A stretch of DNA of 35,135 nucleotides, taken from Bacteroidaceae bacterium (GTDB taxonomy: Bacteria > Bacteroidota > Bacteroidia > Bacteroidales > Bacteroidaceae). The notes beneath the pieces are model-generated. The model saw only the letters and a list, made by a program, of their open reading frames with translations. It was not told the DNA's origin and did no database searches. The stretch spans positions 1 through 35,135 of the forward strand of contig JAGAYH010000050.1 of assembly GCA_017940565.1 (NCBI GenBank), written 5' to 3'. This document shows, piece after piece, positions 1 to 35,135 of the stretch (position 1 is its first letter; every line of letters starts with the position of its first letter). The translations under genes were made by a program, and so were the position numbers.

Positions 1-840
1 GGCGCCACCGTGAAGGACGGCACCATCGTGAAGAGTGACGGCACCGTGGCCACCGAAGTGACGATAGGAGCACCGATAGTTAACCTCCGCGTGGCCGGCG
101 TGGGCGTGACGAGTTCCAACCAGAACGACATCCTGGGCGACGGCGCCGCCAGCTACGACCCGACGACCAACACGCTCACCCTGAAAGGCAGCATCAACGG
201 CAACGACAAACAAGGCATCTGGAGCAACCTCGCTGACCTGACCATACAAGTGGCCAAGAATGACCTCATGGTTACCAGCACCGGTTCTGCCGGCATTGTC
301 GTGCGCAGCAACACCACCATCAAGGGACCGGGATTCCTCTCGGTAAAGTCAACCGGTAGCTATGGTATATACGTGTCGCAAGGCGCCACGCTGACCGTTG
401 AAAACATTACGCTGGATGTCTTGGGCGGCGGCCAGTACGGCAGCGGCATCTGCGGATTCGACTCCAGCAGCAAGGAGAAACTGATTATCCGCAATGCCAC
501 CGTATGGGCCAGCAGCAGTTCGCTTGGCGCCATTGACAGTTTCCACGGCGGCATCACCCTGGAAGATTGTTCCATCATGGAACCCGAAGGCGGCCAGATT
601 AAAACGAACACGAGCGGCGTGCCTTACAGAATTGTGGACAAGAACGGCAATATGGCCAAGACGGTGAAGATAGTGGCCAAACCCAATCCAGCCGATGTGA
701 ACCGTGACGGTGCCGTGGACAGTGCCGACATCGTGGCCGTAATTAAAGAAATGCCCGAAGGCGACATGAAGGCTGACGTGAACGGCGACAAAGTCATCGA
801 CTCGGCGGACATCGTGGCCGTGATTAAAGCTATGAAATAG
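1..840 (+). CDS. Secreted beta-strand-rich protein with C-terminal dockerin (5' partial)
   Basis: The frame is open from base 1, so the true start and any signal peptide lie outside the window; 279 residues are visible. The visible N-terminal part (about residues 20-215) is Gly/Ser/Thr/Asn-rich, alternates short hydrophobic strands with turns, and includes a SYDPTTNTLTL stretch of the kind seen in bacterial surface proteins and parallel beta-helices. The last 50 residues form a type I dockerin: two DxNxDGxxDxxD calcium loops (DVNRDGAVDSAD and DVNGDKVIDSAD), each followed by IVAVIK. The family role of such dockerins is Ca2+-dependent binding to cohesin modules. I infer an extracellular protein docked to a partner, possibly the cohesin-like proteins encoded at 25.3-28.8 kb. 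The N-terminal function is not recognised. The dockerin call is firm; the rest is not. Confidence 0.75.
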   Translation, partial: GATVKDGTIVKSDGTVATEVTIGAPIVNLRVAGVGVTSSNQNDILGDGAASYDPTTNTLTLKGSINGNDKQGIWSNLADLTIQVAKNDLMVTSTGSAGIVVRSNTTIKGPGFLSVKSTGSYGIYVSQGATLTVENITLDVLGGGQYGSGICGFDSSSKEKLIIRNATVWASSSSLGAIDSFHGGITLEDCSIMEPEGGQIKTNTSGVPYRIVDKNGNMAKTVKIVAKPNPADVNRDGAVDSADIVAVIKEMPEGDMKADVNGDKVIDSADIVAVIKAMK

Positions 841-858
841 CCTGGCTATTTCATAGCT
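828..858 (+). other. 13-bp perfect hairpin spanning the stop codon
   Basis: Bases 828-840 (AGCTATGAAATAG) pair exactly with 846-858 around a 5-nt loop CCTGG. The dockerin gene's last four codons and stop lie inside the left arm. No T-run follows, so a simple intrinsic terminator is not supported; an mRNA 3'-end stabiliser is possible. Confidence 0.4.
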
Positions 859-908
859 ACCTTCGCTTCGCTACTTTCGGACTTACGTCCTACTTCAGAC
901 TTTCAAAG

Positions 909-959
909 GCGGCGTCTCGGACCGCAGAAGCGGCGTCTCGGAAATCCGAGACGCCGCTT
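909..959. repeat. Palindromic repeat family, copy 1 (terminator-like)
   Basis: Arms at 928-941 and 946-959 pair perfectly (14 bp) around loop AAAT. The 12-nt core GCGGCGTCTCGG also occurs once as a direct copy at 909-920, just 5' of the palindrome. The same architecture recurs at 8076-8128 and 20984-21021 with arm changes that preserve pairing. It sits downstream of the dockerin gene and may act as its bidirectional terminator; only TTT follows the stem. Confidence 0.7.
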
Positions 960-1050
960 TGCCTCGGGGAAACACCGTCTTGTTTCAGCGTCGCAAAACA
1001 CAAGTGAAAATCAGCGACTTACAAAAGAGCTTGGAAAGATACAATTTTTT

Positions 1051-1126
1051 TTGACAATTGGAGAGGGGAGGCAGAATGAAAAAAGCGGTTTTTCGTTTGC
1101 CATGCGCCCGTTAATTCGTAACTTTG
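1051..1126 (+). promoter_or_regulatory. Promoter-bearing repeat, copy A, before the DUF3467 gene
   Basis: It contains a Bacteroidetes-type promoter: TTG at 1097-1099, a 19-nt gap, then TAACTTTG at 1119-1126. An imperfect hairpin (GAAAAA at about 1078 pairing with TTTTTC at about 1090) precedes it. The segment aligns, with divergence, to the tandem element at 4937-5106, including the shared run TTTGACAA, the hairpin, TGCGC.CGTT and TCGTAACTTT. Predicted transcription begins near 1133, leaving a leader of only about 15 nt before the ATG at 1148. Confidence 0.65.
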
Positions 1127-1147
1127 GAATATCAAAAGACAAGCATC

Positions 1148-1456
1148 ATGGAGAACAAGCAAGAAATGAAAATCGACATTCCTCAGGGAATGGAAGACGG
1201 AGTCTATTCCAATCTGGCGCTGATCACGCACTCGAGCGCCGAGTTCGTGCTCGACCTGCTGCGCGTGGTGCCGGGAAGGCCCCAGCCAAAGGTGGTGTCG
1301 CGCGTGGTAATGGCTCCGGAGCATGCCAAGCGGCTGATGATGGCCCTGCACGACAATGTGGCCAAATATGAGAGCACGTTCGGCCCTATCGACCTGCACC
1401 AGAACCAGCAGCCGCGCACCATCGCGCCATTCAATGTGCCGAAGGGCGAGGCCTGA
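1148..1456 (+). CDS. DUF3467 family protein
   Basis: A 102-aa protein of unknown function matching the small DUF3467 family that is common in Bacteroidetes. The recognisable core is GVYSNLALITHSSAEFVLDL, followed by a P.V.SRV.M.PEHAKRL...L..N...YE..FG pattern. No signal peptide, membrane segment or catalytic motif is visible. I chose the ATG at 1148 over a TTG at 1124 because the -7 box TAACTTTG ends at 1126, so 1124 would lie upstream of the transcript start. The gene is monocistronic and tail-to-tail with the nucleosidase, with only 3 nt between the two stop codons and no terminator between them. Family assignment is from memory of the conserved pattern; function is not assigned. Confidence 0.8.
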   Translation: MENKQEMKIDIPQGMEDGVYSNLALITHSSAEFVLDLLRVVPGRPQPKVVSRVVMAPEHAKRLMMALHDNVAKYESTFGPIDLHQNQQPRTIAPFNVPKGEA

Positions 1457-1459
1457 CGC

Positions 1460-2044
1460 TCAGTTGAGATAACGCTTGAAATAACCGGTCAGCGCCGAAC
1501 GGGCATCGGCCAGTTTGTCGGCCCACACCTTCACGGAGTTCTGACCTATGATGTCGGTGACGTATTTCACCGAAACGAAGGGCACATGCTCTTCCTGACA
1601 TACCTGCTGCTGGGCGAAAGCTTCCATGTCGAAGACATCACCGGAAGCATCGGCCGCCGCAGTCACGAAATCGTCGCCGGTATTGACGATATAATCTCCT
1701 TCCCACGTTTCCACACCCCCGACCACGCTCGGCAGACGAAACGGCACCGCACCCTCGGCGCGGCAGTCGTAGCTGATGCCGGGCAGTTGCGTTTTGGAAA
1801 AGTCGCGGTCGAAGAAGTGGCGGCATACCAGGATGTCGCCCACGAGGTGACGCAGCGTGCCGGCTGTGCCGACATTGAGCACCAGCTCAGGGCGGTGGGT
1901 CATGACGGCTTTCATGGTGACAAGGGCGGAACGGGCCTTGCCTACGCCCGTGACCACAGGAATGAACTCATAAGCGCCGGCCTTCAGGGCCACCTGTTCC
2001 TGCGGCAGGGCAAACGTGACGACTATTTTCTTCATATTCTTCAT
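1460..2044 (-). CDS. MTA/SAH nucleosidase-like protein (PNP/UDP phosphorylase superfamily)
   Basis: A 194-aa cytosolic protein of the phosphorylase superfamily that cleaves N-glycosidic bonds of nucleosides, here probably a 5'-methylthioadenosine/S-adenosylhomocysteine-type nucleosidase. Visible family motifs are TGVGKARSA near residue 32, the LNVGTAG loop near 55, the F-DMEAFA substrate-binding Met-Glu pair near 140, and a late VKYVTDIIG segment supplying the expected catalytic Asp. It is shorter than typical MTANs (about 230 aa), so it may be a divergent nucleosidase with another substrate. A TACCTTTG -7 box lies on this strand at 2053-2060, so the transcript would start almost at the ATG. 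The second Met (codon start at 2035) is an equally plausible start. Confidence 0.75.
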   Translation of the reverse strand: MKNMKKIVVTFALPQEQVALKAGAYEFIPVVTGVGKARSALVTMKAVMTHRPELVLNVGTAGTLRHLVGDILVCRHFFDRDFSKTQLPGISYDCRAEGAVPFRLPSVVGGVETWEGDYIVNTGDDFVTAAADASGDVFDMEAFAQQQVCQEEHVPFVSVKYVTDIIGQNSVKVWADKLADARSALTGYFKRYLN

Positions 2045-2052
2045 TTAGGCCA

Positions 2053-2060
2053 CAAAGGTA
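2053..2060 (-). promoter_or_regulatory. -7 promoter element of the nucleosidase gene
   Basis: Read on the minus strand this is TACCTTTG, matching TAnnTTTG. It ends 8 nt before the ATG at 2044, implying a near-leaderless mRNA. The -33 region falls in the neighbouring terminator hairpin and has no clear TTTG. Confidence 0.4.
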
Positions 2061-2063
2061 ATA

Positions 2064-2099
2064 AAAAAGAAGCACCCTGCCTCGCGAGGCAGGGTGCTT
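2064..2099 (-). terminator. Intrinsic terminator of the OmpA-family gene
   Basis: A perfect 15-bp palindrome (2070-2084 with 2085-2099, arm AAGCACCCTGCCTCG), followed on the minus strand by a C and six T residues. It lies 32 nt past the ompA-type stop codon and insulates the nucleosidase. Confidence 0.85.
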
Positions 2100-2131
2100 T
2101 GTTTTAGTTCTTAGTATTTCCTGTAAAGAGA

Positions 2132-3283
2132 TTACTTCTTGATGGTGGAGATACTTACGCGGTTCCAATCGGGCTCGCTGAACATGTTGCCTACACCCTG
2201 GCCACTGGCCTCGATGCGGTCGGCAGCAATCTTATACTTCTTGATGAGCTGGTTCTTAACAGCTTCAGCGCGTTCCTTAGCCAGACGGGCGTTGATTTCG
2301 GCGCTGCCTTCGGGAGAAGCATAACCCTTGATGACAACCTTAGCGTTCTTGTTCTTCTTCAGGTAGGTGGCGATGCGCTCTACGTTGGGAAGCTGAGAAG
2401 CGGCGATCACGCTCTTGCCCTGTGCGAAGGTAACAACAGATTCCAGTTCCTTGTCGGTGCTAACTTCCTTAACCACCTGCGGAGCCTTGTTGCGGCAGTC
2501 GTTGAGCTGGTTCTGGAGGTCGCGGATCTGAGCGTCCTTACCGCTGAGCTGACCGTTGAGGCCGTTGAGCTGGTTGCGGAGGTCGTTGATCTTGGCGTTG
2601 AGACCGTCAACTTCAGCCTGGTCGTACAGACGGGCGATTTTGAAGTTGTGGGTACCGTTGCTGTTGGCGAACTTGTAGGTCAGACCGGCGGTCAGTTCGA
2701 GAACGCTGTTGTTGGCGTTGTACTGTACGAACGGATGGCCTTCACCTTCGAGATCCCAAACGATAGCGGGCTTCACGTTGATCTGAACGGCTTCAGTTAC
2801 GTTGAAGTTGATGTTCAGAGCGGCCTTGCTGGTAGCAAAGTTGCGGTCAACCTGCTTTACACCGTCGAACATGTAGTTCGGGCGGAAGAGGTGTCCCCAA
2901 CCGAGACCGAAGGCGGCAACGAACTCAACGGGACGGGGCTGACCCTGGTAACCGCCGAAGAGGTTGCTGAGGTTGAAGTAGTGCATCAAGTTAACGTTCA
3001 CAGCGTCAAATGCAGTCTTGCTGTACCAACCGATGGTCTTCGTGTTGAAAGCGGTGGCGCCTTCAAAGCCCAGTCCGTAAACCGGAGTGATCTGCTTGGC
3101 CAGAGTCAGGTTAGCCGTCGGACGCATGTTCTTAAAGAAAGCAGCGTGCGTAGTCGGAGTGTAAACACCACCGGCGATACCGAGTGACCAATTGTCGAGG
3201 AACTTGCTGCCCTCAACCGTTTCACGTGCGCTGGCAGTCATTACAGCTGCGCACAAAGCGAAAATCATAAAAATTTTCTTCAT
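2132..3283 (-). CDS. OmpA/OprF-family outer-membrane porin
   Basis: A 383-aa outer-membrane protein anchoring the envelope to peptidoglycan. It has a signal peptide of about 20 residues ending ASA, an N-terminal beta-barrel region (about 25-215) with aromatic-rich strands, and a short Asn/Gln/Leu coiled-coil linker (about 225-262, repeated NDLRNQL / GLNGQL / RDLQNQL). The OmpA C-terminal peptidoglycan-binding domain (about 275-383) shows the signatures IKGYASPEGSAEINARLAKE.RAEAV and a final NRVSI. Length and order fit the major Bacteroidales OmpA-like porins. The gene is monocistronic, with an approximately 130-nt leader, its own candidate promoter at 3430-3459 and a strong terminator. High expression is likely but inferred. 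Confidence 0.93.
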   Translation of the reverse strand: MKKIFMIFALCAAVMTASARETVEGSKFLDNWSLGIAGGVYTPTTHAAFFKNMRPTANLTLAKQITPVYGLGFEGATAFNTKTIGWYSKTAFDAVNVNLMHYFNLSNLFGGYQGQPRPVEFVAAFGLGWGHLFRPNYMFDGVKQVDRNFATSKAALNINFNVTEAVQINVKPAIVWDLEGEGHPFVQYNANNSVLELTAGLTYKFANSNGTHNFKIARLYDQAEVDGLNAKINDLRNQLNGLNGQLSGKDAQIRDLQNQLNDCRNKAPQVVKEVSTDKELESVVTFAQGKSVIAASQLPNVERIATYLKKNKNAKVVIKGYASPEGSAEINARLAKERAEAVKNQLIKKYKIAADRIEASGQGVGNMFSEPDWNRVSISTIKK

Positions 3284-3429
3284 TGTAATTTAGTTTTTTG
3301 AGCCGCTCGCGCGACTCGGTTCAACATTATTGTTTTATAACCTCATTAGTCTTTTCCTTGAACACCCGTAAAGCTTTTTCCAGCGCCGTCTCGGGGCCTG
3401 CCGGACCTGCTGCGGATTATTCACTGCTG

Positions 3430-3459
3430 CAAAGGAAAACAAAAATTTCGGAAATGCAA
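3430..3459 (-). promoter_or_regulatory. Candidate promoter of the OmpA-family gene
   Basis: On the minus strand: TTG (3457-3459), a 19-nt gap, then TTCCTTTG (3430-3437), one mismatch from TAnnTTTG. The predicted start near 3423 gives a leader of about 140 nt, which is long for this window. The remainder of 3284-3626 shows no gene I can support. Confidence 0.4.
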
Positions 3460-3626
3460 GCATTTTAGTGCAAAAAAGTTTTGTAGTTAATACATTTAGA
3501 GTCATTTTTCCTGCTTTTCGGAGGGGAAAAGAGCATTTCTGACAAGTGAAGTGGAAAATTGTATTCCTTTTGCTCAGGTTGCAGGGCATGGCGACGGCCG
3601 GAGGGTAATGGCTATATAGTATAAGG

Positions 3627-3660
3627 AAACCGGTGCCCACCATGCTGTGGGCACCGGTTT
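3627..3660 (-). terminator. Hairpin terminator downstream of mdh
   Basis: Arms AAACCGGTGCCCAC (3627-3640) and its exact complement (3647-3660) enclose loop CATGCT. It lies 26 nt past the mdh stop. The T-tract on the minus strand is short (TTT), so it may be weak or act in both directions. Confidence 0.65.
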
Positions 3661-3686
3661 GATATCGGTAAACACCGGTCCTCGTC

Positions 3687-4679
3687 TTAGAGGTTCGGGT
3701 TGATTTTGCTCCATTCGCTGATGGGGGGCACGATGTTGAGGGTCACCAGTTCGTCGCGCATCTTGCAGAGGTGTTCGTAGCTGGCGTCGAGCTTGGCATT
3801 CTCCTCTGCGGTGCCTTGGGGCACTTCGAAGGTGGCGCCGTTGGGGCCCATGGTGGTCTTCATGGCCATCATGATGTGGTCGTATTTGTCGGTCTTCACG
3901 TAGGTGCCCACGGGGAAGCGGAAGGGTTCGCCGCCCATGGCTGCGCGAATCATTTCAACGCTGAGGTACGAGGGGCTCTGGAACGAGGAGCGGCCGCGCA
4001 GTTTGATGATGGCGGCACCGCCCTGGGTCACGTCCTTCTTCATCTGTTCCCATTCTTCAACGGGGAATTCGTCCGTGCCGATGATGTCGGTCAGTTTGCG
4101 GCCGGCCACGACCACATGGCTGCCGAATACGGCCATCTGCTCACCGTGGCCGCCGTAGGTGGCGCAACCGGTGATTTCGTCCTGCATCACGCCGAACTTC
4201 TTGGCCAGGGCGCTCTGCAGGCGCGTGGTGTCGAGGCCGGCGAGCGTGGTCACCTGGCCGGGCTTCAGGCCGGAGTAGAGCAAGGTAACGAGACCGGTGA
4301 GGTCGGCGGGGTTGAAGATGATGACCACGTGGCGCACGTCGGGGCAGTAGGTCTTGATGTTCTTGCCCAGCTCCTCGGCAATCTTGCAGTTGCCGGCCAG
4401 CAGGTCTTCGCGCGTCATGCCTTCCTTACGGGGAGCGCCGCCGCTGGAGACGATATACTTGGCACCGGTGAAAGCCTCTTTCACGTCGGTTGTGGCGGTG
4501 ATTTTCACGTTGCCGAAACCGCTCTGGCGCATTTCTTCGGCCACGCCTTCGGGCGAGAACACGTCGTAGAGGCAAATGTCGTTGGTCAGACCCATCATAA
4601 GGGCCGTCTGTACCATGTTGGAGCCTATCATGCCGGCTGCGCCGACGATGACGAGCTTGTCATTTGTTAAGAAACTCAT
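3687..4679 (-). CDS. mdh: Malate dehydrogenase (LDH/MDH superfamily)
   Basis: A 330-aa NAD-dependent enzyme interconverting malate and oxaloacetate. In anaerobic Bacteroidales it serves the reductive (fumarate/succinate) branch; that role is from family knowledge. Visible features are the Rossmann motif VGAAGMIGSN (residues 12-21), Asp39 at the end of the second strand, the mobile-loop APRKEGMTREDL (about 82-93), NPADL, and the catalytic set GLDTTRL (Asp150, Arg153) with GGHGE (His178). The start is an ATG followed by SFLTNDKLVIVG. It is slightly longer than the 310-312-aa MDHs, as is usual for this Bacteroidetes subgroup. A TAAATTTG -7 box lies at 4721-4728. The gene is divergent from the hexosaminidase. 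Confidence 0.92.
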   Translation of the reverse strand: MSFLTNDKLVIVGAAGMIGSNMVQTALMMGLTNDICLYDVFSPEGVAEEMRQSGFGNVKITATTDVKEAFTGAKYIVSSGGAPRKEGMTREDLLAGNCKIAEELGKNIKTYCPDVRHVVIIFNPADLTGLVTLLYSGLKPGQVTTLAGLDTTRLQSALAKKFGVMQDEITGCATYGGHGEQMAVFGSHVVVAGRKLTDIIGTDEFPVEEWEQMKKDVTQGGAAIIKLRGRSSFQSPSYLSVEMIRAAMGGEPFRFPVGTYVKTDKYDHIMMAMKTTMGPNGATFEVPQGTAEENAKLDASYEHLCKMRDELVTLNIVPPISEWSKINPNL

Positions 4680-4720
4680 GTTTATTCGTTTTTAAAGGTT
4701 CTGTTTTACGTTTTAGACTG

Positions 4721-4728
4721 CAAATTTA
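4721..4728 (-). promoter_or_regulatory. -7 promoter element of mdh
   Basis: Minus-strand TAAATTTG matches TAnnTTTG and lies 41 nt upstream of the mdh ATG. I see no convincing TTTG at -33. Confidence 0.45.
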
Positions 4729-4936
4729 CCAATTATTACTGATAAAGTGAAGTCTCGGCCAAATAATTTCAGCCGCCGGCCCGGTTTTTGTATGTCGGCC
4801 GAAGCTGTCGGGAAATCCAAATCCGTTTTCGTGCGGACTAAATCCGATTTAGGCCTCTCGAAATGCGTTTTCGTGCCGGCCGGGCGGCTTCTATGTCTCC
4901 CCAGCCGTTGCCCGCATCCGTTCTTAATCGTGTTTT

Positions 4937-5106
4937 TTGACAAGTTTCCGGCACTCGGCCAGGCCAAATTGGAAAAACTCCGGTTTTCCATTTGGCTTTG
5001 CGCTCGTTTAATCGTAACTTTTGATAAGTTTCTGACACTCGGCCAGGCCAAATTGGAAAAACTCCGGTTTTCCATTTGGCCCTGCGCTCGTTTAATCGTA
5101 ACTTTG
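4937..5106 (+). repeat. 84-bp tandem duplication carrying a promoter and a hairpin (copies B and C)
   Basis: Two near-identical 84-bp units (4938-5021 and 5022-5105) stand head-to-tail, differing at only a few positions. Each contains an imperfect inverted repeat (GCCAAATTGGAAAA ... TTTTCCATTTGGC, one bulge) and then TTTGGC, TGCGCTCGTTTAATCGTAACTTT. In the downstream copy TTG (5076-5078), 20 nt and TAACTTTG (5099-5106) form a good promoter for the hexosaminidase. The upstream copy ends TAACTTTT and would be a weaker tandem promoter. A diverged third copy precedes the DUF3467 gene. The rest of 4730-4936 is spacer holding a short repeated TCCGTTTTCGTGC / GCGTTTTCGTGC motif; no gene is supported there. 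Confidence 0.85.
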
Positions 5107-5131
5107 TAAGCAAAACGATAATGATTTTTTT

Positions 5132-7087
5132 ATGAAAACTATTTTCCGTACCCTCACCGCCGCCCTGCTGCTGGCATGCACCGCAGCCGTGGCCCAGAAC
5201 AGCAAGCCGTTTACCATCCCCGAAGTCAAGACATGGAAGGCTGGCAACGGCACACTCACGCTGACACCCCAGTCACGCATCGTCTGCACCGCCGGCGATG
5301 CAGCCTACAAGCAAGTGGCCAGCCAACTGGCCGACGACTATGCCCTTATCAGCGGCACCCGCCTCAGCGTGGTGACCGACGGCAAGGGGCGCGACGGCGA
5401 CATTGTGCTGCGCTCCGGCGGCAACCGCAAACAGGCCGAGAGCTACCGTATGGCCGTCGGCCGCAACGTGACCATCACCGCCCCCACGGCCACCGGCGCC
5501 CTCTGGGCCACACGCACCCTGCTGCAGCTGCTCGACCAGTCGCCCGACCTGCCGCAGGGCACCATCGACGACTGCCCCGACTTTGAGATGCGCGGCTTCA
5601 TGCTCGACTGCGGCCGCAAATACATCCCCATGGACTACCTCCGCCAACTGGTGCGCGTGATGAGTTACTACAAGATGAACACCTTGCAGATCCATCTCAA
5701 CGACGTTGGCTTCAGCCGCTTCTACGACTCCTGGGACGAGACCTACACCGCCTTCCGCCTGGAGTGCGAGACCTACCCGGGCCTCACGGCCCGCGACGGC
5801 TACTACACCAAGAAGGAGTTCATCGACTTTCAGGAAATGGCGGCCCGCTACGGTGTGGAGATTATCCCCGAAATTGATGCTCCCGCCCATAGCCTGGCCT
5901 TCACGCGCTACGACTCCACACTGTGCAGCACCGAGTTCGGCCCCGACCACCTCGACCTGCGCAACCCCAAGGTGTTCCCCTTCCTTGAAAACCTCTGGAA
6001 GGAATATCTCGAGGGCGACCGCCCCGTCTTCCGCGGCCCGCGCGTGGACATCGGCACCGACGAGTATTCCAACAAGGACTCCCTGATCAACGAAACCTTC
6101 CGCCGGCTTACCGACCATCTCATCCGCTACGTCGAGGGCTACGGCAAGCAGGCCGTGCTCTGGGGCTCCCTGACCCATGCCAAGGGCCACACCGCCGTCA
6201 AGTCCGACAACGTCATCATGGCGCTCTGGTACAACGGCTATGCCGACCCGTTGGAGATGAAAAAGCACAACTTCAAGTTCATCAGCATCCCCGACCGTTG
6301 GGTTTACATCGTGCCCCGCGCCGGCTACTACCACGACTATCTCGACATCAAGATGCTCTACAACGAGTGGACGCCCAACCGCGTGGCCGACGTCACCCTC
6401 GACTACGATGACCCCAGCCTGCTCGGCGGCATGTTCGCCGTGTGGAACGACATGTCGGGCAACGGCATCACCGTGAAGGACATTCACCACCGCCTCTTCC
6501 CCGCCATGCAGACCCTCTCCGCCAAGTTCTGGACCGGCAAAGGCGTGAGCGTGCCCTTCGACCGCTTCAACGCCCTGCGGCAGCAGATGAAGGAAGCTCC
6601 CGGTGTGAACGAGCTGGGCCGCCTCGGCCAGCCCCGCAGTCAAGTCCTCACCCTGGCCGAACTGAAGGCCGGCGCCACCACCGGAGTCGATGAAATAGGC
6701 TACGACTACACCGTCAGCTTCGACCTGGAGAACCGCGGCGACGAACTGCCCGGCACCGCCCTGCTCACCTCGCCCAACGCCACCTTCTGGCTGGCCGACC
6801 CCGTGACAGGACGCTTCGGCTTCTCGCGCGACGACTACCTCACCTCGTTCAACTTCCGCCCCTACGCCGGCGAGAAAGTGGCCGTCACCATCAAGGGCAA
6901 CAACACGGAAACCCTGCTCTACATCAACGGCAAACTCGAGGAGCGCAAGGCCGGCAAGATACGTCTGTCAAACGACAAGAAATTCAAGATGCACACCGCC
7001 GAGACCCTCTTCTTCCCCCTGCAGCGCGCCGGAGCCTTCAAGAGCCGCGTCACCAACTTTAAAGTATCCAATTTCATCGACAAATAA
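5132..7087 (+). CDS. Secreted GH20 beta-N-acetylhexosaminidase
   Basis: A 651-aa periplasmic or surface glycoside hydrolase releasing terminal beta-linked GlcNAc or GalNAc. It has a signal peptide ending AVAQ (about residue 22), a GH20 N-terminal alpha/beta domain (about 25-145), and a catalytic barrel (about 150-470) starting FEMRGFMLDCGRKY. The catalytic Asp310-Glu311 pair of substrate-assisted GH20 enzymes sits in DIGTDEYSN; the more usual context is GGDE. EIDAPAHS and the late WNDM..NG region fit the barrel. The C-terminal 130 residues look like a LamG/concanavalin-like carbohydrate-binding domain. Substrate could be host mucin or milk-type glycans; that is inference. Two tandem promoter copies precede it, and the flavoprotein gene follows after 13 nt, so the two are probably co-transcribed. 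Confidence 0.9.
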   Translation: MKTIFRTLTAALLLACTAAVAQNSKPFTIPEVKTWKAGNGTLTLTPQSRIVCTAGDAAYKQVASQLADDYALISGTRLSVVTDGKGRDGDIVLRSGGNRKQAESYRMAVGRNVTITAPTATGALWATRTLLQLLDQSPDLPQGTIDDCPDFEMRGFMLDCGRKYIPMDYLRQLVRVMSYYKMNTLQIHLNDVGFSRFYDSWDETYTAFRLECETYPGLTARDGYYTKKEFIDFQEMAARYGVEIIPEIDAPAHSLAFTRYDSTLCSTEFGPDHLDLRNPKVFPFLENLWKEYLEGDRPVFRGPRVDIGTDEYSNKDSLINETFRRLTDHLIRYVEGYGKQAVLWGSLTHAKGHTAVKSDNVIMALWYNGYADPLEMKKHNFKFISIPDRWVYIVPRAGYYHDYLDIKMLYNEWTPNRVADVTLDYDDPSLLGGMFAVWNDMSGNGITVKDIHHRLFPAMQTLSAKFWTGKGVSVPFDRFNALRQQMKEAPGVNELGRLGQPRSQVLTLAELKAGATTGVDEIGYDYTVSFDLENRGDELPGTALLTSPNATFWLADPVTGRFGFSRDDYLTSFNFRPYAGEKVAVTIKGNNTETLLYINGKLEERKAGKIRLSNDKKFKMHTAETLFFPLQRAGAFKSRVTNFKVSNFIDK

Positions 7088-7100
7088 ATCCCTTACGACA

Positions 7101-8039
7101 ATGAACAACCGCATTACAGAACTTTTCGGAATACAATATCCCGTCATCGCCGGCGGCATGGTCTGGTGCAGCGGCTGGCGTCTCACCGCCGCCGTCAGCG
7201 AGCAGGGCGGCCTCGGCCTCCTCGGCGCCGGCAGCATGACGCCCGACGTGCTGCGCGACCAGATACGCAAAGTCAGAGCCGCCACCTCGAAACCCTTCGG
7301 TGTCAACGTGCCCCTGATGAAACCCAATGCCGACGAACTGATACAGGTCATCGCCGAAGAACAGGTGCCCGTAGTATTCACCTCGGCCGGCAGCCCCAAG
7401 AAATGGACCTCATGGCTCCATGAGCGCGGCATCAAGGTGGCCCACGTCGTAGCCTCCTCGCTCTTCGCCCGCAAGTGTGAAGACGCCGGTGTCGATGCCG
7501 TCGTAGCCGAAGGCTTTGAAGCCGGCGGTCACAACGGCAAGGAAGAAACCACCACGCTCTGCCTCATCCCCGCCGTGCGCCGCGCCACATCGCTGCCCCT
7601 CATCGCCGCCGGCGGCATCGCCAGCGGACAGGCCTGCCTCGCCGTCCAGGCCCTCGGCGCCGAAGGCGTGCAGATAGGCACCCTCTTCGCCCTCACCCAG
7701 GAGAGCTCCGCCAGCGAAGCCTTCAAGCAGCGCTGCCTCAACCTGCAGGAAGGCGACACCAAACTGCTCCTGCGCAAGCTCTCGCCCACCCGCCTCGTCA
7801 AGGGCGGCTTCTACACCGCCATCGAAGAAGCCGAAAACCGCGGCGCCTCGCCCGAGGAACTCCTCGCCATCATCGGCACCGGCAAAACCAAAGTCGGCAT
7901 CTACGACGGCGACGTCGAGAACGGCGAACTCGAAATAGGCCAGGCCGCCTCACAACTCTGCGGCACACAGCCCCAGAGCGTTACCCAGGTATTCCAGCGC
8001 CTCATCAGCGAATACCGCGAAGCCAAAGCAGCCCTTTAA
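7101..8039 (+). CDS. NMO/FabK-like flavin-dependent oxidoreductase
   Basis: A 312-aa FMN-binding TIM-barrel protein of the 2-nitropropane dioxygenase family, which includes nitronate monooxygenases and the FabK enoyl-ACP reductases. Seen: N-terminal F.IQYPVIAGGM, GLGLLGAGSM, the PFGVNVPLM strand, the characteristic GFEAGGHNG active-site loop (His near residue 149), the FMN phosphate-binding IAAGGIASG, and GAEGVQIGTLFALT. From sequence alone I cannot decide between fatty-acid synthesis (FabK) and nitronate detoxification. In a genome lacking FabI the first would be favoured, but the window cannot show that. It lies 13 nt behind the hexosaminidase with no promoter in between and is followed by the palindromic terminator-like repeat. 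Confidence 0.8.
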   Translation: MNNRITELFGIQYPVIAGGMVWCSGWRLTAAVSEQGGLGLLGAGSMTPDVLRDQIRKVRAATSKPFGVNVPLMKPNADELIQVIAEEQVPVVFTSAGSPKKWTSWLHERGIKVAHVVASSLFARKCEDAGVDAVVAEGFEAGGHNGKEETTTLCLIPAVRRATSLPLIAAGGIASGQACLAVQALGAEGVQIGTLFALTQESSASEAFKQRCLNLQEGDTKLLLRKLSPTRLVKGGFYTAIEEAENRGASPEELLAIIGTGKTKVGIYDGDVENGELEIGQAASQLCGTQPQSVTQVFQRLISEYREAKAAL

Positions 8040-8075
8040 CCCCTTCCCCCTCCGGGGCGACACGTTGCAGAAACA

Positions 8076-8130
8076 AAACGGCGCCTCGGACGAACGAAAC
8101 GGCGCCTCGAAAAAACGAGGCGCCGTTTTT
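8076..8130. repeat. Palindromic repeat family, copy 2 (also a likely terminator)
   Basis: AAACGGCGCCTCG (8097-8109) pairs perfectly with 8116-8128 around six A residues, and TTTTT ends at 8130. The same 13-mer is present as a direct copy at 8076-8088. It most likely terminates the GH20-flavoprotein unit on the plus strand. It also marks the sharp change from GC-rich backbone to the AT-rich island that follows. Confidence 0.75.
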
Positions 8131-8185
8131 GTTTCCGGAATAGCAGATGCCACAATTTGAAACGAAACTACCTGTATAAAGCCCT

Positions 8186-8266
8186 TTATTTCCATATAGT
8201 CATGCCAATCTTTACACGTTCTGGCATTACAGGATTGGTTAAAAGATAAACTATTCCGTATTCCAT
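8186..8266 (-). pseudogene. N-terminal remnant of a GIY-YIG / T5orf172-type nuclease
   Basis: A 26-codon frame on the minus strand reads MEYGIVYLLTNPVMPERVKI then GMTIWK and a stop. This closely follows the start of GIY-YIG proteins of the T5orf172/MUG113 group, which typically begin YG.VY.L.NP.MP..VKIG.T; the Y-G-I-V-Y pattern corresponds to the GIY half of the name. The rest of the domain (YIG-like part, catalytic Arg and Glu) is missing and the GC-rich repeat at 8076-8130 lies just beyond. I infer a gene cut off at the island boundary, the fourth member of the operon above it (19 nt after the unknown gene counting from its stop at 8276 to 8266 is 9 nt). It is too short to be functional. 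Confidence 0.5.
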
Positions 8267-8275
8267 AACTTAGTT

Positions 8276-9013
8276 CTATTTATATTTATTATATAGAAGT
8301 TCTGCCCCTAAATAGATAATCCAACGCACTTTATTATAATACTCGTCATGGAACGGTTGTTTGTAGTTAATAATTCTTCCCTTTATTGAGAAATGTTCAG
8401 ATTGAGAGAATAATTTGTAATATTGATAAACATAGGCATATCCAGCAACTTCTTCAAACGACTTCAATACATCATAAATTTGAGAAACTTTCCCTTTAAA
8501 TTCAATATTATTTATCTTAATAGGTTGTTGAGAATTAAATTTCCACTCTTCACCTTTAGCAGAACTTAGGCACTCTTTCAAATCATCATACAATTTTTCT
8601 TGATAATCTTTCTTCTGTTCATCAAAGGCTTCGGCATCGTCGGGGTATGTCAATTTGCGTATTTCAATGTTAGCGTTCAACGCAGTTTTTAATGACTTTG
8701 CAAAATCCAAATCAAAATAGTAGATTACATCATCTAATTGCTTATCGTTTAGTTGTGATATAAGCAAAGAAGTCATCAAATCTGTTATTATGCTACGATA
8801 CATTAAATTGGCAGGGGCACACAGAACTTCATACTCTTCATATGGTATATAATGTAGAGCATTCAATGAAATCCTTATTTTTCTAGAGAGTTCATTTAGA
8901 GCAACAAATCTTTTATTCTCGATTTGCTTAGATTTGTTTTCTGTTAATATGTGAAGCTTTTCAACAATACTTAACACCTTTTCTAATGATATAATTGCTA
9001 ATTTTCCCATCAT
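8276..9013 (-). CDS. Hypothetical protein of the DUF262-HNH/methyltransferase operon
   Basis: A 245-aa soluble-looking protein not recognised with confidence. It is Lys/Glu/Asn-rich with mostly helical character and no signal peptide. A C-terminal Tyr/Phe-rich helical segment (about residues 175-245, QYYKLFSQSEHFSIKG) loosely recalls DUF5677-type helical proteins, which I would not press. The first ATG overlaps the stop of the DUF262-HNH gene by 4 nt (ATGA, 9010-9013), implying translational coupling and equal dosage. It is AT-rich like the two genes upstream and unlike the flanking backbone. By context it is an accessory subunit, specificity factor or immunity component of the restriction-like module. 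No function is claimed. Confidence 0.7.
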   Translation of the reverse strand: MMGKLAIISLEKVLSIVEKLHILTENKSKQIENKRFVALNELSRKIRISLNALHYIPYEEYEVLCAPANLMYRSIITDLMTSLLISQLNDKQLDDVIYYFDLDFAKSLKTALNANIEIRKLTYPDDAEAFDEQKKDYQEKLYDDLKECLSSAKGEEWKFNSQQPIKINNIEFKGKVSQIYDVLKSFEEVAGYAYVYQYYKLFSQSEHFSIKGRIINYKQPFHDEYYNKVRWIIYLGAELLYNKYK

Positions 9014-10194
9014 CTATTCCCTTTCGCTCTATTATGTGTCTTGCACAACATCTGGCAGTTCTCTATATCAGTTGAGCCACCCTTGCTCCATGCGGTTACA
9101 TGGTCGGCATCCATTTCTTCCAGTTTCCAAATGCGGCGGGCATTCTGGTCGTGACCAATAGCGCAGTAGGGACAGTTGCTCACGCCCTCGGCCTTTGCCT
9201 TATCAGTCTGTTGCTGATACACTTTGCGCATGGTGGGCTTGTCGAACAAGCGGACATTCAACAGTTTTGTATCTTGACAACCACCAAGCACATACTCAAA
9301 GATTCCTCGGCGGTTAGTCACAAAGTCATCGTTCATCAATTCGCGGACTTTTGCAGATAACTCTGTATGGTCGTAGGGCTTTGCATGGAAACGCTCGTAG
9401 AGTTCGCCCCAGTTCAAGCCTTGCATTTCGTCATAGACATCATCAAACTTGCTATCCACCCAATCTATCACGGTGTTGAAATAGGTCTTTATTTCGCCGA
9501 TGTCCTCGTCACGACGATGGGCAGACATATAGCCGTCCACGTTTCCTTTACTTACCCATTCCAGAGCAGTTGCTAAGAATTGCTGTCGGTTAGCTGGTCC
9601 TTTTACATAGCTTTCCCAACGCTGAATATTGGCGTTTTGTGAGTTACTGAACTCCGCTTTGCATAGTGTAACAAATGGCCCACTGAACACGGCATTCAAT
9701 TCCTCTTGATGATTAAGAGGAATGCCTGCAATGTTAATTGTCTTAAACCATTCTTTGATTTCCTCCTCGGCATGTTCGCCCTCGCCTTCGCAAATATAGA
9801 CCAGTAACTTCGTTTGAAGAATCTTCTGTTGCTGTCCTTCATTCAGACCGTCAAAAATCTGCTCTAAGTCATTAATCTTAACAGCAAACTTGTTCTTAAT
9901 GAAACGACCAAGCGAAGTAATGCGTTGCTGACCGTCAAGCACTTCCAATTCAGTTTGAGGTGACTGATAGTCTTTGTTGCGGTTGAAGTATATCAGCCCA
10001 AGCGGATAGCCTTTCAACACAGATTCAATCACAGCAACATCACGTTTGCCGTCGGCATAAATGTAGTTACGCTGATACTCTGGCTGGATGGTCAACTGAC
10101 CAGCCAAGCCATAGAGACCTTTTCCTTCCAGTTCGTTATACTCAAAGCCGTCGCAAATCTGCTCAACGGTATAAATTTTCAATTCTGTCTTCAT
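9010..10194 (-). CDS. DUF262-HNH nuclease (GmrSD-like)
   Basis: A 394-aa fusion of a DUF262 (GmrS-like, ParB/Srx-fold nucleotide-hydrolysing) domain and a C-terminal HNH nuclease. In DUF262 the core is LDGQQRITSL (Asp87-Arg91), preceded by QPEYQRNYI..... and VLKGYPLGLIYFNR, all diagnostic. Residues about 340-394 form the HNH: a CPYC knuckle, DADHVTAWSKGG (DxDH with the catalytic His), then ENCQMLCKTHNRAKGN. Known relatives are modification-dependent or phage-defence nucleases such as GmrSD. Here the partner is an EcoRI-type methyltransferase encoded immediately upstream (ATGA overlap, 10191-10194), so it may instead be the cleavage half of a restriction-modification system. Domain calls are firm; target and dependence on modification are not visible. 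Confidence 0.88.
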   Translation of the reverse strand: MKTELKIYTVEQICDGFEYNELEGKGLYGLAGQLTIQPEYQRNYIYADGKRDVAVIESVLKGYPLGLIYFNRNKDYQSPQTELEVLDGQQRITSLGRFIKNKFAVKINDLEQIFDGLNEGQQQKILQTKLLVYICEGEGEHAEEEIKEWFKTINIAGIPLNHQEELNAVFSGPFVTLCKAEFSNSQNANIQRWESYVKGPANRQQFLATALEWVSKGNVDGYMSAHRRDEDIGEIKTYFNTVIDWVDSKFDDVYDEMQGLNWGELYERFHAKPYDHTELSAKVRELMNDDFVTNRRGIFEYVLGGCQDTKLLNVRLFDKPTMRKVYQQQTDKAKAEGVSNCPYCAIGHDQNARRIWKLEEMDADHVTAWSKGGSTDIENCQMLCKTHNRAKGNR

Positions 10195-11279
10195 ACTGAT
10201 TGCTTTTTACGGATTAGTATTCGACGGTATGGCAATTCTGGCTTTCCGTCCTTCATATAATACAGGTCGCCGTCACGAAGTCCTTTATTTATCTCTTTTA
10301 GTTCACGAGGATATGGTTTTAAGCCTAACTCTAATCCATAATCTCCGTGTGGATGACCAATAATCTCAAATTGTTCTGGGCAGTATTTGTCAAGGAAAGT
10401 AATGGGAACTCCCATCGCTCCTTCATAATCAGAGGGAATTGCATCGGTAAATGGAATGTCTATAGCGTCATAATTCTCATAATGAACATAGTCTTTTTGG
10501 CCTCTAATCTCTTTATGCTTACTATGCTTGAAGTTCTCTGCCATCGTCATTAAGCGTAAAGGCTGATGGCGGCGTCCGTGGTCAATATTTGTAAACCAAC
10601 GGGAATGTGCCGCTTCATATAATTCCCCATTCGTATCAGCAAAATAAAACCACCTAACATCATTGACTCCCAGCCAAACTTGGTTATCCTTTATCAATGG
10701 GAATATTTCTTTATAGGTGACAGCATTCATATTGCCAATGATGATAAACTGCTTCTGGGCTTCCATTAGCCACGCCACAAACTCACGGAACAGCGAGAAA
10801 GGCGGATTAGTTACAATGATGTCTGCCTCGTCACGTAGTTTGCGTATTTCCTTACTGCGGAAATCACCGTCACCCTCCAGATACTGCCATTGCAAATCTT
10901 CGATGTTGATACGATTGTCGCCCGTTACATCACGTTCAAGTACGAATATCTTGCCATGCGTCTTGCTCTTGTCAGTGTCATAGTGCGGTTGCGAAGTTTC
11001 AAAGAGAGTCGGCTGATACGGCATCTTGTACTTCTTGCTTTCAGGGGCATAGCTTGTGGAAATCAGCTTCTTCAAGCCCAGCAACTCAAAGTTCTGCGCA
11101 AAGAACTTCGTAAAGTTGCTCCATTCGGGATCATCGCAAGGCAGCAGCACCGTCTTACCACGAAACACATTCGGGTCGTAGTCCAAATAGGCGTTTATCT
11201 CCTTCTGAATGTCGGTATATTGCGTATAGAACTCATCGTTCTTCGCCGTCTTTGCATTTGCTAAGTTCGTATTTGCCAT
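10191..11279 (-). CDS. EcoRI-family adenine-N6 DNA methyltransferase
   Basis: A 362-aa methyltransferase of the M.EcoRI type, which transfers a methyl group from SAM to adenine N6. Seen: N-terminal KNDEFYTQY.DI, the unusual SAM-region LPCDDPEWSNF (M.EcoRI has a CDDP..SNF equivalent), GLKKLI, GDGDFRS, the catalytic TNPPFSLF (Asn158-Phe161), a following IIGN.N..TYKE.F.LIK.N..WLGV, and late YDAI.V/IP...IP.DY.G.MGVPITFLDK...QFE. These match the family closely from memory. It is the first gene of the three-gene AT-rich operon, overlapping the DUF262-HNH gene by 4 nt. It could protect the host from that nuclease, or supply the mark the nuclease reads. Recognition sequence cannot be inferred. Confidence 0.9.
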   Translation of the reverse strand: MANTNLANAKTAKNDEFYTQYTDIQKEINAYLDYDPNVFRGKTVLLPCDDPEWSNFTKFFAQNFELLGLKKLISTSYAPESKKYKMPYQPTLFETSQPHYDTDKSKTHGKIFVLERDVTGDNRINIEDLQWQYLEGDGDFRSKEIRKLRDEADIIVTNPPFSLFREFVAWLMEAQKQFIIIGNMNAVTYKEIFPLIKDNQVWLGVNDVRWFYFADTNGELYEAAHSRWFTNIDHGRRHQPLRLMTMAENFKHSKHKEIRGQKDYVHYENYDAIDIPFTDAIPSDYEGAMGVPITFLDKYCPEQFEIIGHPHGDYGLELGLKPYPRELKEINKGLRDGDLYYMKDGKPELPYRRILIRKKQSV

Positions 11280-11310
11280 TCCTGTTGCTTTAGATTCTTA
11301 CTTTTGGTTG

Positions 11311-11318
11311 CAAATTTA
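11311..11318 (-). promoter_or_regulatory. -7 element of the methyltransferase-DUF262 operon
   Basis: Minus-strand TAAATTTG, 31 nt before the ATG at 11279, in an AT-rich context. No TTTG is found at the expected -33 spacing. Confidence 0.4.
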
Positions 11319-11530
11319 CTTAATTTTATTGAGTATTCGGTCTATAACGTAAAAATTGCCAATTTTTAGGGCCATTAAATGAAAATGTGTAAGTACTTAT
11401 TGTATCGTAAATCTGTAATAATTAAAATACGATCGAAACCAGCGGAAAAATAGTTGACAAAAATTTAGTATGACAGGGAGTGATGGGGAGTGGAAAGAAA
11501 AATATTAGGGAAAGATTGAGGGAAGGTGGC

Positions 11531-11561
11531 TTGCTTTTGCTGTTTTTTATTTGTATTTTTG
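11531..11561 (+). promoter_or_regulatory. Bacteroidetes-type promoter in the island's right flank
   Basis: TTG (11531-11533), a 20-nt gap, TATTTTTG (11554-11561): a full match to TTG-N20-TAnnTTTG. It points rightwards into a region holding only a 27-aa reading frame before aminopeptidase P. The stretch 11280-11530 shows no gene I can support beyond a 24-codon frame at 11379-11453 that I consider chance. Confidence 0.5.
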
Positions 11562-11610
11562 CAATAGAAAGAACGGGCGTTTTACGTTACGTTGAAATGG
11601 CATTAAGTAT

Positions 11611-11694
11611 ATGAAAATGAAGGAAGCTGAATTGAGAATAACAGAAGAAGATATAGCGAATCTCTTAAGATTGGGAAATGTCGGGAATAATTAA
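11611..11694 (+). CDS. Possible 27-aa small protein or leader
   Basis: ATG AAA ATG AAG then a short acidic/basic amphipathic sequence (KEAELRITEEDIANLLRLGN) and TAA. It lies about 40 nt downstream of a well-matched promoter at 11531-11561. I do not recognise it. It may be a real small gene, a remnant of a longer gene lost at the island edge, or chance. Only the promoter and the charged, codon-like composition support it. Confidence 0.25.
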   Translation: MKMKEAELRITEEDIANLLRLGNVGNN

Positions 11695-11754
11695 TAAGGA
11701 ATCATGAGGGTATTATATGACCATGTTTAACCCCATCGTACCTTAAATTATTTA

Positions 11755-11762
11755 TAACTTTG
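11755..11762 (+). promoter_or_regulatory. -7 element of the aminopeptidase P gene
   Basis: TAACTTTG, 19 nt before the ATG at 11782. No clear TTTG lies 19-20 nt upstream. Confidence 0.45.
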
Positions 11763-11781
11763 CAGAAGAAATCTATCCTTT

Positions 11782-13563
11782 ATGAATAACAAACTGATTA
11801 GTGATCGCGTGGAGGCTTTGAGGGCCTGGATGCGCGAGGAGGAACTGGACGCTTTCGTGGTGCCAACGGGCGACCCGCATTTGAGCGAATATGTGCCGGC
11901 ACACTGGAAGACGCGCGAATGGCTGACGGGCTTCACGGGCTCGGCAGGCACGGCCGTGGTGACACTGACTGAGGCGGCTCTGTGGACGGACTCGCGCTAC
12001 TGGCTGCAGGCGGAGTCGCAGTTGAAGGGGACGCCGTTCGTGCTGAAGAAGTCGGGCGACCCGACGACTCCGGAGATGAGCGAGTGGCTGAGTGAACGGC
12101 TCTATGAGTTCGACACCGTGGGTGTGGACGGATGGACCATATCGGACGATGCCCTGGGAAAACTCGAAGAGGATCTCGATGTGTACGGCATTGAGCTGGA
12201 AACGATGCTGAGCCCCTGGAATACGATATGGAAAGACCGGCCTGCGATGCCGAAGGACAAGATTGAGATACAACCGCTGGAGTATGCCGGCCAGAGTGCG
12301 AAGGAGAAGATAGGGATGCTGCGGGCTTACCTGAGCATCCACCAGTTTAGCCTGATGGTGATAGGGGCGCTGGATGAGGTGGCATGGCTACTCAACCTGA
12401 GAGGCTCGGACGTGCCGTGTAACCCGGTATTCACTGCCTATTTCATGGTAACGCCGAAGAAGGCGTGGCTCTATGTGGACAAGGCCAAACTGACCCCGGA
12501 GGTGAGCGCATACCTGAAGGAAACGGGTGTGACCGTGCGGCCTTACAGCCAGATAATAAAAGACCTGAAACAGCTTAAGAAGCAGTATATCTGTCTGCCG
12601 GACAATCTGAACAGCAGACTGCTTGACGCTCCGTCGCAATGTCACATAAAGCTCATTGAATCGCCGGCGAAAGTCGCAAAGGCGTTTAAGAACAATACAG
12701 AGATTGAAGGGTTCCGACAGGCCATGCTGCGCGACGGGGTGGCAATGGTGAAATTCCTGCGCTGGCTGAAACCGGCAGTAAAGCGGGGCGGCGTGACTGA
12801 AATGGGCGTGGACCGCAAGCTCACGGCCCTGCGGGCGGAGCAGCCGCTCTACCGGGGACTGAGTTTCGACACCATCGCGGCCTACGGCGACCACGGGGCC
12901 ATCGTCCACTACGAGGCTACGCCGGAGACCGACCGCGAGTTGAAGCCCGAGGGATTCTTGCTGCTCGACAGCGGTGCGCAATATCAGGACGGCACGACAG
13001 ACATCACCCGGACCATTGCCCTGGGCACACCCACTGAGGAGGAAAAGCACGTGTACACTTTGGTTCTTAAAGGGCACATCGCCCTGAGCCGCGCAAAGTT
13101 CCCCGAGGACACTTGCGGCACCCAGCTCGACCTGGCCGCCCGCTATGCCATGTGGCAGGAGGGCTACAACTATGGCCACGGCACGGGCCACGGCGTGGGC
13201 AGTTTCCTCAATGTACACGAAGGGCCCCACCAGATACGCATGAACCATGTGCCGGCAACCATTGACCCCGGCATGACGGTAACCGACGAACCGGGCATCT
13301 ACCTGAAAGGACGCTTTGGGGTGCGGACGGAGAATGTGTTGCTCTGTGTGGAAGACAAGAAAACGGAGTTTGGGGAGTTTTTCGCCTTCGAACCTCTCAC
13401 CCTCTGTCCTATCGACACCACTCCCATTGACAAGACCATGCTATCCAAAGCGGAAACAGACTGGCTGAACGATTACCACCGCACAGTGCGCGAAAAGCTG
13501 ATGCCCCTGCTCGACAATGAAGCCGACCGCAAATGGCTCGAAAAAGCAACAAAGAAAATCTAA
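11782..13563 (+). CDS. Xaa-Pro aminopeptidase (M24B, APP1-like)
   Basis: A 593-aa cytosolic metallopeptidase removing the N-terminal residue from peptides with proline in position two. It has the three-part architecture of the long XPNPEP1-like enzymes: two creatinase-like N-terminal domains (about 1-310, with DAFVVPTGDPHLSEYVP and TGFTGSAGTAVVT) and a pita-bread catalytic domain. The five metal ligands fall at the expected spacing: Asp396 in LLDSGAQY, Asp407 in GTTDITRT, His470 in HGTGHGVG, Glu503 in TDEPGIY and Glu517 in RTENVL. No signal peptide is present. It is the first of three co-directional genes, 17 nt ahead of the carbonic-anhydrase-like gene. GC content is back to the backbone level. 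Confidence 0.93.
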   Translation: MNNKLISDRVEALRAWMREEELDAFVVPTGDPHLSEYVPAHWKTREWLTGFTGSAGTAVVTLTEAALWTDSRYWLQAESQLKGTPFVLKKSGDPTTPEMSEWLSERLYEFDTVGVDGWTISDDALGKLEEDLDVYGIELETMLSPWNTIWKDRPAMPKDKIEIQPLEYAGQSAKEKIGMLRAYLSIHQFSLMVIGALDEVAWLLNLRGSDVPCNPVFTAYFMVTPKKAWLYVDKAKLTPEVSAYLKETGVTVRPYSQIIKDLKQLKKQYICLPDNLNSRLLDAPSQCHIKLIESPAKVAKAFKNNTEIEGFRQAMLRDGVAMVKFLRWLKPAVKRGGVTEMGVDRKLTALRAEQPLYRGLSFDTIAAYGDHGAIVHYEATPETDRELKPEGFLLLDSGAQYQDGTTDITRTIALGTPTEEEKHVYTLVLKGHIALSRAKFPEDTCGTQLDLAARYAMWQEGYNYGHGTGHGVGSFLNVHEGPHQIRMNHVPATIDPGMTVTDEPGIYLKGRFGVRTENVLLCVEDKKTEFGEFFAFEPLTLCPIDTTPIDKTMLSKAETDWLNDYHRTVREKLMPLLDNEADRKWLEKATKKI

Positions 13564-13580
13564 TCATTAGAACGAATAAT

Positions 13581-14117
13581 ATGGCTTTGATTAAATCATA
13601 CAAAGGCAAAAGTCCCCAGTTCGGAAAGAACTGCTATCTGTCAGAAAACGCCAGCGTCATCGGTGAAGTAACCATGGGCGACGAGTGCAGCGTCTGGTTC
13701 AATGCCGTGGTGCGTGGCGACGTGGCTCCCATCACCATCGGCGACCGCAGTAATGTGCAGGACGGCTCGTGTGTCCACGTGACCCATGACACCGGCCCCA
13801 CCCACATCGGCAGCGACGTGACCATAGGACACAACGTCACCGTACACGCCTGCACCATCCACGACGGGGCTCTCATCGGCATGGGGGCCACCCTGCTCGA
13901 CGGTTGCGAGATAGGCGAAGGCGCCATCGTGGCTGCCGGCGCCCTGGTGCTGCAGAACACTAAAATCCCCGCTCACGAGATATGGGGGGGTGTGCCGGCA
14001 AAATATCTCAAGCCCACACGTCCGGGACAGACCGACAATGCCGCACACTATGTGGCCTACGCCAAATACTACATGGCTGAGAACCCCGACACCGTAGTCA
14101 ACCCCTCGCAAGAGTAA
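13581..14117 (+). CDS. Gamma-carbonic anhydrase-like hexapeptide-repeat protein
   Basis: A 178-aa left-handed beta-helix protein of the gamma-CA/YrdA group. Successive hexapeptide turns run from about residue 20 to 140 (ASVIGEVTMGDE, ITIGDRSNVQDG, HIGSDVTIGHNVTVHACTIH, ALIGMGATLLDG, AIVAAGALVL). Candidate zinc ligands are His85 and His90 (GHNVTVH, the spacing seen in Cam) plus His66 or His69. The closing WGGVPAKYLKP is typical. Carbonic anhydrase activity is possible but often undetectable in this subgroup. The ATG at 13581 gives the conserved N-terminus; an in-frame ATG at 13533 would add 16 residues inside aminopeptidase P and is unlikely. priA follows after 27 nt. Confidence 0.88.
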   Translation: MALIKSYKGKSPQFGKNCYLSENASVIGEVTMGDECSVWFNAVVRGDVAPITIGDRSNVQDGSCVHVTHDTGPTHIGSDVTIGHNVTVHACTIHDGALIGMGATLLDGCEIGEGAIVAAGALVLQNTKIPAHEIWGGVPAKYLKPTRPGQTDNAAHYVAYAKYYMAENPDTVVNPSQE

Positions 14118-14144
14118 CCTGCACGACACCACCGACCTGTCGAG

Positions 14145-16616
14145 ATGTTTGCCGACGTCATCCTGCCCCTGCCCGTTGAAGGCACCTACACCTACCGCTT
14201 GCCCGCCAGCCTTGAAGGCCGCGTGCAGACGGGACAGCGTGTCATTGTGCCCTTTGGAACTTCCAAACAATATTCGGGCATCGTAACCCGCATTCACAAC
14301 GAGTCGCCCGGGGGCAATTTCAAGATGAAGGAACTGGTGGACGTGCTGGAAGAACATCCCATACTGACACCACAGCAGTTGCGGCTGTGGCAGTGGATGG
14401 CCAGCTACTATCTGTGCCCCGTCGGCGATGTGTATAAAGCTGCCCTGCCATCGGGGCTGAAGCTGGCCAGCGAGAGCGTGCTGCAACTCAACGAAGATTT
14501 CGACCAATGGGGCTCACTCAGGCCTAAGGAACTGCAGGTATATGAACTGCTGAAAAACGGCAAGGCCAACACTGTGGCCCAACTGCAGAAACAACTGAAG
14601 GATTCGCGGGTGATGGCCTCAGTGAGAAGCCTGATGGAGAAAGGAGCGCTCACTGTTAAGGAAAGCATTGAAAACACCTTCCGCCCCAAGACGGAGAGCC
14701 ACGTGAGACTGGCGCCGCAATATCTGAAAGACGAGGCTACGCTCCACGCCTTGCTCGACACGCTGACACCGAAACGCTTGCAAATGGTCTCCGCCTATCT
14801 TGACCTGGCCGGTGTGCCCGCAGCCCTGACACTGAAAAATCCCAAACTCATCCAAGAAGTAAGCAAGGCCCAACTGCTCAGTCAGCCAGGCACCACTGAG
14901 GCCATACTCAGCATATTGAGAGTGAAAGGTATCATGGAGGTCTATAAGTACGAGATAGGGCGACTGAACACGGCAGAACAGGCCGTATCGCAACAGCTGC
15001 CTTTATCGGAATCGCAACAGACGGCTTTCAACGAAATAAATGACATTTTCAGAGAAAAGTCGGTCTGTCTGCTCCACGGCGTCACCTCCAGCGGCAAGAC
15101 AGAAGTTTATATCCGTCTCATCCGTGAGCAGTTGGCCCAAGGCAAGCAGGTGCTCTACCTGTTGCCGGAGATTGCCCTGACCACACAAATAACCAACCGC
15201 CTGCGCCGCATCTTCGGATCAGAACTGGGCGTTTACCACTCCCGCTTCCCCGACACAGAACGTGTTGAGATATGGCAGAAACAACTTTCGGGAAAGCCCT
15301 ACGGCGTAATGCTGGGAGCACGCTCAGCCCTGTTTCTGCCTTTCCAGAACCTGGGCCTCGTCATTGTGGACGAAGAACACGAGACCTCTTACAAGCAACA
15401 AGACCCGGCACCACGCTATAATGCTCGCGATGTAGCCATCGTACTGGCCTCATTCTATGGAGCCAAGACACTGCTTGGGACGGCCACCCCCAGTCTGGAA
15501 ACCTACTGGAACACCCAAAGCGGAAAATATGGTCTGGTGAAACTCATGCAACGTTTCGGCAATATGCAGTTGCCTAAAATAGAGGTGGCCGATGTGAAGG
15601 AACTGCTCCGCACGAAACAAATGAAACTGCCCTTCTCGCCGCGGCTGATCGAAGAAATCAAAGCAGCGCTGCAGAACAAAGAGCAAGTCATTCTGTTCCA
15701 AAACCGCCGCGGCTATGCTCCAGTGGTCGAATGCGCCGTCTGCGGGTGGACTCCCACCTGCGAGACCTGCGACGTGACCCTCACTTATCATCAGAAAGAG
15801 AACCGACTGGTGTGCCACTATTGCGGCAAGTCGTTTGCAGTTCCAAAGACCTGTCCCAACTGCGAAAGTACCGACCTGCGGCAGTTCGGTTTTGGCACGG
15901 AAAAGATTGAAGAAGAAGTTCATCACCTCTTTCCAGACGCCCGCACCGCCCGCCTCGACCTTGACACGACACGTGCCCGTACAGCCTATGAACGCATCTT
16001 GGGCGATTTTGCCAACCGCAAGACCGACATTCTTATCGGCACACAAATGGTGTCAAAAGGCCTCGACTTCGACGGGGTGCACGTGGTCGGCATTCTCGAC
16101 GCCGACGCCATGCTCACCCGGCCCGACTTCCGCAGTTTTGAGCGCGCCTTCCAGATGATGGCCCAAGTGGCCGGACGCTCCGGACGACGGGGCAAGCAGG
16201 GCTACGTCATACTGCAGACACGCCGCGCCAACTACCCCATCATCGACCAAGTCATTCGCAACGACTACAAGTCAATGTACGAAGAACAGCTGGCGGAACG
16301 CCAGGAGTTCCACTACCCGCCTTTCTACCGGCTCATCTACATTCAAGTGCGCCACCGAGACTACAACGTTGTGGAACACGCCTCCCAAGTGTTAGCCTCC
16401 ACCCTGCGCTCGGTCTTCGGCGACCGAGTGCTGGGACCTGACAAGCCCCCCGTGAGCCGCGTACAACTCATGTTTATCCGTAAGATAGCCATAAAAATTG
16501 AGCGACAGGCCGACAGCGGACATATAAGAGACTTGCTCCGCCATGCAGCACAAACACTTGCTGAGCGACTGGAGTTCCATGCCGTGCAACTGGTATTCGA
16601 TGTCGATCCGCTATAA
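14145..16616 (+). CDS. priA: Primosomal protein N' (replication restart helicase)
   Basis: An 823-aa 3'-5' superfamily 2 helicase that reloads the replisome at stalled forks. In order: the 3'-DNA-binding domain beginning FADVILPLPVEGTYTYRLP; Walker A GVTSSGKTEVY near residue 315; Walker B VDEEHETSYKQQ; GTATPSLET; a zinc-binding insert with paired cysteines (CAVC, CETC, CHYC, CPNC) around residues 530-575; and helicase motifs IGTQMVSKGLDFDGV and QVAGRSGRRGKQG. Length and order are canonical for Bacteroidetes PriA. It is third in the co-directional run after aminopeptidase P and the gamma-CA-like gene, and no promoter is obvious in the 27-nt gap. Confidence 0.95.
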   Translation: MFADVILPLPVEGTYTYRLPASLEGRVQTGQRVIVPFGTSKQYSGIVTRIHNESPGGNFKMKELVDVLEEHPILTPQQLRLWQWMASYYLCPVGDVYKAALPSGLKLASESVLQLNEDFDQWGSLRPKELQVYELLKNGKANTVAQLQKQLKDSRVMASVRSLMEKGALTVKESIENTFRPKTESHVRLAPQYLKDEATLHALLDTLTPKRLQMVSAYLDLAGVPAALTLKNPKLIQEVSKAQLLSQPGTTEAILSILRVKGIMEVYKYEIGRLNTAEQAVSQQLPLSESQQTAFNEINDIFREKSVCLLHGVTSSGKTEVYIRLIREQLAQGKQVLYLLPEIALTTQITNRLRRIFGSELGVYHSRFPDTERVEIWQKQLSGKPYGVMLGARSALFLPFQNLGLVIVDEEHETSYKQQDPAPRYNARDVAIVLASFYGAKTLLGTATPSLETYWNTQSGKYGLVKLMQRFGNMQLPKIEVADVKELLRTKQMKLPFSPRLIEEIKAALQNKEQVILFQNRRGYAPVVECAVCGWTPTCETCDVTLTYHQKENRLVCHYCGKSFAVPKTCPNCESTDLRQFGFGTEKIEEEVHHLFPDARTARLDLDTTRARTAYERILGDFANRKTDILIGTQMVSKGLDFDGVHVVGILDADAMLTRPDFRSFERAFQMMAQVAGRSGRRGKQGYVILQTRRANYPIIDQVIRNDYKSMYEEQLAERQEFHYPPFYRLIYIQVRHRDYNVVEHASQVLASTLRSVFGDRVLGPDKPPVSRVQLMFIRKIAIKIERQADSGHIRDLLRHAAQTLAERLEFHAVQLVFDVDPL

Positions 16617-16670
16617 AAAATAGGATACGAAAATCTTCTTACTTTGTTATTTTCTTTCAATTTATTGTAG

Positions 16671-16678
16671 TATCTTTG
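16671..16678 (+). promoter_or_regulatory. -7 element upstream of the small ORF / M16 peptidase
   Basis: TATCTTTG matches TAnnTTTG; the nearest upstream TTG (16644-16646) is 24 nt away, longer than usual. The predicted transcript would carry the 19-aa frame at 16709 and then the peptidase gene at 16803, leaving a leader of about 115 nt. Confidence 0.45.
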
Positions 16679-16708
16679 CCGCAAATTTCAACTTAATCAT
16701 TAAGAACA

Positions 16709-16768
16709 ATGTTGAAGACGATTAAATGGTTGGCATGGAAATGGACGACAAAGAAAAAGAAGAAATAG
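16709..16768 (+). CDS. Possible 19-aa basic peptide in the M16 leader
   Basis: ATG at 16709 opens a 19-codon frame, MLKTIKWLAWKWTTKKKKK, then TAG. It has three Trp residues in an amphipathic stretch followed by a five-lysine tail. It lies between the -7 box and the M16 peptidase gene, ending 34 nt before that ATG. Tiny Trp/Lys-rich frames like this can be leader peptides or membrane-active small proteins. I do not recognise it and chance cannot be excluded. Confidence 0.35.
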   Translation: MLKTIKWLAWKWTTKKKKK

Positions 16769-16802
16769 ATATTCACTAATTATTAACATCAAAAAAAGAG
16801 TT

Positions 16803-19640
16803 ATGATGTCGTTGAATAAAAAAATACTGATACTGACAGCCGGCTTGCTCCTCTGCAGCCAGGCTAAGGCACAGATGGAAGCCGGCTTACAAGCGCTGCC
16901 ATTTGACAAGGAAGTAGTAAAGGGAACTCTCCCCAACGGGATGACCTATTACATTCAGCACAACGAGAACCCCAAGGGCCGCGCTTTCTTCTACATTGCC
17001 CAAAAGGTCGGTTCTGTTCAGGAAGATGAAGACCAGCGCGGTCTGGCCCACTTCCTGGAGCACATGTGCTTCAATGGCAGTGACCACTTCAAAGGTAACG
17101 GTGTAGTGAACTTCTGTCAGCGCATCGGCGTACAGTTCGGCGCCGACTTGAACGCCTACACCGCCGCCGACCGCACGGTATATAACATCAACAACGTGCC
17201 CACGGCTGACCAAGCAAACCTCGACTCCTGTCTTTTCATTCTTTACGACTGGGCCAACGGACTGACGCTTGACCCGAAGGAGATAGACAAGGAGCGCGGT
17301 GTCATTCACGAAGAATGGCGCATGCGTTCAGGAGCCTACATGCGTATTTTGGAGCGCCAGCTCGAGACCATCATGCCAGGCTCCAAGTATGGCAAGCGGC
17401 TGCCCATCGGACTGATGAGCGTAATCGACAACTTTGAGCCCCAAACCCTGCGCAACTACTACGAGAAATGGTATCGCCCCGACCTGCAAGGGCTTGTCAT
17501 TGTAGGCGATATTGACGTAAAAGCCATGGAGAAGAAGGTGAAAGACCTCTTCTCGCCCATCGAGAAGGCCAAGAGCCCGGCCAAGTTCGAGTACTTTGAA
17601 GTTCCCAAAAACGACCAGCCCATCTTTGCTGTGGACAAGGACAAGGAAGTGACTTCACCCATCGTAATGTTCATGATCAAGCACGACCAGTTGCCACGCG
17701 AATACCGCAACACGGCCGCTGCCCTGCCCATGAACTACATCATAAACGTCCTCTGCAAGATGTACAATTACCGCTTTGACGACCTCAAGCAGAACCCGGA
17801 AGCCCCGTTCAATGTCCTTGAGATGAGCGACGGTCCCTTCCTCTTGGCAAACAACCAGAAGGCACTCTCCTTTGAGATGGTGCCCAAAGACGGTAAGACC
17901 AAGGAAGCCGTGGCTGACCTGACACGCGAAATCGTACGGGTAGGCAAATACGGGTTCAACTACTTTGAATACGACCGTGCCAAAAAGCAGTTCCTCAGCG
18001 ACCTTGACCAGGCCCGCGACGCCCGCAAGACCATCAAGAGCGAGCAGCTGGTTAACGAGTGCGTGGAGCACTTCCTTGAGAACGAACTGAAGACTGACTT
18101 TGAAACGGAGTACCAGATATACCAGCTAATCGCCCAAGCGCTGCCTATTGACATGGTAAACGGAGTTGCCAAGGAATTGGTGGGTACCGTGGACACCAAC
18201 GTAGTGTGTCTGGCCATGTATCCTGAGCGCGAAAACTACGAAGTGCCGACGGCCCAACTATTCAGTCAGACACTCAGTGAGGTGAAAGCCGAGGATATTC
18301 AGCCCTACGAGTCAGCTGTCGTTGACACTAAACTCATCGACAACGAGCCTAAGGCCGGCAAGATTAAGAACGAATTGCCCGCTGACAATTTCGGATACAA
18401 GACTCTGGAACTCTCCAATGGCATCAAGGTGCTCTACAAGAAAACCGACTTCGATGAAGCCAAGGTTCTGTTCACGGCTGTCAGCAAAGGCGGCAATGCC
18501 AAGCTTCCTCTCGAGCAGATGGACAACGTGGCCGTGTTCGACGATGTGATGGCCGACAACGGACTGGGTAAGTTCAACAGCAACGACCTCCGCAAAGCCC
18601 TCACCGGCCGCCAAGTCAGCCTGGCACCCAGCCTCGGACACCTGAGCGAATCGCTCAGCGGTTTTTCATCTCCCAAAGACTTGCGCACACTGATGCAGCT
18701 CATCTACCTGCAGTTTACAGAAATAAGCTACGACACGCTCAACTACCGCAACGTCATCAAACAGGAAGAACAGGCTCTGGCCAACCGCAACGCCAATCCG
18801 CTGAGTGCCTTCCAGGACTCCATCATGGTACGCATTGCCAATAACAATCCGCGCCAACAGCCCATGACACTTCAACGCCTGACCAATGTCAACTACGACC
18901 AGATACTGCAAATCGCCGTAGAACGTTTCGGTGCGCCAAATGATTTCACGTTCATCTTCACCGGCAATGTCGACGAAGACTCCCTGCGTCTTCTTGCCAG
19001 CCAGTACTTGGCCAGTCTGCCCGTCAACAACCAGTCGGAAGACATCACTGACGACGGCGTGCGCCTGTGGACCGGCAATCAGCTGTGCCGCTTCGAAAAG
19101 AAGATGGAAACGCCCATCACCTACATGCTCCAGGTGTGGAACGGCAAATATGAGAACAACGTGAAAAACCGTGCCGTTGCCCTTGCTGCCGGCGGTGTGC
19201 TCGACGACATTTATCTGAAGAGCATCCGCGAAGAGCACAGCTTCGCCTACTCGGTGAACGCCTCCATCGGGATGCAGGATATGCCCGAATCACACTTCAT
19301 CTTACAGACCATAGCCCCCGTCACTCCTGAGAAGACCGACTCCGCTCTGGCTCTAATTGATGAAGGACTGAAGCAACTGGCCGAAAAGCCCGCTCCTGCC
19401 GACGTGCTGGCCAAGACCAAGGAGCAGATGCTCAAGAGCTATGAAAACAGTCTGCGCGAAAACAGTTATTGGCAAGGCCTGGCCGTGACACGCATCCTCT
19501 TCGGACGCGACGGCTTCACCGGTTACAAAGAAGCCATCGAGGCTGTCACCCCCGAAGACGTACAAGCCTTCGTGCGCGACGTCGTTCTCAAGCAGAACAA
19601 CCGCCTCAACCTGCTCATGACACCCGCTGCAGGCGAGTAA
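16803..19640 (+). CDS. Secreted M16 (pitrilysin-family) zinc peptidase
   Basis: A 945-aa metallopeptidase with a signal peptide of about 24 residues (hydrophobic ILILTAGLLLCSQAKAQ), placing it in the periplasm or outer envelope. The inverted zinc motif HFLEH supplies His83, Glu86 and His87, and the downstream acidic helix EIDKERGVIHEEW (about 160-172) contains the third ligand. The four-domain layout is visible: active N-half (about 35-240), M16 middle domain, and an inactive second half from about residue 515 (FGYKTLELSNGIKVLYKK), which lacks HxxEH. A clean intrinsic terminator follows. The first of two consecutive ATGs (16803, 16806) is taken. Peptide degradation in the periplasm is the family role; substrates are unknown. 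Confidence 0.92.
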   Translation: MMSLNKKILILTAGLLLCSQAKAQMEAGLQALPFDKEVVKGTLPNGMTYYIQHNENPKGRAFFYIAQKVGSVQEDEDQRGLAHFLEHMCFNGSDHFKGNGVVNFCQRIGVQFGADLNAYTAADRTVYNINNVPTADQANLDSCLFILYDWANGLTLDPKEIDKERGVIHEEWRMRSGAYMRILERQLETIMPGSKYGKRLPIGLMSVIDNFEPQTLRNYYEKWYRPDLQGLVIVGDIDVKAMEKKVKDLFSPIEKAKSPAKFEYFEVPKNDQPIFAVDKDKEVTSPIVMFMIKHDQLPREYRNTAAALPMNYIINVLCKMYNYRFDDLKQNPEAPFNVLEMSDGPFLLANNQKALSFEMVPKDGKTKEAVADLTREIVRVGKYGFNYFEYDRAKKQFLSDLDQARDARKTIKSEQLVNECVEHFLENELKTDFETEYQIYQLIAQALPIDMVNGVAKELVGTVDTNVVCLAMYPERENYEVPTAQLFSQTLSEVKAEDIQPYESAVVDTKLIDNEPKAGKIKNELPADNFGYKTLELSNGIKVLYKKTDFDEAKVLFTAVSKGGNAKLPLEQMDNVAVFDDVMADNGLGKFNSNDLRKALTGRQVSLAPSLGHLSESLSGFSSPKDLRTLMQLIYLQFTEISYDTLNYRNVIKQEEQALANRNANPLSAFQDSIMVRIANNNPRQQPMTLQRLTNVNYDQILQIAVERFGAPNDFTFIFTGNVDEDSLRLLASQYLASLPVNNQSEDITDDGVRLWTGNQLCRFEKKMETPITYMLQVWNGKYENNVKNRAVALAAGGVLDDIYLKSIREEHSFAYSVNASIGMQDMPESHFILQTIAPVTPEKTDSALALIDEGLKQLAEKPAPADVLAKTKEQMLKSYENSLRENSYWQGLAVTRILFGRDGFTGYKEAIEAVTPEDVQAFVRDVVLKQNNRLNLLMTPAAGE

Positions 19641-19655
19641 AAAAATAAGGATATC

Positions 19656-19687
19656 AAAAAAAGCGTTGCTCCGGCGACGCTTTTTTT
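19656..19687 (+). terminator. Intrinsic terminator of the M16 peptidase gene
   Basis: The stem A7-GCGTTGC / GCGACGC-T7 (19656-19669 with 19674-19687, one G-T wobble, loop TCCG) ends in a run of T. It lies 16 nt after the stop codon. Confidence 0.9.
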
Positions 19688-19722
19688 GTACCCTTTCTGC
19701 ATCCAATCACACCAGAAAGCCT

Positions 19723-19730
19723 TAACTTTG
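19723..19730 (+). promoter_or_regulatory. -7 element of the DUF5009-like gene
   Basis: TAACTTTG, 38 nt upstream of the ATG at 19769. No TTTG lies at the expected -33 position. Confidence 0.45.
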
Positions 19731-19768
19731 CCCTAATAAAATAAAAACATAGAATAAGAACGAACGTT

Positions 19769-20896
19769 ATGAAACAAACAGCCCCTAAAAGCGACGCCCC
19801 CAAGGGCGGTCGTCTGATGTCGTTAGATGCCCTGCGAGGCTTCGACATGTTGTTCATCATGGGCGGCGCCGGCATGCTGGCCGCCTTGGCCGAATGGTTC
19901 CCCTGCGGTGTCACCGAAGCCATAGCCAACCAGATGAAACACGTGGAGTGGCATGGTCTGGCCCACCACGACACCATCTTCCCCCTCTTCCTCTTCATCG
20001 CCGGCATCGCCTTCCCCTTCTCGCTCGCCAAACAGCGTGAGCGTGGCAAATCGTCGTGGGACATCCACATGAAGGTCATCCGCCGCGGCCTGCTGCTCGT
20101 GCTCCTCGGCATGATCTACAACGGTCTGCTCCAGTTCAACTTTGCCGAACTGCGCTGCGCCAGCGTGCTGGCCCGCATCGGTCTGGCCTGGATGTTCGGC
20201 GCCCTCATCTTCATGCACACCCGCTGGCAGACGCGCGTCGGCATCACCGCCCTGCTCCTTGTGGGCTACTGGCTCGTGGCCGCTTTCATTCCTGCTCCCG
20301 ATGCCGACGGCGCCGACATCTTCTCCGCCCAGGGCTCCATCGTGGGCTACATCGACCGCATCCTCTTGCCCGGACGGCTCATCTACGGCAACATCGACCC
20401 TGAGGGGCTGCTGAGCACCTTCCCCGCCATCGGCACCGCCCTGCTGGGCATGTTCACCGGCGAATGGATCAGGAACGACCGCGTCAGCCCCGGCCGCAAA
20501 GTCCTCGGCATGGTTGTGGCCGGCATCGTGCTGCTCGTCCTCGGCCTACTGTGGAACGAAGTTTTCCCCATCAACAAAAAGATGTGGACCAGTTCCTTCG
20601 TGCTCGTCGTAGGCGCCTACTCCGTGCTCATCTTCGCACTCTTCTACTACCTCATCGACGTGCGTGGCTGGCGCCGCTGGACGCTCTTCTTCACCGTCAT
20701 CGGCATGAACTCCATCACCGTCTATCTCGGCCAGAGCTTCATCAGCTTCTGGGGCACCTCCGACAAAATCTTCGGCGGCCTCATCCGACTCCTGCCTGAG
20801 AACAGCCACACGTTCTTCGTCAACCTGGCCTACATCATCGTTGTCTGGCTCGTGCTCTACTTCCTCTACCGCAAGCGCGTGTTCCTGAAAGTATAA
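19769..20896 (+). CDS. DUF5009 / NagX-like multispanning acyltransferase
   Basis: A 375-aa inner-membrane protein of the HGSNAT/NagX (COG4299-like) group, which transfers acetyl groups across the membrane onto sugars. The N-terminus is hydrophilic, then SLDALRGFDML opens the first of about ten transmembrane segments; this RG(F/L)D..L.I pattern is the family hallmark. The loop VEWHGLAHHDTIFPLFLFIAG carries the conserved His and Asp-Phe-Phe region expected to be catalytic. Later segments (GLLSTFPAIGTALLGMFTGEWIR, FFTVIGMNSITVYL) are also typical. A link to amino-sugar recycling with the GH20 enzyme in this window is attractive but only inferred. It is monocistronic and followed by palindromic repeat copy 3. 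Confidence 0.87.
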   Translation: MKQTAPKSDAPKGGRLMSLDALRGFDMLFIMGGAGMLAALAEWFPCGVTEAIANQMKHVEWHGLAHHDTIFPLFLFIAGIAFPFSLAKQRERGKSSWDIHMKVIRRGLLLVLLGMIYNGLLQFNFAELRCASVLARIGLAWMFGALIFMHTRWQTRVGITALLLVGYWLVAAFIPAPDADGADIFSAQGSIVGYIDRILLPGRLIYGNIDPEGLLSTFPAIGTALLGMFTGEWIRNDRVSPGRKVLGMVVAGIVLLVLGLLWNEVFPINKKMWTSSFVLVVGAYSVLIFALFYYLIDVRGWRRWTLFFTVIGMNSITVYLGQSFISFWGTSDKIFGGLIRLLPENSHTFFVNLAYIIVVWLVLYFLYRKRVFLKV

Positions 20897-20983
20897 ACCT
20901 ATCAGGGCCGCTCACGCGGCCTCTCATTCCGCGTGGCCAGACCGCAGTTTTGCCTTTTCATTCAAAAGTCGGACTTCGGATTG

Positions 20984-21021
20984 CAGAAACGGCGCCTCAA
21001 AATTTTGAGGCGCCGTTTCTG
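20984..21021. repeat. Palindromic repeat family, copy 3 (38-nt perfect palindrome)
   Basis: CAGAAACGGCGCCTCAAAA (20984-21002) is followed directly by its exact reverse complement (21003-21021). The core CGGCGCCTC and the 5' flank CGGA-TTGCAGAA are shared with copies 1 and 2. It lies between the membrane acyltransferase and putA, where it could terminate the former. No direct extra copy of the arm is present here. Confidence 0.75.
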
Positions 21022-21146
21022 ATTTTATTCAGAGAGCCCAGGGCCCTCCGAACAATCCATAATAGTCTGAACAAGTGGAAAACTCTGACGGATGTGAACT
21101 CTCAGGAGTTTTTGCAAACTGCACCTGTCAAAAAAACCGGCGAAAG

Positions 21147-21178
21147 TTTGGCGGTACGGAGAATTAGCGCTAATTTTG
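21147..21178 (+). promoter_or_regulatory. putA promoter
   Basis: TTTG (21147-21150), a 20-nt gap, then TAATTTTG (21171-21178): a full Bacteroidetes-type match. The predicted start near 21185 leaves a leader of about 32 nt. The remaining spacer 21022-21146 shows nothing I can name. Confidence 0.65.
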
Positions 21179-21216
21179 AAGGGCAAAGAAATACTAACTC
21201 CTAATATTACAAGAAT

Positions 21217-24200
21217 ATGGCTGAACAAAGATTTCCGACCGTCGAGGAAGTGTTCTCATGGATGAGGAAACTCTACGACGAGAGCTATTCGGGACTGACA
21301 AAGACCGAAAAGAACGAGCAACACATGTACGGCACCATGGTGACGACACCGAACGACAAGAAGTTTATCGTGCGTATGCTCGACGAAACCAGTCAGGTGC
21401 GCGACCGCCAGAAGCTGGCCATCCGCGTGCGTGACTTGATCAACCAGTACGGCATCCCCAAATTCCTGGGCTGGGGCGACCGCATCCTCTTCTGGATGTA
21501 TCAGAAGTTCGCCTACCTGCCGCTGTTCAATTGGGTGTCAGTACCCATCATCAAGTGGCGTCTGCGCCGCGACACCAGCCGTGTCATCATCGACCAGGCC
21601 CGTCCCAACCTGACGCGCCACCTGGCCGAACGTTTTGAGGAAAACATCGGGCAGAACGTCAATCTGCTGGGCGAAGTGGTGCTCGGCGACGGCGAGGCCG
21701 ACAAACGCTATTATTCCTATCTGGACGCCCTGAAAGAGCCGGACATCAACTATATCAGCGTGAAAATCTCGGGCATCTACGCCCAGACCCACGCCCTGAA
21801 CTACAAGGAGTGCTTCCCCGAACTGGTGCGCCGCATGTCGGAACTCTACCAGGCCGCCATCGACAATCCCTACACCGACCCGGAGGGCGTGAAGCGCGCC
21901 AAGTTCGTCAACCTTGACATGGAGGAATACAAGGACGCCCACCTGACGATGAAACTCTTCAAGGAGGTGCTCTCGCTGCCGCAGTTCAAGAACTATGAGG
22001 CCGGCATCGTGGTGCAGGCCTACCTGCCCGACGCCTGGGACTTCCAGACGGAACTGCTCGAGTTCGCCAAGGCCCGTGTGGCCGACGGCGGCGCACCCAT
22101 CAAGATGCGCATTGTCAAGGGATGCAACCTCGACATGGAGAACATCGTCAGCGACCTGCGCGGCTGGCCCAACCCCGTGCGCCCCGACAAGACCGAGGTC
22201 GATGCCAACTATCTGCACATCATCGAGCGCGGCCTGAAGCCCGAGAACGCCCGCGTGCTCCACATCGGCATGGCCTCGCACAACCTCTTTACCATTTCCT
22301 ATGCCTACCTGCTCACCGAAATGTACCAGACGCCGAAAGACTGCTTCTGCTTCGAAATGCTCGAGGGCATGGCCAACCACGTATGGCGCGCACAGAAGAA
22401 ACTGGGCAACCATGTCATCCTCTACACCCCCGTGGTGAAGAAGGAACATTTCCTCAACGCCATCTCCTATCTGGTGCGCCGCATGGACGAAAACACCGCG
22501 CCCGACAACTTCCTCACCCACTCCTTCTCGCTCAAGCCCGACACCAAGGAATGGAAGGAACTGGAACAACAATTTATCAATGCCTATAACATGAAAGACT
22601 CTATTACACACATTCCCACACGCGTCCAGGACCGCAACCAGCCCTACGTGGGCCAGGAACCGCGCGACGAGATGATCAATGAGCCCGACACCGACTTCGA
22701 CCGCTTCTGCAACCAGGAGTGGGTAGAGAAAATCTTTGCCAAATGGAAGTCGCAAGGCCAGATGACCGGCGACAAGGCCGAATGGGGCGACTGGAAGCCC
22801 GGCGACCTGCTGCCCACGCAGATTGGTGCCGAACTGGTCTATAACGACGACCGCGCCAAATACTTCGACCGCAGCCAGGACGGCGACGTCATCGTCTGCG
22901 AAATGTCGCGTGCCAACAAGGAACAGACCGAGAAAATCCTCGCCATCGCCGAGGCCGACCCGGGCGGCTGGCGCAACACCTCGATTGAGGAGCGTCACCA
23001 GATTATGTACCGCGCCGCCAACATCCTCGGCGAGATGCGCGGTGACCTGAACGGCTCCATGTGCGCCATCACCGGCAAAACCGTTGAGGAAGGCGACGTG
23101 GAGGTGTCGGAAGGCATCGACTACTGCCGCTTCTACACCACGACGATGAAGAAGTATGCCGCCCTCGACGACATCGAGATGAAGGCCAAAGGCACCGTGC
23201 TCGTGCTCTCGCCGTGGAACTTCCCCTGCGCCATCCCCTGCGGCGGCGTAGTGGCCGCCCTGGCATCGGGCAACACCTGCATACTGAAACCGGCCACCGT
23301 GGCTGCTCCCGTAGCCTGGCTCTTCGCCAAAGCCTTCTGGGAGGCCGGTGTACCCAAGGAAGCCCTGCAGGTCATCATTGCCGACCGTGAGGCCACCCCG
23401 TTGCTGACGTCGTCGCCCGTGGTAAAACACATCATCCTCACCGGCGGCACGGAGACGGCCCAAAGCATTGCCCACGCCAACCCACGCAAACCCCTGTCGG
23501 CTGAAACCGGCGGCAAGAACGTGATGATACTCACCGCCCAGTGCGACCGCGACCACGCCATCATGAACGCCTGCCGCTCCGCCTTCGGCAATGCCGGACA
23601 GAAGTGCTCCGCCTGCTCCATCCTGCTCGTGGAACGCTCCGTATACAACGACCCCGTCTTCTTCGAGAAACTCAAGGACTGCGCTTCCTCGCTCAAGGTG
23701 GGCGGCGTATGGAACGCCGGCAACATCGTCGGTCCCATGATTACCAACCAGAACGACAAGCTGCTCCAGGCCTTCACCCTCGAGCCCGGTGAGAAATGGC
23801 TCATCGCACCGGAGTTTGTGGACGAAAAGAAATTCATTCTGAAACCGACCGTGAAGTACGACGTGAAACCGTCGTCGTTCACCTTCCGCACCGAGCTCTT
23901 CGCCCCGCTGCTGGCCGTCACGCCTTACGACACGCTGGAGGAAGCCGTCGACCTGGTCAACGGCCTCGACTACGGCCTCACCTCGGGCATTCAGACCCTC
24001 GACGAGCAGGAGCAAAAGTACTGGAAGGACCACATCCAGGCCGGCAACCTCTACATCAACCGCGGCATCACCGGTGCCATCGTCAACCGCCAGCCCTTCG
24101 GCGGCATGAAACTCTCCGCCTTCGGCCCCGGTCTCAAGGCCGGCGGACCCAACTACTGCGGCCAGTTCATGTACATCACCGACAAGCCCGGCTCCACCAC

Positions 24201-24696
24201 CGACTACAAGACGTCCTACGCCGAGTGGTACGAGAAGGAGTTCCGCCACGCCCGCAACATCCAGCCCCAGATTCGCGGCGAACAGAACGTCTTCCGCTAC
24301 CTGCCCCTCAAGGGCGGCATGGTAATGCGCCTCTTCGGTGACGAAGACCTCGACCAGATTGAAATGGTACAGCTCGCCGCCCAGACCGTGGGCACACCGT
24401 TGACCATTTCCGTCGATCCGGCCAACCCCATCGCAGAAAAACTCACCGGCAAGCTCAAGAAAGAAAGCCTCGGCGACTTCTGCGACCGTATCAAGAACTA
24501 TGAGCGCGTGCGCACCATCTCGAAGAACGTGCCCGACGCCGTCTTCGAGGCCGCTGCCCAGTGCGACAAATACATAGCCCAGTCGCTGCCCGTCAAGAAC
24601 GGACGCATCGAGCTGGCGCTATACATCAAGGAGCAGTCCATTGCCAACGAATACCACCGCTACGGCTCACAAATCGAAGTACCCGCAGTGGAGTAA
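21217..24696 (+). CDS. putA: Bifunctional proline dehydrogenase / P5C dehydrogenase
   Basis: A 1159-aa enzyme oxidising proline to glutamate in two steps, with FAD then NAD. The N-terminal 90 residues are helical, with no ribbon-helix-helix DNA-binding domain, so it is not a trifunctional repressor. The proline dehydrogenase barrel (about 140-470) shows the LDMEEYKD strand, VVQAYLPDAW, VKGCNLDMEN and the signature YLVRRMDENTAP (about 418-429). The aldehyde dehydrogenase domain (about 560-1040) has LSPWNFPCAIPCGG, ETGGKN with Glu763, AGQKCSA with catalytic Cys797, and a final QPFGGMKLSAFG. About 110 C-terminal residues resemble the PutA tail. This fused form is normal in Bacteroidetes. The gene is monocistronic with its own promoter and terminator. 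Confidence 0.94.
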   Translation: MAEQRFPTVEEVFSWMRKLYDESYSGLTKTEKNEQHMYGTMVTTPNDKKFIVRMLDETSQVRDRQKLAIRVRDLINQYGIPKFLGWGDRILFWMYQKFAYLPLFNWVSVPIIKWRLRRDTSRVIIDQARPNLTRHLAERFEENIGQNVNLLGEVVLGDGEADKRYYSYLDALKEPDINYISVKISGIYAQTHALNYKECFPELVRRMSELYQAAIDNPYTDPEGVKRAKFVNLDMEEYKDAHLTMKLFKEVLSLPQFKNYEAGIVVQAYLPDAWDFQTELLEFAKARVADGGAPIKMRIVKGCNLDMENIVSDLRGWPNPVRPDKTEVDANYLHIIERGLKPENARVLHIGMASHNLFTISYAYLLTEMYQTPKDCFCFEMLEGMANHVWRAQKKLGNHVILYTPVVKKEHFLNAISYLVRRMDENTAPDNFLTHSFSLKPDTKEWKELEQQFINAYNMKDSITHIPTRVQDRNQPYVGQEPRDEMINEPDTDFDRFCNQEWVEKIFAKWKSQGQMTGDKAEWGDWKPGDLLPTQIGAELVYNDDRAKYFDRSQDGDVIVCEMSRANKEQTEKILAIAEADPGGWRNTSIEERHQIMYRAANILGEMRGDLNGSMCAITGKTVEEGDVEVSEGIDYCRFYTTTMKKYAALDDIEMKAKGTVLVLSPWNFPCAIPCGGVVAALASGNTCILKPATVAAPVAWLFAKAFWEAGVPKEALQVIIADREATPLLTSSPVVKHIILTGGTETAQSIAHANPRKPLSAETGGKNVMILTAQCDRDHAIMNACRSAFGNAGQKCSACSILLVERSVYNDPVFFEKLKDCASSLKVGGVWNAGNIVGPMITNQNDKLLQAFTLEPGEKWLIAPEFVDEKKFILKPTVKYDVKPSSFTFRTELFAPLLAVTPYDTLEEAVDLVNGLDYGLTSGIQTLDEQEQKYWKDHIQAGNLYINRGITGAIVNRQPFGGMKLSAFGPGLKAGGPNYCGQFMYITDKPGSTTDYKTSYAEWYEKEFRHARNIQPQIRGEQNVFRYLPLKGGMVMRLFGDEDLDQIEMVQLAAQTVGTPLTISVDPANPIAEKLTGKLKKESLGDFCDRIKNYERVRTISKNVPDAVFEAAAQCDKYIAQSLPVKNGRIELALYIKEQSIANEYHRYGSQIEVPAVE

Positions 24697-24723
24697 CGGC
24701 AACTGGCCGTCCCCCGTTTTACC

Positions 24724-24763
24724 ATCCGGCATCCTGCGCCCCCGCAGGGTGCCGGATTTTTTA
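24724..24763 (+). terminator. putA intrinsic terminator
   Basis: Arms 24724-24738 and 24743-24757 (ATCCGGCATCCTGCG, one T-G wobble) around CCCC, then TTTTTT. It lies 27 nt after the putA stop. Confidence 0.85.
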
Positions 24764-24766
24764 TGC

Positions 24767-25072
24767 CGGCCCAGCCTTTCCGACGGGTCGGCTTTGCCCA
24801 AAAAATTTACTATTCCCCACTGACTTGGCGTTGTGAGCAAAGAATCTACGGAACACAAATAGATGCCATTAGGCACGCTGTTTCTGCTTTCCCACCAGAT
24901 GCAATGCATACACCGGCTGCAAAGTTACAACATTTATCCACCCCCTCTAAGCACATTGCCGTTAATTTGCCACTACTATTTTCCACTACGCTAACATTCA
25001 GTCTATACAAAGAATCAGACGGAGCCAACTGGCCCCGCCTGCAAATAACAAGAATTATCATTCTCCTTTTGT
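24767..25072. other. Intergenic region between putA and the protease operon
   Basis: An approximately 300-nt convergent spacer, GC-rich near putA and AT-rich towards the operon. A TAACTTTG-type -7 box points leftwards at 24920-24927, but no credible gene follows it before the putA terminator. I see no strong intrinsic terminator for the operon on the minus strand; only a poor inverted repeat lies near 25050-25075. Confidence 0.4.
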
Positions 25073-25261
25073 TTAATCAGGCATGTTTTGTTTAAACGTA
25101 GATTCTTCTTGCCAGGGAAAGTATTCATTCTTCCATGGCTTTGTGTTCCATTTATTCGAGCCAATCTCACCATCAATGGTTCCACTCACGTTCACTAATA
25201 GTGGCTCGCTGCTTATACTGATTATTTCAATGACCGGGGGTACGTAATTTGGTTTCATCAT
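25073..25261 (-). CDS. Short 62-aa peptide, last gene of the protease operon
   Basis: No domain is recognised. The sequence starts MKPNYVPPVIEIISISSEPL, continues LVNVSGTIDGEIG, and ends in a Trp/Lys/Glu-rich tail (NTKPWKNEYFPWQEE) with no signal peptide. From memory, unverified, Prevotella-type genomes carry many unannotated short peptides with this plan: a basic start, a P..E/T..V..... segment, LL..SG, then a Gly/Asp/Trp-rich tail. It starts 7 nt after the cohesin-like gene, the same gap that separates the two genes before it, so it is probably translated from the same mRNA. It could be a substrate, propeptide-like regulator or signal handled by the operon's protease; that is inference. A second Met directly follows the first. 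Confidence 0.6.
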   Translation of the reverse strand: MMKPNYVPPVIEIISISSEPLLVNVSGTIDGEIGSNKWNTKPWKNEYFPWQEESTFKQNMPD

Positions 25262-25268
25262 AACTTTT

Positions 25269-26714
25269 TTATTTCACTACGTATTTTAATCCATTTATCA
25301 CATATATGCCAGGAGCGACCTGAACACTATAGCTTTCGCCTGCTAAAAGCTTTCGTTCTTTAATAACTTTGCCATCTATAGTTACAATCTTCGCACGGAC
25401 CGATTCTTCAGTAGAAAGTATCAGCGTATGCTTTCTTACCATAACCCTTAGGCCAGACCGTTCTTGATTTTCTATTCCAGAATACCCGTCCATAAGATGA
25501 CGGACAGACAAACTTGAAACATCGGCCTTTGTATTCAAAAACGCACGGAAGGGTTTGGAGTAGGCTGTTTCTGAACAAATGCCAAACCCCGTGCCATTAG
25601 GCCGCAGTGCAAACATACCGGTCAATTCACCTGGAGACATGTGCCTGTAAACTCCTATAAAATCTCTGTCGCATGGCATCTTCGGGGTTGCCGGTATGAC
25701 TACATTCGAGCCCGTAAATGTCACGTCACCTGCTTCGGCTTTGAAGATATACGGATTGTTCGCAGCCATAGACGTCGTCGGTGCAAATTCCACTTCCCGT
25801 GCCTCCACATCCAATGATACATATTTTTCCACGCTTACGTTTTCAGGTATTGATGCAGCAAACGGCAAACAGATGGAATACCATCCGGTATTACCAAGAG
25901 TTCGCGTGTAGCTGACACTTCCAGCGGTAAAAGCTTTTGGCACGCCGAAGTGATGTCCGTCTGTTATTACCATATTCTCTATATTGCCATTCACAACTAC
26001 ATTGTTCTCGTTAGCCAACTGGCTGCCTTCTGCTACATAAACCAACGTATTGGGATTACCAGTGGTCAGAGTTCCTTCTGCGACATCAAGAGTTTCGGTC
26101 AAATCAATAGAAGTTATCGTTTCATTTTCATTCAAAGCCAGACTCCAGTCTTCTAACGATTCTAGGGTGAAGTCGCCCTGAAGTTTCAGAGCAGTTTCAT
26201 CCGTACTGCCCACCAACACACTGCATGTATAGTCCTCGGCATGGAAAGAAGTGCTATTATCCCGACCCATATAAATATTTTTCATATCTATATTATACAG
26301 GCCGGCTTTCGTAGCTTTAAATGTGATTTCCACTACGGCTCCGCTCTCATTCTTGAAGTTAGTATTCGCACCGGAATACACCAAGATACGCAAGGCACCG
26401 TCAGATTGTGATTCAGTATCAAGCGTATGACTCCATTCGGTACGACTTTTCTTTGTTAATCGGTCATATACTAGGTCTATCAATTCCCAACCGTCTTCTT
26501 TTACTATTTCTATTCCTTCGGGCAGATACAGGTCGGTCTGAAAATTGCAGAACTGTTCGCCTGGGTTATTCAGTTCCACACTCACGGTTTTTTCTTCATT
26601 CACTTCCATAGTAAAGGAAGGAATCACAAGATTAACCCCACTCTCTGCATGCGAAGCGATGCCACCTATCAGCAGTGACATAATTGCAATTGCTTTACAA
26701 CTTATATGTTTCAT
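25269..26714 (-). CDS. Secreted cohesin-like protein with T9SS-like C-terminal tail
   Basis: A 481-aa exported protein with a signal peptide of about 24 residues ending SHA. Residues about 27-165 resemble a cohesin module: VIPSFTMEVNEEKTVSVELNN opens it, LYLPEGIEIV follows, then GALRILVYSGANTNFKNESGAVVEITFKA, the strand pattern seen in the neighbouring protein. The middle (about 165-400) is a beta-rich region of a type common in Bacteroidales surface proteins, including GWYSICLPFAASIP. The last 75 residues (KVIKERKLLAGESYSVQVAP then GIYVINGLKYVVK) resemble a T9SS type A sorting domain, so the protein is likely secreted by T9SS and surface-bound. It contains no dockerin. It lies 7 nt after the three-cohesin gene, in an operon. 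Confidence 0.75.
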   Translation of the reverse strand: MKHISCKAIAIMSLLIGGIASHAESGVNLVIPSFTMEVNEEKTVSVELNNPGEQFCNFQTDLYLPEGIEIVKEDGWELIDLVYDRLTKKSRTEWSHTLDTESQSDGALRILVYSGANTNFKNESGAVVEITFKATKAGLYNIDMKNIYMGRDNSTSFHAEDYTCSVLVGSTDETALKLQGDFTLESLEDWSLALNENETITSIDLTETLDVAEGTLTTGNPNTLVYVAEGSQLANENNVVVNGNIENMVITDGHHFGVPKAFTAGSVSYTRTLGNTGWYSICLPFAASIPENVSVEKYVSLDVEAREVEFAPTTSMAANNPYIFKAEAGDVTFTGSNVVIPATPKMPCDRDFIGVYRHMSPGELTGMFALRPNGTGFGICSETAYSKPFRAFLNTKADVSSLSVRHLMDGYSGIENQERSGLRVMVRKHTLILSTEESVRAKIVTIDGKVIKERKLLAGESYSVQVAPGIYVINGLKYVVK

Positions 26715-26721
26715 ATTCTTT

Positions 26722-28806
26722 TTAGTTATTAGTTCTTCCTAAGACAAGATTGACTTCACCGGAAAGGTCATCCACACGTATTACACCGTCGCCGTTTATG
26801 TCGGCAGCCTTAAAGATTAGGCCTTCGGTATTTCTTCCCATGATGAAGTTTACAACACCGGAAATATCGGCTACGTTTATCAATCCGTCATTGTTGACGT
26901 CTCCCAACAGATATTTAATCACCTTAAAGGAAGACTGTGTGTCTGCACCAGCATATTTGTCAGCCAAATCACCTGTGCCTAGTTTAATGTTCTTGACCTG
27001 GACATTGTAAGTGCCTTCTACCACTTCGTCATTGACGGGTTTCATCTTTATTGTCACGATGTCGCCTTCACCGGCAGCGATGCCATTGCCGTCGAGCAGG
27101 TAGCAGAAGTAGCGAATCGTATTGTCACTTATCTGGCGCGAAGTTACGGTCATTCCCTCGGCACGGGCTGTCACTTCGGTATTGTTATCATACGGTTCAT
27201 AGACGGTATTCGGATAAATCACGTCAAACTGGATACCCGAAATAGCGTCGTACGTATTGATGGCTACTTGAATTTTCAAGTCTTCGTCATTATACACGTC
27301 CGGTGTAGCCACCTCAAAGTAGTTCGGCGCGAACCGGCTGCCCGTCACCTGTACGTTGGTCAGGCGCTGGTCGGGATCATTGCTGTAGATTTGCATCGTG
27401 GCATTGAACGCCGTTTCCTCAACACTGCCGTAAACCACCGTTATCTGCGTATTGCCGTTGGCTGCGATGGTCAGGGGTAGCGTTTCTTTGATTGACAGAT
27501 TTTCGTTGTCAAACACCACGCGGTTCACCGTCAGCGGCACATTGCCATAATTTCGGATAACGAAAGTCTTTTCTGCCGGTTCTGTCACCGACACACTGCC
27601 GAAGTCCAACCGGTTGCTCACATTGATACGTGGACTCTTGATAGTGATTTGTCCGCCATACACGGCCGACACCACGTTCTCCACCTTGTTGTTGATGGTG
27701 GCGGAGAGCACCGTTTTCGTCGGAGTCCATTTCAGGCCATTGCGGCCGACGAGTTTCACTTTGAATGAACCAATCTCACCGTCGTTGCCAACTAGGGCTT
27801 TGTCCGACGGCGAATAGGCCAGCATACGCAGTGTCTTGCCGTTGAGCGACACCGACGACACATGGTCCACCTTGCGGTCGGAGAGCGTGAAACTGCCCTC
27901 CACATATTCCAACTGGTCGGGCATCTCAAATTCCACCTGATAGCCGCTGATGGCATCCATGTTGTTCATCGTCATACTCACGGTCACCTCCTCGTCCGAA
28001 ATGCCCGACACCGGTTGCACGTGCAGTTCGTTCACGGCAAAGGGGTCGGCTTTCAGCGTGATGGTGTTCAGTTTCGAGATGCTGTTGCATACCACTTTCA
28101 GCGTGCGTTCCGTGTGGCCACGCTCCACAGGGGCGTAGGTCACGTTAAGCGTCTGCGAACGGCCTGGGGCCACAGTCACGGGCAGTGCCGTCGTGCTCGA
28201 CCAGACATTCACGTCAGAGAACGTCAGTCCCGTAATCTCCAGGTTGGCGTTACCCGTGTTCGTCACCGTCACCGTCTGGGTATAGGTGCTGCGTATGGGC
28301 ACCCTTCCGAAGTCCACCGTCATGGTGCTGTACTGTGCCTTGGCACACTTGACGGTCACGGTGCCGTTCTCTTCGTTACAGGGCAGTTCATTGCCACTGG
28401 GGTCTGTCAGTTTCAGTTTCGAGGGTGCCAGTGTCGTGCTTTTCGGTTGGCTGCCCAGTTTCAGCCGTATCGTGGCCACTTCGCCACTGCTGCCGCTCAT
28501 GGCGGTCATGCCCAGCGAATAGACCAGCACATTCAGCACGCCGTCTTTCACGCCCACGGTCAGTGCGTGGTCCGTGCAGCGGCTACCCAGTTGGCCGGAA
28601 CCTTCCACCAGCGTCAGGTTGTCGCCCAGCGGCAGGCTCACCTGCAGCGACGACACGGCGTCGGTGTTCTCCAGCGTGAGACTCACCGTCACCTCGCCGT
28701 CGGGTTCGCCTTCGGCTGACGATATAGTTAGACGGTTGTCCGCCCAGGCTCCCGTGGCGAAGCACAGGAGCAGGGCAAACAACAGATATACTCTTCGTTT
28801 GTTCAT
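26722..28806 (-). CDS. Scaffoldin-like protein: three cohesin-like modules, ASH-like domains, dockerin
   Basis: A 694-aa exported protein (signal peptide ending AWA, about residue 22). Three cohesin-like modules are visible, starting LTISSAEGEPDGEVTVSLTL (about 26-150), LHVQPVSGISDEEVTVSMTM (about 260-385) and FEVATPDVYNDEDLKIQVAI (about 498-625). Each has a D(A/A)(V/I)S..Q...P pattern and a late GEV/I-type strand. Between them sit two ASH/choice-of-anchor-D-like segments (VDFGRVPI..TYTQTVTVTNTGNANLEITG and LDFGSVSV). The C-terminus is a dockerin with GDVNNDGLINVADISGVVNF and ADINGDGVIRVDDLSGEVNL. Carrying both module types it could bridge dockerin proteins and a further anchor. The ATG overlaps the protease stop (ATGA, 28803-28806). 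The cohesin call rests on strand pattern, not a search. Confidence 0.75.
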   Translation of the reverse strand: MNKRRVYLLFALLLCFATGAWADNRLTISSAEGEPDGEVTVSLTLENTDAVSSLQVSLPLGDNLTLVEGSGQLGSRCTDHALTVGVKDGVLNVLVYSLGMTAMSGSSGEVATIRLKLGSQPKSTTLAPSKLKLTDPSGNELPCNEENGTVTVKCAKAQYSTMTVDFGRVPIRSTYTQTVTVTNTGNANLEITGLTFSDVNVWSSTTALPVTVAPGRSQTLNVTYAPVERGHTERTLKVVCNSISKLNTITLKADPFAVNELHVQPVSGISDEEVTVSMTMNNMDAISGYQVEFEMPDQLEYVEGSFTLSDRKVDHVSSVSLNGKTLRMLAYSPSDKALVGNDGEIGSFKVKLVGRNGLKWTPTKTVLSATINNKVENVVSAVYGGQITIKSPRINVSNRLDFGSVSVTEPAEKTFVIRNYGNVPLTVNRVVFDNENLSIKETLPLTIAANGNTQITVVYGSVEETAFNATMQIYSNDPDQRLTNVQVTGSRFAPNYFEVATPDVYNDEDLKIQVAINTYDAISGIQFDVIYPNTVYEPYDNNTEVTARAEGMTVTSRQISDNTIRYFCYLLDGNGIAAGEGDIVTIKMKPVNDEVVEGTYNVQVKNIKLGTGDLADKYAGADTQSSFKVIKYLLGDVNNDGLINVADISGVVNFIMGRNTEGLIFKAADINGDGVIRVDDLSGEVNLVLGRTNN

Positions 28807-31800
28807 CGTTTCACCTTTACACCGTCAACAATGTAAACACCCTTCGGCTGGTTCTTCAAGGCCTTGGCAAAGTTGGCCACCTTCATACCGGCGGTATTAT
28901 ACACGCCCTGTGTCTTGGCGTTGGCCTTTACCTGCTCTATTCCGGTGCTCTCGCCCAGTTCCACCAGCACGTTGTGGCCGGTAGCATCGCTCAGACGCAG
29001 GCCACTCAGTTCAGCGTCGCCCAGGTGCAGCAGGGCGTGCTTGCCCGGAGCCAGTGTCTTGCCGTTGAGGTTGTAGGCCAGCATCAGGTATTCGTTGTCC
29101 GACAGCCAGGCCGAAGTGTTCTCAAAGCCTTTCAGGTCGTCGGCCACCGTCAGCGGCTGGTCACGCCGTGCGTTCACCGTCACCTGCACACCGGCCAGGG
29201 CCACGGGGCTCTCCACATACAGCGTGCCGTTTTCCACCGTATAGGTGGCCGTGGCTTCTGCCAGGGCGGCTACCGGCTGGTTTGGATGGAGGATGGTCTG
29301 GATGATACCGATCACGTCGAGGATGTCGATGTCCTCGTCCACGTTCATGTCAGCGGCTTCATAGATAAAGGGCTTGGGGTCCATGCCGGCGGCATAGTTC
29401 ACCGTCGTGATGACGTCGGCCACGTCCACGTCACCGCTGCCGTTGGCGTCGCCGCGCGTGCTGGTCAGCGGCGTGGCGGCCACCACGTTCGAGATGTCGT
29501 ATTCCTGCAAGTCGGTGCTCAATACCTTATAATAATAGTAATATGTCTCGCCCGGCGTTACCTCGTAGTCGGTGTAGTCCGTGGCCTCGATGTCCAGAAT
29601 CTGCTGGTTCAGGCGCACGGTGTCCACGACCATGATAGTGTCGCGGCCGACGATTTTCTGATACGGCTCACCGTAGCGATAGACATTGAAGCCCATGGCG
29701 TCCTCGAAGTCGTTGTTCTCGTTGTTCCATGTCAACTTCACGCGGCCCAAGCCGGCTTCGGCGGCGAAGCCCGTCGCCATGGAGCCGGCGGCTTGGATGG
29801 GCACATTGAAACGTGTCTTTTCGTAGGGAATCTCGAAGTATTCGTTGTCCTCGGCGCCATAGACGTAGATGCGGTTCACGCCGTCGCTCTTTGTCTTGCC
29901 CGTAATGGTCTTATAGGCCGTGTAGATGGTGCCGTCCTCGTTCCATGAGCCGTCCTCGTTCACGGCCTGCTGGGTGTAGGGCTCACGCACACCGAAGGAG
30001 ATTTGCGGGGCTACGGCTTTGTTCATCGGGCGGTTGAAATAGACTTCAAACTTATGACGGCCCACGCCCAGCGGGGCCAGGTCTTCATATTCGTCCTGAG
30101 CGTCCTTGCCATTGACCATCACTTTCCAGACGATACCGTGGGCCTCGGCATAGGGTCGGTCGGGCATATTGCTAAGGTCGATTTTACCAAAGCCACCTCC
30201 ATTACCCATTTCATAAATATATGGGCGAACGAAATCTTCTCGACTGGTTCCTAAATAAGAGGGAAACTCTGAATGATTTATTTGAGGTTTATTTCTTATA
30301 TAGCTAATAATATATTTTGTTACTCGCTCTTTATTATTAAAATAATTATTCCACTTCATTGAACTATAGTTAGGAAGAACATTAAGTTCATTTGTCGAAT
30401 TATTTACTATATTTGTATATTTCATCAATGATGCTGCGTTACCTATACTTGAGTTTATATTATTAATATAATTATTGCATTCGCCTTCTGCATTAAGAGA
30501 ATAGGAATGAGATTGGCCAAGTTCAATAACACAGTTACTCATATGTGGCGAATGAAGTCCTGTACCTGATACAAAGTTATCGTCAATTCTGATATTATAT
30601 AATTTACAATAAGATATTGTATCCCATTGATGAACTCGAATAGAAGCCCAGGGACCTTGCCCTGCACGATTTATAAACACTATAGGTTTCTCTGGTGTAC
30701 CTTTTGATATAAATGTACCAAATGAAGTAATATTTTTACCTTTAGCAAATTCGAGACGCGTTCCTGGCTCGATGGTAAAAGTGACTCCTTCTAGAATGCC
30801 AATATCATCGTTTACATAGTAAACGTGGTCTGCAGTGAGCGTGGAGTCCTTATCTATGAATCCGCTAATCTTTACCACGTTATTTACCACCAATGTGACA
30901 GGCCACTCCCAAACGGTTTCGGGGTCGGCATTACAGAAAGCCTGAATCTTCAATTTGATATGTCGGCGGTCGGCCACATGATTGGCGACCTTTACCTTTA
31001 GCGGATTGAGGCTGACACCCCGTCCGTAGGCATCGAGGTGGAGACCGAAATCGACTTCATCCGTCAGGAACTCAACCAAAGAAGCATCTTCGTATTCGTC
31101 ACCCATAGCGAGGCGCAGGGTGATGTCGGAAGCCTCGCCAAAGGTGGTGCGGAGCACAGGGTAAATGGTCACTGTTTCGCCAGCATCGACCTCACCATCG
31201 TCGCTGTAATCCGCCTCGGTTTCCTCACCGAGTTCTTTGCGGTCGCGCAACTGCATCTTCACTAAATCAAGTTCGGCAGGACGCTCGCTCATGCGGAAGG
31301 CCTGGGCGATGTTGTCGGTATGGAGCAGGTCCCCCCAAAGGATTTCCTGCGAATCGTAGTCCTTCACCATCTGCAAGGCAGAAATGGCACCGGCCACCAG
31401 CGGCGCAGCCATGGAGGTACCGTTCAATGCCTTGTATTTACCACCCGGAATGGTGCTAAGAATGTCCACCCCAGGGGCTTTCAGTTCGTAATTAAATCCA
31501 TCAGGGTCTTGAAACGAGGAAACGGCTGAATAGTTAGGCCCGTCACAGTCGTAGTTACTGAAACCGGCCAATCCATCCGATTGATTGGTGGCCTGAACTC
31601 CCAGCACAAATGAATAGGCGGCAGGGAACATCGGGCCATAAGGTTTCGTTGGATCGCACACTGGAAGTATTTGCATACCATCATTACCTGCAGCCGCTAC
31701 GATGACAACCGTCTGGTAGGCCCGCTCCAGCGCCTGGCGCAGGGCACGGCTGTTGGCGTAGGTGCCCAGTGAGAGATTGAGCACCGTGGCACCATTCTGC

Positions 31801-32750
31801 ACGGCGTAGTCGATACCCTTTACGATAGTGGCCACGTCGCCCGAACCGTCGCTCTGCATCACCGTAATGGGCATGATGAGGGCCTGCGGGTTGGCACCGA
31901 CAATGCCGATGTCGTTGTTGCTGGCTGCCGCGATGCCGGCCACATGGGTGCCGTGCATGTTGTAGTCGCGGATAACGCCGGTATTATTGATGAAATCCCA
32001 CCCGTGGACGTCGTTCTTGAAGCCATTGTTGTCGTTGTCGTAGCCACTCTCGCCGTCAGCCTCGGCCTGATTGGTCCAAAGGTTATCGACCAGGTCGGGA
32101 TGCTCGGTATCGACACCGGTGTCGAGGATGGCGATGACGGGACGCTTTTTGTTGAGGATGGGCTGCTGCCACAGGGTCTTCACGCCGTAACGCTCCAGGC
32201 CCCACTGCTGGCTGGTGAAGGGGTTGGCCTCGGTAGCGGCAATGACCTCGTCGGTGGTTTCCACATCGGCCATGATATAAACTTTATAGTTCGGCTCGGC
32301 AAACTCCACCTCGTTGAGGGCCTTCAACTGGTCGGCGAGCATCACCGTGGAATCGGGCGCGGCCGAAGGAATCTGCACCTCGTAAAGTTGGCTGAGGTTT
32401 TTGTCTTCAATCACCTGACCGTTGTAGGCCTTGGAACGGGCCAACGGCCGGTTGGGCTTTTCGTTGGGGAGCACCTTTTCCATCTTGGTGGCTCCGAAGG
32501 CTTTGAGCACGGCATCAACGCTCTTGACACTGGCCGAAACCGATTTGCTCTTGCTCTGGATGCTTACAGAAGAGGCATCCTTGAACTTTACCAACACTTG
32601 CCCGGGCACGAAGTCGTAACGCGACGCGGCCCCTTGGGCGATTTTGTTTACGGCATCCTCGTTGTCATTCGACACTTGGGCGGATGTTGACACACTTGCT
32701 ACAAAGAGTAGCAGGGGCAATAGCCTAAATAAAAAACTAAACTTTTCCAT
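28803..32750 (-). CDS. Secreted S8 subtilisin-like protease with FN3, dockerin and sorting-like tail
   Basis: A 1315-aa serine protease. I take the ATG at 32750, giving MEKFSFLFRLLPLLLFVASV and cleavage near SAQ; an in-frame ATG at 32786 adds 12 polar residues. After an inhibitor-like propeptide (about 45-160), the S8 triad is complete: Asp210 in AILDTGVD, His266 in HGTHVAGIAA, Ser446 in NGTSMAAPLVAG. Next come a beta-sandwich region, an Asn-rich parallel-beta-like segment (about 633-857), an FN3 domain (about 995-1095), a dockerin (GDANGSGDVDVADVITTVNY with a degenerate second loop MNVDEDIDILDVIGII), a cohesin-like strand region, and a tail ending PKGVYIVDGVKVKR. Nucleotides about 30180-30870 are far more AT-rich than both sides. 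It is first in the four-gene operon, with ATGA overlap to the scaffoldin-like gene. Confidence 0.9.
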   Translation of the reverse strand: MEKFSFLFRLLPLLLFVASVSTSAQVSNDNEDAVNKIAQGAASRYDFVPGQVLVKFKDASSVSIQSKSKSVSASVKSVDAVLKAFGATKMEKVLPNEKPNRPLARSKAYNGQVIEDKNLSQLYEVQIPSAAPDSTVMLADQLKALNEVEFAEPNYKVYIMADVETTDEVIAATEANPFTSQQWGLERYGVKTLWQQPILNKKRPVIAILDTGVDTEHPDLVDNLWTNQAEADGESGYDNDNNGFKNDVHGWDFINNTGVIRDYNMHGTHVAGIAAASNNDIGIVGANPQALIMPITVMQSDGSGDVATIVKGIDYAVQNGATVLNLSLGTYANSRALRQALERAYQTVVIVAAAGNDGMQILPVCDPTKPYGPMFPAAYSFVLGVQATNQSDGLAGFSNYDCDGPNYSAVSSFQDPDGFNYELKAPGVDILSTIPGGKYKALNGTSMAAPLVAGAISALQMVKDYDSQEILWGDLLHTDNIAQAFRMSERPAELDLVKMQLRDRKELGEETEADYSDDGEVDAGETVTIYPVLRTTFGEASDITLRLAMGDEYEDASLVEFLTDEVDFGLHLDAYGRGVSLNPLKVKVANHVADRRHIKLKIQAFCNADPETVWEWPVTLVVNNVVKISGFIDKDSTLTADHVYYVNDDIGILEGVTFTIEPGTRLEFAKGKNITSFGTFISKGTPEKPIVFINRAGQGPWASIRVHQWDTISYCKLYNIRIDDNFVSGTGLHSPHMSNCVIELGQSHSYSLNAEGECNNYINNINSSIGNAASLMKYTNIVNNSTNELNVLPNYSSMKWNNYFNNKERVTKYIISYIRNKPQINHSEFPSYLGTSREDFVRPYIYEMGNGGGFGKIDLSNMPDRPYAEAHGIVWKVMVNGKDAQDEYEDLAPLGVGRHKFEVYFNRPMNKAVAPQISFGVREPYTQQAVNEDGSWNEDGTIYTAYKTITGKTKSDGVNRIYVYGAEDNEYFEIPYEKTRFNVPIQAAGSMATGFAAEAGLGRVKLTWNNENNDFEDAMGFNVYRYGEPYQKIVGRDTIMVVDTVRLNQQILDIEATDYTDYEVTPGETYYYYYKVLSTDLQEYDISNVVAATPLTSTRGDANGSGDVDVADVITTVNYAAGMDPKPFIYEAADMNVDEDIDILDVIGIIQTILHPNQPVAALAEATATYTVENGTLYVESPVALAGVQVTVNARRDQPLTVADDLKGFENTSAWLSDNEYLMLAYNLNGKTLAPGKHALLHLGDAELSGLRLSDATGHNVLVELGESTGIEQVKANAKTQGVYNTAGMKVANFAKALKNQPKGVYIVDGVKVKR

Positions 32751-32973
32751 TTTATTCTTTTTATTATTATACAGAATTTCATACATCTACAAGGGACTAT
32801 TCTATTGGGGCTTTCATACAATTGTAACTAGCACACCAAAATTCAAGATAATTTTCTTACAGAATTCCCAGAAATGCTACTAAAACTTGCGTAATGATAG
32901 ATATTATTATCCATAAAACCTATGCCTACCGCTTCCCCCTGCTTCAGCATTAAAGTTTGACACGGATGGATAT

Positions 32974-33012
32974 AAAAAGACGTGGGAGAAACTTCTGCTG
33001 CTTATCCCACGT
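32974..33012 (-). terminator. Terminator closing the candidate ncRNA
   Basis: On the minus strand ACGTGGGA (33005-33012) pairs with TCCCACGT (32980-32987) over a 17-nt loop, then C and TTTTT. It lies about 225 nt before the protease ATG; that intervening stretch (32751-32973) shows no convincing promoter, so attenuation of a long leader is possible. Confidence 0.6.
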
Positions 33013-33105
33013 ACAGGCTCTCGCATTGCCTACTCTCAAGACAAGCAACTCAGCCAGCCCACGCCGATGCGTATTACTCTTAGTATGCTCGTAATTTCAA
33101 TAAAA

Positions 33106-33147
33106 TCATTTGCATACAGGGTATATACACCCACGCAGACGCTTCAT
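33106..33147 (-). CDS. Possible 13-aa leader peptide inside the ncRNA
   Basis: On the minus strand GGAGG (33155-33159) stands 7 nt before an ATG that opens MKRLRGCIYPVCK and a TGA. A strong Shine-Dalgarno is unusual in Bacteroidetes, so either this is a genuine leader peptide or GGAGG is part of the RNA fold. The peptide is not recognised. Confidence 0.25.
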   Translation of the reverse strand: MKRLRGCIYPVCK

Positions 33148-33396
33148 TGCGTATCCTCCGAGAGTAACAAATTTGCGAGATTTGTACGTAGAAGATAACG
33201 TTTAGAAAACGTCCTTTGCTCCGCGGTTATACTGTAGAGGTGCGCGACCTCCGGTGCACAACATAGTGCGGAACTGTTCCATTAAGATTTTGACCCGCCG
33301 CTCCCTTTTGGGGTTGGCTAAGTCGGTGCAAAGTTAATGATTTCCTTTAAAAATGATTGTAAAGAGACCGCTTTTTTGTTTGAAAATTAAGACTAC

Positions 33397-33480
33397 TTAC
33401 CCATTTTCAGTTTGACGCATCTTAAGAAGGTCAAAATACATTAGGCGCGTATCCAATTTAAACGGATCTGTTTTAATCAT
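33397..33480 (-). CDS. Possible 27-aa small ORF or gene remnant
   Basis: The minus-strand frame MIKTDPFKLDTRLMYFDLLK then MRQTENG and a stop lies between the methyltransferase gene and the ncRNA promoter. The composition looks protein-like, but no family is recognised and no promoter is evident. It may be a remnant of a longer gene lost in this AT-rich stretch. The remainder of 33337-33614 holds nothing else I can support. Confidence 0.2.
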   Translation of the reverse strand: MIKTDPFKLDTRLMYFDLLKMRQTENG

Positions 33481-33614
33481 CTTATTAAGCACAATGAATG
33501 AAATCCATCAAGGATTATGCGATACTTTAGGGAACAAGAGCCCTCTTCTCTTTGGCATCACAACTAAAAATCAGTGGGAAGTCTGATTCTTATGTCTATC
33601 TTTATTAGACGAAC

Positions 33615-34502
33615 TTAGTTATCTTGTAGCCATGGAACTCCATAGTTTACTTCGGTGTCATCCGCCACAAAGAGATTCTCTGGAGGTAAAATAATCTTTG
33701 CCTTTGCTAACCGTTCTAGATAATCACTACGAATAGCGCTATTCTCTATTTCTTCTCTTCTGGCTTTACTTATAAACAAGAACTCATCTTCCAGTTCTAG
33801 ACCAAGATAGCGTCTTCCCAATAGATTAGCAGCAATGCCAGTTGTTGCACTTCCACTAAAAGGATCTAGAATCCATGCCCCCGGCCGGGTACTGGCCAGT
33901 ATCAATCTTGCCAATAAGCCCAGTGGCTTTTGCGTAGGGTGTTTTCCACATGACTTTTCCCACCTACCTATGGAAGGTAGTTGCCATACATCTGTCATCT
34001 GTTTATCCCCATTAAGTTGTTTCATCAGTTCATAGTTATAGTAATGAGCAACTTTTGGTGACTTTCTTGCCCAAATGATAAATTCAGTCGAATATGTAAA
34101 ATAACGGCATGAAATGTTTGGTGGAGGATTGGTTTTAGCCCATGTTATTACATTCAGAATCTTGAATCCCAACTTTAAGAGCTGTTGTTGCACACTGAAA
34201 ATATTATGGTGCGTTCCTGAAATCCAAATGGTAGCATTATCCTTCATGTGGTCTCTGCAAGCAGAAAGCCACCTCAGATTAAACGCATCCATTTCTTCAG
34301 GTGTTGAAGGCTTGTCCCATTCTCCCTTATCTACACAAACAATTTGACCACTTTTACAAGATATGCCGCCACCAGATAAAAAATATGGTGGATCTGCAAA
34401 AACCATGTCAAATCCGAATTTAAATTTTGACAAAGTCTCAACACAATCTCCCTTTATCAGGGTAAAATCTTTATTAGGTGATTTATAGAAAGATTCTAAC
34501 AT
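33615..34502 (-). CDS. Beta-class DNA methyltransferase, DpnA/M.MboIC-like
   Basis: A 295-aa N6-adenine/N4-cytosine DNA methyltransferase. The catalytic motif DPPY (Asp37-Tyr40) comes before the SAM-binding motif FSGSATTGIAA (about 218-228), the order that defines the beta class. Flanking segments GDCVETL, FADPPYFLSGGG, WISGTHHNIF, KTNPPPN, and KHPTQKPLGLLARLI are typical of the DpnA / M2.MboI / M.HinfI-like group, whose DpnA members modify GATC, including single strands. The target here is not proven. The gene begins immediately after the stop of the endonuclease-like gene with no gap, forming an R-then-M operon. Both are AT-rich relative to the backbone, which is consistent with transfer. 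Confidence 0.9.
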   Translation of the reverse strand: MLESFYKSPNKDFTLIKGDCVETLSKFKFGFDMVFADPPYFLSGGGISCKSGQIVCVDKGEWDKPSTPEEMDAFNLRWLSACRDHMKDNATIWISGTHHNIFSVQQQLLKLGFKILNVITWAKTNPPPNISCRYFTYSTEFIIWARKSPKVAHYYNYELMKQLNGDKQMTDVWQLPSIGRWEKSCGKHPTQKPLGLLARLILASTRPGAWILDPFSGSATTGIAANLLGRRYLGLELEDEFLFISKARREEIENSAIRSDYLERLAKAKIILPPENLFVADDTEVNYGVPWLQDN

Positions 34503-35135
34503 TTATTTTACGATACGATACCTTGCCGACCTGACAAGTTCTATACTATTATAATCATTCATATCGGTGAATTTGTATTGCCAAATATAATATAATTCAT
34601 CCCCGCCTATAGTTCTTTTTTCAAAGAAAACTGGAACGACATCCTTGTTTGTGTTCTCGGACCATTGCCTAAATGGATAGTACAATTGTCGGATAATCTC
34701 TGTAGTGTTAGAAGAATTTTTGGCTTCTATCAAAACAATTTGGTTCCTACCTTCATATCCAGCATCAACCTCTGTTTGGACACTTTCTGCCTTTATCTTA
34801 AAACCATTGACAGTAAATTCAAATTGTGGGGTGTATTTCCTTCCACGAATGGTAAGTACTAACGAAGGATCACTTATAAACGTCCTTATTAAGGAATTTG
34901 CATAAGCATAATCTAAGTGTTGCATTTCTGAATCACCTACTCTTGAACTCTCTAATTCGAAATCAAGTTGCTTATGATAATTTACAATTGGGGTATTTAT
35001 ATCAGGGACATCAACATACCCTTCTCCTTTTATGATATAATAATAGCCATTCTTCTTTGGAAGTAAGAATACCCCATTATCCTTAAATACTTGGGGACGA
35101 TCTTCTCTTCTATCTTGTTTACATAATATCCGCAC
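34503..35135 (-). CDS. Type II restriction endonuclease-like protein (N-terminus outside window)
   Basis: The C-terminal 210 residues of a protein whose start lies beyond the right edge; the first visible codon is an internal GTG or a chance start. A PD-(D/E)xK-like nuclease core is visible: TEVDAGYEGRNQIVLIEAKN gives the acidic residue (VDAG) and the E-A-K pair after a hydrophobic strand, followed by IIRQLYYPFRQW. Upstream lies MQHLDYAYANSLI. It does not resemble R.DpnII as I remember it, although the adjacent methyltransferase is DpnA-like, so recognition may differ from GATC or the enzyme may be a different lineage with the same site. Endonuclease function is inferred from the EAK core and the directly adjoining methyltransferase. 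Confidence 0.65.
   Translation of the reverse strand: MRILCKQDRREDRPQVFKDNGVFLLPKKNGYYYIIKGEGYVDVPDINTPIVNYHKQLDFELESSRVGDSEMQHLDYAYANSLIRTFISDPSLVLTIRGRKYTPQFEFTVNGFKIKAESVQTEVDAGYEGRNQIVLIEAKNSSNTTEIIRQLYYPFRQWSENTNKDVVPVFFEKRTIGGDELYYIWQYKFTDMNDYNSIELVRSARYRIVK

Follow-up and report, generated by a model that had tools for sequence, protein, structure and literature searches.

An operon of a Bacteroidaceae bacterium with a dockerin-bearing S8 protease, a putative adaptor scaffoldin and a putative anchoring cohesin protein

The DNA analysed here is a stretch of 35,135 nt (the window) on contig JAGAYH010000050.1 of assembly GCA_017940565.1, from a Bacteroidaceae bacterium which is a relative of Prevotella. 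Four genes, named A to D, occupy positions 25073..32750, all on the minus strand. The end of A (28803) and the start of B (28806) overlap in an ATGA, while B and C (26722 to 26714) as well as C and D (25269 to 25261) are separated by gaps of 7 nt. An earlier note on this DNA had proposed a four-gene operon with this extent and spacing; the ORF positions bear it out and the operon is real. An Rfam search of the whole window gave zero matches at the gathering score. The predicted domain content of the first three genes supports an architecture of enzyme, adaptor scaffoldin and anchoring cohesin protein. Positions of all features are presented in Table 1.

Table 1. Features of the operon and the evidence used for their placement
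Feature	Position	Strand	Evidence
Gene A, S8 subtilase precursor, 1315 aa	28803..32750	-	ORF, Pfam, pairing with B in 24 loci
S8 catalytic domain of A	31356..32147	-	PF00082, residues 214-477
Dockerin of A	29289..29453	-	Pfam, relatives, alignment
Cohesin-like module of A, right after the dockerin	28917..29273	-	hhalign
Short C-terminal tail of A, GVYN..KGVYIVDGVKVKR	28806..28907	-	Alignment; T9SS-like by eye only
Gene B, 694 aa, predicted adaptor scaffoldin	26722..28806	-	ORF, Pfam, genome profile search, custom HMM
Cohesin 1 of B, N-terminal, proposed to receive the A dockerin	28333..28743	-	PF00963, alignment, PDB cohesins
HYDIN/choice-of-anchor-D Ig domain 1 of B	28048..28341	-	PF22544, NF012200
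Cohesin 2 of B	27625..28041	-	Alignment, custom HMM, two orthologs with three Pfam stretches each
HYDIN-type Ig domain 2 of B	27340..27612	-	Pfam and NF012200-type search, residues about 398-489
Cohesin 3 of B	26908..27333	-	PF00963, custom HMM
C-terminal dockerin of B, proposed plug for the C cohesin	26773..26907	-	PF00404, PDB 6kgc
Gene C, 481 aa, proposed anchoring cohesin protein	25269..26714	-	ORF, custom HMM
Cohesin of C	26199..26642	-	Custom HMM (built with C included), match of the family profile with PDB cohesins
Short C-terminal tail of C (GIYVINGLKYVVK)	25272..25310	-	Sequence; TIGR04183 below cut-off
Gene D, 62-aa peptide	25073..25261	-	ORF, family comparison

Gene A encodes, in this order, a signal peptide, a prodomain, the protease, a long middle region, a dockerin, a cohesin-like module and a short C-terminal tail. 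Its frame is open up to 32786 (ORF 32786..28803), and the ATG at 32750, ahead of the signal peptide, is the more plausible start. The catalytic domain matches PF00082 in a Pfam search (155 bits, E 3.4e-45) and PDB entry 4lvn (E 6.6e-36), and its triad motifs read IAILDTGV, HGTHVAG and GTSMAAP. The Asp, His and Ser motifs are present in all 22 A proteins checked, a count which includes the A of the window and omits those of loci L058 (cut) and L066 (split); in 8 A proteins the serine motif reads GTSMACP. The S8 protease with a complete triad described earlier is thus confirmed, and it is the constant element of the A-B pair. It would act outside the cell. The dockerin of the window's A scores 18.4 bits against PF00404, under the Pfam cut-off of 22.9, but 11 of 12 relatives (19.4-30.4 bits) lie above the cut-off, and the assignment stands. 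The module behind it is probably a divergent cohesin, for which hhalign gives 93% to other post-dockerin cohesins and 51% to the B cohesins; scores of single HMMs do not separate it from 867 decoy pieces. An FN3 domain, also claimed for A, was confirmed neither by Pfam (zero match at E<=10) nor by profile search, where the best match (E 0.088) is not FN3 and an entry named Fn3-like stands at 0.31.

Gene B encodes a signal peptide followed by the series cohesin, HYDIN Ig, cohesin, HYDIN Ig, cohesin and dockerin. In the genome search, module 1 scores 28.0 bits against PF00963, over the cut-off of 24.1, and module 3 scores 23.5 bits, just below it; Cohesin is not among the hmmscan matches of the window's B. 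The orthologs of loci L172 and L061 match PF00963 with 64.2 and 51.8 bits, each in three stretches. Against the PDB, the 17 best distinct sequences found by the B profile are scaffoldin, cohesin or NagJ chains (best E 0.0016, remainder 0.011-0.14), and we take the NagJ chains to be the cohesin of that protein. The PF00963 search had been suggested at the outset, together with the risk that the three cohesin-like modules belong to an unrelated beta-sandwich family; the profiles place them in the cohesin family and, judged on sequence, they are true cohesins. The dockerin that B was said to carry is recovered as well, by PF00404 (29.1 bits) and by the PDB dockerin 6kgc (E 3.8e-6). In some orthologs it is swapped for a tail.

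Gene C encodes a signal peptide, an N-terminal cohesin, a middle region and a short tail, and its ortholog in L266 aligns at 29% over 505 aa. C has zero match of its own to the Pfam cohesin, and C-like genes of relatives straddle the PF00963 cut-off (16.8-25.6 bits in the genome search, 22.5 and 21.4 bits by hmmscan). A profile of C with its homologs matches the PDB cohesins 5n5p (E 7.6e-6) and 8ajy and 4iu2 (about E 1e-5), the last two named 'Cell-wall anchoring protein'; these two and a putative cellulosomal scaffoldin, all presumably from R. flavefaciens, are the PDB entries closest to the profile. The cohesin proposed for C is therefore upheld, and the T9SS-like tail reduces to a resemblance, since the C tail scores 12.5 bits against TIGR04183 (cut-off 23) and A, for which a sorting-like tail had also been claimed, is absent from the matches. 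Six homologs of A, B and C are likewise unlisted by TIGR04183 at E<=1. By eye, the tails share with T9SS type A cargo the short C-terminal form and the pattern KGIYIVNGKKVVxK. SprA, the T9SS pore, was detected through SprA_N in 23 of 25 genomes with B and in 0 of 14 controls; the window's genome (63% complete) and genome G147 gave no match. Export and surface anchoring would be brought about by the short tail.

The gene order is conserved elsewhere, as the earlier note had asked. A lies directly before B in all 24 loci that hold the start of B, not counting L069 (signal-peptide match only) and L068 (which starts inside B), and in G147 the two genes adjoin across two contig ends. Among 301 genomes of the family, B (E<=1e-30) occurs in 12, the window's included, and the end region of A (E<1e-59) in the same 12. 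The adjacency of A and B is more than chance. C follows B in 11 of the 14 loci with a dockerin-ended B (the exceptions being L058, L063 and L207) and in none of the 9 with a tail-ended B (p 3.4e-4); p is 0.001 without near-duplicates and 0.003 without L061 and L203, which were classed as tail-ended by eye and were not flagged by the HMM. L059, whose B is cut by a contig end, is left out of this count, and L057 is kept though its C is cut by one.

The same order extends beyond this operon. A blind set was made up of 40 loci, one contig each from 40 genomes not used before (the first unused ones, in listing order, among the cohesin matches listed), and was analysed with models made beforehand. 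Here 27 of 28 genes beginning with a cohesin lie directly after a same-strand dockerin gene, as do 11 of 218 other genes (Fisher p 1.8e-27 for the difference), and the 28th lies near a contig end. The rule holds in 13 of 15 cases at earlier loci chosen from cohesin matches, where the dockerin of L248 is weak and partial and the miss at L246 is hidden by the gene caller, and in 66 of 72 when all loci, including dockerin-chosen ones, are taken. In G534, from another family of the order, the sole dockerin match (E<=0.001) is in the gene before the sole cohesin gene (E<=1e-7). At E<=1e-12, at least 122 of 301 genomes sampled from the window's family contain this cohesin family, compared with 3 of 247 genomes of the class sample at E<=1e-7. 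A dockerin gene need not precede a cohesin gene, since dockerins occur in 50 of 300 genes of the blind loci and form only 27 pairs. BspA-type LRR, Omp28-like and other proteins also lead such pairs; an assembly organised around a protease, as envisaged in the earlier note, is therefore not borne out, and proteases are one client type among several.

Distances of B dockerins and C cohesins correlate with r 0.84 over 10 of the 11 B-C loci (0.82 allowing for the rest of B); L066 was left out as near-identical to L065, and L068 has no full B. Without one member of each of two close pairs, r is 0.27 (p 0.06). In the blind set the dockerin covaries with the cohesin of the next gene at 0.66 and almost equally well, at 0.57, with a cohesin of its own protein. 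Such covariation is only suggestive of pairing.

The conserved order, together with the occurrence of C beside dockerin-ended B, leads us to read the operon as a surface assembly in which cohesin-dockerin docking follows the order of the genes, a reading which we consider somewhat more probable than all others combined. The dockerin of A would dock on the N-terminal cohesin of B, the C-terminal dockerin of B would dock on the N-terminal cohesin of C, and C would be held on the cell surface via its short tail, with the type IX secretion system as the probable machinery. The matching of particular dockerins to particular cohesins is what we infer from this arrangement, and cohesins 2 and 3 of B would serve further clients. 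B may be unneeded for anchoring A, as A has its own tail and cohesin-like module, and neighbouring genes are inherited together whatever their function.

It is also conceivable, with a clearly smaller likelihood, that in A and other proteins ending in dockerin, cohesin-like module and tail the dockerin packs on the module adjacent to it, stabilising its own chain as a cap at the C-terminus, or on that of a second copy to form a fibre, and that the cohesins of the neighbouring gene do something else. Such a module follows the dockerin at once in A of every species seen, and HMMs detect one in 19 of 30 other post-dockerin regions. Among the blind loci, 15 of 40 have no gene beginning with a cohesin, and 10 of these 15 hold one cohesin-dockerin-cohesin protein and lack a neighbouring cohesin gene, an arrangement more in keeping with docking inside one chain or between like chains than with docking along the gene order. 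The dockerin of A is strongly conserved across species (mean identity 0.76 over 9 loci) and that of B far less so (0.41), as expected of a fixed internal contact, and dockerins co-vary with a cohesin of their own protein (r 0.57 in the blind set). However, the module in A is a probable cohesin, and such packing leaves unexplained both the cohesin-first gene after the dockerin gene (27/28) and the C-terminal dockerins with no module behind them.

Docking along the gene order could be taken further, to the idea that docking replaces the secretion tail. Tailless dockerin proteins without a lipoprotein signal would then cross, or stay on, the outer membrane only via the tail of a neighbour, and the gene order would be that of a secreted chain, whose plugs and sockets would differ from species to species throughout the Prevotella family; we hold this extension to be improbable.

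Of low probability is the reading that one receptor serves all the C-terminal dockerins of the window's genome, a candidate being the orphan 214-aa protein with a single cohesin and a tail on contig C54, and that A, B and C are co-regulated with no specific pairing. Among the proteins retrieved from the window's genome, 18 share a near-identical C-terminal dockerin (median pair identity 0.92 with B as the 19th), dockerins are more alike within genomes (mean identity 0.66, 485 pairs) than between them (0.36, 3343 pairs), and in L058 and L063 the dockerin of B is of the genome-wide type. Against this, the window's B carries a dockerin unlike the common type and is accompanied by a C of its own, C occurs behind dockerin-ended B only, and some genomes lack a single common type (median within-genome identity 0.49 in G003 and 0.35 in G009). 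The dockerin protein at the left edge of the window, earlier suggested as a further client, is one of the 18, and its dockerin type differs from that of B, which makes another cohesin its more likely partner.

That the cohesins are passive Ig-like spacers or adhesin domains, brought side by side by duplication of surface-protein genes and with docking not their job, would suit the B ortholog of L061 with its MBG and List_Bact repeats but is very hard to reconcile with the strict order of a dockerin gene and then a cohesin at the N-terminus of the next gene, with the dockerin/tail swap at the end of B that goes with gain or loss of C, and with both calcium loops being kept, by eye, in the dockerins of these proteins.

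Cohesins and dockerins are usually discussed for cellulosomes. Docking along the gene order would resemble the three tiers of the clostridial and ruminococcal cellulosome, where enzyme dockerins, a primary scaffoldin with cohesins and a dockerin, and an anchoring scaffoldin are found; B has several cohesins (three) and a C-terminal dockerin, and C a single cohesin and a tail. Unlike the cellulosome, B and C have no carbohydrate-binding module (no CBM family among their Pfam matches at E<=10), the operon has no glycoside hydrolase and no dockerin-bearing plant-polysaccharide enzyme, its enzyme being S8, the cell is Gram-negative with the tail in place of an SLH or LPXTG anchor, and the gene order is dockerin then cohesin. 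Ten of the 18 common-type dockerin proteins of the window's genome were scanned, with M60 in one and a glycoside hydrolase family in none at E<=1e-5; 8 dockerin proteins of relatives gave a C10 peptidase in 3, LRR or DUF285 in several and no glycoside hydrolase.

The earlier note had regarded a Bacteroidales surface assembly of this kind around a protease as new, but a closely similar idea is in print for Ca. Stygibacter (Cloacimonadota), which is described with S8/S53 and C25 peptidases bearing C-terminal dockerins and with a cohesin scaffoldin whose conserved C-terminal domain is for surface attachment (PMC8542988). That scaffoldin is a single protein of 3,755 aa with CBMs in another phylum, and the description consulted gives no gene-order rule (PMC8542988). 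In Ruminococcus albus, a Firmicute, a single cohesin is thought to hold dockerin enzymes on the cell, as proposed here for C, though the enzymes act on polysaccharides and one general anchor takes the place of one beside each dockerin gene (PMC6118326). A rumen Bacteroidetes lineage is described as being without cohesins and dockerins, like other Bacteroidetes genomes (PMC5831590), and dockerins with some cohesins are reported in Bacteroidetes bins without being described as a system (PMC6071333, PMC7480376). The operon poses the question of how a protein whose C-terminus is a dockerin and not a tail gets to the surface. If gene order writes assembly order, the genome would in many cases reveal the partner of a dockerin, pairwise tests of orphan surface proteins from gut and rumen Prevotella would become feasible, and many new plug-and-socket pairs would be on offer.

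Gene D belongs to a family of short peptides found downstream of genes with a short tail and is, on this family comparison, a companion peptide of tail proteins. D as a partner of the cohesin genes was considered and dropped, because its relatives follow short-tail genes in general. A tally of D downstream of tail genes at the cohesin loci (15/79 vs 2/523) is circular, the model seeds having been drawn from behind tail genes in the same loci, and was excluded as evidence. By eye, L056 is followed by RiPP-like genes, and L062 and L067 by NRPS-like genes.

The earlier note had described a four-gene operon combining a dockerin protease, cohesin-like surface proteins and a short peptide, and this layout was borne out. 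On the minus strand, the gene of the S8 protease A overlaps that of the three-cohesin scaffold protein B by ATGA, and 7 nt separate B from the cohesin-tail protein C as well as C from the peptide D. The modules and the gene order are directly observed (see table). We infer from the sequence that the dockerins (plugs) pair with the cohesins (sockets), most likely so that each protein plugs its dockerin into the N-terminal cohesin of the product of the next gene and the last, tailed protein holds the chain on the cell. The dockerin of A would dock on the N-terminal cohesin of B and the dockerin of B on that of C, while C would sit at the cell surface through its tail, holding the chain; cohesins 2 and 3 of B would be open to further partners. 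Anchoring through the tail is proposed because this short C-terminal segment resembles T9SS sorting tails and SprA is present in 23 of 25 genomes. The short tail falls below the standard of the curated T9SS model, and SprA was not found in the window's genome (1.79 Mb, 63% complete, the window being all of contig C23).

Features of the window and of other loci (L, fetched loci)
Feature	Source	Coordinates	Strand	Description
A, S8 subtilase	window		minus	PF00082 155 bits; then dockerin, ~120 residues, short tail
B	window		minus	cohesin, HYDIN-type Ig, cohesin, HYDIN-type Ig, cohesin, dockerin
C	window		minus	signal peptide, cohesin, middle region, short tail
D	window	25073-25261	minus	62-aa peptide
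Dockerin protein	window	691-834		DSADIVAVIK-type dockerin, one of 18 such proteins fetched from the genome
HNH-like, methylase-like cluster	window	8276-11279		by eye
DNA methylase and DUF6996/6997 gene	window, right edge	33615-35135		Pfam
Cohesin-tail protein	L055, window's genome	4314-4958		214 aa; single cohesin, short tail
C10 (streptopain-type) peptidase	L132	2006-5182		Spi inhibitor domain, C-terminal dockerin
C10 (streptopain-type) peptidase	L159	2283-5513		Spi inhibitor domain, C-terminal dockerin
Genes behind A-B-C	L056	14263-18059		lasso-type B2 protein, radical SAM protein, PqqD-like protein, others (by eye)
NRPS-like genes near A-B pair	L062	11373-15104		by eye
NRPS-like genes near A-B pair	L067	16816-22752		by eye

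The B modules are cohesins by Pfam scores in the window's genome and two orthologs and by profile matches to the PDB. Against a cut-off of 24.1 bits, a cohesin family search of the window's genome gave 28.0 bits for module 1 of B and 23.5 bits for module 3; hmmscan of the window's B protein did not list the Cohesin family. In each of the two orthologs Pfam detected three cohesin stretches, the scores being 64.2 and 51.8 bits. The first module of B is the top cohesin match genome-wide in 11 of 13 relatives, the exceptions being G007, where it is second-best, and G013, where B is cut and there is none. Searched against the PDB, the B profile has scaffoldin, cohesin or NagJ chains as its 17 best matches, with E < 0.01 for the first only; the NagJ chains we take to be cohesins. 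For the module of C, assignment as a putative cohesin draws its support from the family, whose profile reaches E 7.6e-6 and about 1e-5 against cohesins of the PDB, some entries being named Cell-wall anchoring protein. The module after the dockerin of A is probably a divergent cohesin, as profile comparison gave 93% with same-position cohesins of other proteins and 51% with B cohesins; its single sequences were not separable from decoys.

A gene-order survey found A and B to be neighbours elsewhere as well, with A directly before B in all 12 named loci holding the B start (with A truncated in L058 and divided between two frames in L066). Together with 11 new loci and the window, the A-B loci total 24. 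Among 301 genomes of the family, B (E<=1e-30) and the A end region (E<1e-59) occur in the identical 12, and weak A-like ends (E about 1e-25) are present without B in G210 and G211. The two genes are adjacent on a single contig in 11 of these 12 genomes; in G147 the pair meets at contig ends. Within the window's genus the pair is sporadic, since only the window's genome carries it (1 of 19 in this sample). Named relatives of B come from Prevotella, Prevotellaceae and Bacteroidaceae genomes, mostly titled as from the ruminant stomach, and include one isolate, Prevotella sp. P6B1, which carries A together with a B ending in a tail (locus L060). The genes behind A-B-C in L056 resemble a peptide-modification cluster.

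The fetched loci were annotated using models derived from these proteins. Over all loci, a dockerin gene lies upstream of 66 of the 72 cohesin-first genes (5 lack one, 1 is at an edge), and in loci taken from cohesin hits 13 of 15 are so preceded. Among the 5 misses are the B of G147, whose A is on a different contig, and a case that the gene caller had concealed. Because many loci had been selected for dockerins, two tests were carried out on other genomes. The cohesin model was positive in 3 of 247 sampled genomes of the class, namely the window's genome, G046 and G534. The sole dockerin match of G534 sits in the gene preceding its sole cohesin gene, and the preceding gene encodes an Omp28-like protein (30.9 bits, below the family cut-off) rather than an S8 protease. 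In G046, a cohesin-dockerin gene is followed by a C ortholog (29% over 505 aa) and a D-type peptide. A cohesin scan of the window's family gave matches in 122 of 301 genomes, and among the matches listed a blind set of 40 loci was taken from 40 genomes not fetched earlier. Here a same-strand dockerin gene stands directly upstream of 27 of the 28 N-terminal-cohesin genes, at gaps of -11 to 170 nt, as compared to 11 of 218 other genes (p 1.8e-27); upstream of the 28th, the contig extends for 429 nt. Recounting with all open frames gave again 27 and 1.

The terminal plug of B and the socket of C go together. B ends in a dockerin in 14 and in a tail in 9 of the 23 loci where its end is visible, and C follows 11 of the 14 dockerin-ended B genes versus none of the 9 tail-ended ones (Fisher p 3.4e-4; 0.001 minus near-duplicate species, 0.003 minus two tails called by eye). 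Over 10 loci, distances of the B dockerin and the C cohesin correlate with r 0.84 (permutation p 2e-4; 0.82 allowing for the B core), falling to 0.27 (p 0.06) when each of the two closest pairs is reduced to one member. The comparison values are 0.40 for the B dockerin with B's own first cohesin and, with the B core allowed for, 0.38 with the rest of C. A case in point is the comparison of L056 with L065: identity is 52% in the B core and 53% in the rest of C, and reaches 72% for the dockerin and 66% for the C cohesin.

Docking inside one chain, or between copies of the same chain, is a serious rival to docking on the next-encoded protein. In 15 of the 40 blind loci no gene has a cohesin starting within 60 residues, and the rule therefore runs one way only, from a cohesin-first gene to a dockerin gene. 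Two of these loci hold a dockerin-cohesin and three a cohesin-dockerin protein (in one of the latter, L316, the next gene has a cohesin from residue 62). The other 10 hold a cohesin-dockerin-cohesin protein, mostly followed by a tail, which favours the rival. Such proteins, possibly self-docking cassettes, are found with no adjoining cohesin gene, most of them tailed, in L288, L289, L295, L307, L313, L315, L325 and L326. In the 26 blind pairs whose dockerin match was of sufficient length, the dockerin co-varies with the cohesin of the next gene (r 0.62), as do the 14 C-terminal dockerins among the blind pairs (r 0.77, some near-duplicates). However, compared over the same 23, dockerins co-vary with a cohesin of their own protein (0.57) nearly as well as with that of the next gene (0.66), so that co-inheritance may have caused the covariation.

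Dockerins fall into two classes. Those of class one lie at the extreme C-terminus; proteins of a genome that are otherwise unrelated often share a similar one, and genomes differ from each other, with mean identities of 0.66 within (485 pairs) versus 0.36 between genomes (3343 pairs); a lipobox was seen, by pattern, in 1 of 79 such proteins. Class two, which includes A, continues into a cohesin-like module and a tail. The window's genome has 18 one-type dockerin proteins plus B, at a median identity of 0.92; the medians are 0.49 in G003 and 0.35 in G009, both holding several types. The near-identical DSADIVAVIK-type dockerins of the window's genome, carried by unrelated proteins, give way to other types in related genomes and have the look of a species-specific tag for docking or sorting. 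Ten of the 18 proteins were scanned, revealing BspA-type LRR or DUF285, M60 peptidase, GDSL lipase, metallophosphatase with laminin-G and tyrosine phosphatase domains, and in two a dockerin or EF-hand alone. Among 8 proteins of relatives, 3 have a C10 peptidase (2 of them with a Spi inhibitor domain) and others LRR or DUF285. The cohesin-tail protein of L055 is a candidate receptor for the common dockerin; it lies close to a contig end (~525 nt), and no dockerin gene was seen upstream of it.

A D-type peptide (about 45-75 aa; by eye, M-K-x-Y-x-x-P ... L-A-x-S ... W-x-D-E) lies behind 11 of the 12 C genes with downstream room, and behind the twelfth (L056) there is a D remnant in two frames. 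The window's D has no Pfam or NCBIfam match. Fifteen of 17 genomes each contain 2 to 27 relatives of D (E<=0.01). Among 20 further copies fetched (L267-L286), 17 have a same-strand upstream gene within the fetched stretch, which in 15 of the 17 ends in a short tail 15-94 nt away. D is therefore tied to tail proteins and not to cohesins as such.

Dockerin and cohesin counts of Bacteroidetes genomes are reported in PMC6071333 and PMC7480376, and a separate group of cow-rumen cohesins is mentioned in PMC5742341, which cites Bensoussan et al. 2017. The gene-order rule, on which Bensoussan et al. 2017 and Peer et al. 2009 may bear, was not found described in the portions of the open cohesin/dockerin literature covered; within those portions, the closest published system is the Cloacimonadota complex (PMC8542988). 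Elsewhere in the window, the HNH-like, methylase-like cluster and the genes at the right edge are possibly restriction systems.
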